From Algibacter amylolyticus (GTDB lineage: Bacteria > Bacteroidota > Bacteroidia > Flavobacteriales > Flavobacteriaceae): a stretch of 64,000 nucleotides of DNA. This document shows, one piece after another, positions 1 through 64,000 of this stretch (the stretch's first letter is position 1; each line of letters starts with the position of its first letter). The notes beneath the pieces were generated by a model, which worked only from the letters and a program-made list of their open reading frames with translations, did not search any database and was not told where the DNA came from. A program made the translations under genes and the position numbers. The DNA is taken from contig NZ_JACHGE010000004.1 in assembly GCF_014202225.1 (NCBI RefSeq), positions 1 to 64,000 of the forward strand, in the 5' to 3' direction.

Positions 1-55
1 AATATGTTTATGAACTTGTTTCTCTTTTGTTAACTCGTTTCCTTGTTAGCGGGTG

Positions 56-86
56 CAAATATAAAACCCTTTTTTAACTCTCACAA
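56..86 (-). promoter_or_regulatory. Leftward promoter, unit 1
   Basis: On the minus strand TTG (84-86) is followed after 20 nt by TATATTTG (56-63), an exact match to the Bacteroidota consensus TTG-N19/20-TAnnTTTG. A GC-rich CACCCGC discriminator follows, as is common at rRNA promoters. This is the copy closest to the left edge and the best match of the three. Confidence 0.75.
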
Positions 87-191
87 TAGTTTTTTGATTT
101 ATTTTAAAAAATCTTTTAACTTCCTAAAATAATATCCAAACCTTTATATGAGCGTTTTGCTATCTGCGGTAATTACCGTTTTTAGCGGCTG

Positions 192-223
192 CAAATCTAC
201 AACCTTTTTATTAACTCTTACAA
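192..223 (-). promoter_or_regulatory. Leftward promoter, unit 2
   Basis: Minus strand TTG (221-223), 21 nt spacer, TAGATTTG (192-199), then CAGCCGC. It lies 136 bp upstream of unit 1 in the same direction. Confidence 0.7.
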
Positions 224-328
224 GTGATTTTGATATTTTTTTTGAAAAGTTTTTTCAACCTCTTAAAATTATCAATCAACCTTTTTATGAACGTTCCATT
301 AAATACTTATTGCGTTTTTAACGGGGTG

Positions 329-358
329 CAAACTTACTATCCTTTTTTATTTTGACAA
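329..358 (-). promoter_or_regulatory. Leftward promoter, unit 3
   Basis: Minus strand TTG (356-358), 19 nt spacer, TAAGTTTG (329-336), then CACCCCG. It is the outermost of the three tandem promoters. Confidence 0.7.
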
Positions 359-590
359 TGACTTTTTTTATCTTTTTTTTTAATTTTTTATCACCAACCT
401 TTTAACAGGCTTATTTGATGGAGTTTACATCATGAAAAAAATCACTTTATAAAAAAATCCTAACCTGATTTAATGAAATATTAGTTGCTTGATTGCTTAC
501 AAGCGCATTGTATATAACTATGAATAATAAAACTGATACCCATATAGGATGACCTATTTACTTACAGCTATTGTATATGCTTGTTGATAG
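359..590. other. Non-coding stretch between promoter array and repeat
   Basis: No open reading frame with a plausible start lies here. Two small inverted repeats are visible: GCTTG/CAAGC at 487-504 and ATAGG/CCTAT at 545-558. Neither is followed by a T run, so I do not call them terminators. Nothing else is recognised. Confidence 0.5.
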
Positions 591-681
591 ACCCGCGTTA
601 GGGATTGCAATGGAAAGCCCACAGCCCGACGAAGGAGGTGCGAGGACTTGTAATGTAAAGCCCGACCCTTGGGTAACGCCC
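591..681 (+). repeat. Dispersed structured repeat, copy 1
   Basis: This is a roughly 90 bp GC-richer island in AT-rich surroundings. In order it shows GCGTTA at the left end, the internal direct repeats TTGCAATGGAAAGCCC (605-620) and TTGTAATGTAAAGCCC (649-664), the small palindrome ACCCTTGGGT, and TAACGC at the right end that pairs with GCGTTA. Related copies lie at 19634-19722 and 31414-31544. Read on the minus strand it begins (GGGCGTTACCC) 9 nt after the stop codon of the Porin_10 gene, so it forms that gene's 3' untranslated region. No transposase or ORF is associated. Confidence 0.85.
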
Positions 682-690
682 TAATGCTAT

Positions 691-2694
691 TTACAGGAAG
701 AAATTCCAAACGACCCCAAACCTAATTGAGAAATCGCGGTATGGATAGTTTGGTGCTGAATAATAATTATAGCCAGTGAATGCTGCATTAAAGTGTTCTG
801 CTTTGAAATAGATTCTAGTTTGACGAATTTTTGCGTTTAAGAAAAAGTCCAGACGCGGAAAATTACCAAATTCGGTATCGTTTTGCACATAGAATTCTGC
901 CAAGACAGGATTATAGGAATCCATATAATAGTTGGTAAAGTAATTTAAGGTGATGCCTGTTTGTAAATACAAAGCATTTTTAAATAGTGGACTTGAAAAG
1001 TATATGGTGTTACGTGTGTTTAACTCGGGTACGTTTAGGGTATTATTATCGTCTTTTACGTTTTGGTATAATATGGTATTGTTTAAGGCGAATTTACCGA
1101 ACTTTATTTCGTTTGCTAGTTTTACTCTTAGGTAATTTATTGTGCTGTTATTTTGGAATGGTGATACCTGGAGTGTGGTTGCGTCTTTTTGGAAATATAC
1201 ATAGTTATCGATTGTAGAATAATCGACTGTTAGGTTTGCTAGGTTTTTATATTTTAGGTTAAACCCTATTTGTTGGGTTTCGATATTGTTAAAGTTGTTT
1301 TGCCAGTTATAATTAATATAATCGCTTTGATATAATAGGGTGTTATAATTTGGCACTTTTGAGCTGTGATTAATGGATGCCGATGCTGATATCTCGTTAT
1401 TTAAATTAAAAACTGCGTTTGCTTTTAGATAGTTGCCATCGAAATCGCCAGATATATTGGCTCCTAACTCTCCATTTAATTGGAAACCTTTATAGCGTTT
1501 GCTATACTTACCGCCTACGGCGACTATATGCCCTTTTATTCGGTTTGTTATTGTATTTCCGTTTAAGACGACTAATTTATTGTAGCCATAGTTATAGTTA
1601 TTGGTGTTTACATTAAACTTAACCTGACCTAGTACGTTGTTAAAGTAATCGACCTCAACTTTGTTATAGAAATTTTCTAGAGTGGCTTTGTCTTTTAGTC
1701 CTGTTGTTACGAATGCGTCGCCAAAATAATCTGGCTCGTCGCCGGTTTGATTATACTCGTAATACTTATCCTCGAAGGATATAATATGATTTACTGTTAT
1801 GGTGCTTTTGGAGGTTGAATCGTTTAATGTTTCTGGTAGTTCTGCTTTTACTGATTTATTTAGAATTATATAGCTATGGTCTAGGTGGAAACGTTTACCT
1901 CGCATTATGCTTTCGGCATTTTCGAAATTAACTTCTAAAATTGATCTGTCGATAAACTCTTGGTCACCGGACTCAAAATTGATAACGCTATCGTCTTCCA
2001 ACCCTCCATTTTCTTGATTTAACAAATCTTGAGTTACTATGTGGCCTCGTGCTGTATAACGTTTATTTTTTGATGTATAATTTGATGTAAACCTAAAGTT
2101 ACCTGTACTGGTTAGTATGTTTTGATATTTACCTAAGGATCGTAATCCTTTATAAGCAATTGAAAAATTAAATTGTGGCGAGGTATTTACCGTAAAAAAG
2201 GAATCGGCTAGTTGACCTTGCTCGAATGCTGTTTTAAAAAACAACTCTGTTAATGGTGTTGGCACATGGTAATAATTGATATCCTCAATTTCCATGTAAT
2301 TAAAATGTCTTGCTCTAGCACCAAATAATGGCATTGAGTTACTATTAGCAAAATTATGTGTTAGACTATTATAGGTTTGCCCTAAATTGGAAAATGGAAT
2401 TAGCCCAAAATTATCTTTACGCAGGTAATTAAACTTGTATTCTTTTTGAATAGTTAATGAGGTATCTAAATATGTTGTATCCCGCTCGTGAGAAATGATT
2501 AGGTAGTCTTGAATTTTGGCTTTTGGTTTTTCGGAGTTGTTCTCCTTAACTTGTGTTTTAGGCTTTCTCCTTATAGAATCCTGAACTTGACTAGACTCTA
2601 CACCGCTTTGTTTTTCATATTTTTGAGGTAAAACCTGTGCCTTCATGGAGAAGGAAAACAATAACAAAAGAAGTATATTGACTAATTTATGCAT
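691..2694 (-). CDS. Porin_10 family putative outer-membrane porin
   Basis: The 667-residue protein has a signal peptide (about residues 1-20, ending MKAQ), a short linker rich in Lys, Gln and Ser, and then a long beta-strand-rich region to an aromatic C-terminus (WNFFL), as expected for an outer-membrane barrel. The order and wording of the barrel (for example FGLIPFSNLGQTYN near residue 95) match the Bacteroidota putative-porin family (PF14121). The substrate is unknown. The ATG is preceded by an A/T-rich leader. A TACATTTG box at 2797-2804 on this strand could be its -7 element, but no TTG sits at the right distance. The gene stands alone: repeat copy 1 starts 9 nt after its stop. Confidence 0.85.
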   Translation of the reverse strand: MHKLVNILLLLLFSFSMKAQVLPQKYEKQSGVESSQVQDSIRRKPKTQVKENNSEKPKAKIQDYLIISHERDTTYLDTSLTIQKEYKFNYLRKDNFGLIPFSNLGQTYNSLTHNFANSNSMPLFGARARHFNYMEIEDINYYHVPTPLTELFFKTAFEQGQLADSFFTVNTSPQFNFSIAYKGLRSLGKYQNILTSTGNFRFTSNYTSKNKRYTARGHIVTQDLLNQENGGLEDDSVINFESGDQEFIDRSILEVNFENAESIMRGKRFHLDHSYIILNKSVKAELPETLNDSTSKSTITVNHIISFEDKYYEYNQTGDEPDYFGDAFVTTGLKDKATLENFYNKVEVDYFNNVLGQVKFNVNTNNYNYGYNKLVVLNGNTITNRIKGHIVAVGGKYSKRYKGFQLNGELGANISGDFDGNYLKANAVFNLNNEISASASINHSSKVPNYNTLLYQSDYINYNWQNNFNNIETQQIGFNLKYKNLANLTVDYSTIDNYVYFQKDATTLQVSPFQNNSTINYLRVKLANEIKFGKFALNNTILYQNVKDDNNTLNVPELNTRNTIYFSSPLFKNALYLQTGITLNYFTNYYMDSYNPVLAEFYVQNDTEFGNFPRLDFFLNAKIRQTRIYFKAEHFNAAFTGYNYYSAPNYPYRDFSIRFGVVWNFFL

Positions 2695-2869
2695 TCTGGG
2701 ATATTTTTATTAATATAATTTAAATCTAAAGCGATTACTAGCACTCTACAATTAATCTTTTAATTACGCTCAAAATTAAACAAAATTAAAACCTTGCAAA
2801 TGTAAATACAAAATATGATAACGTTGTAAAATGAAAAAATTATATTTTATCGTATTTTTCAAATAAACA

Positions 2870-2905
2870 AAACCCCTATGCTTTAATAAATAAACATAGG
2901 GGTTT
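2870..2905 (-). terminator. Terminator of the SusCD operon
   Basis: AAACCCCTATG and CATAGGGGTTT form an 11 bp perfect stem around a 14 nt A/T loop. On the minus strand the stem runs into a T-rich stretch. It lies 30 bp after the stop of the DUF4302 lipoprotein gene and closes that operon. Confidence 0.85.
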
Positions 2906-2934
2906 CAATATTAATTAAGCCTCACATAAAAATT

Positions 2935-4338
2935 TTATGGAAAGAAATAACCATAAGACCTTAATGATGGGGTATCTAAACTAGTAAATGATCCTGAAGC
3001 ATTTAGGTAGCTATTTATACTAGCACTAAAAGAACCTTCATTAGTGTAAAGTAAACCTTGAGGACCACTAAAGAAATCCATTAAAGGTTGTAAATTTTCT
3101 TCGAAAAACGCATCATTTGAACCAGAATATGGCCCTAGATAATCAAAAAACACTGTGTTGCTTTCTATATTAGCAACTATACAATAATTAGCTCTATATA
3201 AGCCGCCATTAGCATCTTCCAAAAATATTGCTAAATTGGAACACCCTCCCTCTAAATTAAGGAACAGGTAATAAAAAGAAAACTTTAGCGTTCCTGCTCC
3301 AAACCTATTATCAAGGTTAGTATTAATTTGTTCTATTACGAGATCTCTAAAGCAAGGGCTTAATAACGGGTTTGTACCATCTGCTACATCATAAACATAT
3401 ATTGAACCTGGTAAATCCATTATATCTTCTCCTGTAGGTGCAGATAAAGAAGTCTGAGAAATTGTGGCTGTTGCCCCATTTACACTAGCCACATATTGCA
3501 CTTTATCGGATTCTGAATCTAAAATAAAATTCTCGAAGCTGTTACCTCCTACCTCAAGAGCAGGACTAATTAGTATTGCTTGTTCGCCGTCGATTAAAGT
3601 AAACGCTACCCCTAAACCTTGTCTTGAGCTAACTCCCTCTTCATCTGTTGTACCTGCATCAAAGAAAAAATTAGTTGAATCATAATTTAAAATGTAATTA
3701 GTAGATTGTCCCGCATTGTCTACTGCTAATACTAAATTATCATAAACAGATGCCGTTTCACAATCTACTTCTGTGAAGACTTCCCTGTTAGTATAAGTAA
3801 TATCAGCACTAGCAACACTTTCTGTTTCAAAGTCTGTAAAGCCAGAAGGTGAAATTACAAAAACACCATCGCTACGCACCTCTTTAAATGTGATAACCCC
3901 ATTTTCTTCTCCCACATATTGAAAAGAATTACCTCCATAAAAAGTATTGAATCCTTGAGCCCCATCTTGGATTAAATCTGTAATATGTCTAGATCCTGAT
4001 GTGAACACCAATTCTGCTGCTGTAGTTCCTGTTACAACATCATATCTTGTGTCTGTAAGCTCGGTATTAGATTTAAAATCGGAAGTTATTTTAACTCTTA
4101 AATCTTCTGTGAAATTCATATGAAAATTCACACCACCAACAACACTATTATTGGGGAAGTAAACGCCTGAAAAACCTTGTGATTGAGATAATAAAAGTGT
4201 TCTCAACTCTTCAATATTTTTTTGTATTCTATCTGAAGGTGCTTCTTCAAATATTGCTTCGGTTCTATCAACTTCACAAGAATTAAGAACTACTGTTAGC
4301 AATAATAAACTGAGTATGTATTTAATATATTTTTTCAT
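2935..4338 (-). CDS. DUF4302 family surface lipoprotein
   Basis: A 467-residue lipoprotein: the signal peptide ends in VVLNSC, giving Cys at about residue 21, followed by an acidic sequence as in Bacteroidota surface-exported lipoproteins. The rest resembles DUF4302 (PF14135), a family usually encoded beside SusC/SusD pairs and metallohydrolase lipoproteins. No catalytic motif is visible, so a binding role at the cell surface is inferred. It is the last gene of a leftward operon, 11 bp after the HExxH lipoprotein gene, and is followed by a strong terminator. Confidence 0.75.
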   Translation of the reverse strand: MKKYIKYILSLLLLTVVLNSCEVDRTEAIFEEAPSDRIQKNIEELRTLLLSQSQGFSGVYFPNNSVVGGVNFHMNFTEDLRVKITSDFKSNTELTDTRYDVVTGTTAAELVFTSGSRHITDLIQDGAQGFNTFYGGNSFQYVGEENGVITFKEVRSDGVFVISPSGFTDFETESVASADITYTNREVFTEVDCETASVYDNLVLAVDNAGQSTNYILNYDSTNFFFDAGTTDEEGVSSRQGLGVAFTLIDGEQAILISPALEVGGNSFENFILDSESDKVQYVASVNGATATISQTSLSAPTGEDIMDLPGSIYVYDVADGTNPLLSPCFRDLVIEQINTNLDNRFGAGTLKFSFYYLFLNLEGGCSNLAIFLEDANGGLYRANYCIVANIESNTVFFDYLGPYSGSNDAFFEENLQPLMDFFSGPQGLLYTNEGSFSASINSYLNASGSFTSLDTPSLRSYGYFFP

Positions 4339-4349
4339 TTTTATTTTTT

Positions 4350-5207
4350 TTAGTCCAAACTATCTAAAAGCGCTTGATATGTTAGTTCCTGAAGTTCATA
4401 CAAATCTATTGCGAAATTTTCTTGAAAATACGCCACAACGATTTCTTGTTTTTGTCGTATGTACGCTTGTCCTGTAGGACTAGCCGTACTAACAATTGCA
4501 TCAAAACCTTCTTTAGAATTGGTTAGCATATTTGCTACTATTTCAACAAAATCTTCACCTGGCTGACTAGATGCATAAGGTGTAATAAATCCCAAATCAA
4601 GAGCCTCTTGATCACTAACATTAAACCATTGCGCCGTGTAATCTCCAGGAGTTATTAAACCATAATCGTCTGAAAAAGGAATTTTTTGATTTAAGATATG
4701 TGCGTATTCGTGATGAAGAGTTCTTAAAGGCTGTCTAATATTTTCTTCATTTGAATAGTCCAAAAAGTCCAAATTAAAAAACGTTATTCTAGTTCCCGCC
4801 TCTGCTACTCCCAAGGTTATAGTTGGACTATTTGGATTATAATTAAAACCTCCAGAATAAACTAATTGACGAGGTGTAATATTTGCTATAAAATCATGGC
4901 CCCCTAATTGATTATAAGGTTCTATCCATGCGTTTCTAATTGTTTCGGACCAACGTTCTACACCATTCTCATTAATAGGATATAAAAACCTCGCAATATC
5001 AGTATCACTAGCACCCCACAAATAAGATATTTCAATATTATATGGTGCTACAAAATTAGATCTTAACCAGATATCTAAATCTGAAAGAATTGGCGTGCTC
5101 GTATCTATTTGGCTTTCTTTTATGGTATCAGACGATTCACTGCAGGAACCTAGCAACAAGAAGCCTAATACAAGATTTACCAGTATTATATTTTTTATGT
5201 TTTTCAT
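4350..5207 (-). CDS. SusCD-associated zinc metallohydrolase lipoprotein
   Basis: A 285-residue lipoprotein from the ATG at 5207. A longer frame exists only from a TTG; the chosen start gives a clean signal peptide ending LLLGSC. The core holds the zinc motif HEYAH (in LRTLHHEYAHIL, about residue 165) and a later acidic segment (EDFVEIVANML) that may give the third ligand. This fits the substrate import-associated zinc metallohydrolase lipoproteins (TIGR04549), which occur next to SusC/SusD. It probably cleaves a peptide-like substrate at the outer surface; the actual substrate is unknown. It lies between the SusD gene (26 bp upstream) and the DUF4302 gene. Confidence 0.85.
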   Translation of the reverse strand: MKNIKNIILVNLVLGFLLLGSCSESSDTIKESQIDTSTPILSDLDIWLRSNFVAPYNIEISYLWGASDTDIARFLYPINENGVERWSETIRNAWIEPYNQLGGHDFIANITPRQLVYSGGFNYNPNSPTITLGVAEAGTRITFFNLDFLDYSNEENIRQPLRTLHHEYAHILNQKIPFSDDYGLITPGDYTAQWFNVSDQEALDLGFITPYASSQPGEDFVEIVANMLTNSKEGFDAIVSTASPTGQAYIRQKQEIVVAYFQENFAIDLYELQELTYQALLDSLD

Positions 5208-5233
5208 TTTAATTGTTTTAAAGTTTATCAAGG

Positions 5234-6736
5234 TTATCTTGGGTTTGGTAAAATACCTCGAGATTGCGCTTCTGTTGGGATTTGCAACACCCTTTTATTA
5301 TCTCCTTTAGACAGCACTAATGTTTCAGAAACATTTGGTGTAACCTGTTTTACATGTTCAACTACTATATCATGTCTTTTAATATCAAACCAACGTAAAC
5401 CTTCGTTGTAAAAAACAGATCTTTTTGTCTGTAATATAACATTTACAAAAGGTAAAGCGTCTCCTGATATTGTATAAAATGGCGTATAATAATTAGAGTC
5501 GACTCCAAAATTATTTGTAATATCATCTGTTGTTAGTATGGCATCACTAGAATACCCCTCTGATTTAACCGATAACAACGTATTTAAATCATCTGCTGCC
5601 AACTGAAATTCTCCTAACATAGCATAAGCCTCGGCTCTGTTAAACATTGCTTCATCAGTAGTTAAAATAGGAGTTTGTACAAAAGCTGTTCCCGTTGCAG
5701 CTGCTTGGTTCGTAACTTTAAAATATTCATCGTATTTAGGAACATTATATACGACGTCGCTACCTCCATATACTTGTTCAGACCATGCCAGTCCAGCAGC
5801 ATTACCATTAAAGAAAAGCTCTCTAGCTAAACCACCACTAAGTTGAAAACGTAAAGAAGCATGATTTCTACTATATACAGATGACCCGACAATAATTAAC
5901 AAATTTGCAGGCTCTATTGCCGAAGAAAACCTAAAAGCTCTTTCACTATAACTTAAAGCCGCCCCCCTATAATCATTCGTATAGTCTCTTATGTCCTCAA
6001 CACCAGAACCCGAACCTAGAACTTTATTACTATGCTCTACAACTTTTTGCCATTCTCCCTTTACAAGATAAAAACGAGATGCAAATGTATTTGCTGCTCT
6101 TGCATTAAAGTGAAACTTTGGTTCACTATAATTTAAATCATTTCCAATATACTTAAGACCTTCAACTAAATCTGCCTCAATAAAATCGAAAACTTCTTGT
6201 ACCGTACTCCTTGAATATTGTGGTAATAACTCATTTTCTGGCTTAGTAATATATGTAATCCCTAAATCGGTTGAAGCTGTAGTAGGATTATATGCTTTAG
6301 CGAAAATATTCACTAACATAAAATGACCATACGCCCGACACAAAAGTGCTTCACCTCTTTCATTCACGTTGGTTTCTCCTAATTCATCTAGCGAAGCTAA
6401 GGCTTGATTTGCTTGCGAAATGGCTTCATATGCTTCATTCCAATAATTGGTTGGCGTGTCATCATCATCATCAAAAAACTCCCCCCACTCATACATTAAA
6501 TCATTTAAACGACTTGTTGTTGCAGAAAAACCTTTTTCATCTGCATTGTCTGACATTGGTTCTAAAAAAGGCGTATATAAGGCTTGCGGATATGCATTAA
6601 CTAAAAGCTCACTAATTTTATCCAAAGAATCAATTTCTGTTCTATTATCTGGTGACTCATCTAATATATCATCGCATGATACCATTACTAAAAGCAGTGC
6701 AATGATTGGTAATTTTATTAAATTATATTTTTTCAT
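5234..6736 (-). CDS. SusD/RagB-like substrate-binding lipoprotein
   Basis: A 500-residue outer-membrane lipoprotein with signal peptide ending LVMVSC and then DDILDESPDNRTEI, the usual SusD start. Helical TPR-like segments (for example AYEAISQANQALASLDEL near residue 100) and the C-terminal RSVFYNEGLRWFDIKRHDI block are typical of the SusD family. It caps the SusC transporter encoded just upstream (11 bp gap) and delivers ligand to it. No glycoside hydrolase gene is nearby, so a glycan substrate is not supported by context. The neighbouring metallohydrolase suggests a peptide-containing ligand. Confidence 0.93.
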   Translation of the reverse strand: MKKYNLIKLPIIALLLVMVSCDDILDESPDNRTEIDSLDKISELLVNAYPQALYTPFLEPMSDNADEKGFSATTSRLNDLMYEWGEFFDDDDDTPTNYWNEAYEAISQANQALASLDELGETNVNERGEALLCRAYGHFMLVNIFAKAYNPTTASTDLGITYITKPENELLPQYSRSTVQEVFDFIEADLVEGLKYIGNDLNYSEPKFHFNARAANTFASRFYLVKGEWQKVVEHSNKVLGSGSGVEDIRDYTNDYRGAALSYSERAFRFSSAIEPANLLIIVGSSVYSRNHASLRFQLSGGLARELFFNGNAAGLAWSEQVYGGSDVVYNVPKYDEYFKVTNQAAATGTAFVQTPILTTDEAMFNRAEAYAMLGEFQLAADDLNTLLSVKSEGYSSDAILTTDDITNNFGVDSNYYTPFYTISGDALPFVNVILQTKRSVFYNEGLRWFDIKRHDIVVEHVKQVTPNVSETLVLSKGDNKRVLQIPTEAQSRGILPNPR

Positions 6737-6747
6737 AGTTTTTTTTT

Positions 6748-9700
6748 TTAAAATCCAACATTAACAGTAAATGTATATAACCTTGTTATTGGAAAGGCCA
6801 CACCACCAGATCTTATAAACTCAGGATCTTGTCCGGCTAATTTATCATCAGAATAAATTAAGAACGGATTTGTTGTTTGCAAGCTTAACCTGAAACGAGT
6901 CATTCCTAATTTTTTAACAACATTCTTGTCTAATGAATAGCCTAGTGTTATATTCTTCATACGTATAAAATCTCCATCAGCTATACGCTCAGATGAATAA
7001 TTATAGGCATTAAAAATTTGTCTAGAATCTGTTGTTCCTCTTCTCTGTATTAATTGTGTTGATGGTATAACTGGTATATCAGTAAACTCTTCATCTCCTG
7101 GAACCAACCATCTATTAATAAATTCAGTTGGAAAAACCGATAAATCTGAATAGGTTGAAGAATAAGCAGGATCTAACCTAATTTTATTTCCTGCAGAGAA
7201 CGAAATGAAGAAGCTAAAATCCCAATTTTTATAATTAAAATTATTAGCAAGACCACCTGTTACATTTGGCAATGTTGCACCTTCATATTTAAGATATGAC
7301 AATGGATCATCGGTTGACTGAAAATCTATACCATCTTCAGGTAATGTAAAAGTTGGGTAACCATCACTATCAAGTCCTTCAAAATTAAATGAGAACAACG
7401 AATTTGGTGCATAACCTACCGCATTACCAAATTGACCTCCAGTAATTAAATCGAATACATTAGGTTCTTGTTGCAATTCTGTAATTTTTTGATTTAGTAA
7501 TGATATATTAAACCCTGAATTCCATTTAAAATCATCACCTGATACATTTACAGTATTCAGCTGAAACTCTATACCTTTAGTTTCTAAAGAAGAAAAATTA
7601 CCTAATTTTATTGATTCTCCCCCAATACCTGAGGTTGTTATAAAATCTATTAAATCTTTTCCATCTCTATAATACGCATCAACATTCATTGCAATTCGAT
7701 TTCCGAATAAGCCGATATCTAATCCTAAGTTATATTCCGTTTGTTTTTCCCATGTTAACCCAGAGTTTTGCAAATCGATGATATCTATTGCATTTTCTCT
7801 ATCAGATATTAATAATCTATCGGTTACTTGATTTCTAAAAATAGCTTCATTATTAGATGCTGTGTTAGCAATTAAAGCAGATAACCCATAAGAACCTCTT
7901 AGCACTAGGTTATTTAAAACACCCGAGTTATCGATAAAATTTTCTCTATGCACATTCCACCTTCCTGAAACAGTGTATGTTGGCAACCATCTTGTTCCGT
8001 CAGATTTACCAGCTCTATTTGAACCTTCGTAATTCCCTGAAAGATTCAAAATATATTTTTTATCAAAATCATACGTTGCATTAGCAAACAAGGTGATTTC
8101 TCTATTCCTAGTTTCTTGATAACCAAAATAATCATCACCATCTAAAATTGCTTTTCTTAAAATATCAGGATCTGTAAAAACTGTTCCCCCTCTAGAGAAT
8201 TGATAGCCATATCCTGTATCAAAACCTGAAGAACGATCTGTATGTCTATACTCTTGCCCTCCATAAATTGTTAACCCATGAAGATCATCTTTAAATCTTT
8301 TCTTATACTCTAAGGTGTTTCTTACTGTATAAGTTGTAATAGTGTTTCTACTATTTCTTAAAATACCTCCAACAGGTAAAACTACATATGGACTTGTATT
8401 TGGTTGTTCAGGATCTTGAAACAAAAAGGTATTAGCATCTCTAATAATTGTATTATCAGCTGCTCTATACGCCCCAGCCGCATTAGAAAACTCTGTTGTG
8501 GCATGATCTGAAATTGAGCTTGCATAACGAGCAGTTCCTAAGAATGAATATTTTAAATTATCATTAATCTGATAATCTAACTGCGCTTGAAACCTTACAT
8601 CATTTACATTTAATTCAATATAGTTATTCTTAACTTCCTCTAGGATATTAAACGGAGCCCAATTGTTTCGAACATATTCTAAATCTCCATTATTATCTCT
8701 AGGACGAATTGCTCTACTTGTATTAAGCGCATAATTAAAAGGGTTTATATCAAATTCTCGAGTAAAGGAACCAAAAAATTGATCTGACTCCCTATCTAGA
8801 GTCCCAGGAGCCATTTGATTTCTAATAGACGTATTTAACTGTGTAGTAACCTTTAATCTATCGTCATCTCCAAAATAAAATGTATTTCTTAAGTTACCTG
8901 TTAATCTTCTTACTCTATCTGCGATGGTCCACCCTGGATCTGTAAAATACCCTAAAGATGCATATGTTGTACTTTTATCTCCTCCGCCAGAAAAGCTTAA
9001 AGTATGAGTTTGCGTAGGTGTAGGTCTAAATAACTCCTTAAACCAATCGGTGTTAGCCAATTCGTATTGCTGCAAAAAACTGGCTCTTCCTTCTGGAGTA
9101 TTGCTAACCTCAAAAACTCCTTGTTCATTTGGTTCTAATGAATTATAAAGCAAGTTGTAAATTCCACCAGTTCTACCATTAACCACACCTGTGTTTGTTA
9201 TTTGGCCTACTTGTGGACTTGCTAATTGCCTGTATATGGATACTGTTTCTTGAGAGTTTAATAAGTTATATTGGTTATAACTTGGAACAGCTCTAACAGC
9301 ATACTCAGAGGAATAATTAAAAGCGGGCTTTTGATTTCTCTTACCAGATTTCGTTGTAATTACTACAACACCATTTAAAGCTCTAGCTCCATACTGGGCA
9401 CTTGCAGATGCATCTCTAAGAATCTCAAAACTCTCAATATCATTAGCATTTAGACCTGCTAATGCTGAACTTAATAAACTATTAATATCTCCCGCAACTA
9501 AATCTTGAAAAGATATATCTACAATCTCTTCTTGTATTGCCCCATCAATAACCCATATTGGTTTTGTGTCTCCTAAAATTGAAGACGACCCACGAATAGT
9601 TATTCTAGGTGCCGCACCAAAAGTTCCTGTAACGTTTTGAACACTTACACCAGCTGCTCTCCCCTCTAAACTTCTTGTTATATCGGGAACAGCGTCAATT

Positions 9701-10092
9701 TTAATATCTGCTGCTTTAACTGTTTGCGATGCTCCTGTAAATAATTCTCTATCTACATTTTGATACCCCGTAACCACTACAGCATCCAAGCTTTCCAAAT
9801 CTTCAGACATTGTAATATTTAATGTTGATGCTTCTCCAACGGTTATACGCTGAGTTTTCATACCAATAAAACTCATTCGAAGTACATCTCCTTTTTTAGC
9901 CTTAATGGAATAAACCCCATCAAAATCGGAAACTACGCCTTTACTAGTACCGTCTACTACAATAGTTACTCCGGGTAAAGGCAAACCACTGGGATCAATT
10001 ATTTTTCCAGTTATTTGACTTTCTTGAGCATTAGACAGTTGAATTGAAAACACCATTAATAGTGTTAACAACCAGGTCAATTTTAATTTCAT
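6748..10092 (-). CDS. SusC/RagA TonB-linked outer-membrane transporter
   Basis: 1114 residues. Signal peptide (1-22), then a carboxypeptidase-regulatory-like domain (about 27-105, starting ITGKIIDPSGLPLPGVTI), a TonB plug (about 110-260, with the box LDAVVVTGYQNV and ITIRGSSSILGDTKPIWVIDG), and a 22-strand-type barrel to the C-terminal Phe (FTVNVGF). It imports a ligand bound by the SusD partner using TonB energy. It is the first gene of the four-gene leftward operon. The 273 bp divergent gap to rnhB must hold its promoter, but I could not find a convincing TAnnTTTG box on this strand. No sigma/anti-sigma pair accompanies it. Confidence 0.95.
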   Translation of the reverse strand: MKLKLTWLLTLLMVFSIQLSNAQESQITGKIIDPSGLPLPGVTIVVDGTSKGVVSDFDGVYSIKAKKGDVLRMSFIGMKTQRITVGEASTLNITMSEDLESLDAVVVTGYQNVDRELFTGASQTVKAADIKIDAVPDITRSLEGRAAGVSVQNVTGTFGAAPRITIRGSSSILGDTKPIWVIDGAIQEEIVDISFQDLVAGDINSLLSSALAGLNANDIESFEILRDASASAQYGARALNGVVVITTKSGKRNQKPAFNYSSEYAVRAVPSYNQYNLLNSQETVSIYRQLASPQVGQITNTGVVNGRTGGIYNLLYNSLEPNEQGVFEVSNTPEGRASFLQQYELANTDWFKELFRPTPTQTHTLSFSGGGDKSTTYASLGYFTDPGWTIADRVRRLTGNLRNTFYFGDDDRLKVTTQLNTSIRNQMAPGTLDRESDQFFGSFTREFDINPFNYALNTSRAIRPRDNNGDLEYVRNNWAPFNILEEVKNNYIELNVNDVRFQAQLDYQINDNLKYSFLGTARYASSISDHATTEFSNAAGAYRAADNTIIRDANTFLFQDPEQPNTSPYVVLPVGGILRNSRNTITTYTVRNTLEYKKRFKDDLHGLTIYGGQEYRHTDRSSGFDTGYGYQFSRGGTVFTDPDILRKAILDGDDYFGYQETRNREITLFANATYDFDKKYILNLSGNYEGSNRAGKSDGTRWLPTYTVSGRWNVHRENFIDNSGVLNNLVLRGSYGLSALIANTASNNEAIFRNQVTDRLLISDRENAIDIIDLQNSGLTWEKQTEYNLGLDIGLFGNRIAMNVDAYYRDGKDLIDFITTSGIGGESIKLGNFSSLETKGIEFQLNTVNVSGDDFKWNSGFNISLLNQKITELQQEPNVFDLITGGQFGNAVGYAPNSLFSFNFEGLDSDGYPTFTLPEDGIDFQSTDDPLSYLKYEGATLPNVTGGLANNFNYKNWDFSFFISFSAGNKIRLDPAYSSTYSDLSVFPTEFINRWLVPGDEEFTDIPVIPSTQLIQRRGTTDSRQIFNAYNYSSERIADGDFIRMKNITLGYSLDKNVVKKLGMTRFRLSLQTTNPFLIYSDDKLAGQDPEFIRSGGVAFPITRLYTFTVNVGF

Positions 10093-10332
10093 ATAAATAA
10101 TTATTTGAGTTAGTCATTGACGAATTTCTAAATATTATCTTAAAGAAACAAAGATTTATCTTAAAAAATTCTTAACAAAATCACTTTTAACATTTCAAAA
10201 ACTCATATATCTCAACAAAACCCCCTTTTTAATCATAAAATTTTAACAAAAAATGCATATATCTAAAAATTAGATAATGATTTTTAAACTATTTATATTT
10301 TAAACTTTAAAAATACTATGTATACATAATAA

Positions 10333-10361
10333 TTGAATTAAAAGAATTATCAATATTTTAG
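10333..10361 (+). promoter_or_regulatory. Candidate promoter of rnhB
   Basis: TTG (10333-10335), 18 nt spacer, TATTTTAG (10354-10361; one mismatch to TAnnTTTG). The start codon follows after only 4 nt, so the transcript would be leaderless or nearly so. Confidence 0.45.
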
Positions 10362-10365
10362 CACC

Positions 10366-10965
10366 ATGTTATTAGCAAATCATTCCAGTTTAATTTTAGA
10401 GTGCGGAACAGATGAAGCTGGTCGTGGTTGTTTAGCTGGACCTGTTACTGCTGCAGCCGTAATACTTCCAGAAAACTTTAGTAATACCGTTTTAAACGAC
10501 TCCAAACAACTTAGCGAAAAGAAAAGAATGCTTTTAAAACCTATTATTGAAGAACAAGCTCTATCCTTTGGAGTTGCCCATGTTTTTGAAGAAGAAATTG
10601 ATGAGATTAATATATTGAATGCCTCAATTTTGGCTATGCATCACTCCATAGATAAATTAAGTAAGACTCCTGAATTTATTATTGTTGATGGTAACAGATT
10701 TAAACTTTATAAAAACATACCCCACGAAACCATAATTAAAGGTGATGGCAAATATTTAAGTATTGCGGCGGCTTCTGTTTTAGCAAAAACACACAGGGAT
10801 TTATATATGGACAAAATTCACCAGGAATTCCCCATGTATAACTGGAAACAAAACAAAGGGTACCCTACTAAAGAACATCGGGCAGCCATTAAAAAATATG
10901 GTATAACAAAATACCACAGAAAATCGTTTAGATTATTACCCGACCAATTTAAGTTAGACCTTTAA
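10366..10965 (+). CDS. rnhB: Ribonuclease HII
   Basis: A 199-residue enzyme that cuts the RNA strand of RNA-DNA hybrids, including single ribonucleotides in DNA. The four catalytic acids are present: Asp16 and Glu17 in CGTDEAGRG, Asp108 in IIVDGNRF and Asp145 in [10 protein letters not shown]. The [16 protein letters not shown] block and the C-terminal GYPTKEH motif are also typical. Length is normal for the family. The next gene starts 31 bp downstream on the same strand, so the two may be co-transcribed. Confidence 0.97.
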
Positions 10966-10996
10966 GTTTTTATATTTGTATAAATTAATCCCTTAC

Positions 10997-13429
10997 ATGA
11001 GACTACTTTGTTTTTCCTATATATTATTATTCGTTTTTGGATGTTCTAAAACAAACAACAAACGCACTAATCTTTTAGATTATGTACCCGAAAACACCGC
11101 GTTTATTTTAAAAACTAATAATACTGAAGGATTAAACAGCGGTATTAACAATAGTGACTTTTTACAAAGTATATCGGGCACGAGTACTTATAAGAATTTA
11201 GAAAAACAACTATCGCCGTTAACCCATTTAAACCCTGCAAGCGAACTTTTAATTTGCTTTTCTGAAGATAATACAGATAGCATGCAGTATTCGGTAATAA
11301 CGAAATTGACTAAAGATTTGTTTCTAACTGATTCTTTACCCAATTATACCGAAGAGCTACTTAAATACAACAACAAATCAATTAAAAAACATACCATTAA
11401 TAAAAACACGTTTTACAGCACTATTATTGATAGTACCTTTTTTGCTTCATCATCAAAACAGATCGTTGATCAAGTTTTTAATTCTACTTTTAATGACGAC
11501 AACTTAAAAAAGCTTTACAAGTCATCGAGCAAAGACAAAACAGCATCACTTCTATTAAACACCAAATCAAGCTTAGCACCTTCGATTTTTATTGAAGATT
11601 CTTTATCGCTTAACCTGCTTACAGAATATATGGCTATTGATGTTGAATTAAACCAAAACGACACGTACTTTAACGGAATTGCTAAGGCTACTGATTCTAC
11701 AAAAAGCCTTTTAAAAATTTTTAAAAACACGATTCCGCAAGTCAATCAAATTCAAAACATAACACCAACTAATAGCGATGGTGTATTAGCATTTACATTT
11801 AACGATTTCACTAAATTTCAAGCAAACTTAGTTAAATACCAAAGTACAGATTCCTTAAATACGAATACCAACCTTTTTAATGACATAATAGAAGTTGGTG
11901 TTATTTATGAAGGTAATAATCGTGCAATCATATTAAACTCTATTGATATTATTGCAACCCAAGATGCACTTTTAAGCGAGCAAACAAGCGTTGAAACGTA
12001 CAGAGAAATTGATATTTATAGTTTTAGTGATTCTGGTGTATTTGCCAATACATTTTCTCCGTTAATTACTACTACCAATGCAAACTTGTATTGTATTATA
12101 GACAACTACCTTATATTTAGTGGAAATACCGAAATGCTTCAAAATATTATTGCTAACTATCAAAACAAAACAACCTTAAGTACAACATCGTATTTTAAAA
12201 ACAATAAAGAACACTTAAGTGATGCCTCTTCCTTACTACAAATTATTAATGTAGCATCGCTAAAAACGCTATTAAATAAAAACATACCAGATAATACATC
12301 TTACAATATCGATGGCTACAATGCAACAGCCATTCAATTTATATACGATACTAATTTTGCGCATGTTAATGGCATTATAGCGAAAAATAAAAAAAGAGCG
12401 CATGTAAATACGGTGTCAGAAGAATTAAATATTAAGCTAGATAAAGCCATTTTAAACACACCACAATTTGTAAAAAACCACATTACAAATCAAAAGGAAA
12501 TTGTGGTTCAAGATATAACCAATAGCTTATATTTAATATCTAACCAAGGAAAAATCCTTTGGAAAAAACAACTGCAAGGCCCTGTTTTAGGAAAAATTGA
12601 GCAAATAGATATTTATAAAAATGGCCGCTTACAATTAGCTTTTGCCACACCAAACCGAGTTTATGTTTTAGATAGAAATGGTAAGGAAGTAAAACCATTT
12701 GCTTTAAAATTTAATGATAACATCACCCAACCTTTGGCTGTTTTCGATTATGATAACCGAAAAAACTACAGGCTGTTAGTTACTCAAGGTAAAAACGTTT
12801 TAATGTACGACACTAAAGGGAATACGGTAAAAGGTTTCACTTTTAAATCGGCTAACAGCAGTATTATTTCTCAGCCTAAACATTTTAGAATTGGGACTAA
12901 AGATTACATTACCCTAAAAACAGAAAACAAACTTTATATATTAGATAGAATAGGAAAAACTAGAGTTAAACCTAAAACATCATATTCATATTCAGACCAA
13001 CCTGTTTTTCTGTATAACAATGCATTTACTACAACCACAGCCTCTGGCGATCTAGTTCTAGTAGATTCAAAAGGAAATGCATCGTCTAGAAACTTAAACC
13101 TAACCGAGAATCATCATATTGAAACAACGAGTAAAACATTAGTAACGCAAAGCGAAAACAAACTTGTTATTAAAAATAAAACTACCGAGTTAGACTTTGG
13201 AGATTATTCCAACCCGAAACTTTTCTACATTAATAATAAAATTTACGTTTCCACTACCGATTTGCAATCGCATAAAATCTATTTATACGATAGCCAATCT
13301 AAATTACTCCCAAATTTCCCGGTTTACGGAAACGCTTCAATAGAACTTGATAATATTGATAAAGACAGTAATTTAGAATTTGTAACTAAGGGAGAAAACA
13401 ACTCTATACTTTTGTATCAAATTAATTAA
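10997..13429 (+). CDS. Lipoprotein with C-terminal beta-propeller-like region
   Basis: 810 residues from the ATG at 10997; a longer reading needs a TTG at 10976 and spoils the signal peptide. The N-terminus is a lipoprotein signal ending LLFVFGC. Residues about 30-450 show no family I recognise. From about residue 480 there are repeated propeller-like blades (SLYLISNQGKILWKKQL, RVYVLDRNGKEVKPF, KLYILDRIGKTRVK), as in PQQ/WD-type propellers. It follows rnhB by 31 bp. Function is unknown. The propeller suggests protein binding at the envelope, perhaps like BamB-type scaffold proteins, but this is only analogy. Confidence 0.75.
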   Translation: MRLLCFSYILLFVFGCSKTNNKRTNLLDYVPENTAFILKTNNTEGLNSGINNSDFLQSISGTSTYKNLEKQLSPLTHLNPASELLICFSEDNTDSMQYSVITKLTKDLFLTDSLPNYTEELLKYNNKSIKKHTINKNTFYSTIIDSTFFASSSKQIVDQVFNSTFNDDNLKKLYKSSSKDKTASLLLNTKSSLAPSIFIEDSLSLNLLTEYMAIDVELNQNDTYFNGIAKATDSTKSLLKIFKNTIPQVNQIQNITPTNSDGVLAFTFNDFTKFQANLVKYQSTDSLNTNTNLFNDIIEVGVIYEGNNRAIILNSIDIIATQDALLSEQTSVETYREIDIYSFSDSGVFANTFSPLITTTNANLYCIIDNYLIFSGNTEMLQNIIANYQNKTTLSTTSYFKNNKEHLSDASSLLQIINVASLKTLLNKNIPDNTSYNIDGYNATAIQFIYDTNFAHVNGIIAKNKKRAHVNTVSEELNIKLDKAILNTPQFVKNHITNQKEIVVQDITNSLYLISNQGKILWKKQLQGPVLGKIEQIDIYKNGRLQLAFATPNRVYVLDRNGKEVKPFALKFNDNITQPLAVFDYDNRKNYRLLVTQGKNVLMYDTKGNTVKGFTFKSANSSIISQPKHFRIGTKDYITLKTENKLYILDRIGKTRVKPKTSYSYSDQPVFLYNNAFTTTTASGDLVLVDSKGNASSRNLNLTENHHIETTSKTLVTQSENKLVIKNKTTELDFGDYSNPKLFYINNKIYVSTTDLQSHKIYLYDSQSKLLPNFPVYGNASIELDNIDKDSNLEFVTKGENNSILLYQIN

Positions 13430-13437
13430 CTACCTGA

Positions 13438-13466
13438 TAACGATGTAAATAAATTTACATGCGTTG
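13438..13466. promoter_or_regulatory. Inverted repeat overlapping a -33 element
   Basis: AACG-ATGTAAAT-AA-ATTTACAT-g-CGTT forms a 12 bp stem with one bulged base. Its right end overlaps the TTG (13464-13466) of the candidate promoter for the next gene. It starts 8 bp after the stop of the propeller lipoprotein gene. There is no T run, so an operator is as likely as a terminator. Confidence 0.4.
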
Positions 13467-13496
13467 TATATCGATAAAAATTAATCTTTATCTTTA
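13464..13496 (+). promoter_or_regulatory. Candidate promoter of the 150-residue secreted protein
   Basis: TTG (13464-13466), 22 nt spacer, TATCTTTA (13489-13496), one mismatch to TAnnTTTG. The start codon lies 28 nt further on. Confidence 0.4.
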
Positions 13497-13524
13497 AGGC
13501 AGCTATTAATCAACTCATTACAAA

Positions 13525-13977
13525 ATGAAATCACCAAAAAATGCGGTAAGCATCCTTCTCTTTTGGATTGCTTTTATTGCCCCATTCCCAAAACTCGATG
13601 CGCAAACCAAACAACTAAAACGCCCTAATAGTAACATTGGTGTTGCTAGTGTAGATACTTTTGTTACTAAATCATTCGATATTTACGATAAAGTTTATAA
13701 ATACGATGGTTATTCAGAAACAGGAACGCCTTTAGAGGATGAAGATATCGACTCCTTAGAGGAAGCTCGAAATGATTTAGAAGGCTTAATGGATAGTGCT
13801 TCAAATATTCTAGATGATTTGGATGGCTTAAGTATATTAAAACAAGGAAAAGCAACCCTTAGAATTAATAAAGCAAAAAAAGCACTTAAATACAGTATTA
13901 AAACTTCAAAAAAAATATTACTCGGCGAGAAAAACACTAAAGCAGAGGAAAATGATATTGATGCTGAAGATGATTAG
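13525..13977 (+). CDS. Secreted protein of unknown function
   Basis: 150 residues. An N-terminal signal peptide ends near PKLDAQ (residue 27). The mature part contains an acidic segment (TPLEDEDIDSLEEA), a helical Lys-rich segment (about 105-135) and an acidic tail (AEENDIDAEDD). I recognise no family. It stands between the propeller lipoprotein and the DUF3108-like gene on the same strand, with its own candidate promoter. The strong charge segregation suggests a helical periplasmic protein. Confidence 0.7.
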   Translation: MKSPKNAVSILLFWIAFIAPFPKLDAQTKQLKRPNSNIGVASVDTFVTKSFDIYDKVYKYDGYSETGTPLEDEDIDSLEEARNDLEGLMDSASNILDDLDGLSILKQGKATLRINKAKKALKYSIKTSKKILLGEKNTKAEENDIDAEDD

Positions 13978-14054
13978 CACCTATAGAAGCTACTTAACAA
14001 ATAAAATATATTAAAAACATAATACTTAAAGCGTATTCTAAAAAATCAAACAAA

Positions 14055-14732
14055 ATGAAAACAAAAATTATAATATTAATAGGCCTATTTTTTATAAGCG
14101 TTTCGTCTTACAGTCAAAATGCATGTAAAGCCTACTATCCTTTTGAAGAAGGTGTTACCTTCGAAATAACAAACTACAACAAAAAAGGCAAAAAGGAAGG
14201 TGTTGTTAATTACGAAGTAACAAATATTGTAGGCAACACAGCTACTATAAAAACCATTATTTACGATGCTAAAGGAAAAGAAGTTACAACTACCAGCTAC
14301 GACATAATGTGCGATGGAAACACCGTTTCAATAGATTTTAAATCTATGATTAACCCAGATATGCTTAAACAATATAAGGATATGGAAATGGAAGTTACAG
14401 GCACAAATATTGAATTGCCTAACGATTTACAAGTTGGCCAATCTTTAAAAGATGCTAATATGAATATGGCTATAAATATGGGCGGTATAAATATGAATAT
14501 GAGCGTTAACATAGTAAACAGAAAAGTAGACCAAAAAGAATCGATAACCACACCAGCAGGCACCTTTAACTGTTTTGCATTAAGTTATGATAACGAAATG
14601 AAAATGGGCATGAAAATAACATTTAAAATAAAGGAATGGATTGCCGAAGGTGTTGGCGTTGTAAAAAGCGAATCGTATAACAAAAACGGAAAACTTATGG
14701 GCTACTCTGAGCTTACAAGTTTTAAAAAATAA
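14055..14732 (+). CDS. DUF3108-like / TapB-family secreted protein
   Basis: 225 residues with a signal peptide ending SVSSYSQ (about residue 21). The mature protein starts with ACKAYYPFEEGVTFEI and alternates short beta strands, including KKEGVVNYEVTNI and TPAGTFNCFALSYDNEM, and ends with a WIAEGVGVVKSE segment. This pattern matches the DUF3108-like/TapB beta-sandwich family of Bacteroidota. Its function is not established. A Met-rich stretch, NMNMAINMGGINMNMSVNI (about 135-153), is unusual and could bind metal or simply be a strand pair. A strong terminator follows. Confidence 0.75.
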   Translation: MKTKIIILIGLFFISVSSYSQNACKAYYPFEEGVTFEITNYNKKGKKEGVVNYEVTNIVGNTATIKTIIYDAKGKEVTTTSYDIMCDGNTVSIDFKSMINPDMLKQYKDMEMEVTGTNIELPNDLQVGQSLKDANMNMAINMGGINMNMSVNIVNRKVDQKESITTPAGTFNCFALSYDNEMKMGMKITFKIKEWIAEGVGVVKSESYNKNGKLMGYSELTSFKK

Positions 14733-14769
14733 AGGCTTATTAACCTCCAAAAAACAGTCCTCAAATATT

Positions 14770-14805
14770 GAGCATCAAAGTATCGTACTTTGGTGCTCTT
14801 TTTTT
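14770..14805 (+). terminator. Terminator after the DUF3108-like gene
   Basis: GAGCATCAAAGTA and TACTTTGGTGCTC form a 13 bp stem (one G-T pair) with a TCG loop, followed by seven T. Confidence 0.9.
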
Positions 14806-14855
14806 ATATCAAATTCAGCTTAATTTTATAGTATTGCATTTATAATATTCTACAC

Positions 14856-15905
14856 ATGATTTCAAGAAAAAACGCTGCCATATCAAAATTCATTATTCAT
14901 AAAGTTGGTAATAAATTCAACGATACAAAAAATGCTTTCTCAGAAAAGTTAGTTGATTTTGATGAACCAAGTTACGACTTAATGCTACCTTTCTTATTAA
15001 GGCCCTTTGGTAGCGTAGTACAAAGCTACAGGTTTAACCACCATGCCAGTATTTCGTTAAACGAAATTAATAGCTATTGTACACAAATGTTTAACGACGA
15101 GGAGGCTTTTGTTGAAGTTTCAAAACATATAGTAACACATTTATATGAGCAATCGAGTTCGGCTCAAATAAAAACAGGAGATGTTTTAATTGTTATGTTT
15201 GAAGGCATCGAATTTAGAGATATGTCTACCAACGCTATTGGAATTTTTAAAATTGAAAGCAAAGTTAATTTCTTTCAAACCTATTTAGAAAATAACAGTT
15301 ATGATGTATTGGTACAAAAAGGAATAAACTCCAGAAAAGTTGATAAAGGCTGTTTAATTTTAAACCAAAGTGATACCGAAGGTAATATTATTTTAAGCGT
15401 AGATAATAACAGCTACGATGCTCAATATTGGCTTAATCATTTTTTAAATATAAAATATGCCGATGATGCCAACAACCACACACAACAATACATAGAGCTT
15501 TGTAAAGAATTCTCGACCGAGGTTTTAAAACCTAATTATGGCGCCAAAGAACAAAATACATTTTTAGCACATACTATCGATTTTTTTAAAGAAAATGAAA
15601 TTGTAAATGTAGAACGTTTTAAAGAAGAACTCTTTGAAGACGAAAAGCATATTAGAGAGTTTGAAAACTACAAGAAAGATTATGAGGGTGAAAAAAATCT
15701 GGTGTTAAGAAACCAATTTGATGTTGCTGAAGCTGTAGTAACCAAGGCTAAACGAAAAATTAAAACAGACATTAAACTAGACACTAACATACAAATAAAA
15801 CTAGATATTGATGCGCCAGATGCATCAGCCGAATATTTAGAACGTGGTTATGACGAAGTAAAGAAAATGCATTATTACAAGGTATTTTTTAATGAGGAAG
15901 ATTAA
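14856..15905 (+). CDS. Nucleoid-associated protein, NdpA/YejK family
   Basis: 349 residues resembling the 37-kDa nucleoid-associated protein family (PF04245). It starts with AISKFIIHKVGNK, the usual N-terminal strand, and has the acidic block KTGDVLIVMFEGI and the later LNHFLNIKYADDANNHTQQYIELC region. The E. coli member YejK binds DNA and topoisomerase IV. Similar binding is assumed here, with no direct evidence in the sequence. It is monocistronic: a terminator precedes it and about 300 bp without genes follow it. Confidence 0.85.
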   Translation: MISRKNAAISKFIIHKVGNKFNDTKNAFSEKLVDFDEPSYDLMLPFLLRPFGSVVQSYRFNHHASISLNEINSYCTQMFNDEEAFVEVSKHIVTHLYEQSSSAQIKTGDVLIVMFEGIEFRDMSTNAIGIFKIESKVNFFQTYLENNSYDVLVQKGINSRKVDKGCLILNQSDTEGNIILSVDNNSYDAQYWLNHFLNIKYADDANNHTQQYIELCKEFSTEVLKPNYGAKEQNTFLAHTIDFFKENEIVNVERFKEELFEDEKHIREFENYKKDYEGEKNLVLRNQFDVAEAVVTKAKRKIKTDIKLDTNIQIKLDIDAPDASAEYLERGYDEVKKMHYYKVFFNEED

Positions 15906-16212
15906 TTTTCTTTTCAAAGAAAGTAAGACTCTTTATCCACCTAACACTTAAATACATCCTGTTTTTAACTATAACAAAGACACAGTTCGGCATGCTTTAT
16001 TTTTAAAATAACTACAATTATTTATAATTATCGCTACTAATTTACTAAATTTACAACTAAATAAGTAGCTAGCCCCCTACTGTTTTAGTGATAATTTACC
16101 TCTCACTTATCTATAAACAAGTCGTCTCTCCAAAGCTATACAATACGTGTAAACCCTAGAGTTTACTTTAAAGGAGTATTAATTAATAGCAATATTACAT
16201 AAATAATTAAAA
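15906..16212. other. Intergenic region upstream of the PAS histidine kinase
   Basis: There is no coding potential. A short perfect inverted repeat, GTAAAC-CCTAGA-GTTTAC, lies at 16149-16166, about 46 bp before the kinase start. It may be an operator or an mRNA hairpin. No clear TAnnTTTG promoter was found. Confidence 0.4.
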
Positions 16213-18084
16213 ATGAATTATTTACAAAAGGAATTATACGATCTTGTAAAATCGGATGATACTATTTTCGAGTTCATACAAAGTAATTCTCTAGACGGTA
16301 TGTGGTTCTGGGATTTGGAAAACCCAGAAAACGAATGGATGAACGAACGCTTTTGGGAAACCCTAGGTTACAATCCAGAAAACATGCCACACAAAGCCTC
16401 TGCAAGACAAAACATTATAAACCAAGACGATTTAAAACTTGCCGTTGCTAACTTTCAAAAACATTTAAGCGACCCAAACCACCCATACGATCAAGTTGTT
16501 CGCTACACACATAAAACTGGTAAAATAGTTTGGATACGTTGCAAAGGTCTAGCAATAAGAAATAAAAAAGGAGAACCTATTAGAATGTTAGGATCTCATA
16601 TTGAAGTTACAAACCTAAAAGAACAAGAACGCTTTTTACATAGATGTAATCAAGAAGCTCATATTGGTTTTTGGGAAATGGATGTTACCAACAAAACAGT
16701 AATCTGGAGCGGTACAACCAAAACAATACATGAAGTTGATGAAGACTATGAACCTTCCCTTGATACAGGAATAAATTTCTACAAGAAAGGCTATAGCAGA
16801 GATCGAATTACCGAACTCGTACTTCTTGCTTTAAATGACGGAAAAGGGTTTACTGAAGAGCTGCAAATTGTAACAAAATTAAACCATACCAAATGGGTAA
16901 AAGTAATTGGAATACCAGAAAAGAATAACGGTTCCTTCCAAAGGATCTATGGGACTATTCAAGATATAGATTTATTAAAAACCAATCAAATTAAGCTAAA
17001 ACAAAGTGAGCAAGCTTTTAGGGGTAGCTTTGAAAATGCTGCCATTGGTATGGCTATTTTAGATAAGGATGGTAAATGGTTAAAAGTTAACCAAACGCTT
17101 TGTGATATTATTGGTTATACAGCTTTGGAGTTACATAAACTTTCATTTCAAGATATTACACATCCAGATGATCTTGATTTAGATTTATACTTATTAAAAG
17201 AAATTATTACTGGAAAACGCGACCATTACAAAATGGACAAGCGCTATTTTCATAAAGACGGCCATATTGTTTATATACATTTAGCAGTTTCTGTGGTAAG
17301 AGACATAAACGACGATGTGCTTCATTTTGTTTCTCAAATAGTGGATATCACATTAATTAAGGAGCAAGAAATACGGATGGAAAAAATTATATCCATAACA
17401 AAAGACCAAAATGAGCGTTTAAAAAACTTTGCCCATATTGTTTCGCATAATTTAAGGTCGCACTCAGGAGGTATTTCGGCACTTTTAGGTATTTTAAAAA
17501 GTGAACTGCCCGAGCTGTTCAATAATGAAATGGTTCAGCTTTTGGAAACATCATCTCAGAATTTGGAAGAAACTATTTCAGATCTTTCAGAAATTGTGCA
17601 AATAAACATGTTATCTAAAGAAACGCTTACCAACATACCTATAAAACCAATTATCGATCAACAAATTGAATCTATTTTACCCCTTGCAGAAATGAACAGG
17701 GTAAAAATAAAAAACAATATCCCAGATAATCTTGAGGTTATTGGTATTAAAGCTTATTTAGATAGTATTGTTTTAAATTTTATTACAAATGCTATAAAGT
17801 ATCGCTCCAAAGACAGAGATAGTTACCTAGATATAAATTACAAAAAAAACACGACATCTACTTCAATAGAATTTACAGACAATGGGCTTGGAATAAACCT
17901 AGACTTGCATAAAAACAAGCTTTTTGGTATGTATAAAACATTTCATCGAAATGAAGACTCTAAAGGCATTGGCTTATTTATAACCAAAAACCAAGTAGAA
18001 GCCTTAGGCGGCAAAATTGAAGTAGAAAGTACAGAAAATATTGGAACAACCTTTAAAGTAAATTTTAGAAATGAAAAAAATTAA
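16213..18084 (+). CDS. Multi-PAS sensor histidine kinase, cytoplasmic
   Basis: 623 residues with no membrane segment, so it senses something inside the cell. Three PAS/PAC units follow each other: about 20-140 (DGMWFWDLEN), 145-265 (HIGFWEMDVT) and 270-395 (ENAAIGMAILDKDGKWLKVN). The dimerisation domain has the H-box FAHIVSHNLRSHSGGI with the phospho-accepting His near residue 412. The ATPase domain has NFITNAIKYRS (N box), DNGLGI (G1) and GIGLFITKN (G2). The stop overlaps the response-regulator gene by 14 bp, so the two form a pair. The input signal is unknown. Confidence 0.93.
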   Translation: MNYLQKELYDLVKSDDTIFEFIQSNSLDGMWFWDLENPENEWMNERFWETLGYNPENMPHKASARQNIINQDDLKLAVANFQKHLSDPNHPYDQVVRYTHKTGKIVWIRCKGLAIRNKKGEPIRMLGSHIEVTNLKEQERFLHRCNQEAHIGFWEMDVTNKTVIWSGTTKTIHEVDEDYEPSLDTGINFYKKGYSRDRITELVLLALNDGKGFTEELQIVTKLNHTKWVKVIGIPEKNNGSFQRIYGTIQDIDLLKTNQIKLKQSEQAFRGSFENAAIGMAILDKDGKWLKVNQTLCDIIGYTALELHKLSFQDITHPDDLDLDLYLLKEIITGKRDHYKMDKRYFHKDGHIVYIHLAVSVVRDINDDVLHFVSQIVDITLIKEQEIRMEKIISITKDQNERLKNFAHIVSHNLRSHSGGISALLGILKSELPELFNNEMVQLLETSSQNLEETISDLSEIVQINMLSKETLTNIPIKPIIDQQIESILPLAEMNRVKIKNNIPDNLEVIGIKAYLDSIVLNFITNAIKYRSKDRDSYLDINYKKNTTSTSIEFTDNGLGINLDLHKNKLFGMYKTFHRNEDSKGIGLFITKNQVEALGGKIEVESTENIGTTFKVNFRNEKN

Positions 18085-18463
18085 TCTAGCTTGTATTATT
18101 GAGGACGATCCAACTCACGTTTATATCACCAAACGTTTTTTAAACCTGAGTGGTTTGGTTGAATCTGTTTTAATTTGCTCTAACGGTAAAGATGCCTTTG
18201 ATAAATTAAAATCGATAATCGTGAATGGAGAAAAACTTCCTGAACTTATCTTATTGGATTTAAACATGCCTATTTGGGATGGCTGGCAGTTTTTAGATGC
18301 CTTTAAAACCATACCTGTAGAGCAAAAATTAGAAATTTTTATTGTTACCAGCTCTGATTCTGAAGCAGACAAACGTCGTGCTGAAGAATATAACATTAAC
18401 AGCAACTACATTGTTAAACCTATAACTTTAGAGAAATTAAAAGAAACTGTTTTTGAAGCTTAA
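18071..18463 (+). CDS. Single-domain response regulator
   Basis: A 130-residue receiver with no output domain. The acidic pocket is Asp12/Asp13, the phospho-acceptor is Asp63 in LLDLNMP, the switch residues are Thr93/Ser94 and the conserved lysine is Lys116 in YIVKPIT. It overlaps the upstream kinase gene by 14 bp and must be its partner. With no DNA-binding or enzymatic domain, it probably passes phosphate on or binds a protein target, like CheY or Spo0F. The target is not in this window. Confidence 0.93.
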   Translation: MKKINLACIIEDDPTHVYITKRFLNLSGLVESVLICSNGKDAFDKLKSIIVNGEKLPELILLDLNMPIWDGWQFLDAFKTIPVEQKLEIFIVTSSDSEADKRRAEEYNINSNYIVKPITLEKLKETVFEA

Positions 18464-18490
18464 TTAGCTCTGAGATTAATAGATAAAAAT

Positions 18491-18519
18491 AAAAACACTT
18501 TTTAAGAGGTGTTTTTTTT
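18491..18519. terminator. Bidirectional terminator between the response regulator and lipB
   Basis: An AACAC.../...GTGTT hairpin is flanked by T-rich DNA on the right and A-rich DNA on the left, so it can end both the rightward regulator transcript and the leftward lipB transcript. Confidence 0.7.
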
Positions 18520-18566
18520 ATGTGCGAAATCGAAATTATTAGAATCCTATAAACGGATTAAAACAG

Positions 18567-19265
18567 TTAAACAAACTCCGCCTTAAAAAGTTCAGCAAAA
18601 TGTTTTAATAACTTTGTTTTAACCTCAGCCTGATCGACTTCTTTTTTACCAAGCTCAACATTTAAAGAGGTTACTGCTTTTCCTCGAATACCACAAGGAA
18701 TCATTAAATCGAAATACCCTAAGTTAGCATTTACATTTAGTGCAAAACCGTGCATGGTTACCCAACGGCTAGCACGCACACCCATAGCACAAATTTTACG
18801 TGCAAATGGTGTTCCTACATCTAACCAAACACCTGTTTCGCCTGGGCTGCGTTCTGCTTTTAAACCGTATCCGGAAAGGGTTAGGATAATCACTTCTTCT
18901 AGAAAACGAAGATATTTATGGATATCGGTAAAAAAATTATCTAAGTCTAAAATAGGGTAACCAACTATTTGCCCAGGACCATGATAGGTAATATCGCCCC
19001 CACGATTTACTTTATAAAAACTCGCGTTTTTTTCTTTAAGTTGTGCTTGGTCTACTAATAGGTTAGACATATCGCCACTTTTACCCAACGTATACACATG
19101 CGGATGCTCAACAAATAAAAAATAGTTTTTAGTTTCTAAACCGGCATCTTCTCGCCTATTTTTAATTTTTGAGTCTACTATACCACGAAAAAGAGTTTCT
19201 TGGTAATCCCAAGTTTCTTTATAGTCTTTTAAGTCTAAATCTTGAAGTTCTATTTTTTTATTCAT
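18567..19265 (-). CDS. lipB: Lipoyl(octanoyl) transferase
   Basis: 232 residues from the ATG at 19265; the longer frame begins with TTG. LipB moves octanoyl from acyl carrier protein to lipoyl domains of dehydrogenase complexes and glycine cleavage H protein. The signature RGGDITYHGPGQ, the catalytic lysine in ARKICAMGV and the catalytic cysteine in IPCGIRGKAVTSL are present. A TAATTTTG box (19272-19279 on this strand) ends 6 nt before the ATG, so the mRNA may be nearly leaderless. No lipA lies nearby. Confidence 0.96.
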   Translation of the reverse strand: MNKKIELQDLDLKDYKETWDYQETLFRGIVDSKIKNRREDAGLETKNYFLFVEHPHVYTLGKSGDMSNLLVDQAQLKEKNASFYKVNRGGDITYHGPGQIVGYPILDLDNFFTDIHKYLRFLEEVIILTLSGYGLKAERSPGETGVWLDVGTPFARKICAMGVRASRWVTMHGFALNVNANLGYFDLMIPCGIRGKAVTSLNVELGKKEVDQAEVKTKLLKHFAELFKAEFV

Positions 19266-19271
19266 GGATTG

Positions 19272-19279
19272 CAAAATTA
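19272..19279 (-). promoter_or_regulatory. -7 box of lipB
   Basis: TAATTTTG on the minus strand matches TAnnTTTG and ends 6 nt before the lipB ATG. No TTG is seen at the usual distance, so this is a weak call. Confidence 0.35.
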
Positions 19280-19328
19280 CAATATTTTATATAAAAATGA
19301 CCGAAGACAAATGACTACCTACTGCAAA

Positions 19329-19487
19329 TTAACTCTTAGGATTATTTACTATAACTAATGCTGCAATTACTCCGGGCACCCAGCCACAAAGCCATAATAA
19401 AAAGACGATAATAATAGAGCCGCAACCTTTATCGATAACGGCTAAAGGCGGGCAAATAATAGACAGTAATACTCTCCAGAAACTCAT
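19329..19487 (-). CDS. YqaE/Pmp3-family small membrane protein
   Basis: A 52-residue protein of two membrane helices: MSFWRVLLSIICPPLAVID, then KGCGSIIIVFLLWLCGWVPG, ending VNNPKS. The CPPLAV, the Gly-Cys loop and the CGWVPGVIAA turn are the hallmarks of the Pmp3/YqaE (UPF0057) family, linked in other organisms to membrane potential and salt stress. It is alone on the minus strand between lipB and lysS. It can be recognised despite its size because almost every residue follows the family pattern. Confidence 0.92.
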   Translation of the reverse strand: MSFWRVLLSIICPPLAVIDKGCGSIIIVFLLWLCGWVPGVIAALVIVNNPKS

Positions 19488-19633
19488 GTTTGATTTAATT
19501 TAATTGATGATTTACCTATTGGACGATAAAGTTACGTGTTTGTTACACTTTATGTAGCAAATACTACTTATTTTAAAATCCTTATAAATACACTAAGATA
19601 CTGCAGAACAATTACTGTAAATGGCAGACTAAC

Positions 19634-19722
19634 TCGCGCTAGGGATAGTAGCGGATAGCCCACAGCCTGACGAAGGAAGTGCGAGGACTTGTAGCGGATA
19701 GCCCGACCCTTGGGTAGCGCCC
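19634..19722 (+). repeat. Dispersed structured repeat, copy 2
   Basis: Same layout as copy 1, but the closing stem is GCGCTA/TAGCGC instead of GCGTTA/TAACGC, a compensatory change on both sides. Both internal direct repeats read GTAGCGGATAGCCC, so they changed together. The ACCCTTGGGT palindrome is unchanged. This copy lies between two divergent genes, 84 bp before the lysS start, so unlike copies 1 and 3 it does not abut a stop codon. Confidence 0.85.
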
Positions 19723-19766
19723 AAAAAATTCATAAATCAATAGATGTAAATGGGAAATCAAATGTT

Positions 19767-19774
19767 TATCTTTG
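19767..19774 (+). promoter_or_regulatory. -7 box of lysS
   Basis: TATCTTTG followed by TGCC matches TAnnTTTG and lies 32 nt before the lysS start. No clear TTG is found upstream, so this is supported by the -7 element alone. Confidence 0.45.
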
Positions 19775-19806
19775 TGCCTTAAAAATTTTCACCTAGTATT
19801 TAGAAT

Positions 19807-21501
19807 ATGTCACAATTATCTGAGCAAGAACTTGTAAGAAGAGAGAAATTAGCAAAATTACGCGATTTGGGTATTAATCCTTATCCGGCAGATTTATATC
19901 CTGTTAAGGACACATCGAAATCCATAAAAACCAATTTTAAGGAGGAAAACAAGGTGATTATTGCTGGTAGATTAATGTCTAGACGTATACAGGGTAATGC
20001 AAGTTTTGCTGAGTTACAGGATGCCGATGGCCGCATACAAGTGTATTTTAATAGAGATGAAATTTGTACTGGCGACGATAAAAGCAAGTACAACGATGTG
20101 TATAAAAAATTACTAGATATTGGTGATTTTATTGGTGTTGAAGGCGAATTGTTTTTAACCAAGGTAGGAGAAAAAACGGTAAAAGTTAAAAACTTCACTT
20201 TGCTTAGTAAGGCTTTAAAACCTTTACCATTACCTAGAACCGATGCCGATGGAAAAGTGCATGATGCTTTTACCGACCCAGAGCAGCGATACAGACAACG
20301 TTATGCCGATTTGGTGGTAAACCCACAGGTTAAAGAGGTGTTTGTTAAGCGTACAAAATTGTTTAATGCTATGCGCCAGTTTTTTAATGATTCTGGTTAT
20401 TTCGAGGTTGAAACTCCTGTTTTACAGCCTATTCCTGGTGGTGCTGCGGCGCGTCCGTTTATTACACACCACAATGCTTTGGATATTCCGTTGTATATGC
20501 GAATTGCAAACGAATTGTATCTTAAAAGGCTAATTGTTGGTGGTTTTGATGGGGTTTATGAGTTTTCTAAAAACTTTAGAAACGAGGGTATGGACAGAAC
20601 CCACAACCCTGAGTTTACAGCCATGGAAATTTATGTTGCTTACAAGGATTATAACTGGATGATGGATTTCTGTGAGCGTTTATTAGAACATTGTGCTATT
20701 GCTGTTAACGGCAGTACTAAAGCAACTTTTGGCGAGCATGAAATAGATTTTAAAGCGCCTTATGCTAGAGTAACCATGGCAGATTCTATTAAGCATTTTA
20801 CTGGTTTTGATATTACAGATAAATCTGAAGATGAAATAAGACAAGCAGCAAAAGACCTAGGTATTGAAGTTGATGCCACCATGGGTAAAGGCAAACTTAT
20901 TGATGAAATTTTTGGTGAAAAATGTGAGGGCAACTACATACAACCTACCTACATTACAGATTACCCAAAAGAAATGAGCCCACTGTGTAAAGAACACCGT
21001 GATAACCCTGAATTAACAGAGCGTTTTGAGCTTATGGTTTGTGGTAAAGAAATAGCAAATGCATATTCTGAACTTAACGACCCAATAGACCAACGTGAGC
21101 GTTTTGAACACCAACTTAAATTGGCTGCTAAAGGTGATGATGAAGCTACCGAGTTTATTGATCATGACTTTTTACGTGCCTTAGAGTATGGTATGCCTCC
21201 TACATCTGGTATGGGTATTGGCATGGACCGTTTAATTATGTTTTTAACCAACAACCAATCCATACAGGAAGTGTTGTTTTTCCCGCAAATGCGCCCAGAG
21301 AAAAAACCTTTAGCTATTAGTGATGATGCTAAAGCTGTTTTAGACATTTTAAAGAAAGCTGAAAAACTAGACCTTGTGGCTTTAAAAGGTCAGTCTGGTT
21401 TATCGAATAAAAAATGGGATAAAACAATTAAAGAATTAACTAAAAACAACCTTGCTAAAGTTGAGAAAACGGATGATGGGTTGTTTGTTAGTGTGGTATA
21501 A
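19807..21501 (+). CDS. lysS: Lysyl-tRNA synthetase, class II
   Basis: 564 residues. An N-terminal OB-fold anticodon-binding domain (about 50-150, with GRLMSRRIQGNASFAEL) precedes the class II core, with motif 2 FRNEGMDRTHNPEFT and motif 3 GMGIGMDRLIMFLT. After the usual end of the enzyme there is an extra tail of about 65 residues (from about 500), rich in Lys and helical, which I believe is common in Bacteroidota LysS. It attaches lysine to tRNA-Lys. It is monocistronic with its own promoter box and a perfect terminator. Confidence 0.97.
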   Translation: MSQLSEQELVRREKLAKLRDLGINPYPADLYPVKDTSKSIKTNFKEENKVIIAGRLMSRRIQGNASFAELQDADGRIQVYFNRDEICTGDDKSKYNDVYKKLLDIGDFIGVEGELFLTKVGEKTVKVKNFTLLSKALKPLPLPRTDADGKVHDAFTDPEQRYRQRYADLVVNPQVKEVFVKRTKLFNAMRQFFNDSGYFEVETPVLQPIPGGAAARPFITHHNALDIPLYMRIANELYLKRLIVGGFDGVYEFSKNFRNEGMDRTHNPEFTAMEIYVAYKDYNWMMDFCERLLEHCAIAVNGSTKATFGEHEIDFKAPYARVTMADSIKHFTGFDITDKSEDEIRQAAKDLGIEVDATMGKGKLIDEIFGEKCEGNYIQPTYITDYPKEMSPLCKEHRDNPELTERFELMVCGKEIANAYSELNDPIDQRERFEHQLKLAAKGDDEATEFIDHDFLRALEYGMPPTSGMGIGMDRLIMFLTNNQSIQEVLFFPQMRPEKKPLAISDDAKAVLDILKKAEKLDLVALKGQSGLSNKKWDKTIKELTKNNLAKVEKTDDGLFVSVV

Positions 21502-21524
21502 TATTTACTTAAACCATAAAACAC

Positions 21525-21562
21525 AAAAAAGCCAGTAATTTTTTAAAATTACTGGCTTTTTT
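21525..21562 (+). terminator. Terminator of lysS
   Basis: AAAAAAGCCAGTAATTTT and AAAATTACTGGCTTTTTT make an 18 bp perfect stem around a 2-nt core. The 270 bp that follow, up to the next start, hold no gene; nothing else is recognised there. Confidence 0.95.
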
Positions 21563-21832
21563 AACTAACCAACTAAATCTATTAACTAAACTCAGGTCAA
21601 ATATCACACATTTATCCCTTTTCAATCTTCGCTTTTAGAAATGTTTAACAGTGGTTTCTCTAATTTTAATTTTTCTTTAAGAGTTCTAGGTATGGTATGT
21701 TAATTTTTTAAGATATTACAAGGTAATTTTAAACTAATTCCTTTTTATAAAGTCTTACACGAGAACAATAACTTAATACTTTAGTTACTATATTTATTGT
21801 TTAAAAAAGAAGCATCACTAATTACAATTAGC

Positions 21833-24301
21833 ATGATTAAAAAAATTGCAATAGGTATTACACTATTTATACTTTTAGGGTTCACATTAGCAAATAATTT
21901 TAGAGAACTAGTGCTAGGTAAATTAGAAAATTACGCAGCTAATTATCCTGAAAAAATATATGTCCAAACAGATAAACCATACTACACTACAGGCGAAGAT
22001 ATTTGGTACACTGCCTATCTAGTAAACGGTATTTCGCATCAAAAATCAGACTTAAGTCGGGTGCTTTATGTAGAACTTGTTAATGAAAAAGATAGCATTG
22101 TATCTAAACGACAGCTTTACACTGAAGATGTTAGTGTTGCCGGCGATTTTAAAATAAACAAAGATTGGAAATCTGGAAAATACCTGCTAAGAGCCTATAC
22201 AAACCATATGCGAAATGATGATGCTGATTATTTTTTCCAGACTCAAATTCCTATCTGGAATGTTTCAGAACATGATACTCTTAACAAAAAGTCTAAAGTT
22301 TTATCAAATACTTCTTTCAGTACTAAAAAAGGCGCTGTAACACCACCTGAAATTGGATTTTATCCTGAAAGTGGTTATTTAGTAAACGGACTAAATACCA
22401 AAGTAGGTATTAAAATTAAGGACCAAGCTTATCACGATATTGAATTAAAAGGCAACATTAAAGATTCTAATAATAACGTGGTTTCAACCTTTGCTACCTA
22501 CAAATTTGGGTTAAGTGTTGCATCCTTATTACCCGAAGCAGGCAAAACCTATTACGCCAGCATTATGTTTAATGGTGAAGAAGTAAAATATCCGTTACCA
22601 GAAGCTTTACCAAGCGGTTACAACCTAAACATGATTAATTCTGGCAACCAAATTATCGTGCAAGCATCATCTAACACTGGTATTGGCTTAAAAAACACGT
22701 TTTTGGTGGCGCATCAACGTGGACATTTAATTTATGAAAGGCTAGAAACTGATGACAAAAATAACTACAAAGTAAAAATAAACACGGCTGCTTTAAAGAA
22801 TGGCGTAGTTAGTTTTACTTTATTTAATAGCAGCGGTAATCCTGTTTGCGAAAGGCTAGTTTATGTAGACAACCAAAATGATAATGCAAACATAAAGGTA
22901 ACCTTAGATAATGAAGCGCCTAAAACCAGAGACAAGGTTTCTATGCAAATAGATTTAACTGATAAAACCGGACAACCTTTGTCGGGAAATTTATCAATGT
23001 CAATTACCGATATTGATGCTGTTGGACAAAGTGCGCAAAGCGAAAACATAAAAACCTACCTTTTATTAAATTCAGATTTAAGAGGACGTATTGAAGACCC
23101 TGGCTATTTCTTTCAGAAGGAAAACGATATAAAACGACGTTATTTATTAGATGTTTTAATGCTTACTCATGGCTGGAGACGTTTTACTTGGAATGACTTA
23201 TTATATAAACCACCAACAAAAAATCGCTTTAATCCAGAAAAAGGTATTCTTATTTCAGGCAACACAAGTAGCTTAAACGGAAATAAGCAACCTATACCAA
23301 CGACTACAAGAATTACTCTTATGGGAGGTTTACCATACCAAGAAAAAAAGCAAACCGATGTTAAAGGTGTATTCAATTACGGTCCTTTTGTTTTTAATGA
23401 TACGTTACCAATACTTTTAGAAGCTCGCGTTAAAGATTTTAAATCTGATAATGACAAAAAAAACAGGTTAGTTTCCATTGCTTTAAACAACACTAATTTT
23501 GCTAGTCCAAAAATTACTAGAAATGATGTTTTAAAATCAACATTACTAGACAGTAGTAAAATAAACAGCTTTTTACAACAAGCCAAAAACATATTTCAAA
23601 TTGATGTAGAATTTGCTAAATCTGCACGAGTACTAGATGAAATTGTTATAACAGCTCAAAAAGAAACTGAAGAAGAACAAAGAGAGCAAGAATTAAATGA
23701 CAGAACAGATTATGGCTATGCATCAAAACGACTAGACATGAAAAGTCTTGAGAACCAAAGCCACTTATCTATTTTCGATTTACTAAACATGCTTCCTGGT
23801 GTTACTACTCTAAATGATTCTATATATGTACGAAACGAGACACCAGCAGTTTATTTGGACGGTTTTCAGGTTGAATTAATAGATATTTCTCACCTAACAG
23901 GTAGCGACATCGATTTTATAGACGTGCTATCGGGTGCTGAAGCATCATCGTTTAGCAATGCTGGAAATGGTGTGGTTGCCATATATTCTAGAACAGGCGC
24001 CAATATTTCGGTTAGAAATGTAAAACGCAAACCAGGAATTATTGATTTTGAAGCCATAGGTTTCTACACTGCTAGAGAGTTCTACGCTCCGGATCATTTA
24101 AATGGTTTTGAAGAAGCCATGAAAGCTGATATTAGAACCACTTTGCATTGGGAACCCAAAATAGTACTCAATGAAAATAACACTAAGGCTGAAGTTTCCT
24201 TTTTTACTAGCGATAAGAAAAGTAATTATGCTATAAAAATTGAAGGTATTACAGATTCAGGTATTCCTGTATATCATTTATCCACCTTAGAGGTAGACTA
24301 A
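21833..24301 (+). CDS. MG2-domain protein with C-terminal TonB-plug domain
   Basis: 822 residues from the ATG at 21833; the frame opens earlier only with TTG. A signal anchor (about 1-20) is followed by KIYVQTDKPYYTTGEDIWY, the hallmark of the macroglobulin MG2 domain, and further Ig-like strands up to about residue 590. Residues about 610-740 resemble a TonB-receptor plug (LDEIVITAQKE, LLNMLPGVTTLND, VYLDGF, GVVAIYSRTG), but no barrel follows. Similar barrel-less MG2/plug proteins are common in Bacteroidota; their role is not known to me. It probably acts in the periplasm or at the outer membrane. Confidence 0.8.
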   Translation: MIKKIAIGITLFILLGFTLANNFRELVLGKLENYAANYPEKIYVQTDKPYYTTGEDIWYTAYLVNGISHQKSDLSRVLYVELVNEKDSIVSKRQLYTEDVSVAGDFKINKDWKSGKYLLRAYTNHMRNDDADYFFQTQIPIWNVSEHDTLNKKSKVLSNTSFSTKKGAVTPPEIGFYPESGYLVNGLNTKVGIKIKDQAYHDIELKGNIKDSNNNVVSTFATYKFGLSVASLLPEAGKTYYASIMFNGEEVKYPLPEALPSGYNLNMINSGNQIIVQASSNTGIGLKNTFLVAHQRGHLIYERLETDDKNNYKVKINTAALKNGVVSFTLFNSSGNPVCERLVYVDNQNDNANIKVTLDNEAPKTRDKVSMQIDLTDKTGQPLSGNLSMSITDIDAVGQSAQSENIKTYLLLNSDLRGRIEDPGYFFQKENDIKRRYLLDVLMLTHGWRRFTWNDLLYKPPTKNRFNPEKGILISGNTSSLNGNKQPIPTTTRITLMGGLPYQEKKQTDVKGVFNYGPFVFNDTLPILLEARVKDFKSDNDKKNRLVSIALNNTNFASPKITRNDVLKSTLLDSSKINSFLQQAKNIFQIDVEFAKSARVLDEIVITAQKETEEEQREQELNDRTDYGYASKRLDMKSLENQSHLSIFDLLNMLPGVTTLNDSIYVRNETPAVYLDGFQVELIDISHLTGSDIDFIDVLSGAEASSFSNAGNGVVAIYSRTGANISVRNVKRKPGIIDFEAIGFYTAREFYAPDHLNGFEEAMKADIRTTLHWEPKIVLNENNTKAEVSFFTSDKKSNYAIKIEGITDSGIPVYHLSTLEVD

Positions 24302-24302
24302 A

Positions 24303-25127
24303 TTATTTCAATATATCAACTATATGTTTATGGTAACTTTCATAAGTACTTAAATTACCATGATTTCCGCCTTCAAAAGTAATAAATGTGGTTTTTTCTT
24401 TTGGAGCAGCATCAAATAGTTTCTTTGCAGATTCATAAGGTACCACTTGATCGTCGGTACCATGAAGTATTAAAATAGGACAGGCAGTTTCTATAATAAA
24501 TTGGTAGCTAAGTATTTTATATTTTAAAAGATTTTTCACCGGAAATATGGGAAACCTAGATTCTGCCACATCTAAAATACTATAATAAGGTGTTTCTAAA
24601 ATAAGGTTTTTAGGTTTGTTCTTGGATGCAATATACGTGGCTAAACCCGTTCCTAAAGAGCGTCCGTAAATAGTAATATCTTCTTCATTATACTTTCCTT
24701 TTAAATAATCATAACAATATTGCGCATCTAAATACAATGCTTTTTCACTTAGCTTGCCTTTACTTTTTCCGTAAGTTCTATAATCCATAATCAAAACATC
24801 ATACTGTTTTTCAACAAAGTATTCTGCTAATGTTCCCCAACGCGATAAATCGCCCGCATTTCCATGAAAAAACAGCACCACACCTTTTGGATTTTCTATT
24901 TTAAAATGAATCGCATTTATTACAGCATTTTCTTCAGTCTTAAAAAATAATTCTTCAAAAGGATATGATAATTGATATTCATAAACTTGCTCCAAAACTG
25001 TTGGCAAAAACATGAGTTTTTCTTGAAAAAAATATAATAACGATCCAACCATAAGATAGAAACTAATTAAAACTAAAAATACTTTTTTAAGTTTTCGTTT
25101 TATTGGGTTTTGAGCTGTGTTTAACAT
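24303..25127 (-). CDS. Membrane-anchored alpha/beta hydrolase
   Basis: 274 residues. One N-terminal membrane helix (about 15-35) anchors a serine hydrolase domain of the BAAT/ABHD13-17-like type. The nucleophile elbow is YGRSLGTG (Ser near residue 157), the oxyanion region VLFFHGNAGD, the acid Asp in LHGTDDQVVPY and the His in GGNHGNL. The substrate is unknown; such enzymes cleave acyl esters or amides. Its start overlaps the end of a related hydrolase gene upstream by 41 bp, which suggests a tandem duplication and translational coupling. It converges with the MG2/plug gene, with 1 bp between stops. Confidence 0.88.
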   Translation of the reverse strand: MLNTAQNPIKRKLKKVFLVLISFYLMVGSLLYFFQEKLMFLPTVLEQVYEYQLSYPFEELFFKTEENAVINAIHFKIENPKGVVLFFHGNAGDLSRWGTLAEYFVEKQYDVLIMDYRTYGKSKGKLSEKALYLDAQYCYDYLKGKYNEEDITIYGRSLGTGLATYIASKNKPKNLILETPYYSILDVAESRFPIFPVKNLLKYKILSYQFIIETACPILILHGTDDQVVPYESAKKLFDAAPKEKTTFITFEGGNHGNLSTYESYHKHIVDILK

Positions 25128-25965
25128 GAATACTTGTAGTTGATAAATCGATTTCTTGAGGGTTACTATTTATTATCTCATGAATCATTTTATGATACGA
25201 TTCAAAATTATTTAAATCTTTATGTCCGCCGCCAATAACCGAATGTAGTTTTGTGCGTTTCGGATTTACTTTCGATAGTTTAACGCTAGTTCTATACGGA
25301 ATAAGCTTATCGTTGGTACCGTGAATAATATGAATTGGACATTTTACATATTTTAACCATTTGTAAGTGGGCAACGGATATTTTATTAATAATGATAATG
25401 GCATAAAAGGTGCATAACGTGCGGTTACTTTGGTTAAACTGTAATAAGGTGCATCTAAAATTAACATTTTTGGATTATTCATTGATGCTAATTTTGCTGC
25501 AAAGCCAGAACCTAACGATCTTCCATACAAGATAATTCTATCTTCGGTGGTGCGTCCCTTTATTTTATTATAAACGACTTGTAAATCTCTTTTTATTGCT
25601 TTTTGCGAGCGTCTGCCTGTGCTTTTTCCAAAACCCCTATAATCTACCATTAAAACATTATAGCCATGTCTGGTAAAATCTACCGCAAACTTACCCCAAC
25701 CTTTAATACTTTTCGAGTTTCCTTTTAAATACAAAACAATCCCTTTCGATTCGCTTTTAGGTTTAAACAAAATACCGTTTATGGTTGCGCCATCTCTTGT
25801 TTCTAGATTATGCTCTTCAAAATCTTGGTTTTCATAATAAAACTTAAAATCCTTAGGAAGCTTTTCTGGCTTAAACAACATATAGTCTTGCAGATAAAAC
25901 AAAGCAATACTTATCGCCACATAAGCAACAAAAAACCAAATAAGAATATGTAACCAATATGGCAT
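25087..25965 (-). CDS. Membrane-anchored alpha/beta hydrolase, paralogue
   Basis: 292 residues from the ATG at 25965; the longer reading starts with TTG. The architecture matches the downstream gene: one membrane helix (about 5-25), GIVLYLKGNSKSIKGWGKF, nucleophile GRSLGSG (Ser near 147), acid in IHGTNDKLIPY and His in GGGHKDL. The two proteins can be aligned along their whole length by eye. The C-terminal 13 codons are read in another frame as the start of the next hydrolase. Confidence 0.87.
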   Translation of the reverse strand: MPYWLHILIWFFVAYVAISIALFYLQDYMLFKPEKLPKDFKFYYENQDFEEHNLETRDGATINGILFKPKSESKGIVLYLKGNSKSIKGWGKFAVDFTRHGYNVLMVDYRGFGKSTGRRSQKAIKRDLQVVYNKIKGRTTEDRIILYGRSLGSGFAAKLASMNNPKMLILDAPYYSLTKVTARYAPFMPLSLLIKYPLPTYKWLKYVKCPIHIIHGTNDKLIPYRTSVKLSKVNPKRTKLHSVIGGGHKDLNNFESYHKMIHEIINSNPQEIDLSTTSIHVKHSSKPNKTKT

Positions 25966-26010
25966 GTGTGGCGTTTTATGACTAAGATACAATAATTGAG
26001 ATAATTAATA

Positions 26011-26574
26011 TCAATCGTCCTTTTCTACATAATCTTTAATAGAAATTTCATTAATAACAACATCATTTAACACGGCTTCTCCATCTTTAACATACACTAA
26101 GGCATAAGTTGTATTTGGTAATGAATCGCGCTCATTCTGTCTTACCGCAACCTCGGCATCATAAGCTTTAGTTTCTTCCATATAATACCTGTTAAATGGT
26201 AAATTGAAATTTAATTTTTTATCGTTTGAATTATACCAATTAACATCTGCTATAATATGATCTTTAGCTAAATTTAAAGGCCTTTTACTAATATCATTTA
26301 CCTTAGCAAAACCTAAGCTGTCGGATTCTAGGTACACGTAAACTTTATCGTGTCTCTCCCAAACTGAATCGTTTGTTACAAAAGCATTTAGCTCGTAATT
26401 AAGATTAATATATTTACCTCTAAACGGATCGCTAGGGTCCACAGGCTGAGTTTTAAATTTATAGGCTACGCCTGATTTAATAATAGATTCCTTATTAAAA
26501 ATCATTTGAGCAGGCACGAATAACTGAGCCATTGCAACTACTATAAATAGTATGAATATGTTGATGGTTTTCAT
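26011..26574 (-). CDS. GDYXXLXY-domain protein
   Basis: 187 residues with an N-terminal hydrophobic signal (about 1-22). It carries DPSDPFRGKYINLNYEL, the Bacteroidota version of the motif naming the GDYXXLXY domain (PF14345), and a later AVRQNERDSL region. The gene follows the DUF2157 membrane-protein gene by 5 bp, a pairing I know from many bacteria, so the two products probably act together in the membrane. Biochemical function is not known. Confidence 0.85.
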   Translation of the reverse strand: MKTINIFILFIVVAMAQLFVPAQMIFNKESIIKSGVAYKFKTQPVDPSDPFRGKYINLNYELNAFVTNDSVWERHDKVYVYLESDSLGFAKVNDISKRPLNLAKDHIIADVNWYNSNDKKLNFNLPFNRYYMEETKAYDAEVAVRQNERDSLPNTTYALVYVKDGEAVLNDVVINEISIKDYVEKDD

Positions 26575-26579
26575 CTGTT

Positions 26580-27866
26580 CTATTTTTTATTATTTGAATT
26601 TAATTTTTGCTTTTTCAACATGATATAATTGGTTAAAAAGAAGCCAACACCAACGCTTACAAATAACAAGCCTCTTACAACAAAACTCATATCGGTATCG
26701 AAAAAACGACAAACAATAAGCGCAGTAATTATTAGTAAACCATAATTTAAAACACCAAAATGGAATTTATCTGCACCAATTTTAATAGCTATTACGCCTA
26801 ATGCAAGTATTAATAAATTAATTAACACCAAGGAAGTAAAACTGTTAGACCACCCTATAAAAAATATAATTGTGAATAAAATAAAGACATATTGAAACAG
26901 ATTGAAACCCTCTATCCATTTTTTAAAATACGTATAACCTAACACACCTAAAGTCAAAATTAAAAGCACCAACACGACATAAAACTCTTGACTATTAAAC
27001 AGGAAATTATCTCTTAAAATATCATTCCAAAGCCATTCAAAACTAGTTATTAGCAACATACAAACCGTTCCTAACGATCCTAAAATCAAATACCCATTCC
27101 GTCGTAATTTTTGGTTATCAAAATAGGGCAACTTTCCAATATTATAAAGCAACCCGAACAGAATAACATACATTAAAAAACCTAATGTTGCACTTCTTTC
27201 CACAAAAGCTCCTAGAACAATAATGACACTTAAAGGCACAAGCCAATTAAAAACAGAAGTAATATTATGTTCCTTTTTTTGTTTTAACAATTGGTAATAA
27301 TACGGCAGTACTAAAACTAAAAGCAACAAGTAGAACCAAGGTGTATCATTACCATCAAAATAACCAAATGAGCAGGCGTAACTTGTTGTAAAAGCAATAT
27401 GCAAAATAGCTAGTGCATTCGATTTTAAAAGATAAACAAGAGGCAGGCAAAGTAAGATCCACGTTAGTAGATAGCTACTAAAATTACCTGGTATATTATA
27501 AATCTGGCTTACTAACGCCATACTTGCTCCAACGGCAAAAAACAGAAACACACCAGAACCTTCAAGCCATGTCGCGCTCTTTTTCTTTAAAATAGAAAAG
27601 CCAATAATAAGCTGACCAATGACTAATGGAGCAAAGGCAAAAATTGTTTTTATAGATCTTGAAAAATCGTCCCAATTATGAGCCAATATTAAAATAATAC
27701 CAAGACCAACTAATGTAGACCCCAATACAGCAAACACAGTAAATAAGCGGTTTGGTGCATCTGATTTTTTAGAACTATAATACCGCTCAATATCCGAGGC
27801 CACATCAACAGAGATAACTCGCTGAGCAACAAGTTCTTCAATATCGGTTTGAATTTTTGAATTCAT
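26580..27866 (-). CDS. DUF2157 polytopic membrane protein
   Basis: 428 residues. A soluble N-terminal helix pair (about 1-40, including LVAQRVISVDVASDIERYY) is followed by roughly a dozen membrane helices to the end. The N-terminal segment and the LGSTLVGLGIILILAHNWDDF start of the first membrane helices are typical of DUF2157 (PF09925). The partner GDYXXLXY protein is encoded 5 bp downstream. Function is unknown. Confidence 0.87.
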   Translation of the reverse strand: MNSKIQTDIEELVAQRVISVDVASDIERYYSSKKSDAPNRLFTVFAVLGSTLVGLGIILILAHNWDDFSRSIKTIFAFAPLVIGQLIIGFSILKKKSATWLEGSGVFLFFAVGASMALVSQIYNIPGNFSSYLLTWILLCLPLVYLLKSNALAILHIAFTTSYACSFGYFDGNDTPWFYLLLLVLVLPYYYQLLKQKKEHNITSVFNWLVPLSVIIVLGAFVERSATLGFLMYVILFGLLYNIGKLPYFDNQKLRRNGYLILGSLGTVCMLLITSFEWLWNDILRDNFLFNSQEFYVVLVLLILTLGVLGYTYFKKWIEGFNLFQYVFILFTIIFFIGWSNSFTSLVLINLLILALGVIAIKIGADKFHFGVLNYGLLIITALIVCRFFDTDMSFVVRGLLFVSVGVGFFLTNYIMLKKQKLNSNNKK

Positions 27867-27902
27867 AATTTTAATTTATTTAATGAAAGATAAGTGTTTT
27901 TT

Positions 27903-27935
27903 AAAACCTCGCCACCTTAAAAGCAACGAGGTTTT
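27903..27935 (-). terminator. Probable terminator after the YiaA-like gene
   Basis: AAAACCTCG and CGAGGTTTT pair over 9 bp around a 15 nt loop. On the minus strand it ends the YiaA-like transcript before DUF2157, but the T run is only four bases long. Confidence 0.6.
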
Positions 27936-28002
27936 GGGTTAACTAACCAATCATAAAAACAACCCTTTTATATTTTTTGTTTTTTATGGTTTTAAACTCT
28001 TT

Positions 28003-28485
28003 CTAATCCTCATCATCACTAGTTCTATTTATAAATTGAACATCCCTTGTGTTTTTCTGCACTGCAATGGCAGAAAACAAACTTAGCAGAAACGACATGC
28101 CATAAAACCCTTTTTCGCTTAATAGTAAATCGGCATTCCAAAGTCCAATTACTAATAATACAATAGATATTACGGTTGTAAACCAACTAATGCTATAATA
28201 AATATCGGTTACCGGAATATCTTCCATGCGATCTCTAACGGCTTTTTGAACAGATATTACAGAAAATAAGCCAAACAATAATATGGTGAAGTAATAACCC
28301 TTTTCATTTAAAAGCATATCGGCATTCCATAAACCAATACAAAAAGAAGCCATACCAATTAATAATGCAGACCAAGATGCGCCAATGAAAGCTGAAGTTG
28401 GTTTGTGATTGTTTCCTTTATCGTCTTTTTTACGTTTTGTTTCTTTTGATTTTTCATCAACAGAAACTGTTGTTTGATAATTCAT
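28003..28485 (-). CDS. YiaA/YiaB-family membrane protein
   Basis: 160 residues with four membrane helices arranged as two tandem copies of the YiaA/YiaB two-helix domain (PF05360). The copies share GLWNAD(M/L)LL(N/S)EKG(Y/F)Y and end in SVISVQKAVRD and SAIAVQKNTRD. The N-terminal 35 residues are charged and cytoplasmic. The role of this family is unknown. Confidence 0.9.
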   Translation of the reverse strand: MNYQTTVSVDEKSKETKRKKDDKGNNHKPTSAFIGASWSALLIGMASFCIGLWNADMLLNEKGYYFTILLFGLFSVISVQKAVRDRMEDIPVTDIYYSISWFTTVISIVLLVIGLWNADLLLSEKGFYGMSFLLSLFSAIAVQKNTRDVQFINRTSDDED

Positions 28486-28638
28486 AATGTTTTTGTTTTT
28501 AATGATTATGAGGCAAATCTGCGAAATAACTAAACCTCCTAAAACACAACTTTTACAAATAAATGACGATACAAAATATAGTAAAACAATAAAAACACCT
28601 ATATTTAATACTTATACGTATTATTTAATGACGATTAA

Positions 28639-30156
28639 ATGACAGATTTAAACGAGATAGTTTCGGCGTTTTCTAGCGAAGACCAGCAAAAATTCATCAC
28701 TTATCTAGATAAAAAGAACAAACGAAACGACACCAAAAACATCAAGCTATTTAATTTGCTATGCAAAAACGAATTATCCTCAAACGCTATTTGCACTAAA
28801 CTATATGGCAATAAAAAAAACGCATACCATGCACTTAGGAAACGGCTGTATGAGTCATTAATAGACTTTACAGCCAACCAAAGCCTACAAGAAGAAAACT
28901 CGATAGATATGCAAATTATCAAGTTCATCTTAGCATCCAAAGCCTTCTTGCAACAAAAGCAGTATAAAGTGGCTTATAAAATTTTAGATAAAGCCGAAAA
29001 ATTAGCTTCAACCAACGACCTATTTCCATTTTTAAACGAAATATATCACACCAAAATTCAATACGCCTACGCATATCCCAATGCAGATATTAATGCCCTT
29101 ACAGTAAAATTTAAAACCAATCAAAAAAACATTCAATTAGAAGACGAGCTAAATATCGTGTACGCAAAAATCAGGCAAACTCTTAACAGCATCGCCTATA
29201 AAGGTGAAGTTCTAGATTTTCAAACCATTTTAACCAATACTCTAAAAGAGCACAACATCACTATAAACGACTCTATGTCGTTTAAATCATTATACCAATT
29301 AGTAACCATATCAAGTATTTCGGCATTTATAACTAAAGATTATTTAAAAATCGAACCTTTTTTAATCGACACTTACCAAATAATCATCAAACATAAAAAC
29401 AAACAGAAACAACTGTTTTACCACATCCATATTTTATACGCCATTGCAAATGCACTTTTCAGAAATAAAAAATTTAATGAATCCTTGCAATACTTAGAGC
29501 TTATGCACCAACACATGCAATTGCAAAAAAAGAAATACCATAAAACATTTGTCCTAAAGTATCATTTATTAAAAGCCTTAAATTTAAACTATAGCAACAA
29601 GCAAGGCAGTGCCATACAATTATTAGAAACTATACGTCCCGCTAAACATCAAGATATTGAAACGCTATTAGATATTAATTTAAGCCTTATCGTCTTTTAT
29701 TTCCAGAAATTAGATTTCAAAAAAGCCCACAGCTTACTCTCTAAACTATACCATACGGATACTTGGTATGCCGAAAAAGCAGGAAAAGAATGGGTTATTA
29801 AAAAGAATCTCATTGAAATTCTTTTACATATCGAGTTACAGAACATCAATCTAGTAGAATCTAAATTACTAAGCTTTAAACGCCAATACGCCCCTTACTT
29901 AAAAAGCATAAACCAACAGCGCGTTAACACCTATTTAAGTTTTATAGAAATGTATTATAAAAGCCCAGAAAATGCATGTACAACCGCTTTTAAAACCAAA
30001 ATAAAAGCAAACTTTAATTGGCAACAAATACATAAACAAGACATTTTTGTAATTAGCTTTTACAGCTGGCTAATTAGCAAAACAACCAAAACCACAGTAT
30101 TTAAAACCACATTAAACCTAATAAATAAGGCGCAATCAGAATTAACTATCACTTAA
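28639..30156 (+). CDS. Helical-repeat protein of unknown function
   Basis: 505 residues with no signal peptide, predicted almost entirely helical. A short N-terminal segment (SSEDQQKFITYLDKKNKR) leads into repeated helix pairs that look TPR-like (for example FNESLQYLELMHQHMQLQ and KAHSLLSKLYHTD). I recognise no named family, but proteins of this look are frequent in Flavobacteriaceae. It is followed after 35 bp by a beta-barrel gene on the same strand. Confidence 0.7.
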   Translation: MTDLNEIVSAFSSEDQQKFITYLDKKNKRNDTKNIKLFNLLCKNELSSNAICTKLYGNKKNAYHALRKRLYESLIDFTANQSLQEENSIDMQIIKFILASKAFLQQKQYKVAYKILDKAEKLASTNDLFPFLNEIYHTKIQYAYAYPNADINALTVKFKTNQKNIQLEDELNIVYAKIRQTLNSIAYKGEVLDFQTILTNTLKEHNITINDSMSFKSLYQLVTISSISAFITKDYLKIEPFLIDTYQIIIKHKNKQKQLFYHIHILYAIANALFRNKKFNESLQYLELMHQHMQLQKKKYHKTFVLKYHLLKALNLNYSNKQGSAIQLLETIRPAKHQDIETLLDINLSLIVFYFQKLDFKKAHSLLSKLYHTDTWYAEKAGKEWVIKKNLIEILLHIELQNINLVESKLLSFKRQYAPYLKSINQQRVNTYLSFIEMYYKSPENACTTAFKTKIKANFNWQQIHKQDIFVISFYSWLISKTTKTTVFKTTLNLINKAQSELTIT

Positions 30157-30179
30157 ACTATAATTATTTAAAGTTTACC

Positions 30180-30187
30180 TATTTTTG
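30180..30187 (+). promoter_or_regulatory. -7 box directly before the barrel-protein gene
   Basis: TATTTTTG is an exact TAnnTTTG match and ends 4 nt before the ATG at 30192, so transcription could begin at the start codon. No TTG is found at the usual distance, so co-transcription with the upstream gene is the alternative. Confidence 0.4.
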
Positions 30188-30191
30188 CGCA

Positions 30192-31409
30192 ATGCTAAAA
30201 AAAAGTATATTCATTTTACTCGGTTTATGTAGCTTCATGCTTACGGCACAAGCACAAGATAGTTTATCCTTTAAAAACGGAATTGACAACCCAAGTATAT
30301 TATCTACCCACCACTTTGGTATATTTAGCTCGCGTATAAATACTAATTTTAAATACGCACCGCCAGAAAAAACTACATTAGCCATAAACTATACATCCGG
30401 AAACACGTTTCACCCGTTTGTAGAAGCACATTACCCTAAAGACCCCGTAGTAAGAGAAAAACTAAGTGAAGTAATCTGGTACAGCCGTAGGTTTGAATTT
30501 TTAGATCAAGAGCTAACACCAGCCGATTATCTAAACATTGTTATAGATGCCGTAATTAAAGAATTTCGGCTAACAGCAAACATACCTATAAATAAGCAGC
30601 ATGAACTAGAGGTAACACTACGGTCCTATTTAATTACCAATGGAAAATACCCATTTTCCTTGTTTACTAGCGACGAAAGTATAGAATGGTTTCACAGTAA
30701 TGTAGCAGGTGGCGAAGATCCTTTTGGACGACGCTATTACGGATTAAACCAAGTAAACTTTAACTATTTAGACCGAAACGGCAACACATTACAACTCAAC
30801 AATAACGATTTTTTTACTGGCGGCTTAGAACTAACACATTATTATTACCCAAAATTAGCCATAAACAAAACCAGAAACATCTATCTTAATTTTGGCACAC
30901 ACTTAGGCTGGAACACATCAAAATACAATGCCTCCTTGGACACTGGTATTTCGGCAAACTTTATAAAAAAACTGGCATTAAAAAATAATTACGAGCTTAA
31001 CTTCGCAGTAGGCGTAAACACCTTAGCAAAAAACATTGTAAACTTTAAAGAGGTTATCGACCTAGGAAACAGCCCTTTCCTAGCCACCTTCGAAAGCGAA
31101 ATAGAACTAACCAAATACACAAAAAAGGGCAATTTTAACGCCTTTGGTATTAATTACCACGCCCAATCGGCATATAACAAACAAGACGAAAGCAATTATT
31201 ATAGACTTATTGGCAAATGGCGCGAAATAGAAGGCGGATGGCAAAATGGCGTATACACACTATACGAGCCACTAATAAGCTGGAATTTTATTTACACCTA
31301 CGGCACACCAAAATATAAAGTATCACTCTTTGTAAAAGAAGACTTAAGAGTAAACAACGCACCAGATTTTCAAACAGGCATAAGTTTAAAAGTACCAATC
31401 GCTAAATAA
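30192..31409 (+). CDS. Outer-membrane beta-barrel-like protein
   Basis: 405 residues with a signal peptide ending LTAQAQ (about 21). The mature part alternates polar and aromatic residues as in outer-membrane strands (NFNYLDRNGNTLQL, NIYLNFGTHLGW, WNFIYTYGTPKYKVSLFVK) and ends with DFQTGISLKVPIAK. No named family is recognised. It may be co-transcribed with the helical-repeat gene. Repeat copy 3 begins 4 nt after the stop codon. Confidence 0.7.
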   Translation: MLKKSIFILLGLCSFMLTAQAQDSLSFKNGIDNPSILSTHHFGIFSSRINTNFKYAPPEKTTLAINYTSGNTFHPFVEAHYPKDPVVREKLSEVIWYSRRFEFLDQELTPADYLNIVIDAVIKEFRLTANIPINKQHELEVTLRSYLITNGKYPFSLFTSDESIEWFHSNVAGGEDPFGRRYYGLNQVNFNYLDRNGNTLQLNNNDFFTGGLELTHYYYPKLAINKTRNIYLNFGTHLGWNTSKYNASLDTGISANFIKKLALKNNYELNFAVGVNTLAKNIVNFKEVIDLGNSPFLATFESEIELTKYTKKGNFNAFGINYHAQSAYNKQDESNYYRLIGKWREIEGGWQNGVYTLYEPLISWNFIYTYGTPKYKVSLFVKEDLRVNNAPDFQTGISLKVPIAK

Positions 31410-31413
31410 TTTT

Positions 31414-31544
31414 GGGCGTTACTTTTTACTCATACCTACAAGGTTTCCAAAACCTTGCAGGATCATAAAAAGTCGGGCTTTCCATTACAAGTCCTCGCTC
31501 CCAAAAGGTCGCTGTGGGCTTTCCATTGCAATCCCTAACGCGGG
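31414..31544 (-). repeat. Dispersed structured repeat, copy 3, with enlarged arm
   Basis: On the minus strand it starts GCGTTAGGG (31533-31541), has both internal repeats (TTGCAATGGAAAGCCC and TTGTAATGGAAAGCCC), and closes with TAACGC at 31415-31420. The ACCCTTGGGT palindrome of copies 1 and 2 is replaced by a long hairpin: outer ACTTTTTA/TAAAAAGT (8 bp), inner CCTgCAAGGTTT/AAACCTTGtAGG (12 bp, one mismatch). The middle segment also differs (CCTTTTGGGAGC). It begins 4 nt after the stop codon of the barrel-protein gene. Confidence 0.85.
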
Positions 31545-31743
31545 CAAGTCCGCTACAGCCACTATCCTATTTTAAGTTACCACATATCCGCAAACAGACC
31601 AACTTAAATCGTCCATAACCAAAGGCATTTTAAATTCCAAACACACCGTAAAACTGTTAATATGTAGTTAAAAACAATACTCCCATTAAACCCTTTTAAT
31701 TTTAGGAAGTCCAAAAGACAAATAAATTTAAAAACAATAAAAA

Positions 31744-32229
31744 ATGAAAAAATTAATATTAATCGCTGTAGCATTGTTCGCATTACAAGTTTCGGCTCAA
31801 GAAGAAAAAAAAGAAAAACACAACAGAGGTGAAAGAGGAGAAAGAATGATGAACCTATCAGCCGAAGAAATGGCAACATTTCAAACTAAAAAAATGATAC
31901 TTGCCTTAGATTTAACAGAGTCACAACAAAGCAAGGTTCAAAAATTAAACCTAGAAAATGCCACCAAACGTAAAGTAATGATGGAAGATCGCAAAGCTAA
32001 AAAAGAAAATGGCGATGCTAAAAAACCAACAAAAGAAGAGCGTTTAGCAATGGTAAATGCCAGATTAGACCATAAAATTGCAGAGAAAGCTAAAATGAAA
32101 GACATTTTAAACGACAAGCAATATGCAAAATGGGAAAAGATGCAAGCTAGAATGGGGAAAAAAGGAAAAAGAAAAGGCGAAGGAAAAAAGAAAGGCCAAA
32201 AAAGAGGCTATGATGAAGGTAAAATATAA
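31744..32229 (+). CDS. Spy/CpxP-like (DUF4890-type) periplasmic protein
   Basis: 161 residues with a signal peptide ending QVSAQ (about 19). The mature protein is helical: LDLTESQQSKVQKLNLE and a second helix EKAKMKDILNDKQYAKWEKM correspond to the LTxxQ-type repeats of Spy/CpxP-like proteins and DUF4890. The last 25 residues are a Lys/Gly/Arg-rich tail. Related proteins chaperone or sense envelope proteins or metals; this one's role is inferred. About 200 bp of AT-rich, gene-free DNA separates it from repeat copy 3. Confidence 0.78.
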   Translation: MKKLILIAVALFALQVSAQEEKKEKHNRGERGERMMNLSAEEMATFQTKKMILALDLTESQQSKVQKLNLENATKRKVMMEDRKAKKENGDAKKPTKEERLAMVNARLDHKIAEKAKMKDILNDKQYAKWEKMQARMGKKGKRKGEGKKKGQKRGYDEGKI

Positions 32230-32262
32230 TTAGTTATTTTAATTAGAGTTTAGTTAATGTAA

Positions 32263-32298
32263 AAACGCATCTCAATTATTTGAGATGCGTTTTTTTTA
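32263..32298. terminator. Bidirectional terminator after the Spy-like gene
   Basis: AACGCATCTCA and TGAGATGCGTT form an 11 bp perfect stem with loop ATTATT, flanked by eight T to the right and five A to the left. It serves the rightward Spy-like gene and the leftward SRPBCC gene. Confidence 0.92.
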
Positions 32299-32327
32299 TA
32301 CATTATTTTACCAACCCGTTAAACAGA

Positions 32328-32810
32328 TTAATCTGTTAACAATACAGCTTTCCATTTCTCAGATTCGGCAAATTCTTTTACAATCCAGTTTCTTTCCACA
32401 AGTAAATTAGTCATATACTTTTTTAAAAATAAGAAATCTGCCAATTTTCCAAAAACACCATAAGGCGATTCATAATCAAAAACATCAATCATTAATGTCC
32501 CACCATTATTTAGTGCATTAAAATGATGCTCATGCCTAAACGATTTAAAAGCTCCTTTTTGCATTTCATCAACAAATACATCCGGACGATTAAATTCTGT
32601 AATTTTCGAAGTTAGGTTCTGGTAAACCCCTAAGTGTTTCGCCCTCCAAGTTACACTTTCATGCAAGCCTATTAAACCTCCAATGGTTCCTGCAATGGCT
32701 TTCTCATGGGTTTGCTTGGTGGAAATTTTATGTAAATCGATACTTCTAGAAAGATCAAAAACAATTTCTTTTGGCGCTTCTATTTCCGTTTTAATTTCAA
32801 TTCTAGGCAT
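32328..32810 (-). CDS. SRPBCC-family ligand-binding-fold protein
   Basis: 160 residues from the ATG at 32810; a longer frame would overlap hemL. The opening IEIKTEIEAPKEIVFDLSRSIDLH and the strands TWRAKHLGVYQNLTSKI and LMIDVFDYESPYG follow the START/SRPBCC fold. Related flavobacterial proteins are often annotated as cell division inhibitors, which I regard as unproven. It follows hemL by 16 bp, as the last gene of that leftward unit. Confidence 0.85.
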   Translation of the reverse strand: MPRIEIKTEIEAPKEIVFDLSRSIDLHKISTKQTHEKAIAGTIGGLIGLHESVTWRAKHLGVYQNLTSKITEFNRPDVFVDEMQKGAFKSFRHEHHFNALNNGGTLMIDVFDYESPYGVFGKLADFLFLKKYMTNLLVERNWIVKEFAESEKWKAVLLTD

Positions 32811-32826
32811 TACACAAATAAAAAAA

Positions 32827-34113
32827 CTACAGTGTTTTAGCCACGGCATTCACAGCAGCAATTGTAAAATCTAAATCCTCATAACTTAAGGCATCTGTAA
32901 TAAACCAAGTTTCAAAAGCACTTGGTGCAATATAAACACCAGCGTTAAGCATGCCATGAAAAAACGTTTTAAACGTTTCATTATTACCTTTTGCAGCGGT
33001 ATCAAAATCAATAACTGTTGCCCCATCAAAATGTACCGAAATCATAGAACCGGTTCTATTTATAGTATGTAGTATCTTGTTTTCATTTAAAACCTTCGCA
33101 ATACCTAAATGCAAATAAGCGGTTTTTTCTTCTAGTCTTTTAAAAACTTCTGCATCTACATTTAACTCCGTAAGCATTGCTAATCCTGCAGCCATAGCCA
33201 ACGGATTACCACTTAAAGTTCCCGCCTGATAAACAGGCCCTAAAGGCGCTAAGTAATTCATAATCTCGTTTCTTGCTGCAAAAGCACCAACCGGCAAACC
33301 GCCGCCAATAACTTTTCCAAAACAAACTATATCTGCATTTATATTAAATAATTCCTGCGCTCCACCTTTTGCTAAACGAAAACCAGTCATCACCTCATCG
33401 AAAACCAATAAAATATTATGCGCATCGCATAAATCTCGTAACCCCTGTAAAAATCCTTCTACGGGAGGAATGCAACCCATATTTCCAGCCACAGGCTCAA
33501 TAATTATACAGGCTATTTCGTTTTTATTTGCTTCAATTAAAGCCCTTACATTATCCAGATCATTATAACGTGCTAGTAAAGTATCTTGCGCCGTTCCTTT
33601 AGTAACTCCAGGACTGTTTGGCACTCCAAAAGTACTTAAACCACTTCCTGCCTGAATTAAAAAAGAATCGGAATGTCCATGGTAACAACCAGCAAACTTT
33701 ATTATTTTATCTTTTCCGGTATATCCTCTTGCCAAACGCACAGCGCTCATACAAGCTTCGGTTCCAGAATTAACAAACCGTATTTTATCAATATTAGGCA
33801 CCATCGAAACCGCTAACTCTGCAATTTGCGTTTCAATTTCGGTTGGCATTCCAAACGAGGTTCCTTTTTTGGCTTTCTCGACAACGGCTTTAACCACAGG
33901 CTCAAAGGCATGACCTAAAATCATAGGACCCCAAGAATTTATATAATCCACCAAACGGTTTCCGTCTTCATCATATAAATACGCACCTTTAGCTTCTTTT
34001 ACAAAAATGGGCGTTCCTCCAACACCTTTAAAGGCTCTAACTGGAGAATTTACGCCTCCTGGAATTACTTTTTCTGCTTCGGCAAATAGTGCACTGCTTC
34101 TCTTATAAATCAT
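32827..34113 (-). CDS. hemL: Glutamate-1-semialdehyde 2,1-aminomutase
   Basis: 428 residues, the normal length. This PLP enzyme makes 5-aminolevulinate from glutamate-1-semialdehyde in the C5 heme pathway. Seen: the N-terminal [18 protein letters not shown], the [16 protein letters not shown] region, [20 protein letters not shown], and the PLP lysine in [15 protein letters not shown] (about residue 267). The glucosaminidase gene lies 5 bp upstream, and SRPBCC follows. Confidence 0.97.
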
Positions 34114-34118
34114 TATAA

Positions 34119-34904
34119 CTAATTTTTTGTTGATGGCTTAACCACTAATTCCTGCCCAATACTAATTGCAGAATCAGGTAAACCGTTTAAATTTTGAAGT
34201 TCTTTTACCGAAATATTATAGCGTCGTGAAATGGAATACAGCGTATCGCCCTTAACAACGGTATAGGTAGTTCGGTTTGATGTTACTGGGCTTTTATAAC
34301 TTACATAGTTGTCGCCAAGAACAGCTTTATCAAACTCATATAACTTGTAGCGCTCTATTAAACTTATAAGTTTTTGCGGATATTTAGGATCTGTAGCATA
34401 ACCAGCTGCTCGTAAACCTTTGGCCCAACCTTTATAGTCTTCTTGTTTTAATTTAAATAACTTCGAGTAGCGAGATCGCTCTGTTAAAAACAACGAGTGG
34501 TCTCTAAAAGAATACTTAGCATCTTTATACTTTCTAAAACATTCCTGTGCCGCATCGTCATCATGATAAATCTTTTGCCCTGTCCAACCATGGCACTTAA
34601 TGCCAAAATGGTTATTAGCTTCAACAGCCAAACGGCCATTACCAGAACCAGATTCTAAAATCCCTTGAGCCAAGGTTATACTTGCAGGAATACCATACAA
34701 ACTCATTTCTTGCTGTGCCGTTTCACGATGCACATCAACATAACGCTCGGTATTACTTGCATATACTTTAGTATTACTTGGAGTTTCGGTAGTTTTGCGA
34801 ACATCTCTTGTTGTGGTATTTGGCTTTTTGGTAACCACACTTTTTTTAGACTTACAACTAAAAAGCACACCTGCCAAACATATAATTATTATAATTCTAT
34901 TCAT
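34119..34904 (-). CDS. Glucosaminidase-LysM lipoprotein
   Basis: 261 residues. The lipoprotein signal ends GVLFSC (Cys about 17). Residues about 60-190 form a mannosyl-glycoprotein endo-beta-N-acetylglucosaminidase-like domain (PF01832), with the catalytic Glu in [17 protein letters not shown] and [10 protein letters not shown]. Residues about 213-257 are a LysM domain ([19 protein letters not shown]). It should trim peptidoglycan from the outer-membrane side. It sits 4 bp after the PLP deaminase gene and 5 bp before hemL. Confidence 0.92.
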
Positions 34905-34908
34905 TACA

Positions 34909-35817
34909 CTACATAATTATTGGTAAATTTTTCTTTTTTAAAACAGCATTCATACCAGCAATTCCTTGCAAACCACCTGTATGAATAGCTAATATTTTTG
35001 AACCCTCTGGAAAATATCCTTTTTCAATTAAATCTAAAATACCAAACAGCATTTTCCCGGTATAAACAGGATCTAAAGCAATACCGTAATCTTGTTTAAA
35101 CGTGTTAATAAAAGCAATTAAGGCTTCATTAATTTTAGCATAACCACCAAAATGATAATCGGTAATTAATTCCCAATTGGATTTGTTGGCAAATTTACTA
35201 ATATCTTCTTTTAAAAAGTCGCCTTTTAAGGCAGGAAAACCTAAAACTTGTTGACTAGGTTTTAAACAATTAATTAGCCCAGAAATTGTACCACCAGTAC
35301 CAACTGCTGTACAGATGTAATTAAATTTGGAATCTTCTGGAGTTAAAATTTCTTCGCAACCTTTAATAGCAAACGCATTAGTGCCACCTTCCGGAATATG
35401 ATAAAACGAACCAAATTCTTTTTTTAGAGCTTCTAAAAACTCTGGATTTGTTTTACTTCTATACGTCTCGCGAGATACAAATTTAAAATCCATACCATTA
35501 GCCTTGGCAAAACTTAATGTAGCATTACTCGCCACTTTTTCTGCAAGTTCCTCGCCGCGAATAACTCCAATTGTTTTTAAACCAGAACCTTTACCTGCCG
35601 CAGCTACAGCAGCAATATGATTTGAAAACGCGCCACCAAAAGTTAACATGGTATCGTAGTTGTGTTTTTTCGCTTCAAGTAAATTGTATTTTAACTTACG
35701 GTATTTATTACCAGACACAAATGGATGGATGGCATCTTCGCGTTTTATATAAAGTTCCACCAATTTATTAGGCAGTTTTATATGCTGGTTAATACTATTT
35801 TCAAGCTTAAATATCAT
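34909..35817 (-). CDS. PLP-dependent ACC deaminase / D-cysteine desulfhydrase-like enzyme
   Basis: 302 residues of the fold-type II PLP family. The lysine binding PLP is Lys38 in VSGNKYRKLKY, and the phosphate-binding loop is in AVGTGGTISGL. The family contains 1-aminocyclopropane-1-carboxylate deaminase and D-cysteine desulfhydrase. Sequence alone cannot separate them here, and D-cysteine or another D-amino acid is more likely in a bacterium with no plant link. Its start overlaps the end of the mini-metallopeptidase gene by 11 bp. Confidence 0.88.
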   Translation of the reverse strand: MIFKLENSINQHIKLPNKLVELYIKREDAIHPFVSGNKYRKLKYNLLEAKKHNYDTMLTFGGAFSNHIAAVAAAGKGSGLKTIGVIRGEELAEKVASNATLSFAKANGMDFKFVSRETYRSKTNPEFLEALKKEFGSFYHIPEGGTNAFAIKGCEEILTPEDSKFNYICTAVGTGGTISGLINCLKPSQQVLGFPALKGDFLKEDISKFANKSNWELITDYHFGGYAKINEALIAFINTFKQDYGIALDPVYTGKMLFGILDLIEKGYFPEGSKILAIHTGGLQGIAGMNAVLKKKNLPIIM

Positions 35818-36145
35818 GATGGCGAAGATACTTTAAAAAACTCCAAATAGAGCGACCGTTAATATATTCTAAATTAGTCTGGTTGCAATAAGCTTCGCGC
35901 TCAAACGAAATATTCCGGTAAGCTTTTTGCCAATTTCTATACTGCAAAAGTCGTATTAAAAATTCGGCAAGGTAAATCACATAAAAAGGTAGTATTAAAA
36001 GCTCTACCTGTTGCTTTAAATGTATTTTTTCATGATTTATTAAAACTGTGTTCGCCCTTAAATTTTCAGATTTTAAAAACACAAACGGATAAATAGTCAT
36101 GCCTGTATATCCTTTAGGAACCAAATATTTCGAAATAAAAATCAT
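35807..36145 (-). CDS. Small M56-like HExxH membrane protein
   Basis: 112 residues from the ATG at 36145 (a GTG lies 9 bp further upstream). It carries INHEKIHLKQQVELLILPFY, then a hydrophobic helix with LAEFLIRLL, then FEREAYCNQ. The HExxH with a downstream E-x-A resembles the gluzincin core of BlaR1/M56-type proteases, but the protein is much shorter than BlaR1 and has no sensor domain. It may be an active mini-protease or a relic. Its end overlaps the PLP enzyme start by 11 bp, so they are translationally linked. Confidence 0.7.
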   Translation of the reverse strand: MIFISKYLVPKGYTGMTIYPFVFLKSENLRANTVLINHEKIHLKQQVELLILPFYVIYLAEFLIRLLQYRNWQKAYRNISFEREAYCNQTNLEYINGRSIWSFLKYLRHHDI

Positions 36146-36287
36146 ATTAAACACCTTTCAAAAACCACTCCAATATTTACATTACAGTATTATTTTTTTC
36201 AATTACAATCACCAAATTAATAGCTATATTAAAAGAAAAACAGTAACAAATTACAAAGGAACGCGTTTAAGCTTTTTCAATTTACAT

Positions 36288-36295
36288 TATCTTTG
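36288..36295 (+). promoter_or_regulatory. -7 box of the DUF5522 gene
   Basis: TATCTTTG matches TAnnTTTG exactly and ends 6 nt before the ATG, which predicts an essentially leaderless mRNA. The arms GTAACAAA (36243-36250) and TTTGTTAC (36292-36299) form an inverted repeat across the promoter region. No TTG sits at the standard distance. Confidence 0.45.
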
Positions 36296-36301
36296 TTACA
36301 A

Positions 36302-36466
36302 ATGAAAAAAATAATTCCTATTGAAGAAGGCGATTTCTATTGGACACCCGAAGGTTATCGTTGTTTTACTGAACAATACCACCTAAAACGTGGATATTGC
36401 TGCGAAAGCGGATGCCGACATTGCCCTTATGGCTACAATAAACCCACTAACTCTACCAAAAAGTAG
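36302..36466 (+). CDS. DUF5522 small cysteine-rich protein
   Basis: A 54-residue protein starting MKKIIPIEEGDFYWTPEG. The core GYCCESGCRHCPYGY is the hallmark of DUF5522, a family of small proteins in Bacteroidota and other bacteria with a CC...C..CPY cysteine cluster, which may bind metal. Function is unknown. It is divergent from the mini-metallopeptidase gene and has a promoter box immediately before the ATG. Confidence 0.92.
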   Translation: MKKIIPIEEGDFYWTPEGYRCFTEQYHLKRGYCCESGCRHCPYGYNKPTNSTKK

Positions 36467-36580
36467 TTACAAAACCAATAGCCTTGGTACGATTATTGAT
36501 ACTACTATTTAACATGATGTTTTTATAATAAAGCTGAAAATTAACAGTTTACAGCTATCATAACCCTTAAAATTTGTACT

Positions 36581-37138
36581 ATGAAAAAACTTTTCACCTT
36601 CCTGCCAGTTTTAGCATTAATCTTAGTGGTGTCGTCTTGCAGCTCTGTAAGAGTAGCGGCCGATTACGACAAAGAAGCTACATTTAGCCAATACAAAACC
36701 TTTGCTTTTTTTAAAACAGGTATTGATAAAGCCGAAATTAGCGATTTAGATAAACGCAGAATTCTTCGTGCTATCGAAGCCGAACTTTTAGCCAAAGGCT
36801 TTACAAAATCTGAAAACCCAGATGTATTAATTAGTTTATTTACAAAATCGCAACAACGTGTTGATGTTTATAACAATTCTTGGGGCATGGGCCGCTGGGG
36901 TTGGGGCGGTTATGGAGGCTTTGGTCCTGGATGGGGCTGGGGTTGGAATCAACCTAGTACAAGCGTAAGCACACAAGGCCATTTATACATAGACATTATT
37001 GATGCCAATAAAAAAGAATTGGTTTGGCAAGGTATGGGCACTGGCTATTTAAGCAGAAACATGGAAAAGAAAGAAGAACGTATTAAGGAGTTTGTTTCAC
37101 AAATTATGGAAAAATATCCTCCTGGAGCAGAAAATTAA
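36581..37138 (+). CDS. DUF4136 lipoprotein with Gly/Trp-rich insert
   Basis: 185 residues with lipoprotein signal ending VVSSC (Cys about 20). It follows DUF4136 (PF13590): VRVAADYDKEATFSQYKTFAFF at the start, a middle NPDVLISLF segment, and KKELVWQGMGTGYL near the end. Between the halves is an unusual Gly/Trp-rich stretch (about 106-127) containing WGMGRWGWGGYGGFGPGW. Function is unknown. It is single and closed by a bidirectional terminator. Confidence 0.88.
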   Translation: MKKLFTFLPVLALILVVSSCSSVRVAADYDKEATFSQYKTFAFFKTGIDKAEISDLDKRRILRAIEAELLAKGFTKSENPDVLISLFTKSQQRVDVYNNSWGMGRWGWGGYGGFGPGWGWGWNQPSTSVSTQGHLYIDIIDANKKELVWQGMGTGYLSRNMEKKEERIKEFVSQIMEKYPPGAEN

Positions 37139-37172
37139 TTTTTTAGGAATTTATAATTCCAAAAATGTATTT

Positions 37173-37204
37173 AAAAAAGCAACTCAATTAGGGTTGCTTT
37201 TTTT
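37173..37204. terminator. Bidirectional terminator overlapping the TPR gene stop codon
   Basis: AAAAAAGCAAC and GGTTGCTTTTTT pair around a short loop. It ends the rightward DUF4136 transcript. On the minus strand its first arm encodes the last residues (KKQP) of the TPR protein, and the TAA stop lies in the loop. Confidence 0.9.
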
Positions 37205-38747
37205 GTTCCAACATTTCTATAAGTTCTACACAAACAGCATTCCACTTTTTAGCATATGCAGAATCTGGGTAATCATTATATATATTATGGGCTTTTCTAA
37301 AATTCAATAACGCATTTTTATCATCCCTTAAGTTTTGATGATATAAAAATGCTAAATTGCAATACGTATTAGCTAATTGTATTTCAGAATCCCCTGTTTT
37401 AGTTCTTTTGAAAATATTAATTTGAATATCTAAAACTTCCTCAAACATGGTGATTGAAGACTTTACCTCTCCTAAATCCCTATAAGTTCTTGCTAAATTT
37501 GTCTTTGCTCCAGCATATTTCTCTATAAATTCTTCTTTATTTATTTGAATCAACTCATTCAAACTACTAATAGCTGATTTAAGTGGCACTATTGAACCCT
37601 GATAGTCCCCAAGTGCATGTAGTGTTCTAGCATAATTAATGTTAAGCAATGCTAGTTGATCCTTATATTTCACCAGATTAATCTTATTTTTTAATGATGT
37701 AACCAAATTAATAGCTTCTTCACTAATACTCTTAGATTTAGTATAAAACAGCAGATAATCTTCTTGATTGTGCTTTAGATTTTCTCCCTTATCAAAATAA
37801 ATATTTGCTAAATTAGATAAAGATCTTGACAAATAATAGCTGTTAGCTGGTTCATTAAATTTTAAAACAAGTTTTTTTCTAATTCCAATTGCTTGCTCAA
37901 TATTATCAAGAGCTTCATCTAATGCTCCATAATGTTTATACGCTACTGCTATATCATTATAGCTTTTTGACAACTCAAAGGCATACTTATCAAAATCCTT
38001 ATTCACTAGCTGATTTCTAACAGCAATTGCTTTTTCATGATAATTGATAGCCCCTTCATAATTACTTGCTTTTCTTCTTTCAATTATACCCAAGCAAGCA
38101 TAAATATTACCCTCAATAACTAAATCCGTATTTGATTTGTCTTGTAAATCATTATAATGAGATAATACTGCCTGATATTTATTTTCAGCATTTTCATAAT
38201 CATTTAAATCAAAATATCTATTACCTAAGCTATATAAAATCCAAGTTTTGTCACTTTGGGAAGCAGCTTCGTTTAATGCTTTTTTATAATATTTAATAGC
38301 ATTATCGTAATGATATTTTAGCTCGTAACCCATAGCCTGAGAAATATAAGATTGAGTTTTTCTAGTAGCTTTTTCTATCAAGACGCCAATTTCTTCACTA
38401 TTTAAGTTAAACCTATCCCGAAATATATGGTCTTGTTCTTCTTTTGATAAATCACCATAATTGATTGAAATCTGTCTCCTCTCATTTATCAATTCCTGCA
38501 TTTGCCTTTTCAGGTTTAATATCTCTTTTTTATTAGCTGTGAAACCCTCCTTGTTTTTGGTAATTTTACTTTCATTTTCCACTATTCTTTTCTCCTTGAG
38601 CGTCTCATTAACTTTTACTACTTCTTTATTTTTAAAATAAGCCCAAAGACCAATAATTGTAACTAGAACTGATAGTATACCAACAAAAGCTCCAATTACT
38701 TTACAAACGTCAATTATCCTTTGATAATCCATACTTTTCTTACTCAT
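37188..38747 (-). CDS. Membrane-anchored TPR protein
   Basis: 519 residues from the ATG at 38747; an earlier in-frame start is TTG. One membrane helix (about 15-38, VIGAFVGILSVLVTIIGLWAYF) is followed by a coiled-coil segment (about 40-90, rich in Glu/Lys) and then at least seven tetratricopeptide repeats (for example YENAENKYQAVLSHY, YEGAINYHEKAIAVRNQL, LDEALDNIEQAIGIRKKL). It is probably a scaffold for other proteins. No DNA-binding or kinase domain follows. The terminator begins inside the last codons. Confidence 0.88.
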   Translation of the reverse strand: MSKKSMDYQRIIDVCKVIGAFVGILSVLVTIIGLWAYFKNKEVVKVNETLKEKRIVENESKITKNKEGFTANKKEILNLKRQMQELINERRQISINYGDLSKEEQDHIFRDRFNLNSEEIGVLIEKATRKTQSYISQAMGYELKYHYDNAIKYYKKALNEAASQSDKTWILYSLGNRYFDLNDYENAENKYQAVLSHYNDLQDKSNTDLVIEGNIYACLGIIERRKASNYEGAINYHEKAIAVRNQLVNKDFDKYAFELSKSYNDIAVAYKHYGALDEALDNIEQAIGIRKKLVLKFNEPANSYYLSRSLSNLANIYFDKGENLKHNQEDYLLFYTKSKSISEEAINLVTSLKNKINLVKYKDQLALLNINYARTLHALGDYQGSIVPLKSAISSLNELIQINKEEFIEKYAGAKTNLARTYRDLGEVKSSITMFEEVLDIQINIFKRTKTGDSEIQLANTYCNLAFLYHQNLRDDKNALLNFRKAHNIYNDYPDSAYAKKWNAVCVELIEMLEQKKQP

Positions 38748-38891
38748 TTTAAAATTCAAAATTTATCACGTTAAAAATACAGATTTTTTTTACAATTCTT
38801 AGGATTTAAATTCTTCTGTTTACCTAATTATAAATTTCCGTTCTATCAATTATTCGTATTTTTATAGTGGTTTCACACATAAAACTTAACA

Positions 38892-40649
38892 ATGTCGGAT
38901 TTATTTGAATCGAACGAAATACTAAAAAAATTACCAAAACACTTAAAACAGTTTATTAAACCTCAAAATTACGAGGATTATTCAGCTATTAATCAAGCGG
39001 TTTGGAGATACGTGATGCGTAAAAATGTCGATTTTTTAAGTAAAGTGGCACATAAATCTTATTTAGATGGTTTAAAACAAACAGGGATTTCCATTGATCA
39101 TATTCCAAATATGTATGGCATGAACCGTATTTTAAAAGATATTGGTTGGGCGGCTGTTGCGGTTGATGGTTTTATACCTCCAAATGCATTCATGGAATTT
39201 CAAGCTTATAATGTTTTAGTAATTGCAAGCGACATTAGGCAATTAGAACATATTGAATATACACCGGCACCCGATATAATTCATGAAGGTGCAGGACACG
39301 CCCCTATTATTGCAAACCCAGAATATGCCGAATACCTACGGCGTTTTGGCGAAATTGGTTGTAAAGCTATTTCATCGGCTAAAGATTACGAACTTTACGA
39401 GGCTGTAAGGCACCTATCCATTATAAAAGAAGCTCCTAATTCCTCGGAAAAGGATATCGCTTCCGCGGAAGAAAAAGTTGACCATTTGCAAAAAAACATG
39501 GGTGAACCTAGTGAAATGGCATTAATTAGAAACCTACATTGGTGGACCGTGGAATATGGTTTAATAGGTAGCCTTGAAAATCCAAAAATTTATGGTGCTG
39601 GATTATTATCGTCCATAGGAGAAAGTGCTTGGTGCATGACGGATGCCGTAAAAAAACTGCCCTACAACATTAATGCTACTTATAAAGATTTTGATATAAC
39701 TAAGCCACAACCTCAACTTTATGTAACACCAAATTTTGCACATTTAAGTTTAATTCTAGAAGAATTTGCAAACACCATGGCTTTGCGTAAAGGCGGATTA
39801 CAAGGTGTGCAAAAACTAATTAACTCGAATGCATTAGGCACTATTGAGTTGAGCACAGGTATACAAATTTCGGGTGTTTTTACTCAAGTAATCCAACGCG
39901 AAGGCCAACCGAGTTACATACAAACCACAGGACCAACGGCTCTAGCTTATCGCGAAAAAGAATTAGTAGGACACGGTATTAGCACCCACAACAAAGGATT
40001 TGGCTCGCCTATAGGCAAACTAAAAGGTATTAATTTAGCCATTGAAGATATGAGTCCTCGAGATTTGGCAGCTTACAATATTTATGAAGAAAAGGTGGTT
40101 ACCTTAGAGTTTGAAGGCGGTATACAAGTTTCGGGAGAAATTATAACCGGAAAACGAAATTTACAGGGCAAAATTATACTTATTAGTTTTAAAAACTGTA
40201 CTGTTTCATATAACGACACCATTCTTTTTAAACCCGAATGGGGCATTTATGACATGGCTGTGGGTAAAGCTATTGTATCGGCCTTTTCGGGACCTGCCGA
40301 TTTAATTAGTTTCGATTTAATTACACATAAAACAAGCTCGAACACCATTCATATTAAAAAAACAAAAACTCAGTTAGCCCTGGAAACATTGTACCAACAA
40401 GTTAGAGATTACAGAGAAGGTACCAACACTACCATTTCTAGAACTAAAGTTTTAGAACAGCTTATTGAAAACCACCCTAATGATTGGTTACTAGCCGTTG
40501 AATTATATGAATTAGCATACCTTGGCAGCGAAACCGAATTATGCGACAAAATATTGAAGCATCTGGAAACCGTTAAACAAAACAAACCAGAATTAGGACA
40601 CTTAATTGATAATGGATTAGAGATTGTTAATCAAAAACAATTAAGTTAA
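38892..40649 (+). CDS. Aromatic amino acid hydroxylase with long C-terminal extension
   Basis: 585 residues. Residues about 30-300 match the iron- and pterin-dependent phenylalanine hydroxylase fold: IEYTPAPDIIHEGAGHAPI gives His130 and His135, TVEYGL gives the Glu near residue 221, and YGAGLLSSIGE is the conserved pterin/substrate loop. Bacterial PheH is normally about 260-300 residues, so the final 280 or so (about 305-585) are extra. They contain beta-rich and then helical segments I do not recognise. The substrate could be Phe or Trp. No pterin-recycling gene (pterin-4a-carbinolamine dehydratase) is adjacent. Confidence 0.9.
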   Translation: MSDLFESNEILKKLPKHLKQFIKPQNYEDYSAINQAVWRYVMRKNVDFLSKVAHKSYLDGLKQTGISIDHIPNMYGMNRILKDIGWAAVAVDGFIPPNAFMEFQAYNVLVIASDIRQLEHIEYTPAPDIIHEGAGHAPIIANPEYAEYLRRFGEIGCKAISSAKDYELYEAVRHLSIIKEAPNSSEKDIASAEEKVDHLQKNMGEPSEMALIRNLHWWTVEYGLIGSLENPKIYGAGLLSSIGESAWCMTDAVKKLPYNINATYKDFDITKPQPQLYVTPNFAHLSLILEEFANTMALRKGGLQGVQKLINSNALGTIELSTGIQISGVFTQVIQREGQPSYIQTTGPTALAYREKELVGHGISTHNKGFGSPIGKLKGINLAIEDMSPRDLAAYNIYEEKVVTLEFEGGIQVSGEIITGKRNLQGKIILISFKNCTVSYNDTILFKPEWGIYDMAVGKAIVSAFSGPADLISFDLITHKTSSNTIHIKKTKTQLALETLYQQVRDYREGTNTTISRTKVLEQLIENHPNDWLLAVELYELAYLGSETELCDKILKHLETVKQNKPELGHLIDNGLEIVNQKQLS

Positions 40650-40692
40650 TATCGTTTTAATTTACATGTGGTTTTAGCCGTATAAATGCTTT

Positions 40693-42153
40693 CTACTTTT
40701 CTAGAGCTTTATACACATCATCGAAAACGTTGTGTTTATCTGCAAGCACTATTAAGGTGTCTTCAGCCTTAATTACTGTCGCTCCGTTGGGTGTCATATA
40801 ATTATTATCTCTTATAATCATGGCTATTATTGCATTTTTAGGAAAGCCTAACTCCACAATTTTTTTGTCTACCGCGAAACAACCTGAAGTTATTAAAATT
40901 TCCTTCATTTCTGCTTTTGGATTATCTGACATGAGTAAATCTGTTGCCGTTAATCTTTTTGCCTGTTCAGGTAAAGCCACATTTAACCATTTCGCAACGA
41001 CGGATAGCGTGGTGCCTTGAATTAATATGGAAGTTACCGAAATAAAGAATACTATATTAAAAATCATGTGCGCTTTATCAATACCAGCTAAAAGCGGATA
41101 GGTTGCAAACACAATTGGAACTGCACCACGTAAACCAACCCACGAGATATAAAATCGGCGTTTAAGCTTCATTTTAAAAAATATAAGACTAATAAACACA
41201 CCTAAAGGTCTAGCAACTAAAATTAAAAATACCGAAATAAGTAAACCAATACCCATATATGGAATGATTTGCGATGGAAAAACAAGCAGCCCTAATGTAA
41301 GGAATAGAACAATTTGCATAAGCCACGCTAAACCATCAAACATTTTTAAAATGGTTTTTTTATGTATTAAATCTTGGTTACCTAAATAAACAGCACAAAT
41401 GTATATGGCTAGAAACCCATTACCGCCCACAAAATCGGTAGCTGAAAAGGTAATAAACATTAATGTGATTACTAATACAGGATAAAGGCCTTCAAAATCA
41501 AGTTTTATTTTATTGATAATATATTTACTAGATACCCCAAAAGCAACACCTGCGATACCTCCCAAAACCATTTGCTGTAAAAACAGTGGAATTATAGATA
41601 TAAAACTTTGGTCTTGGTGTATTACTAATGTTAAAAACGCAAGGGTAAGTACATAAGCCATAGGGTCGTTACTCCCACTTTCTAACTCTAAAGTTGGCCT
41701 AAGATTCGTTTTTAAAGCAATACTTTTTGAGCGTAAAATTGAAAATACAGCAGCAGCATCTGTTGAAGATACAATAGACCCTAACAATAAACTCTCGTAA
41801 ATAGTAAAGTCTGTAACGTAGTATACAAAAGTTCCAAGAGAAACTGCCGTTAATAAAACTCCTAATGTGGACAACACCACACCTTCTTTTAAAATGGGTT
41901 TAACGTCTTTCCAGTTGGTATCTAATCCACCCGAAAACAAAATGAAATTAAGAGATACAATACCAATAAATTGTGCAAGTTTTGGGTTATCAAACCGGAT
42001 ACCACCAATACCATCTGAACCTGCCAACATGCCTATAAACAAGAAAAGGAGTAAGGTTGGTACACCAAATTTATAGGTAGTCTTACCCGCTATAATACTT
42101 ACAAGAAGTAATAAGGAGCCAACTAATAATATGTTTTCGATAGTTAAGTTCAT
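40693..42153 (-). CDS. Potassium/proton antiporter, CPA1 family with TrkA-C domain
   Basis: 486 residues: about 12 membrane helices (for example LLLFLFIGMLAGSDGIGG, ESGSNDPMAYVLTLAFL with the essential Asp, and YISWVGLRGAVPIVFATYP), then a cytoplasmic RCK/TrkA-C-like domain (about 400-486, KNAIIAMIIRDNNYMTPNGATVI). This is the NhaP2/CvrA arrangement, which exports K+ in exchange for protons. It is monocistronic. Confidence 0.93.
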   Translation of the reverse strand: MNLTIENILLVGSLLLLVSIIAGKTTYKFGVPTLLLFLFIGMLAGSDGIGGIRFDNPKLAQFIGIVSLNFILFSGGLDTNWKDVKPILKEGVVLSTLGVLLTAVSLGTFVYYVTDFTIYESLLLGSIVSSTDAAAVFSILRSKSIALKTNLRPTLELESGSNDPMAYVLTLAFLTLVIHQDQSFISIIPLFLQQMVLGGIAGVAFGVSSKYIINKIKLDFEGLYPVLVITLMFITFSATDFVGGNGFLAIYICAVYLGNQDLIHKKTILKMFDGLAWLMQIVLFLTLGLLVFPSQIIPYMGIGLLISVFLILVARPLGVFISLIFFKMKLKRRFYISWVGLRGAVPIVFATYPLLAGIDKAHMIFNIVFFISVTSILIQGTTLSVVAKWLNVALPEQAKRLTATDLLMSDNPKAEMKEILITSGCFAVDKKIVELGFPKNAIIAMIIRDNNYMTPNGATVIKAEDTLIVLADKHNVFDDVYKALEK

Positions 42154-42247
42154 TGTTTCATTCTCTTACTTCTATTAAGTAAAGGCATTTATATTTTTTT
42201 GTAAAAATTAATAAAACTCTTAAAATCCATTCGGAATATTCTTAAAG

Positions 42248-42790
42248 TTAAAAAAAGCTAATTCTTTTAGACTTCCTCATATCGGGATTTTTAAAGTATT
42301 TATGTCTCACCCATAATCCAATTCCAAAAATTCCTAAGGCAAAAGAAATCAAAAATCCGAATCTTGAATGGGATTTCGATTCTTCAAAACCATAAATTAC
42401 ACTTCTATTCTTATCGGCTATTTGAAAAACGGTCGGTTTATATTCATCTTTTTGGCTTTGTTTTATCCAAACACTAGCACTTCCTGATTGTCTTAATTGA
42501 TTTTCTAAATTCTCAAATCTTTCATTAATTCCACTTTGCCCTATATTTTTCATAAGGACATATCTACTTTGAGACGAATTCAGTGTAAATTGTAGTTCTG
42601 ATTTAATACTATTTGAACCTCTATAACTCTCCACACTGGTATAATAAATATTTAATTCACTTATTTCTCCATTAATTTCAATTAGCGAACTTTTTAAAGT
42701 AAAAAGAGTGGGAGCAAAAAAATAAAACGCACAAACAACCGAAGTGATTCCAACAAATAATCCTTTCTCAGCGTAATATGCCTTATTCAT
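42248..42790 (-). CDS. Membrane protein of unknown function
   Basis: 180 residues with a membrane helix near each end (about 10-30, FVGITSVVCAFYFFAPTLF; and about 142-162, FGFLISFALGIFGIGLWV). The loop between them (about 35-135) would be periplasmic and contains ELQFTLNSSQSRYVLMK and SASVWIKQSQ. The layout is like DUF3592 proteins, but I cannot confirm the family. It stands alone, with no recognisable partner. Confidence 0.6.
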   Translation of the reverse strand: MNKAYYAEKGLFVGITSVVCAFYFFAPTLFTLKSSLIEINGEISELNIYYTSVESYRGSNSIKSELQFTLNSSQSRYVLMKNIGQSGINERFENLENQLRQSGSASVWIKQSQKDEYKPTVFQIADKNRSVIYGFEESKSHSRFGFLISFALGIFGIGLWVRHKYFKNPDMRKSKRISFF

Positions 42791-42975
42791 TTAATTTTCG
42801 GCGAAATGTAAAATATGGTTAAAACTACTTAATTTAAAACGAAACTAATACAAATACTACCCCATAAACAAATTAGGATAACATAAATATTACAATTCTG
42901 TAATCCGGTAAAGATAATTGTTTTTCATAGGAAAAATAGGATAAAAAACCTAAGAAAAGTGAACCTCAATACAAT

Positions 42976-43725
42976 TTACCTAAACCTTTTCAAGGTATTT
43001 TTAGTAAACTTACTTAATACGAGTTTACCACTCATTTCTGCACGTTCGGCAAGTAATGCGTCCCAATTTTCGGTGCCTTTCCAAAACACTTTTTTCATTT
43101 CATTAATTGCTTCAGGGTTGTAACTCGCTAATTTTTCGGCTAAATCTGAAACAGCTATATCTAACTCTTCGGTAGTCTCAAATACTTCGGCATACAAACC
43201 TTTTTCTTTAGCAAATTGAACCGAAAAAAATGTTTCTGCATCAATAGTCATTTGCGACATAGCGTTTACTCCAATTTTTCTAGACACTGCAGGCTCTATT
43301 ACAAATGGTCCTATACCAATACTTAATTCGCTTAATCGAATAGAAGCAAATTTTGAAGCTAAACAATAATCGGTTGCTGCAGCTAAACCAACACCACCAC
43401 CAACAGTTTTACCCTGCACGCGCCCTATAATTAATTTTGGGCATTTACGCATAGCGTTTATAACGTTTGCAAAACCTAAGAAAAATTGTTTTCCGCTAAC
43501 TTCGTTATCAATAGCTATAACCTCGTTAAAACTAGCACCTGCACAAAAGGTTCTGTTACCGCCACTTTTTAAAACAATAACTTTTATGCTATCGTTACTA
43601 CCGGCATCTATAATAGTTTGCTCTAATTTTAATAACACATCGCTAGGCATAGAGTTTCTATTAGGATGATAAAACTCTATATACCCCACATTATTAGTAA
43701 TAGTAAGCGAAACGTAAGCTTCCAT
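42976..43725 (-). CDS. Enoyl-CoA hydratase/isomerase family protein
   Basis: 249 residues with the crotonase fold. The oxyanion-hole segments are CAGASFNEV and RVQGKTVGGGVGLAAATDY, and the candidate catalytic Glu is in RLSELSIGIGPF. The closest type is the methylglutaconyl-CoA hydratase-like group common in flavobacteria (leucine or fatty acid breakdown), but the exact substrate cannot be decided. It is monocistronic, divergent from the rhodanese gene. Confidence 0.88.
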   Translation of the reverse strand: MEAYVSLTITNNVGYIEFYHPNRNSMPSDVLLKLEQTIIDAGSNDSIKVIVLKSGGNRTFCAGASFNEVIAIDNEVSGKQFFLGFANVINAMRKCPKLIIGRVQGKTVGGGVGLAAATDYCLASKFASIRLSELSIGIGPFVIEPAVSRKIGVNAMSQMTIDAETFFSVQFAKEKGLYAEVFETTEELDIAVSDLAEKLASYNPEAINEMKKVFWKGTENWDALLAERAEMSGKLVLSKFTKNTLKRFR

Positions 43726-43836
43726 AAATTTAAAATTTTAAAAGCTGAATATACATAAATTTTTAATGCATCGTTATGCAACTCATGTTACTTAAACTTT
43801 AAAAATAATTAAAGTACTTTGCATAAAAAATAAACT

Positions 43837-44142
43837 ATGGGCTTATTCAATTTTCTATTTGGTAATAAAAATAATATGATTAACGATTTTAAAACAAGAG
43901 GTGCCGTTATTATTGACGTAAGAACGGTTAATGAATATAGCCAAGGAGCCATACCAGGATCTAAAAACATTCCTTTACAAACTATAAATACTAAAATTGC
44001 TGAAATAAAGAAATTAAACAAACCTGTAATAACCTGCTGTGCGAGTGGTATGCGATCTGGTAGTGCGGCTTCTATTTTAAACAGTAATGGTATTGAGGCT
44101 ATAAATGGTGGTGGCTGGACAAGCTTAAGAAACAAACTATAG
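43837..44142 (+). CDS. Rhodanese-like domain protein
   Basis: A 101-residue single rhodanese domain with no signal peptide. The active-site loop is CCASGMRSG, with Cys68 as the likely persulfide carrier and Arg73 closing the loop. VIIDVRTVNEYSQGAIPGSKNIP is the classic N-terminal half. It probably shuttles sulfane sulfur in the cytoplasm. Its last 6 bases overlap the end of the convergent DUF4230 gene. Confidence 0.92.
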   Translation: MGLFNFLFGNKNNMINDFKTRGAVIIDVRTVNEYSQGAIPGSKNIPLQTINTKIAEIKKLNKPVITCCASGMRSGSAASILNSNGIEAINGGGWTSLRNKL

Positions 44143-44751
44143 CTTAATACTTTGTAAATCTTTTGCAGATTGAACAGGCTGTGTGTTGTATTTTAATGTC
44201 CACCCTAAAGAATTGGTTAGGATATAAAATTTTGATAGTTCGCTAATTAATCTGTTTTTAGCATTTGCTTTTAAATCTGAAGCTTCAATCTTTTTTGTTA
44301 GCATCACATTTACCGTATTTTTAATATCGTTATAATCCTTGGCTTCAAATGGATTTAAGTAATCTGCCTGCACATCATAATACTCTAAATCTGGATGAAT
44401 TTTTACTTCTTCATCTGGGATACTTAAAATCGTTAAGGTTTTATCAGCTTCATTAAGTTCAAATTCAATTTTACTTAAATCGTAAGCAATGGTTACATCG
44501 GCATTTACAACAATTAAGGCTTTCTTTTCAACCGAAAACAAATCACCAAAAATATCTTTTGAGTTTTTATAATTAAAAACTTCGCTAAAATGCCCTTCGG
44601 TAACAACAAGCTTACCTACATTTTTTATTTGTTCTTGAATAAGGACCGAACTTTCTTGAAGCATTACTTTATCCTCTTGCCTATCTCCACAATATTTAAA
44701 AGTAAAGAGTACCACTAAAGTAATAATTACACCTAACAGAATTTTTCGCAT
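44137..44751 (-). CDS. DUF4230 protein
   Basis: 204 residues with an N-terminal hydrophobic anchor (about 4-22). The mature part follows DUF4230 (PF14014): VGKLVVTEGHFSEVFNY, KKALIVVNADVTIAYDLSKI, then IPDEEVKIHPDLEYYDV and a helical C-terminal half. Function is unknown. It converges on the rhodanese gene with a 6 bp overlap. Confidence 0.88.
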   Translation of the reverse strand: MRKILLGVIITLVVLFTFKYCGDRQEDKVMLQESSVLIQEQIKNVGKLVVTEGHFSEVFNYKNSKDIFGDLFSVEKKALIVVNADVTIAYDLSKIEFELNEADKTLTILSIPDEEVKIHPDLEYYDVQADYLNPFEAKDYNDIKNTVNVMLTKKIEASDLKANAKNRLISELSKFYILTNSLGWTLKYNTQPVQSAKDLQSIKL

Positions 44752-45235
44752 GTACTAATTTAGAAATAATTTTAATACTATAAGGGCGGTATAAGTTAAT
44801 TTTTAGACAAAAAAAAACATCAGTTTCCTTCGACATAAGAAGTCTAAACCAATGCATTTTTACTAAACTAAACTAACACTGCAAATATAAAGCACAATAG
44901 TAGCTTTTATATTACCTAAAGGTTAACGAATTATTAATTTACCACCATTAACCAAGAAACAATCGAGCAAAAAAAAACACCAAAACTCAATCATGTAACT
45001 GATTAAAATATTGGTGCTTTTTAATATGAATTGATTAATAGCACTATGAATCTACAATTATTTTCTAGAGCTTAATTAAATTCTCGACTAAGTGTACAAA
45101 AAAAAAGCTAATCGCAACAAGCTGATTATCAATACCAAAAACAAAGCCGCATTAGGTAAGAATTTTAAACACACGTCGTCATACAAAGACAGCAAACTAA
45201 CCTCTATTTAAATATGGGACCTTAGATGTACTGCT
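44752..45235. other. 484 bp without a gene between DUF4230 and GSCFA
   Basis: I found no ORF with a credible start on either strand. The region contains a TATATTTG box on the minus strand near 44883-44890 that may be the -7 element of the DUF4230 gene, and a strong leftward terminator at 44968-45020. The 215 bp between that terminator and the GSCFA stop are unexplained: either a long 3' untranslated region or a small RNA. Confidence 0.5.
44968..45020 (-). terminator. Leftward terminator downstream of GSCFA
   Basis: On the minus strand CACCAA...TTGGTG encloses a second stem AATCA/TGATT, followed by ten T in a row. It is far (215 bp) from the nearest upstream stop codon. Confidence 0.75.
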
Positions 45236-46180
45236 TTAAAACTGAATGTGCTTATGCAAGATTTGAAGTGCCTTTGTTTTTTGCTGTAAATTTTTAAGAA
45301 ATTTTTGATGTGCTTCTGATGCTTCATTAAAAGGCTCATGTTGTAGACCTTTTTGAATAACATTAACCGCTTCCATGGTTTTAAATGATGCCTCCGAAAT
45401 CCAAACCGCCTTAAATTTTTCCCATATGTATGTTACCGCTAATGGGCTTGGGTGAATCATATCTGCCTTGTAAAAACGATAGTCGCGAAGTTCGTCCATC
45501 ATTATTTCAAAAGAAGGAAAATAATAAGATTGCCCCTTTAAAACTTGATGAATAGCCGCTATTAAATGCGCTTTACTTTGTGTGTTTTCCACAAACCCAT
45601 CTTTTATATGGCGTATTGGAGAAACCGTAAATAGTACCGAAACCGAAGGGTTAACACTTTTTATTAAGCTAAGAATGTTTTTTAAACAGGCTTCTATTTT
45701 TGCAACGGATAACAATTCCTTTTTAAATTGCTTTTGCGGTATTTTATGGCAATTGGCTACAATTTGTTTTGTTTCAATATTGGTATACACCCAAGCTGTA
45801 CCTAGTGTAATAACAATATGCGATGCTTTGTTTAAATTTAAAGCCGTAACATTAATTTGAGCATTTAATTGATCTAATACATGCGCTTTTGATGAGTGAC
45901 TTAATTTTGAATGGGCATCAAAACAATGCCATTGCTCGTTATGAAAAAACACATCGTCTTGTGTATATACATAACCATTAACAGCTTTAGAAACTAAGGT
46001 TTCAATAGCTTTAGGGTGAAATAATATACCTAACGGGTTTTGAGTATTTTTAAATTTAAAATAGCTTAGCTTCTCGCCAATATTTTCTGAAAAACAGGAA
46101 CCAAACAACAGCACATTAGAATGGTAGTTTATTTGATTTTCTGACTGTGATTCTAACGGTATATTGGTTTGAAATTTCAT
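45236..46180 (-). CDS. GSCFA-domain protein
   Basis: 314 residues from the ATG at 46180; the longer frame opens with TTG. The N-terminal LLFGSCFSENIGEKL gives the family its name (PF08885), and the C-terminal half has MIHPSPLAVTYIWEKF. The GSC and HPS pieces look like the Ser and His blocks of SGNH-type esterases, so a hydrolase acting on a glycan or lipid is plausible but unproven. It lies 26 bp after alaS and is probably co-transcribed. Confidence 0.92.
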   Translation of the reverse strand: MKFQTNIPLESQSENQINYHSNVLLFGSCFSENIGEKLSYFKFKNTQNPLGILFHPKAIETLVSKAVNGYVYTQDDVFFHNEQWHCFDAHSKLSHSSKAHVLDQLNAQINVTALNLNKASHIVITLGTAWVYTNIETKQIVANCHKIPQKQFKKELLSVAKIEACLKNILSLIKSVNPSVSVLFTVSPIRHIKDGFVENTQSKAHLIAAIHQVLKGQSYYFPSFEIMMDELRDYRFYKADMIHPSPLAVTYIWEKFKAVWISEASFKTMEAVNVIQKGLQHEPFNEASEAHQKFLKNLQQKTKALQILHKHIQF

Positions 46181-46206
46181 CTTGGTTTTTTTATAGCGCA
46201 ACCCGT

Positions 46207-48822
46207 TTAAATCAAGTATTTCTTAGCATTGCTTAAAGCCTCCTTTATTCCTGCAGGGTTTTTACCTCCGGCAGTAGCAAAAAATGGTTGTCCGCCGCCA
46301 CCGCCTTGGATATATCTACCTAATTCTCTAACTACTTGCCCAGCATTTAAACCTTTACTTGCCACTAATTCTTTAGAAATGTAACAAGACAATAATGCTT
46401 TTCCGTTTTGCTCGGTTGCGAATAATAAAAATAAATTATCAAACTGGCTACCTAAATCGAAAGCCACATCTTTTAATCCGCCAGCATCTAAATCTAGTTT
46501 TTTAGCTAAAAATTGAATGCCATTAATAGCTTCCAATTCTCCTTTAAGTTCGCCTTTTATGTTTTTAGCTTTATCCTTTAGTAAACCTCCTATTTGCTTT
46601 TTAAGACTTGTATTTTCGTCTTGCAAGTTTTGAAGTGCCTTAACAGGTTCTTGAGCATTGTTTAACAAGTCTCTCATCTCGAAATACGCCCTGTTGTTTT
46701 CAAAATAAAAATCTTTTACAGCATCGTTGGTAATAGCTTCAATTCTTCTAATCCCAGATGCTACCGCACCTTCAGATACTATTTTAAAATGCCAAATGTC
46801 TGCTGTATTTTTTACGTGTGTTCCTCCACAAAGCTCTATCGATTTACCAAAACGAATAGCACGTACAGTATCACCATACTTTTCGCCAAACAAACTCATT
46901 GCGCCTTCGGCAATGGCTTCATCTATAGGAATATTTCGTTTTTCTTGCAGGGGTAGTTTACCTTCAATACGTCGGTTTACAAAATTCTCGACTTCTTGTA
47001 ATTCTTCAATTGTTAATTTTGAGAAATGAGAAAAATCGAAACGCAAGTATTTTGAGTGCACTGCGCTCCCCTTTTGTTCTACGTGAGTTCCTAAAACTTC
47101 GCGCAATGCTTGGTGTAGCAAGTGCGTAGCTGTATGATTACATTCTGTTTTATAACGTTGTTTGGAATCTACAACAGCCTTAAACACTTCATTAACATGG
47201 TGTGGTAAATTTTTAGTAAAATGAATAATTACATTATTCTCTTTTTTGGTATCTAAAATGTAAACGACATCGCCGTGTGTATCTTCTAAATAACCTTTAT
47301 CTCCAACTTGTCCGCCTCCTTCAGGATAAAACGGTGTTAAATTAAAAACCAACTGATACATATCACCTTCTTTTTTAGAGGTTACTTTTCTGTATCTAGT
47401 AAGTTTTACATTAGCTTCTAAACTGTCATAGCCAATAAATTCTTCTTCAGCATCTTCAACAAGAATAGTCCAATCTTCTGTAGACATTTCGCTTGCCGCA
47501 CGAGAACGCTCTTTTTGTTTTTGTAAATGGTCGTTAAATCCTTTTTCATCAAGCTTCATGCCTTTTTCAGAAAGAATTAAAGCCGATAAATCTATAGGAA
47601 ACCCATAGGTATCGTATAATTCGAATGCTTTTTCACCCGAAACGGTATCACCTTTTGTTTCGTCCACAATACGATTTAATAATACCAAACCTTGATCTAA
47701 GGTTCTTAAAAACGATTGTTCTTCTTCTTTAATAACATTCTCAATTAATTGCTTTTGCGCTTTTAATTCCGGGAAGGCTTTTCCCATTTGATTACTTAAA
47801 ACATCGACCAATCTGTATAAAAATGGTTCTTTTTTATCTAAAAAAGTGAATCCGTAACGCACGGCACGACGTAAAATTCGTCTAATAACGTAACCAGCAC
47901 CAGTATTACTTGGTAATTGACCATCGGCTATTGAAAATGCTACGGCACGAACATGATCGGAAATTACGCGAATAGCAATATCTGCTTCTTCATTTTTCCC
48001 GTAAGTCTTATTAGTTATAGTTTCAATTTCGCGAATTATTGGTGTAAACACATCGGTATCATAGTTAGATTGTACACCTTGAAGCACCATACATAAACGC
48101 TCGAAGCCCATACCTGTATCGATGTGTTTATTTGGTAAGCCTTCAAGAACACCGCTGGCTTTTCGGTTGTATTGCATAAATACTAAGTTCCATATCTCGA
48201 CAACTTGAGGATGATCTTCGTTAACTAAATCTTTACCAGAAACTTTAGCCTTTTCTTCAGCCGAACGAATATCTACATGAATTTCACTACAAGGTCCGCA
48301 TGGTCCTTGATCGCCCATTTCCCAGAAATTATCCTTCTTATTACCTTTTAAAATGCGATCTTCAGATATGTATTGTTTCCAAATATCATAAGCTTCGGTA
48401 TCCATTTTTAAGTTATCGGCATCATCACTTCCTTCAAAAACGGTTACGTATAAAATATCCTTATCAATACCAAAAACTTCGGTTAACAGCTCCCAAGCCC
48501 AAGCAATGGCTTCTTTTTTAAAGTAATCGCCAAAACTCCAGTTTCCTAACATTTCAAATAAAGTATGGTGATACGTATCGTAACCTACTTCCTCCAAATC
48601 GTTGTGTTTACCAGAAACCCTTAAACATTTTTGAGAATCTGCAAGACGGTTATTTTTAGGTTTTCCATTACCTAAAAAATACTCTTTAAAAGGTACCATA
48701 CCTGCATTAACAAACATTAATGTAGGGTCGTCCTTTAAAACCATTGGCGCCGATGGCACTATGCCGTGTTTCTTTTCTTCAAAAAAACTTAAAAACTTTG
48801 ATCTAACTTCTTGTGACTTCAT
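46207..48822 (-). CDS. alaS: Alanyl-tRNA synthetase
   Basis: 871 residues, full length. The class II core starts with the typical [20 protein letters not shown] and includes [16 protein letters not shown]. The editing domain has [11 protein letters not shown], with the distal CGGTHVKNT zinc/substrate site. The C-terminal DHHA1 region ends [15 protein letters not shown]. It attaches alanine to tRNA-Ala and clears misacylated Ser or Gly. An 11 bp AT-rich hairpin lies in its leader. Confidence 0.97.
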
Positions 48823-48842
48823 GTATCGTTATTATGCATCGT

Positions 48843-48871
48843 GTTTTTATTAATTTACTTTTAATAAAAAC
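48843..48871. promoter_or_regulatory. Inverted repeat in the alaS leader
   Basis: GTTTTTATTAA and TTAATAAAAAC form a perfect 11 bp stem around a 7 nt loop, 20 bp upstream of the alaS start codon. It could be an operator or an mRNA hairpin; there is no T run to make it a terminator. Confidence 0.5.
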
Positions 48872-49045
48872 AATTTTCTATATTTACTCTCCAAAAATAT
48901 TTAAAATTAAGGAGATACTTAATCTACTTTTAAATTATCATCACAACTATTTTGATAATAATTTCGTAGGTTTGTTCGTTAACATACTTTAAACAACAGC
49001 TTTTGTTGCATAAAATTTAGTTGCAAAAATAGTATAATTTAAGAC

Positions 49046-50017
49046 ATGAGTAAGGTAAAATATTACTACGATAAAGAATCACTCTCATACCGCAAAATAG
49101 AGCGCAAAAAACGGACTACTTTTAAGTATGCGACGCTCTTTATTTTAGCGGCCGCTTTTTTTGCATTTATATTTGTTTTTATTGCGAGTCAGTATGTAGA
49201 ATCACCAAAAGAACGTGCTTTAAAAAGAGAATTACAAAACACGCAATTACAGTTTGAATTGCTGAACAAAAAAATGGAACATGCCGAGGCCGTTTTAGCC
49301 AATGTTGCCGATAGAGATAATAATATTTACCGCGTCTATTTTGAAGCTAACCCAATACCCGACGAACAACGAAAAGCAGGTTTTGGTGGTATAAATCGTT
49401 ACAAGAGTTTAGAAGGTTTTGATAATTCTAAATTAATTATAGAAAGTAATAAGCGTTTAGATATTTTACAAAAACAAATTGTAGTACAATCTAAATCGCT
49501 AGATGAAATTGCTATTCTAGCTGAAGAAAAAGAAAAATTACTTGCTGCAATTCCAGCAATACAACCGGTTAGCAATGAAGATTTAACTCGAATGGCTTCT
49601 GGTTACGGCATGCGCTCAGATCCATTTACAAAGGTTAGAAAAATGCATTGGGGCATGGATTTTACTGCTCCAAGAGGCACACCTGTTTATGCCAGTGGCG
49701 ATGGTGTTGTGGAACGTGCCGACAGTAACTCATCGGGTTACGGAAAACATATAAGAATAGACCATGGTTACGGTTACACTAGTTTATACGCGCATTTGTA
49801 CAAATACAATGTTAGAAAAAACCAAAAGGTAAAACGTGGCGATTTAATAGGCTTTGTTGGAAGCACGGGACGCTCTGAAGCACCTCACTTACATTATGAG
49901 ATTTTTAAAGACGGCGACCGTATTAACCCAATAAACTTTTACTATGGTAGTTTAACCGCCGAAGAATTTAACAAACTATTGGAGCATGCTTCTTTAGAAA
50001 ACCAATCGCTAGATTAA
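49046..50017 (+). CDS. M23-family peptidoglycan endopeptidase, membrane-anchored
   Basis: 323 residues. A short basic cytoplasmic N-terminus, one membrane helix (about 28-50), a coiled coil (about 58-90), a linker, then an M23 LytM domain (about 190-305). Zinc ligands are visible in HWGMDF (His and Asp near 201-205) and HLHYE (near 281-285). It should cut peptide cross-links in the periplasm. The stop codon overlaps the MerR start (TAATG), so the two are translated together. Confidence 0.95.
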   Translation: MSKVKYYYDKESLSYRKIERKKRTTFKYATLFILAAAFFAFIFVFIASQYVESPKERALKRELQNTQLQFELLNKKMEHAEAVLANVADRDNNIYRVYFEANPIPDEQRKAGFGGINRYKSLEGFDNSKLIIESNKRLDILQKQIVVQSKSLDEIAILAEEKEKLLAAIPAIQPVSNEDLTRMASGYGMRSDPFTKVRKMHWGMDFTAPRGTPVYASGDGVVERADSNSSGYGKHIRIDHGYGYTSLYAHLYKYNVRKNQKVKRGDLIGFVGSTGRSEAPHLHYEIFKDGDRINPINFYYGSLTAEEFNKLLEHASLENQSLD

Positions 50018-50346
50018 TGTATATAGATTTACCAGAAAAACGCTATTATGCTATTGGAGAGGTCGCGAAAGCTTTCGGGGTTAACACATCGCTTATTCGT
50101 TTCTGGGAAGGCGAGTTTGATGTACTTAAACCTAAAAAAAATGCCAAAGGCAATCGTAAATTTACGCCAGAGGATATAAAAAACTTAAAATTTATTTATC
50201 ATCTAGTAAAGGAACGTGGTTTTACTTTAGAAGGTGCCAAAACCCACCTAAAAGAAGAAAAAAAACAAGCCCTTAATAACTTCGAAATTATTAGTAAACT
50301 GGAGGATATTAAAAGCCAACTTACCAAGATTAAGGAGCATCTTTAA
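50017..50346 (+). CDS. MerR-family transcriptional regulator
   Basis: 109 residues: the winged helix-turn-helix (about 9-75, RYYAIGEVAKAFGVNTSLIRFWEGEF) and a short C-terminal helix for dimerisation (about 85-109), with no separate effector-binding domain and no cysteine cluster for metal. It overlaps the M23 gene by one base. The same M23-MerR-LemA order is, to my knowledge, frequent in flavobacteria. Its targets are unknown. Confidence 0.93.
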   Translation: MYIDLPEKRYYAIGEVAKAFGVNTSLIRFWEGEFDVLKPKKNAKGNRKFTPEDIKNLKFIYHLVKERGFTLEGAKTHLKEEKKQALNNFEIISKLEDIKSQLTKIKEHL

Positions 50347-50447
50347 AGTGCTTGAGTTAAAAAAATAAAAAAAACGCTTAAAACAAGTAACTTTTATTTA
50401 AAAGCGGAGTCTAACAAACAATACCAAAAACCAATACATATTATATC

Positions 50448-51044
50448 ATGAAAAAATTTTTACCATTAATTATTATAGCAATTGTTGCAATAGGAATTTA
50501 TTCTTGGGGAAAAGGATTTAACAATACTGCTGTAAACCTTCAAGAAAGCGCAACTAAAACGTGGGCTAATGTTGAAAGTAGCTACCAACGAAGAAACGAT
50601 TTAATAGGTAATTTAGTAAAAACCGTACAAGGTGCTGCCGATTTCGAAAAAGGCACACTAACTGCCGTTATAGAAGCTAGAGCAAAGGCAACTTCTGTTA
50701 CCATAGATCCATCGAACATTACGCCAGAGCAACTTGCTAAATTCAATGAAGTACAAGGTGGTTTATCTGGTGCATTAAAAAGTTTATTAGTAACTGTTGA
50801 GCGTTACCCAGAACTAAAAGCAAACCAAAACTTTTTAGAATTACAAAGCCAATTAGAAGGTACAGAAAACAGAATTAACGTAGCTAGAGATCGTTTTAAC
50901 GAAAGCGTAGAGCCATATAACAACCACGTTAAAGTATTCCCTAATTCTATACTTGCTGGTATTTTAGGTTTTGAACCTATGACTTATTTTAAATCTGAAG
51001 CTGGAAGTGAAAAAGCTCCAGATGTTGATTTCGATTTTAACTAA
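50448..51044 (+). CDS. lemA: LemA-family membrane protein
   Basis: 198 residues. One N-terminal membrane helix (about 4-20, PLIIIAIVAIGIYSWG), then the LemA helical domain: NLQESATKTWANVESSYQRRNDLIGNL is the classic start, and RFNESVEPYNNHVKVFPNSIL the classic end. The role is not settled; in Bacteroidota lemA is linked to TPM-domain genes, as here (5 bp gap). Confidence 0.95.
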   Translation: MKKFLPLIIIAIVAIGIYSWGKGFNNTAVNLQESATKTWANVESSYQRRNDLIGNLVKTVQGAADFEKGTLTAVIEARAKATSVTIDPSNITPEQLAKFNEVQGGLSGALKSLLVTVERYPELKANQNFLELQSQLEGTENRINVARDRFNESVEPYNNHVKVFPNSILAGILGFEPMTYFKSEAGSEKAPDVDFDFN

Positions 51045-51049
51045 ACCAT

Positions 51050-51493
51050 ATGCCAAATAACGTTGAAGATTTCTTAAGTACTAGCGAAGAGCAAGAGATT
51101 GTTGAAGCTATTAGAGTTGCCGAACTAAATACTTCGGGAGAAATACGTGTGCACATCGAACAAACCTGCAAAGGCAATGGTATAACTACTCGTGCTTTAG
51201 ATTTATTTCACACCTTAAAAATGGATAACACAAAACTTCAAAATGGCGTGTTAATTTATGTAGCTATTGATGATAAAGCCTTTGCCATTTATGGCGATAA
51301 AGGTATAAACGATAAAGTGGAAAGCACTTTTTGGGATAGCACTAAAAATGTGATGCAAATGCGTTTCAAACAAGGTAATTTTAAAAAAGGGTTAATTGAA
51401 GGCATTTTAAAATCTGGCGAAGAACTTAAAAGGTATTTTCCTTATTCTGATACTGACACTAACGAATTAACAAACGAAATTTCTAAAGGATAA
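51050..51493 (+). CDS. Cytoplasmic-type TPM-domain protein
   Basis: 147 residues consisting of one TPM domain (PF04536) with no signal peptide: VEAIRVAELNTSGEIRVHIE, then LIYVAIDDKAFAIYGDKGI. TPM domains have been described as phosphatases in plants and as part of envelope complexes in bacteria. It sits between lemA and the larger TPM protein in one operon, with 5 and 9 bp gaps. Confidence 0.92.
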   Translation: MPNNVEDFLSTSEEQEIVEAIRVAELNTSGEIRVHIEQTCKGNGITTRALDLFHTLKMDNTKLQNGVLIYVAIDDKAFAIYGDKGINDKVESTFWDSTKNVMQMRFKQGNFKKGLIEGILKSGEELKRYFPYSDTDTNELTNEISKG

Positions 51494-51502
51494 ATAGCTA
51501 GT

Positions 51503-52348
51503 ATGCAGTTTTCAATATTCAGTTTACCAGCATTTTTAAAAACAAAAAGCATTATTAGTTTTTTAATGTTATGCTTTGTTTTGAATGTTGCTCATGCTCA
51601 ATTCGAAATTCCTGAAACACCCAAGTTTCAAACTAGTGTATATGACTATATTAATTTATTAAGTGCTTCAGAAAAATCTAGCTTAGAAAATAAACTTATA
51701 AAATATTCCGATACTACCTCAACACAAATTGTTGTGGCTATTATAAATTCCACCAACGGTGAAAACATTAGTTACTTAGGTGCTAAATGGGGTCAGAAAT
51801 GGGGAATTGGTGGCAGTAAGGAAAAAGACAACGGCGTATTAATTCTATTAGCTAGAAATGATAGAAAAATAGCCATTAGCACAGGTTATGGCGTAGAGCA
51901 TTTGTTAACCGACGCCATGTCTAAGCGAATTATAGAACGAGACATTATTCCTTATTTTAGACAGAATGACTACCCTGGCGGATTAAACCGAGGTGCCGAT
52001 GCCATTTTTGAAGTTTTAAATGGCGAATACACAGGCACACGTCAATCTAGTGAAGGCGAATTTCCTATTGGCATTATCTTTATCCTCATCTTTATTTTTA
52101 TTATTATTCTAATATCCATATCGAAAAACAGACGAGGTGGTGGTGGACGCAATGGCGGTCATAGATCGACAGGAAGCGATATTTTAGAAGCCATAATTTT
52201 AAGTAATATGGGCCGTGGTAGTTACCGACGTGGATCTAGCGGTTGGGGCGGAAGTTCTGGCGGTGGCGGTTTTTCTGGAGGTGGTGGCTTTGGTGGCGGT
52301 TTCGGCGGCGGTGGCTTTGGCGGTGGCGGTGCTTCTGGTGGCTGGTAA
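51503..52348 (+). CDS. YgcG-type TPM-domain protein with Gly-rich tail
   Basis: 281 residues. Signal peptide ending VAHAQ (about 32), TPM domain (about 45-180, with QIVVAIINSTNGENISYLG and GVLILLARNDRKIAISTGYG), one membrane helix (about 190-208, IIFILIFIFIIILI), then a long Gly/Ser-rich tail with many GGGF repeats. This is the usual YgcG layout, with the TPM domain facing the periplasm. It is last in the lemA operon. Confidence 0.93.
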   Translation: MQFSIFSLPAFLKTKSIISFLMLCFVLNVAHAQFEIPETPKFQTSVYDYINLLSASEKSSLENKLIKYSDTTSTQIVVAIINSTNGENISYLGAKWGQKWGIGGSKEKDNGVLILLARNDRKIAISTGYGVEHLLTDAMSKRIIERDIIPYFRQNDYPGGLNRGADAIFEVLNGEYTGTRQSSEGEFPIGIIFILIFIFIIILISISKNRRGGGGRNGGHRSTGSDILEAIILSNMGRGSYRRGSSGWGGSSGGGGFSGGGGFGGGFGGGGFGGGGASGGW

Positions 52349-52359
52349 GGTTTAGTTTG

Positions 52360-52383
52360 CAGTCTCAGTTTCAGTCTCAGTAA
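52360..52383 (+). repeat. Two tandem 12-mers, CAGTCTCAGTTT
   Basis: CAGTCTCAGTTT is followed directly by CAGTCTCAGTAA, in the gap between the convergent YgcG and kdgK genes. No function is evident. Confidence 0.6.
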
Positions 52384-52444
52384 ACTGTTCAATTTTAGGA
52401 GAACTCAAAAAAACCTAACTCTTTTTGCTTAATTACTGCGTTTA

Positions 52445-53449
52445 TTATCTATTAAAACGTCCGGACACATTACCTTCAACAATACGCATTACCTCATCGA
52501 TAGTAGCGTAATTAACATCGCCTACATACGTGTGTTTTAAAGCACAGGCTGCACTTGCAAACTCCATAGATTTAGTATCCTTAAAGTGTTGCAAACCATA
52601 AATTAAACCTGCTGCAAAGGCATCACCTGTTCCAATACGATCTACAATATGTGTAATATCGAAATCTTGAGTTTCGTAGAATTTTTTACCATTCCACATT
52701 CTTGCTCTAATTTTATGCCATGAAGAATTTATGGATGTTCTTATTTTATCGAATACTTTAACTATAGTTGGGAATTTTTCAATAAGTAACTTACTAGCTT
52801 CAATAAACTCGTCGTTACTATAACCAAAATCGGTACCTAAAACCTCATTCATTTCGTTAATACCTCCAATAAAAATAGTAGAGCAATGCAGTAATTCGGT
52901 TAAAGCCTCTTTAGGATCGACTCCATATTTCCATAAACCACTTCTATATGTTGGGTCTGCCGAAACTTGCATCCCTTTTTTTCTAGCCAGTTTTAAGCCT
53001 TCTTTTAAAGTATCGAAACTGCCTTGAGTTAATGCAGGTGTAATACCCGTCCAATGAAACCAGCTGCCATTTGCCAAAGATTTTTCCCAATCTACCATAC
53101 TTGGTTTAATTTCAGAAAAAGCAGAATGCGATCTGTTATACGAAATTTGACTAGGACGCATAACGGCTCCAACCTCTAAGAAATAAACCCCTAAAGGTCT
53201 ATTTGACCGAACAATAGCCGTTGTATCTAAATCGAATTTATTTAGGTAAGCCAAAGCTGTATTGCCTATAAAATCATTAGAAATACATGTGATATGTTTT
53301 ACACTTTCACCAAAATGAGCAATAGAAAGTCCTACGTTTAGTTCTGTACCACCAAAATAAAACTCAACTGTATTGGATTGGATAAATTTTCTATTTCCTC
53401 GCGGTGATATACGCATAAGCACTTCACCAAATGTAATAATCTGACTCAT
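52445..53449 (-). CDS. kdgK: 2-keto-3-deoxygluconate kinase
   Basis: 334 residues of the PfkB/ribokinase family: N-terminal FGEVLMRISPRGNRKFIQS, sugar-binding FYFGGTELNVGLSIAHFG, and the C-terminal DRIGTGDAFAAGLIYG with the catalytic Asp (about 277). The sequence follows the KDG-kinase subgroup. It phosphorylates KDG to KDPG, the substrate of the eda product encoded 9 kb further on. A hairpin lies immediately before its start codon. Confidence 0.87.
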   Translation of the reverse strand: MSQIITFGEVLMRISPRGNRKFIQSNTVEFYFGGTELNVGLSIAHFGESVKHITCISNDFIGNTALAYLNKFDLDTTAIVRSNRPLGVYFLEVGAVMRPSQISYNRSHSAFSEIKPSMVDWEKSLANGSWFHWTGITPALTQGSFDTLKEGLKLARKKGMQVSADPTYRSGLWKYGVDPKEALTELLHCSTIFIGGINEMNEVLGTDFGYSNDEFIEASKLLIEKFPTIVKVFDKIRTSINSSWHKIRARMWNGKKFYETQDFDITHIVDRIGTGDAFAAGLIYGLQHFKDTKSMEFASAACALKHTYVGDVNYATIDEVMRIVEGNVSGRFNR

Positions 53450-53455
53450 AGTATT

Positions 53456-53474
53456 CTATTTTAAACTAAAATAG
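53456..53474. promoter_or_regulatory. Inverted repeat just before the kdgK start
   Basis: CTATTTTA-AAC-TAAAATAG is a perfect 8 bp stem, extended by TATT/AATA across a 2-nt bulge. It ends 6 bp before the start codon, so it can act as an operator or as an mRNA hairpin across the start region. Confidence 0.5.
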
Positions 53475-53539
53475 GAAATATCAGTTTAAATATTACATTG
53501 AAACTGGAAGAATATTTATAAACTTTTACTTTGCCCGAA

Positions 53540-56323
53540 TTAATGTCTATAATACCTAGAACCGCCTCCTGTTTCTCCGGCCTTACCTAAGCTATTAAAT
53601 TTCCAACTAAAACTAAGCATGAAATATTGTTGCAATACGGTGCTTTGAGAATCTTCTATATAGTTGGCTGTGGCAATTCGTCTGGCATTGGTGTTTTGGT
53701 TTAGTAAATCGTAAGCCTTTAAAGTAAGGGTACCTTTATCCTTAAGCATCGAGTATGCTAGTGTAGCGTTCCAAAACCATGCACTTTTTTGAAACCCATC
53801 TGCAATATTGGGATTGTAACTATATCTCATATCATTTCGCCATTCGAAACCTTTTGGCAAAAAAGTAGCTGTATTCAAATTAAGTGAATGACTGACAAAC
53901 TCTTGATTTTCGAAGGCTTCTAAATCAAATGTATTTCTGGTAAAAGACAGTCTATAATTAGGGTTGAACTCTAAAACATCTTTCCAGTTAAAACGTAAGC
54001 CCACGTTTGGAGAAGCCGAATTATTAGTACTCGAATATTTAACACCGTTATTGAAGTTTATTGATTTTCTAATACTTGGCCCAACGCCTAAGTAAAATGT
54101 AACCGTGCGTAAACTATCTACTTTCACCTTCTTGTTAACCGATAAATAACCATTTACATTATACGAACCGTTTACGTTATCGTAGGTTGTTTCTCTTACC
54201 AAATCCTCATCAATAATAGTTTTAGAAACGACTTTATTATTATCAAAATTAGCACTTAAATATCCGTAAAAACCAGAACCTTTTTGAAAATCGAAGGTAT
54301 TGTAACTCGCATAAACTCTATGGTTATTTTGAGGTACCAAATTAGGATTTCCAATTACAGTATTTAAAGGATTAGACACATTTAAAAACGGTTGTAATTG
54401 AGATAATTGCGGCGGATTATTATCTAAGTTATACCCCATTCGCATGGACGCTTTATCACTAAATTTATAACGAAATCTTGATCGAAATTCGATAGCTTCA
54501 AAATTTCGTTTTAAACTTAAGGTTGGCCTTAAAATATCATTATTTTCTAAAGTTCTAAATACATAGGTGGTTTCAAACCTTGCAGATATTTTTTCGTTTT
54601 TAAACTCCAACTCTAACGCGGGCGTTGACATTTCATTAATATACTCAAAATCTGTACTTAACTCGTCATTAAAATCGGTATAATCTTCAGCATCAGGGTC
54701 TTCTTTATCAAAAGTGCTTCGTCTGTCTTGTTGCTTGTTTCTCGTGTACCCATATTTAAATTCCAAGAAAAACGTTTTCCCTACTAAGGGTAATCTATAA
54801 GTAAAATTGGATCTAAAATTATTGACTTTATTTTCACCTTCAGTATACTGATTTCTGTTAATTTCTTCTGGCGCATTTCCGTAAATATTTGTTTTTGAAA
54901 CTAAATAATCATCGAGTTCTCGTGTTCTAATATCATTATCAAAACTAAACTTTATAAACGCACCATTAGAACCAAATTTTTTAGTAATATCAAGATCACT
55001 ACTAAAATTTTTACCAATATTTTCAACATTAGAATTGGATGTTGATTCGTTAATTAATGCATTGGAGTCGTTGGTTGAAGACTCATCTTCATTATAATAA
55101 TTTTTACTTTTTGTATAGCTGAATGACGGCTCAAAATTAATTAAAAGTGTAGAATCTACCTTAACATCAAACTCCACATTAGCACTGTGACTTTCGTTAT
55201 CACTGAAAGAACTGGAGTTTGAAGATGTAAAATATCTTGAATCAGATAAAATATTTTCTCGATCTCTTTTACTTCTATTTTCTGAACTACTTCCAGAATA
55301 AAAATAGTTAGCTGCTATATCTTTACCTTCACCATACTCATCGGCATAATTAGCACCATAATTTTGAGATTCTGTAATACCTTGACCACCTCCAAAAGAC
55401 CTACCATCTATAGAAAAAGAACCATTTCCATTAAACCGGACACTATTACCGCCACCAAACATTTTACGAATTTCGCCAAAGCTAAAACCTGGTGAGTTAA
55501 TATCGTTACCACCTGCCAAAACACTAACGCGTTGGTCGTTATCAAAATGATTATACATACCTGCAAACTCATAATGTTTATCGGTTCCTTTCCCTGCAGC
55601 TACCCTACCAAAATCACCTTTATTGTTTTCTTCTTTTATAACAAGGTTTACGGTTTTATTTTCGCCATCGGCAGTTGCGCCTGTAAATGCTTGATCTTTA
55701 GTTTTAGTATCTAAAACTTGTATTTTCTCTACAATATCTTTGGTTAAATTTCTGGTTGTTATTGTGGGATCGTCTCCAAAAAATGGTTTTCCATTAACGA
55801 GTATTTTGTTTACTTCTTTTCCATTAACTTTAATATTACCTTCTTCATCAATTTCTACTCCAGGAAGCTGTTTTAACAAGTCTTCTACATTGGCATCCTT
55901 TTTTGTTTTAAAAGACTTTGCATTAAACTCTAAAGTATCCTTTTTAATGGTTATTGGAGCTGTTGATTTAATAATTATAGCATCTAAAGCATCAGAGCTT
56001 ACTTGTAAATTTATAGTTCCTAAATCAATGATTTTTTTATCCATATTAACCTCACGGAAATAGGTTTGATACCCAACGTAAGAAATAAATAGATTACCTT
56101 TTTTATGCGCCAGTTTTCCTTCTAAAGTAAATTTACCTTCTTTATTGGTTAACCCATAAGTAACTAAGCTACTATCGGTAACGCGTTGTAAATAAACCGT
56201 TGCAGACTCCAAAGGAACAGCATCTTCCTCGGATAGTAGTGTACCAGAGATTTCGAAGGATTTAGATTGAGAAAAAGATAATGATGCAAACAAAATGACT
56301 ATTACTAAAAGAATAGACTTCAT
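53540..56323 (-). CDS. TonB-receptor-like outer-membrane beta-barrel protein
   Basis: 927 residues. Signal peptide (about 1-20), carboxypeptidase-regulatory-like domain (about 24-110, FEISGTLLSEEDAVPLESATVYLQ), plug-like region (about 120-230, VEDLLKQLPGVEIDEEGNIKVNGKEV and ILVNGKPFFGDDPTI), then the barrel. This is the type of TonB-dependent-receptor-like protein with an outer-membrane beta-barrel family domain (PF14905), not a SusC. There is no partner lipoprotein gene, so its ligand is unknown. It ends in a basic tail (SRYYRH) rather than Phe. Confidence 0.9.
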   Translation of the reverse strand: MKSILLVIVILFASLSFSQSKSFEISGTLLSEEDAVPLESATVYLQRVTDSSLVTYGLTNKEGKFTLEGKLAHKKGNLFISYVGYQTYFREVNMDKKIIDLGTINLQVSSDALDAIIIKSTAPITIKKDTLEFNAKSFKTKKDANVEDLLKQLPGVEIDEEGNIKVNGKEVNKILVNGKPFFGDDPTITTRNLTKDIVEKIQVLDTKTKDQAFTGATADGENKTVNLVIKEENNKGDFGRVAAGKGTDKHYEFAGMYNHFDNDQRVSVLAGGNDINSPGFSFGEIRKMFGGGNSVRFNGNGSFSIDGRSFGGGQGITESQNYGANYADEYGEGKDIAANYFYSGSSSENRSKRDRENILSDSRYFTSSNSSSFSDNESHSANVEFDVKVDSTLLINFEPSFSYTKSKNYYNEDESSTNDSNALINESTSNSNVENIGKNFSSDLDITKKFGSNGAFIKFSFDNDIRTRELDDYLVSKTNIYGNAPEEINRNQYTEGENKVNNFRSNFTYRLPLVGKTFFLEFKYGYTRNKQQDRRSTFDKEDPDAEDYTDFNDELSTDFEYINEMSTPALELEFKNEKISARFETTYVFRTLENNDILRPTLSLKRNFEAIEFRSRFRYKFSDKASMRMGYNLDNNPPQLSQLQPFLNVSNPLNTVIGNPNLVPQNNHRVYASYNTFDFQKGSGFYGYLSANFDNNKVVSKTIIDEDLVRETTYDNVNGSYNVNGYLSVNKKVKVDSLRTVTFYLGVGPSIRKSINFNNGVKYSSTNNSASPNVGLRFNWKDVLEFNPNYRLSFTRNTFDLEAFENQEFVSHSLNLNTATFLPKGFEWRNDMRYSYNPNIADGFQKSAWFWNATLAYSMLKDKGTLTLKAYDLLNQNTNARRIATANYIEDSQSTVLQQYFMLSFSWKFNSLGKAGETGGGSRYYRH

Positions 56324-56498
56324 TGTATTGATTTTTGATTGATTTTTATTTAAAACCTCTAATATAGTTTGAACATCATGTGATTTTTCTTAAAAAAGTC
56401 TTAAAACTTAAAAAACTAATATTTAATTTTTTAAGCTTTAAGACTTTAAATAAACTTGAACTTTGACTTGAATAAGAAATTCTTACCCAAGATATGTA

Positions 56499-57803
56499 TT
56501 ACTTTTTACGCATGTAAACACTAATAGGCACACCGTTAAAACCAAATTTTTCTCTTAATTTATTCTCTAAGAAACGCTTGTAAGGCTCCTTTACATATTG
56601 AGGTAAATTACAAAAGAAAGCAAATTGTGGTTGCGGTGTTGGCAACTGCATAATATATTTAATTTTAACAAATTTTGCTTTATATGCTGGTGGCGGATAA
56701 TTTTCTATAATTGGAAGTAGGACTTCGTTAAGCTGACTTGTTTTAATTTTTTTAGAACGGTTTTGGTACACCTCCACAGCAGTTTCAATAGCCTTAAAAA
56801 TACGTTGTTTGGTTAATGCAGAGATAAAAACAATTGGCACATCGGTAAACGGCTCCATTTGTTTTCTAATTACTTTTTCGTATTCCTTAACCGATTTATG
56901 GTCTTTTTCAACCAAATCCCATTTATTAACTAGCACTACAATACCTTTACGGTTACGTTCTGCAAGCCAGAAAATATTTTGTACCTGTCCATCAAAACCA
57001 CGGTTGGCATCTAATACTACTAAACAGACATCGGCATGCTCGATAGCTCTTACACTACGCATTACCGAGTAAAACTCTAAATCTTCTTTTACTTTAGATT
57101 TTCTTCTAATTCCGGCAGTATCAACCAAATTAAACTCAAAACCAAAACGATTGTATTTAGTATCTATAGAATCTCTAGTTGTTCCTGCAATATCGGTAAC
57201 AATATATCTATCTTCTCCAATAAGTGCATTTATAAAGGATGATTTCCCTGCGTTTGGACGCCCCACTACGGCAAACCTAGGTAACGCTTCCTCTACAACT
57301 TCTTCCTTTTCTGGTAAAGCTTCAACCAAAGCATCTAGTAATTCTCCTGTTCCACTTCCGTTTATACTAGCAACAGTGTAATATTCTCCTAAACCTAAGG
57401 CATAAAACTCTACAGCATCTTCTGCACGCTTACCATTATCTACTTTATTAACGACAAGAAATACAGGTTTACTTACCTTACGAAGCAACTTTGCTACATC
57501 CTCATCCATTCCGGTTACACCAGATTCTACATCGACCATGAAAATAATAGCATCGGCCTCATCAATAGCCAATTCTACTTGCTTATCAATTTCAGCTTCA
57601 AAAACATCATCACTTCCTAAAACGTAACCTCCAGTATCTATTAAAGAAAACTCTTTTCCGTTCCAATCACTTTTACCATAATGGCGGTCTCTTGTAACAC
57701 CACTAACGGCATCAACAATGGCTTCTCTTCGTTGAATTAAACGATTAAAAAACGTTGATTTACCAACATTTGGCCTTCCTACAATAGCTACTATATTACT
57801 CAT
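56499..57803 (-). CDS. der: Ribosome assembly GTPase Der (EngA)
   Basis: 434 residues with two GTPase domains: [13 protein letters not shown] and NKVD in the first (about 1-165), and [13 protein letters not shown] and NKWD in the second (about 175-345), then a KH-like C-terminal domain. Essential for 50S subunit assembly. It is monocistronic, with era 2.5 kb upstream on the same strand. Confidence 0.97.
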
Positions 57804-58195
57804 AATCTTTATCTTATCTGTTACACCTTATCTGATGCCTTAATATTTCTATCCGAAACATTTTGCAAAAATAGGAAATATAGATGACGCAAAGTTCTTT
57901 TTTAATAAAGATTGAAAGTATTTTAATTTTTAAATCAATAATGCTTAATTTAAGAATCAAGACCGCTTCACTTTTAGAGTAAAGAAGCAAGACTTAATTG
58001 TAACTTATTGATACCCATTTAATTTATCTTTTAAACTGTGTTATTGTAAAATTCCCTCTAGATATTATATTAAAAAAGTCAGCTCTTTTTCAATACGCTT
58101 TTACACACTAAGGCTGTCTTTGATTGAATTATTTTTAAAGACCACATTTATTTTAAATAAAAAAACAGTATTTTACTATACTAAACTAAATACGA
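57804..58195. other. 392 bp divergent intergenic region upstream of der
   Basis: It contains the candidate der promoter (57866-57892) and a small imperfect hairpin GCTTcaCTTT/AAAGAAGC at 57965-57988. No ORF with a credible start was found; the rest is AT-rich and unexplained. Confidence 0.5.
57866..57892 (-). promoter_or_regulatory. Candidate promoter of der
   Basis: Minus strand TTG (57890-57892), 16 nt spacer, TATTTTTG (57866-57873), about 62 nt before the der start. The spacer is shorter than the usual 19-20 nt. Confidence 0.45.
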
Positions 58196-58708
58196 ATGCC
58201 TTTAAATAACGATATTGTATTGCGCCCGAGGTTTACACTAGAAATTCCAAGGCCAAATGAATCTGTTTTAAGCGATTTTGAGAATGCGAAGCTTACCCAA
58301 AAAGATTTTATAGTTACTCGGGTAGATGACCATGTTTTTATTAAGTTCCCTAAAGAACAACAACACTTTTGGTCGCCGCAATTACATTTAGAAGTAAATA
58401 AGACTGACGACAACTCTAGTTCTCTACATGGACTGTTTGGACCAAATCCAACAGTTTGGACACTTTTTATGTTCCTCCATTTTCTTGTTGCCGGCTTTTT
58501 TATAGCATTTGCTATTTGGACCTATACCAATATGACATTAAAACAGGGTTATGCTGTGCAAGCTAGCATAACCCTATTAATGGTTTTGCTTTGGGTTACT
58601 CTATATTTTGCTGGTAGCATAGGTAAAGCATCAAGCATAAAAGACATGCGATTGCTTAATACTTTTATGAACTCGATTTTGGGTATTGAAAACGAAAAAG
58701 CGCTTTAA
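58196..58708 (+). CDS. Two-helix membrane protein of unknown function
   Basis: 170 residues. A soluble N-terminal part (about 1-75; IVLRPRFTLEIPRPNESVLSD) is followed by two membrane helices (about 85-106, VWTLFMFLHFLVAGFFIAFA; and about 118-140, ASITLLMVLLWVTLYFAGS). I recognise no named family. It is divergent from der and converges on the choice-of-anchor I gene. Its last codons lie inside the terminator of that neighbour. Confidence 0.65.
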   Translation: MPLNNDIVLRPRFTLEIPRPNESVLSDFENAKLTQKDFIVTRVDDHVFIKFPKEQQHFWSPQLHLEVNKTDDNSSSLHGLFGPNPTVWTLFMFLHFLVAGFFIAFAIWTYTNMTLKQGYAVQASITLLMVLLWVTLYFAGSIGKASSIKDMRLLNTFMNSILGIENEKAL

Positions 58709-58724
58709 TAATAATTAAAGCGCT
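58699..58724 (-). terminator. Terminator of the choice-of-anchor I gene
   Basis: AGCGCTTTAAT and ATTAAAGCGCT make an 11 bp perfect stem with loop AATA; on the minus strand five T follow. It overlaps the end of the convergent membrane-protein gene. Confidence 0.75.
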
Positions 58725-58756
58725 CTTCAACTAACTCAAATTCAATACAAAATTAA

Positions 58757-60274
58757 CTATTGAATATTTTCGTAGAAACTAACTGTGCCACTATCCTCGT
58801 TAGATACTACTAATAAATCTTTACCGTTAGGACTATCTGCTGCAGGTATAACCAATAAGCCTTCTGGTGCTTCATCTCCAGCATGCGATAGGATACTAAT
58901 ATATTTTGGCGCCATTGGATTGGTAACATCATATACCATAACTTGGTCATTACGTTCTAAACCAACAAATAAAATATAACGTTCATCACCTATATTTAAA
59001 ATTTCGACAGCTTCTGGTTCTGCACCTTTATCATCACTTCTACCATCTTCGTCGTTAAAACGAGTTGGCGTCTCATTAAGCGTTTCAGTAGCAATGCTAT
59101 TACCGCTATCGTATAGCAAGCTTCCAGAGCCAGACCATACGCTAAATGAACGCGCACCATAACTATAAATTTGATCGACGTCGCCATCATTATCTATATC
59201 GCCTAATGTAGATGTTGTTTTTAAGCGTCCTAAGTTCACTTCATTTTGAAAATCATTAGAAAAAGGATAAGCGGTTTCGTCTAGGGTCAAATCGTCAACA
59301 CGCTCTTCTTCGCTAAAGCCATCGTAATCTCTAGAATCACCTTCGTTAGCTGAAAAGATGTAATCTGTACCACCAATATTTACTGAGGTAATAGCATCTG
59401 GTTGATACATACCTAAAACTGGCCAGCTTTTAAGAGCGGTAACCTCATCTTTATCGCTAGCATCCATTTCGTTTCCTACAGCGTTATAATCTTTATAACC
59501 TAGAGGATAAATAGCCTCTATAGTTTTTGCTGCTAAATTTACTTTGGCAATACCATTATTTTCTTGCAATGACACCCATGCTGTGTTAGAATCTTCTGAA
59601 ACGGTAACATACTCTGGTTCGACATCTTGCGCTAAAGTTGCGCCAGGACCAAACACTCTAAACCCTTGTGCTTCAAGTGCAGCTTCATCGCTGTTAAAAG
59701 ACGTAAAATCTAAGGTGGTTACAGAATCATCAGATAAATCTATAATACTTATTGTTCCTAGAGGATCAATTGTGTAATCATCATTTGGCTCGCCTTCATT
59801 AGCAGAAATAATTAATTTTCCATCTTTAGAAAAGGTTACCATATCTGGTAAAGCACCAACTGTATATTCATTTAACAATGAATTATCAGATGTATTATAA
59901 ACTAAAATTTTACCAGGATTTTGTTTTGGATCTGCTTCTACGGCTATTGCTAATTTACCATCGTAAATGGCAACACTATTTGGCGCACCATAAACGGATA
60001 AATCAATGGGTGTTTCTGATACAGGTGCATCTAAATTTGAAATATTATTTACAGATATTTGATTCGATTCCACATTAACTGTAAATAGCTTTTTTGAAAC
60101 AGCATCGAAAGCAGAAATCTCTGAAGCACCTTCGCCTCCTATATTAATAGTTGTTTTATACTGAAAATTGATTTCGGTATTAATTGGTGTTTTAGCCGTA
60201 TTATCGTCATCATCCTGACAACCGAAAATTGCAGCAATACATACCACGCTGAAGAGTAATTTATTAAATTTCAT
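58757..60274 (-). CDS. Choice-of-anchor I family lipoprotein
   Basis: 505 residues; lipoprotein signal ending AAIFGC (Cys about 19), then DDDDN. The rest is a beta-propeller-like repeat region (FDAVSKKLFTVNVESNQISV, GKILVYNTSDNSLL, NTAWVSLQENNGIAKVNL, FSANEGDSRDYDGF) that matches the choice-of-anchor I domain. Members are often listed as alkaline phosphatase-like, but no phosphatase active site is visible here. It lies between der and era, with its own terminator. Confidence 0.88.
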   Translation of the reverse strand: MKFNKLLFSVVCIAAIFGCQDDDDNTAKTPINTEINFQYKTTINIGGEGASEISAFDAVSKKLFTVNVESNQISVNNISNLDAPVSETPIDLSVYGAPNSVAIYDGKLAIAVEADPKQNPGKILVYNTSDNSLLNEYTVGALPDMVTFSKDGKLIISANEGEPNDDYTIDPLGTISIIDLSDDSVTTLDFTSFNSDEAALEAQGFRVFGPGATLAQDVEPEYVTVSEDSNTAWVSLQENNGIAKVNLAAKTIEAIYPLGYKDYNAVGNEMDASDKDEVTALKSWPVLGMYQPDAITSVNIGGTDYIFSANEGDSRDYDGFSEEERVDDLTLDETAYPFSNDFQNEVNLGRLKTTSTLGDIDNDGDVDQIYSYGARSFSVWSGSGSLLYDSGNSIATETLNETPTRFNDEDGRSDDKGAEPEAVEILNIGDERYILFVGLERNDQVMVYDVTNPMAPKYISILSHAGDEAPEGLLVIPAADSPNGKDLLVVSNEDSGTVSFYENIQ

Positions 60275-60355
60275 ATTTGATTATTTGTTTTGGCAAATAT
60301 GAAACCCTTACTTTAAGCTAATGTTAATTTATTAAAAAGCTATGATTAGCATTTA

Positions 60356-61237
60356 CTAGTTATTGTAACCAAAACGTTTCAGCTGGTTTTGATTGCTTCT
60401 CCAATTTTTATTCACTTTTACGTATAATTCAATGTGAATTTGCTTTCCGAAAAACTTTTCTAAATCCTTTCTAGACTCAACACCTACACGCTTTAAAGCA
60501 CTTCCTTTATGGCCAATAATAATACCTTTTTGAGTTTCGCGTTCGACCATAATAACAGATCTTACTCTAATTATTTGTTCTTCTTCAAAAAACTCTTCCG
60601 TATCAACTTCTACAGCATAAGGAATTTCTTTTTTATAATGCATCAAGATTTTTTCGCGAATGGTTTCATTTATAAAGAAACGCTCTGGCTTATCGGTTAA
60701 TTGATCTTTTGGGTAAAACGGTGGCGACTCTGGAAGTAAGTCTAATATTCTATTAAAAACCTCCTTTACATTAAAGCCTTCTAGCGCTGAAACCGGGAAA
60801 ATTTCTGCATTAGGTACTTTTTCGGACCACGTTTGCACTTGACTTTCTAACTGCTCTTGATCTGATTTATCAATTTTATTAAGCAATAATAAAACCGGTA
60901 TTTTCGAATTGGTAATTTTATTAAAAAAAGCTTCATCTTTTAACTCCTTTTCTCCAATTTCTACCATGTAAATAAGCACATCGGCATCCTCGAAAGCCGA
61001 TTTTACAAAACCCATCATCGATTCTTGAAGCTGGTAAGCTGGCTTAATTATACCTGGAGTATCACTTAAAACGACTTGAAAATCGTCACCATTTACAATA
61101 CCTAAAATTCGGTGTCTAGTAGTTTGCGCTTTAGATGTGATTATGGAAAGTTTTTCTCCAACAAAGGCATTCATTAATGTAGATTTCCCAACATTAGGAT
61201 TACCAATTATATTTACAAAACCTGCTTTATGGCTCAT
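60356..61237 (-). CDS. era: GTPase Era
   Basis: 293 residues. GTPase motifs GNPNVGKST, DTPG and NKID in the N-terminal domain (about 1-175), then a KH RNA-binding domain with GIIIGHKGSALKRVG (about 235-250). It binds the 3' end of 16S rRNA and helps 30S maturation. A TAACTTTG box (61260-61267 on this strand) lies 22 nt before the start and may be its -7 element. Confidence 0.97.
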   Translation of the reverse strand: MSHKAGFVNIIGNPNVGKSTLMNAFVGEKLSIITSKAQTTRHRILGIVNGDDFQVVLSDTPGIIKPAYQLQESMMGFVKSAFEDADVLIYMVEIGEKELKDEAFFNKITNSKIPVLLLLNKIDKSDQEQLESQVQTWSEKVPNAEIFPVSALEGFNVKEVFNRILDLLPESPPFYPKDQLTDKPERFFINETIREKILMHYKKEIPYAVEVDTEEFFEEEQIIRVRSVIMVERETQKGIIIGHKGSALKRVGVESRKDLEKFFGKQIHIELYVKVNKNWRSNQNQLKRFGYNN

Positions 61238-61310
61238 GATATTTTTATTTAAGATAGTGCAAAGTTACAACTTGAATATTTTAATATACTAAAAATGTAA
61301 AAACAAAAAA

Positions 61311-61336
61311 AACAGGAAGCATAGCTTCCTGTTTTT
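61311..61336 (-). terminator. Terminator of the FKBP gene
   Basis: ACAGGAAGC and GCTTCCTGT form a 9 bp perfect stem with loop AT, followed on the minus strand by seven or more T. It lies 25 bp after the FKBP stop, between FKBP and era. Confidence 0.93.
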
Positions 61337-61360
61337 ATATTTAAAATATTAAAGGTAAAA

Positions 61361-62062
61361 TTACTTTACTTCTAATAATTCTACATCGAAAATTAATGTT
61401 GAGTTCGGTTTAATTGCTCCTCCTGGTCTTGGATTAGCACCGTAAGCAATATCACTAGGGATAAAAAACTTATACTTAGCACCTTCTTTCATTAATTGTA
61501 AACCTTCAGTCCAACCTTTAATAACTTGAGTAACTCCAAACTCAGTTGGCTCTCCTCTATCCACAGAACTATCAAATACAGTTCCGTCAATTAAAGTTCC
61601 ATGATAGTGTACTTTTACTTTAGAAGATGTTGTTGGTTTTGCTCCTGTTCCTTCTTTTAAAACTATGTATTGTAAACCACTATCTGTTGTTACAACACCA
61701 TCTTTAGTTTTGTTTTCAGCTAAGAATTTTTCACCTTCAATTTTATTGTTTTCTCCTTCTTCTTTTAATTTTGCTGCATCAGCTTGTTGTTTCTTTTGAA
61801 AATAAGCTCTAACCACTTGTTGTGCTTTAGCTTCATCAAGTAAGATGTTTGTAGAATCTGATACATTATTAAAACCTTGCATGAATAAATCGCCATCAAA
61901 TTCATCAAAACTAGCTTTAACATTTTTGGCAACATCCATACCTATAGCATAACTTACTGAGTCAATCTCTGTTGTTAATGCTTTTTGTGTTGCTCCGTTT
62001 TGATTACAAGATGCTACAAGTATAATTACTGCTAGCAAACTTAAAACTTTCATTATTTTCAT
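61361..62062 (-). CDS. FKBP-type peptidyl-prolyl isomerase lipoprotein
   Basis: 233 residues; lipoprotein signal ending IILVASC, then an N-terminal FKBP_N-like dimerisation region (about 30-115, helical, Lys/Gln-rich) and the FKBP domain (about 125-233, KVKVHYHGTLIDGTVFDSS and EGAKYKFFIPSDIAYG). It folds proteins in the envelope. Both ATG codons at 62062 and 62053 are possible starts. Confidence 0.94.
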   Translation of the reverse strand: MKIMKVLSLLAVIILVASCNQNGATQKALTTEIDSVSYAIGMDVAKNVKASFDEFDGDLFMQGFNNVSDSTNILLDEAKAQQVVRAYFQKKQQADAAKLKEEGENNKIEGEKFLAENKTKDGVVTTDSGLQYIVLKEGTGAKPTTSSKVKVHYHGTLIDGTVFDSSVDRGEPTEFGVTQVIKGWTEGLQLMKEGAKYKFFIPSDIAYGANPRPGGAIKPNSTLIFDVELLEVK

Positions 62063-62186
62063 TTTTATATTTTTTTAATGTGTCGCCAAATGTAACAAAT
62101 TTTATAGAGAGTAAAAAAGAAAAATAAGGACACTTAATTACCTCTTAAAAACCATAAAACAGGTTACTAAACAACTATTACAAATT

Positions 62187-62219
62187 AAAAGAGCCACTAG
62201 ATAGCGGCTCTTAAAAAAA
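62187..62219 (-). terminator. Terminator after eda
   Basis: AAGAGCC and GGCTCTT with an inner CTA/TAG pairing form a stem, followed on the minus strand by four T. It lies 17 bp after the eda stop. Confidence 0.8.
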
Positions 62220-62235
62220 CATTTTATACTATTAA

Positions 62236-62904
62236 TTATTTTCTAACAGACTTTACAATAGCTAAGGCTGCTTTAACATCCTTCTCTAATTTTGCGTAAT
62301 CTTTATTAGCAATAATTTCTTTTGAAATTAATTTAGATCCCATTCCAACACAAGTTACACCAGCATCAAACCATCCTTTAAGGTTTTCTTCTGTTGGCGA
62401 AACACCACCTGTAGGCATAACCGACGTCCATGGTTGTGGACCTTTAATACCTTTTACAAATTGAGGTCCGTAGATATCGCCAGGGAATAATTTTACGATT
62501 TCGCATCCTAATTCCTCTGCTCTAGTAATCTCTGTTAACGTTCCACATCCTGGAGACCATAATACTTTTTTACGGTTACAAGCAATTGCAATGTCCTCTC
62601 TTAAAACTGGAGTTACAATAAAGTTTGCTCCTAAAGCCATGTATAATGACGCAGCACCTGCATCTGTTACGGACCCTACACCCATTATCATTCCTGGTAA
62701 TTCGGCAATAGCATATTTAGTTAATTCTCCAAAAACTTCGTGAGCAAAATCACCACGAGCAGTAAACTCCATTAAACGAGCACCACCATCATAACATGCT
62801 TTTAATACTTTTTTACTTAATTCTATATCATTATGAAAAAATAAAGGAATCATTCCTGTATCTTTCATTGCTTGCGCTACTTCTAATCTTGAAAATTGTG
62901 CCAT
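62236..62904 (-). CDS. eda: KDPG/KHG aldolase
   Basis: 222 residues. This class I aldolase splits 2-keto-3-deoxy-6-phosphogluconate to pyruvate and glyceraldehyde-3-phosphate. Glu46 in LMEFTARG and the Schiff-base Lys138 in EIVKLFPGD are in place, as is PGCGTLTE. Together with kdgK in this window it completes the lower Entner-Doudoroff steps used for uronates. It lies 27 bp downstream of the phosphofructokinase gene and is probably co-transcribed with it. Confidence 0.95.
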   Translation of the reverse strand: MAQFSRLEVAQAMKDTGMIPLFFHNDIELSKKVLKACYDGGARLMEFTARGDFAHEVFGELTKYAIAELPGMIMGVGSVTDAGAASLYMALGANFIVTPVLREDIAIACNRKKVLWSPGCGTLTEITRAEELGCEIVKLFPGDIYGPQFVKGIKGPQPWTSVMPTGGVSPTEENLKGWFDAGVTCVGMGSKLISKEIIANKDYAKLEKDVKAALAIVKSVRK

Positions 62905-62931
62905 TATATTTTGTTTTTTTTATTAGTTAAT

Positions 62932-64000
62932 TTAATTCCAATTTAATATTTTTTTAAAATCGTATGCCTCCGGATTGGGCAAATATTGTTTAGCCAACTC
63001 ATAATCTTTTTCCTTAATATAAAACAGATTATTAATAAATAGCTGAGCCATATCTGAATTGATATCTACCAGCCTAGGTGGTATTTTACCCTCATTATCC
63101 TCAAAATCTTTTAGATATAAAGGCATAATATCGCCTTTTGAATTTGCACTTACAATACAACCAGAAACGCCTTCGTCAAATAATTTTTTAACACCTATAC
63201 CTAATAAAGTACATAGGGTTAGATCGAATGCAATAGGGTTACAACACCTTAATTCGTATCCAAGCTCTACAGGCCTTGATTTTATATCTAAACCAACCTC
63301 TTTAAGCTTAGTTTGTAATAAATAATTAAATATATGAGATTTACTTACGTTCCCTAGTTCTGGATGTCCGTGATCGTCGTAAGTAAAATTGATGCCTGAG
63401 TTTAAGATTTCGTCTTCATCCATAAAATGAAAAACACCTTCACTAACCAAAGCAACACCATATTCGATACCTTGAATTTTGCATTTAACAATCGAAGAAA
63501 TAATCATATTGATAATTTTCTCGAATGTTATTTTAGTTTTATTAAACATTTCAGGAATAATCATCATTTGATAATGACACGCCGATGCAATCCCGAAAGC
63601 AAGATGTCCTGCCGAACGCCCCATAGCGGCAACTACAAACCAGTTTTCGCTAGTTCTAGCATCTTCATATACCGTATTACCAATACGCACACCTTCATCT
63701 TTTGCTGTATGAAAACCAAAAGTTGGATTTCTATCTGGCAACGGTAAATCGTTATCGATGGTTTTAGGAACATGAACATGAGCCACATCCAAATCCTGAG
63801 TATTTACATATTTTGTTAACCTATTGGCTGTTGACGCGGTATCATCGCCACCAATAGTTACTAGTAATTTTACGTTGTATTTCTTAAAAAAATCGGCTTT
63901 AAAATCGCTGTCTTTTGGCTTAAACCGGCTCATTATTAAGGTTGAACCACCACGACTAAAAATTCTATCGGCATGATGAAAATCAAAAAAAACTAATGAA
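62932..64000 (-). CDS. Phosphofructokinase, diphosphate-type signature (5' end outside window)
   Basis: The frame stays open from the ATG at 63933 to the window edge (RGGSTLIMSRFKPKDSDF across 63933), so the true start lies beyond 64000. The fold is that of phosphofructokinase, with PKTIDNDLPLPDRNPTFGF and MGRSAGHLAFGIA. The donor-binding loop is GGDDT rather than GGDGS; Asp at that place, together with the Lys of PKTIDND, is the signature of PPi-dependent enzymes. It is followed by eda. Reversible diphosphate-linked glycolysis is therefore likely but needs assay. Confidence 0.9.
   Translation of the reverse strand, partial: SLVFFDFHHADRIFSRGGSTLIMSRFKPKDSDFKADFFKKYNVKLLVTIGGDDTASTANRLTKYVNTQDLDVAHVHVPKTIDNDLPLPDRNPTFGFHTAKDEGVRIGNTVYEDARTSENWFVVAAMGRSAGHLAFGIASACHYQMMIIPEMFNKTKITFEKIINMIISSIVKCKIQGIEYGVALVSEGVFHFMDEDEILNSGINFTYDDHGHPELGNVSKSHIFNYLLQTKLKEVGLDIKSRPVELGYELRCCNPIAFDLTLCTLLGIGVKKLFDEGVSGCIVSANSKGDIMPLYLKDFEDNEGKIPPRLVDINSDMAQLFINNLFYIKEKDYELAKQYLPNPEAYDFKKILNWN

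Follow-up and report, generated by a model that had tools for sequence, protein, structure and literature searches.

Flavo-1-like hairpin repeats of Algibacter stay at old sites and keep their outer frames while their inner modules are sometimes replaced

The genome of Algibacter amylolyticus contains about a hundred or more copies of a dispersed hairpin repeat of ~85–150 nt. The resident copies are old and vertically inherited, as related species share many of them at corresponding loci. Also, the inner module of a copy is sometimes replaced by a module of another type while the locus-specific 5' frame around it stays. At a probability of about 0.5, the best reading of these observations is that the hairpin repeats are inherited vertically and that their cores are exchanged by ectopic gene conversion. 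The copies that we started from lie in a window of 64,000 nucleotides (the first 64,000 positions of contig NZ_JACHGE010000004.1).

There are three copies in the window (Table 1). A first-pass annotation had described them as repeats with one plan, and reading the sequences bore this out, with the correction that copy 3 is on the opposite strand. Copy 3 is longer because a palindrome sits in its right-hand hairpin; this palindrome is present in some other copies too. Separately, the left end of the window (1–475) resembles the end of contig C9 (16–475, 91%) and contig C15 (1–95, 100%), a repeated region near contig ends.

Table 1. Coordinates of the repeats, their neighbours, and the loci that differ from the sister species. 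Positions without a prefix are in the window; G000 is the A. amylolyticus genome and G121 is its sister.
Feature	Location	Strand	Description
Copy 1	595..679	+	type B element; frame GCGTTA..TAACGC
Copy 1 closing stem	595-600 / 674-679		GCGTTA / TAACGC
Copy 1 inner helix, first strand	607..620	+	GCAATGGAAAGCCC; first "direct repeat"
Copy 1 inner helix, second strand	650..663	+	GTAATGTAAAGCCC; second "direct repeat"
Copy 1 Flavo-1 match	585-671	plus	33.2 bits
Porin_10 gene	691-2694	minus	stop codon 11 nt from 3' end of copy 1
Copy 2	19636..19720	+	type B; compensated frame GCGCTA..TAGCGC with GGGATAG/TAGCCC
Copy 2 closing stem	19636-19641 / 19715-19720		GCGCTA / TAGCGC
Copy 2 Flavo-1 match	19627-19712	plus	29.0 bits
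52-aa ORF	19329-19487	minus	flanks copy 2; divergent
Lysyl-tRNA-synthetase-like gene ("lysS")	19807-21501	plus	flanks copy 2
Copy 3	31416..31541	-	type B, inverted
Copy 3 closing stem	31536-31541 / 31416-31421		
Palindrome CCTACAAGGTTTCC/AAAACCTTGCAGG	31435..31461	.	nested, right-hand hairpin of copy 3
Copy 3 Flavo-1 match	31467-31550	minus	36.9 bits, E 3.4e-4
ORF	30192-31409		end 6 nt from 3' end of copy 3
Methylase ORF with Y1_Tnp	L032:6304-10194 = G000 C2 ~314303-318193	minus	Y1_Tnp (HUH) at residues 639-708
Element flanking methylase ORF	C2:313405-313508	minus	~0.8 kb from ORF
Element flanking methylase ORF	C2:318337-318484	plus	~0.15 kb from ORF
Different module in G121	C4:165748, C2:341752, C2:294860, C4:19627, C7:114541		C4:19627 is copy 2 of the window
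Different loop in G121	C1:83045		5' frame unchanged
Truncated or remodelled	C7:110424, C4:227633, C1:25754		
Absent in G121	C4:194670		

The Rfam model for Flavo-1 (RF01705, which Rfam lists as an sRNA of unknown function) matches all three window copies, each below the gathering cut-off of 42 bits. The consensus inner helix of Flavo-1 is present in the window's subtype, with covariation. The window copies are a variant of Flavo-1, one subtype of its superfamily. The first-pass annotation had mentioned similar sequences in other Flavobacteriia, and the described motif that they resemble is Flavo-1 (PMC2864571).

Instead of three copies, as first thought, the genome has at least 98. Across its 25 contigs, we found at least 97 Flavo-1 matches at E ≤ 1, of which 41 were over the cut-off. 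Two of the window copies are among the 97 listed and copy 1 is not; because of this, and because 150 of 1,053 candidates were scored, the total is a lower bound. Among 14 control genomes, 5 had matches at E ≤ 1 and none had a match over the cut-off. At the stricter limits of our family and genus searches, the control genomes had no Flavo-1 match. These searches found Flavo-1 in 77 of 120 genomes from the family and in all ten genomes from the genus (including A. amylolyticus itself).

Placed side by side, the copies that we read have one outer frame in common (GCGTTA-GGGATWG ... WAGCCCGACC-hairpin-GGTAACGCC) and vary in the inner module. A few of the copies over the cut-off carry a different outer part (TTTAGCCC..). 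The arrangement in which one of several inner modules sits within an outer frame is new here. The module labels are our own: A (GGCATCCTTTTTTTGCTGCC..), A' (which ends as A does and has a loop of ~70 nt), B (the window's module, AAAGCCCACAG..GCGAGGACTTG), C/D (TGTTTGA or TTGTTGA..), and E (AAATCCTTTTTG..). We found 114 frames in 1,315,202 bases of G000, mostly stretches picked around known matches, and 50 frames in 1,196,249 bases of G121, in blocks of four match-bearing contigs. Type B was the commonest (53 frames in G000 and 23 in G121), and 7 frames in each genome were untypable.

The long loops of A' modules, such as the one at the lysS site of G121, are highly variable, and by eye, several of them have in common a motif like ATTTAACAGATT. 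A small palindrome, CCTGCCTGCCGGCAGGCAGG, is nested in several elements of both genomes (for instance, C1:267465 and its counterpart in G121): 8 of the 15 copies found were inside frames, as compared to 0.16 expected. At some loci it is present in G121 and absent from G000, so it seems to have been active recently.

To describe the fold, we aligned 34 type B copies of G000, which are paralogues from a single genome, and assessed them against a 23-pair structure drawn from the Rfam consensus and from these same sequences. Overall, 96.9% of the cells in this alignment pair, as compared to 26.5–44.3% for controls with slid partners. Changes on both sides were seen at 9 of the 23 pairs, and there were 61 double-change cells versus 17.9 in shuffled data (none of 500 shuffles reached 61). 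Three pairs were never broken: 5-121, 12-79 (T-A in 23 copies and A-T in 11), and 4-122 (T-A in 20 and C-G in 14). The last of these shows that the two-sided change in the closing stem, which the first-pass annotation had noticed in the window, is real and not due to chance. Stem positions that vary independently of each other were not what the further copies showed.

The fold is made by one strand of the element and consists of a closing stem, a GGG/CCC + WW/WW helix, and an inner helix in which 3x3 G/A-rich loops lie between short paired steps. What the first-pass annotation called "two internal direct repeats" are really the antiparallel strands of this inner helix. The dinucleotides at their middles vary together (GC/GC, GT/AC, AA/TT, AC/GT, or TT/AA, with the two dinucleotide pairs unpaired in 2 and 6 of the 34 copies), so the repeats are strands of a single helix whose 3x3 loops are similar. 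Minimum-energy folding gave nothing unusual for copy 1 (z = -0.42) or copy 2 (z = +0.24), and did not recover the covarying fold in either. Copy 3 is stable by energy folding (z = -3.07), most likely due to its nested palindrome.

Wobble pairs suggest folding of the plus strand, whether as RNA or as single-stranded DNA. Across 164 frames of all types, G.T cells outnumbered A.C cells by 55 to 8. Frame detection made no use of the two dinucleotide pairs, and there we counted 31 G.T cells versus 1 A.C, along with 22 G.A; for these counts, the register of the dinucleotide pairs in types C/D was assumed. A looser, earlier scan for frames showed no such asymmetry (37 versus 36 among 184 candidates, many of which had unpaired ends).

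The elements could be structured RNAs that are transcribed from the plus strand and act in cis or in trans, with each copy kept for its RNA. Folding on one strand with G.U-type tolerance, the pairing that is kept at resident sites (see below), and the sRNA type in Rfam would all fit, and a table row in PMC2864571 rates Flavo-1 as a probable RNA that is not cis-regulatory. However, the orientation of the elements to their neighbouring genes is unbiased, by eye we saw no conserved promoter upstream, and the lysS copy lies between lysS and a divergent ORF, where read-through from either gene would not obviously cover it. Also, in the transcriptome of Flavobacterium psychrophilum, the relevant passage of PMC9723704 places the Flavo-1 matches indistinctly in sense or antisense to transcribed regions, with many of them outside such regions. 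(Another study, PMC9029176, merely lists Flavo-1 in the portion available.) We consider it unlikely that the elements are structured RNAs of this kind.

As for placement, crude ORF calls put 33 of the 98 copies in G000 in convergent regions, 23 in tandem regions in the same orientation as the genes, 28 in tandem regions in the opposite orientation, and 11 in divergent regions, with 3 undetermined; 4 copies overlap long ORFs. In G121, 48 of 50 elements are between ORFs and 1 is within an ORF. Relative to the number of regions, G121 has 33 elements in 448 tandem regions, 8 in 87 convergent regions, and 7 in 111 divergent regions, so the signals from the class of region are mixed (33 convergent versus 11 divergent copies in G000, and 8/87 versus 7/111 in G121). 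There is no orientation bias relative to the genes in tandem regions (same versus opposite, 23/28 in G000 and 15/18 in G121), and the G-rich strand shows no preference for either replication strand (27 of 50 in G121 and 45 of 98 in G000). Because there is no clear orientation to the neighbouring genes or to replication, our first choice for a function in the cell would be a structural role in intergenic DNA, by analogy to BIME/REP elements.

We followed the three sites of the window across the ten genomes of the genus. The site upstream of lysS (copy 2) is occupied in nine of ten, with G123 as the exception. Its module is B in G000, G126, G122, and G125, A' in G121, G044, G127, and G124, and of another form in G120. 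The site of copy 1 is occupied in eight of the nine genus genomes in which it was retrieved (all except G044), with A' in G127 and B in the rest. The site of copy 3 has an element or a remnant in all nine genomes in which it was retrieved. Type B is there in G000, G121, and G126, and also in G120, where an insertion has broken it; G127 has a B-like module, G125 has C, G123 has E, G122 has A', and G044 has a C-like remnant.

Outside of the genus, we considered the best 30 lysS loci among the 120 family genomes, of which 28 are from other genera. The lysS site is occupied in 7 of these 28 best-matching genomes, with different modules: six by a match to the Rfam model (G049, G036, G051, G072, G006, and G084) and one by eye (G070, whose element has nearly no module). 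G110 has a possible remnant. With a strict test for the frame, 2 of 80 named lysS loci were positive, from an uncultured Algibacter sp. and from Tamlana sargassicola. The sequence read at the Algibacter locus is identical to that of G044, and this by itself puts the genus of the window near Algibacter.

At site 1, the mean pairwise identity among the seven species with type B is 0.78 for the element and 0.518 for its upstream flank, as compared to 0.495 for shuffled sequences and 0.808 for the adjacent coding DNA. The signature GACTTGGA is found at this site in five of the seven (not in G000 or G123), and it is lacking from all 76 type B copies in the DNA of G000 and G121 that we examined (which does not include site 1 of G121). 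A compensated variant, AGG/CCT, is present at site 1 in both G127, which has A', and G124, which has B. This pattern of conservation, together with AGG/CCT, fits vertical descent with selection for pairing. The first-pass annotation's view that these are folded elements and not decayed insertions is supported, both by the covariation across 34 copies and by an orthologous site that is conserved while its upstream flank is randomised.

We then compared the copies in G000 to the sister species. For 39 of the 98 copies, the examined part of G121 contained one or both flanks, and for 35 it contained both in order. By reading the sequences at these 35 loci, we found that the module was kept at 25, was different at 5, differed in its loop at 1, was remodelled or truncated at 3, and was absent at 1 (Table 1). 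At the six loci with a changed module or loop, the 5' frame is identical in the two species. The kept frames include rare ones: GCATTA (7 of 164 frames), GCGCTA with GGGATAG (6 of 164), and AGGATA (4 of 164). If frames were drawn at random, the probability of this agreement would be 6.5e-6, a value that rests on three of the six loci; the other three carry the commonest frame and give little information. At two of these loci (C2:341752 and C7:114541), the species differ in the 3' arm of the frame. The kept 5' frames imply that the frame was inherited and that the core was replaced.

Where might the new cores come from? Leaving aside the modules of C2:294860 and C1:83045, six of the eight modules at these loci have other copies that are 93–98% alike. 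For the A' module that G121 carries upstream of lysS, there is no second copy in the DNA examined, and the best match elsewhere for the G000 module of C2:341752 is only 82% alike over 50 nt. No exchange with an identical donor was found. We also found no clean empty site that would show the boundaries of the element: the only empty site, C4:194670, is not clean. Of the terminal inverted repeats and target-site duplications that characterise MITEs, a 6-bp closing stem is all that we saw.

If cores are exchanged by ectopic gene conversion, then each replacement would be a non-reciprocal exchange with another dispersed copy, by gene conversion or by template switching. The exchange would probably start when the hairpin breaks or when it stalls replication. 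Cleavage of the hairpins by SbcCD-like nucleases may come before the ectopic gene conversion. The arms of the frame may supply the short homology for the exchange, and pairing would be under selection at resident sites.

Instead, a hypothetical enzyme, such as a dedicated recombinase or a single-strand integrase, might swap modules inside the resident frames, as in a cassette system. The exchanges are bounded by the frame arms and involve discrete types of modules, a second small palindrome is enriched in frames (CCTGCCTGCCGGCAGGCAGG, above), and type B occurs on plasmids of Bacteroidales, in some cases beside a recombinase gene. On the other hand, we found no candidate for the enzyme (Y1_Tnp is the only domain that we searched for), ordinary gene conversion requires no new enzyme, and the sites of exchange are located more coarsely than to a single base. 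We think that such an enzyme is quite unlikely. A resemblance to the attC sites of integrons was dropped by eye, as the GTTA/TAAC ends face the opposite way.

The elements might also be REPIN-like, that is, non-autonomous mobile elements that are moved in trans by a RAYT or IS200-type (Y1) transposase. Many dispersed intergenic copies, with hairpins that fold on one strand, would be expected of such elements. The first-pass annotation had suggested looking for a RAYT, and the genome does contain a Y1_Tnp domain. However, it lies within a 1296-aa ORF that resembles Eco57I/MmeI restriction-methylases, and it is the sole one found: G000 has no free-standing Y1_Tnp gene at E ≤ 0.01. (In this ORF, the Y1_Tnp domain is followed by a KGNYKGNYKGNYK repeat. 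Y1_Tnp is also found in ORFs of 1074–1287 aa in G121, G122, G124, and G127; the methylase domains were checked in the G000 ORF only.) In both G000 and G121, the methylase ORF is flanked by oppositely oriented elements, and just 0.35% of random 3.9-kb intervals of G121 have elements within 1 kb on both sides, although this is a post hoc comparison. No element was seen in the flanks (~0.1–1.7 kb) of the Y1-bearing ORFs of 1074–1274 aa in G124, G127, and G122.

Across the family, Flavo-1 is commoner in genomes with Y1_Tnp (36 of 44) than in those without it (41 of 76), as raw counts that are uncorrected for genome size and descent. Also, the available text of PMC6006769 describes a subclass of RAYTs from Bacteroidetes (2.6) whose flanks bear "atypical secondary structures" that recur elsewhere in the genome. 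Against this, Y1_Tnp is missing at E ≤ 0.01 from two genomes of the ten in the genus, which nonetheless have 84 (G120) and 35 (G123) Flavo-1 matches, and family genomes such as G017, G049, and G071 are rich in Flavo-1 (18, 29, and 36 matches) without Y1_Tnp at E ≤ 1e-4. Nor did any of 30 Y1_Tnp loci match R1, our covariance model for type B, or any of 15 match Flavo-1 (both with flanks of ~1.5 kb). The RAYT lead is weak: the domain is inside a methylase ORF, it is lacking from two of the genus genomes, and the Y1_Tnp loci examined lack matches to the models. The flanking elements and the co-occurrence still speak for it. Because of the flanked methylase gene and the co-occurrence counts, we slightly raised our estimate for transposition by a RAYT, which is still quite unlikely, and lowered our probability for vertical inheritance with gene conversion of the cores from 0.55 to 0.50.

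As the first-pass annotation had proposed, we searched related genomes with a covariance model, and we found copies well beyond A. amylolyticus. In a search with strict filters and no control genomes, R1 matched 49 of 296 genomes from the phylum at E ≤ 1e-3. These 49 comprise 24 from the family (including A. amylolyticus), 5 from the rest of the order, 14 from the rest of the class, and 6 from the rest of the phylum.

Type B is also found on plasmids. Copy 1 as the query had hits in 61 of 72,556 plasmid records, and one of the plasmid copies as the query had hits in 82. All of the plasmids are from Bacteroides, Phocaeicola, Parabacteroides, or Butyricimonas. The six plasmid loci that we read score 45–82 bits with R1, and three of them score 25–33 bits with the Rfam model. 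In pBF9343, the element is at the end of a recombinase gene and beside an ArdC-like gene. More broadly, the elements on these Bacteroidales plasmids (L359–L364) are near genes for ArdC-like proteins, JAB-domain proteins, and recombinases, which recalls the leading region of conjugative plasmids. We found no match of type A to plasmids, no phage record that matched copy 1, and nothing relevant in the literature on pBF9343 with repeats or hairpins.

The plasmid copies of type B in Bacteroidales suggest that plasmids could carry the element from one order to another. More speculatively, there could be a system across the phylum in which resident frames are fixed at their sites for the lifetime of a genus or longer and hold exchangeable hairpin cassettes. 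The cassette would then be rewritten within its frame by a dedicated process, which conjugative plasmids might share. We doubt this, and consider it to be about as improbable as transposition by a RAYT.

Ever since its listing in 2010, Flavo-1 has been considered a probable RNA of unknown function. The fixed sites, kept frames, and swapped cores make it a testable problem in the evolution of repeats: how does a core come to be replaced while its site stays fixed, which of the strands folds, and why is the pairing kept? Across genera, the site upstream of lysS exists in occupied, swapped, and unoccupied forms, which makes it a natural allelic series. In the literature on Flavo-1 and RF01705, which we covered mostly outside of subscription journals, we found no account of module exchange or of plasmid copies.

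Finally, we compare these elements to known families. Like Flavo-1, they have the inner helix GGGAUUG..GGAAAGCCCGA, in which the steps are short and the loops are symmetric, they are found in Bacteroidota, and they have many copies; also, copies with the same frame and other modules score over the cut-off. Unlike curated Flavo-1, the window copies score below the cut-off and type B has another apical module. Also, matches to the 76-position Rfam model leave the outer closing stem unpaired and end before the end of the 3' hairpin. REP, REPIN, and BIME elements, as described in the available parts of PMC3733652 and PMC6006769, are likewise short intergenic hairpins with many copies and are associated with RAYT; here, in contrast, no free-standing RAYT gene was found, the fold is larger and modular, and modules are exchanged within the frame. 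The BOX elements of Streptococcus pneumoniae are modular as well, with end modules around a variable middle, and in the text available from PMC3049150, they insert into one another, with about half of the insertions being core. Paired end modules around a variable middle appear to work alike in BOX and in these repeats, but BOX, as that text describes it, varies in the number of boxB modules, whereas here the type of module is replaced within a kept frame.
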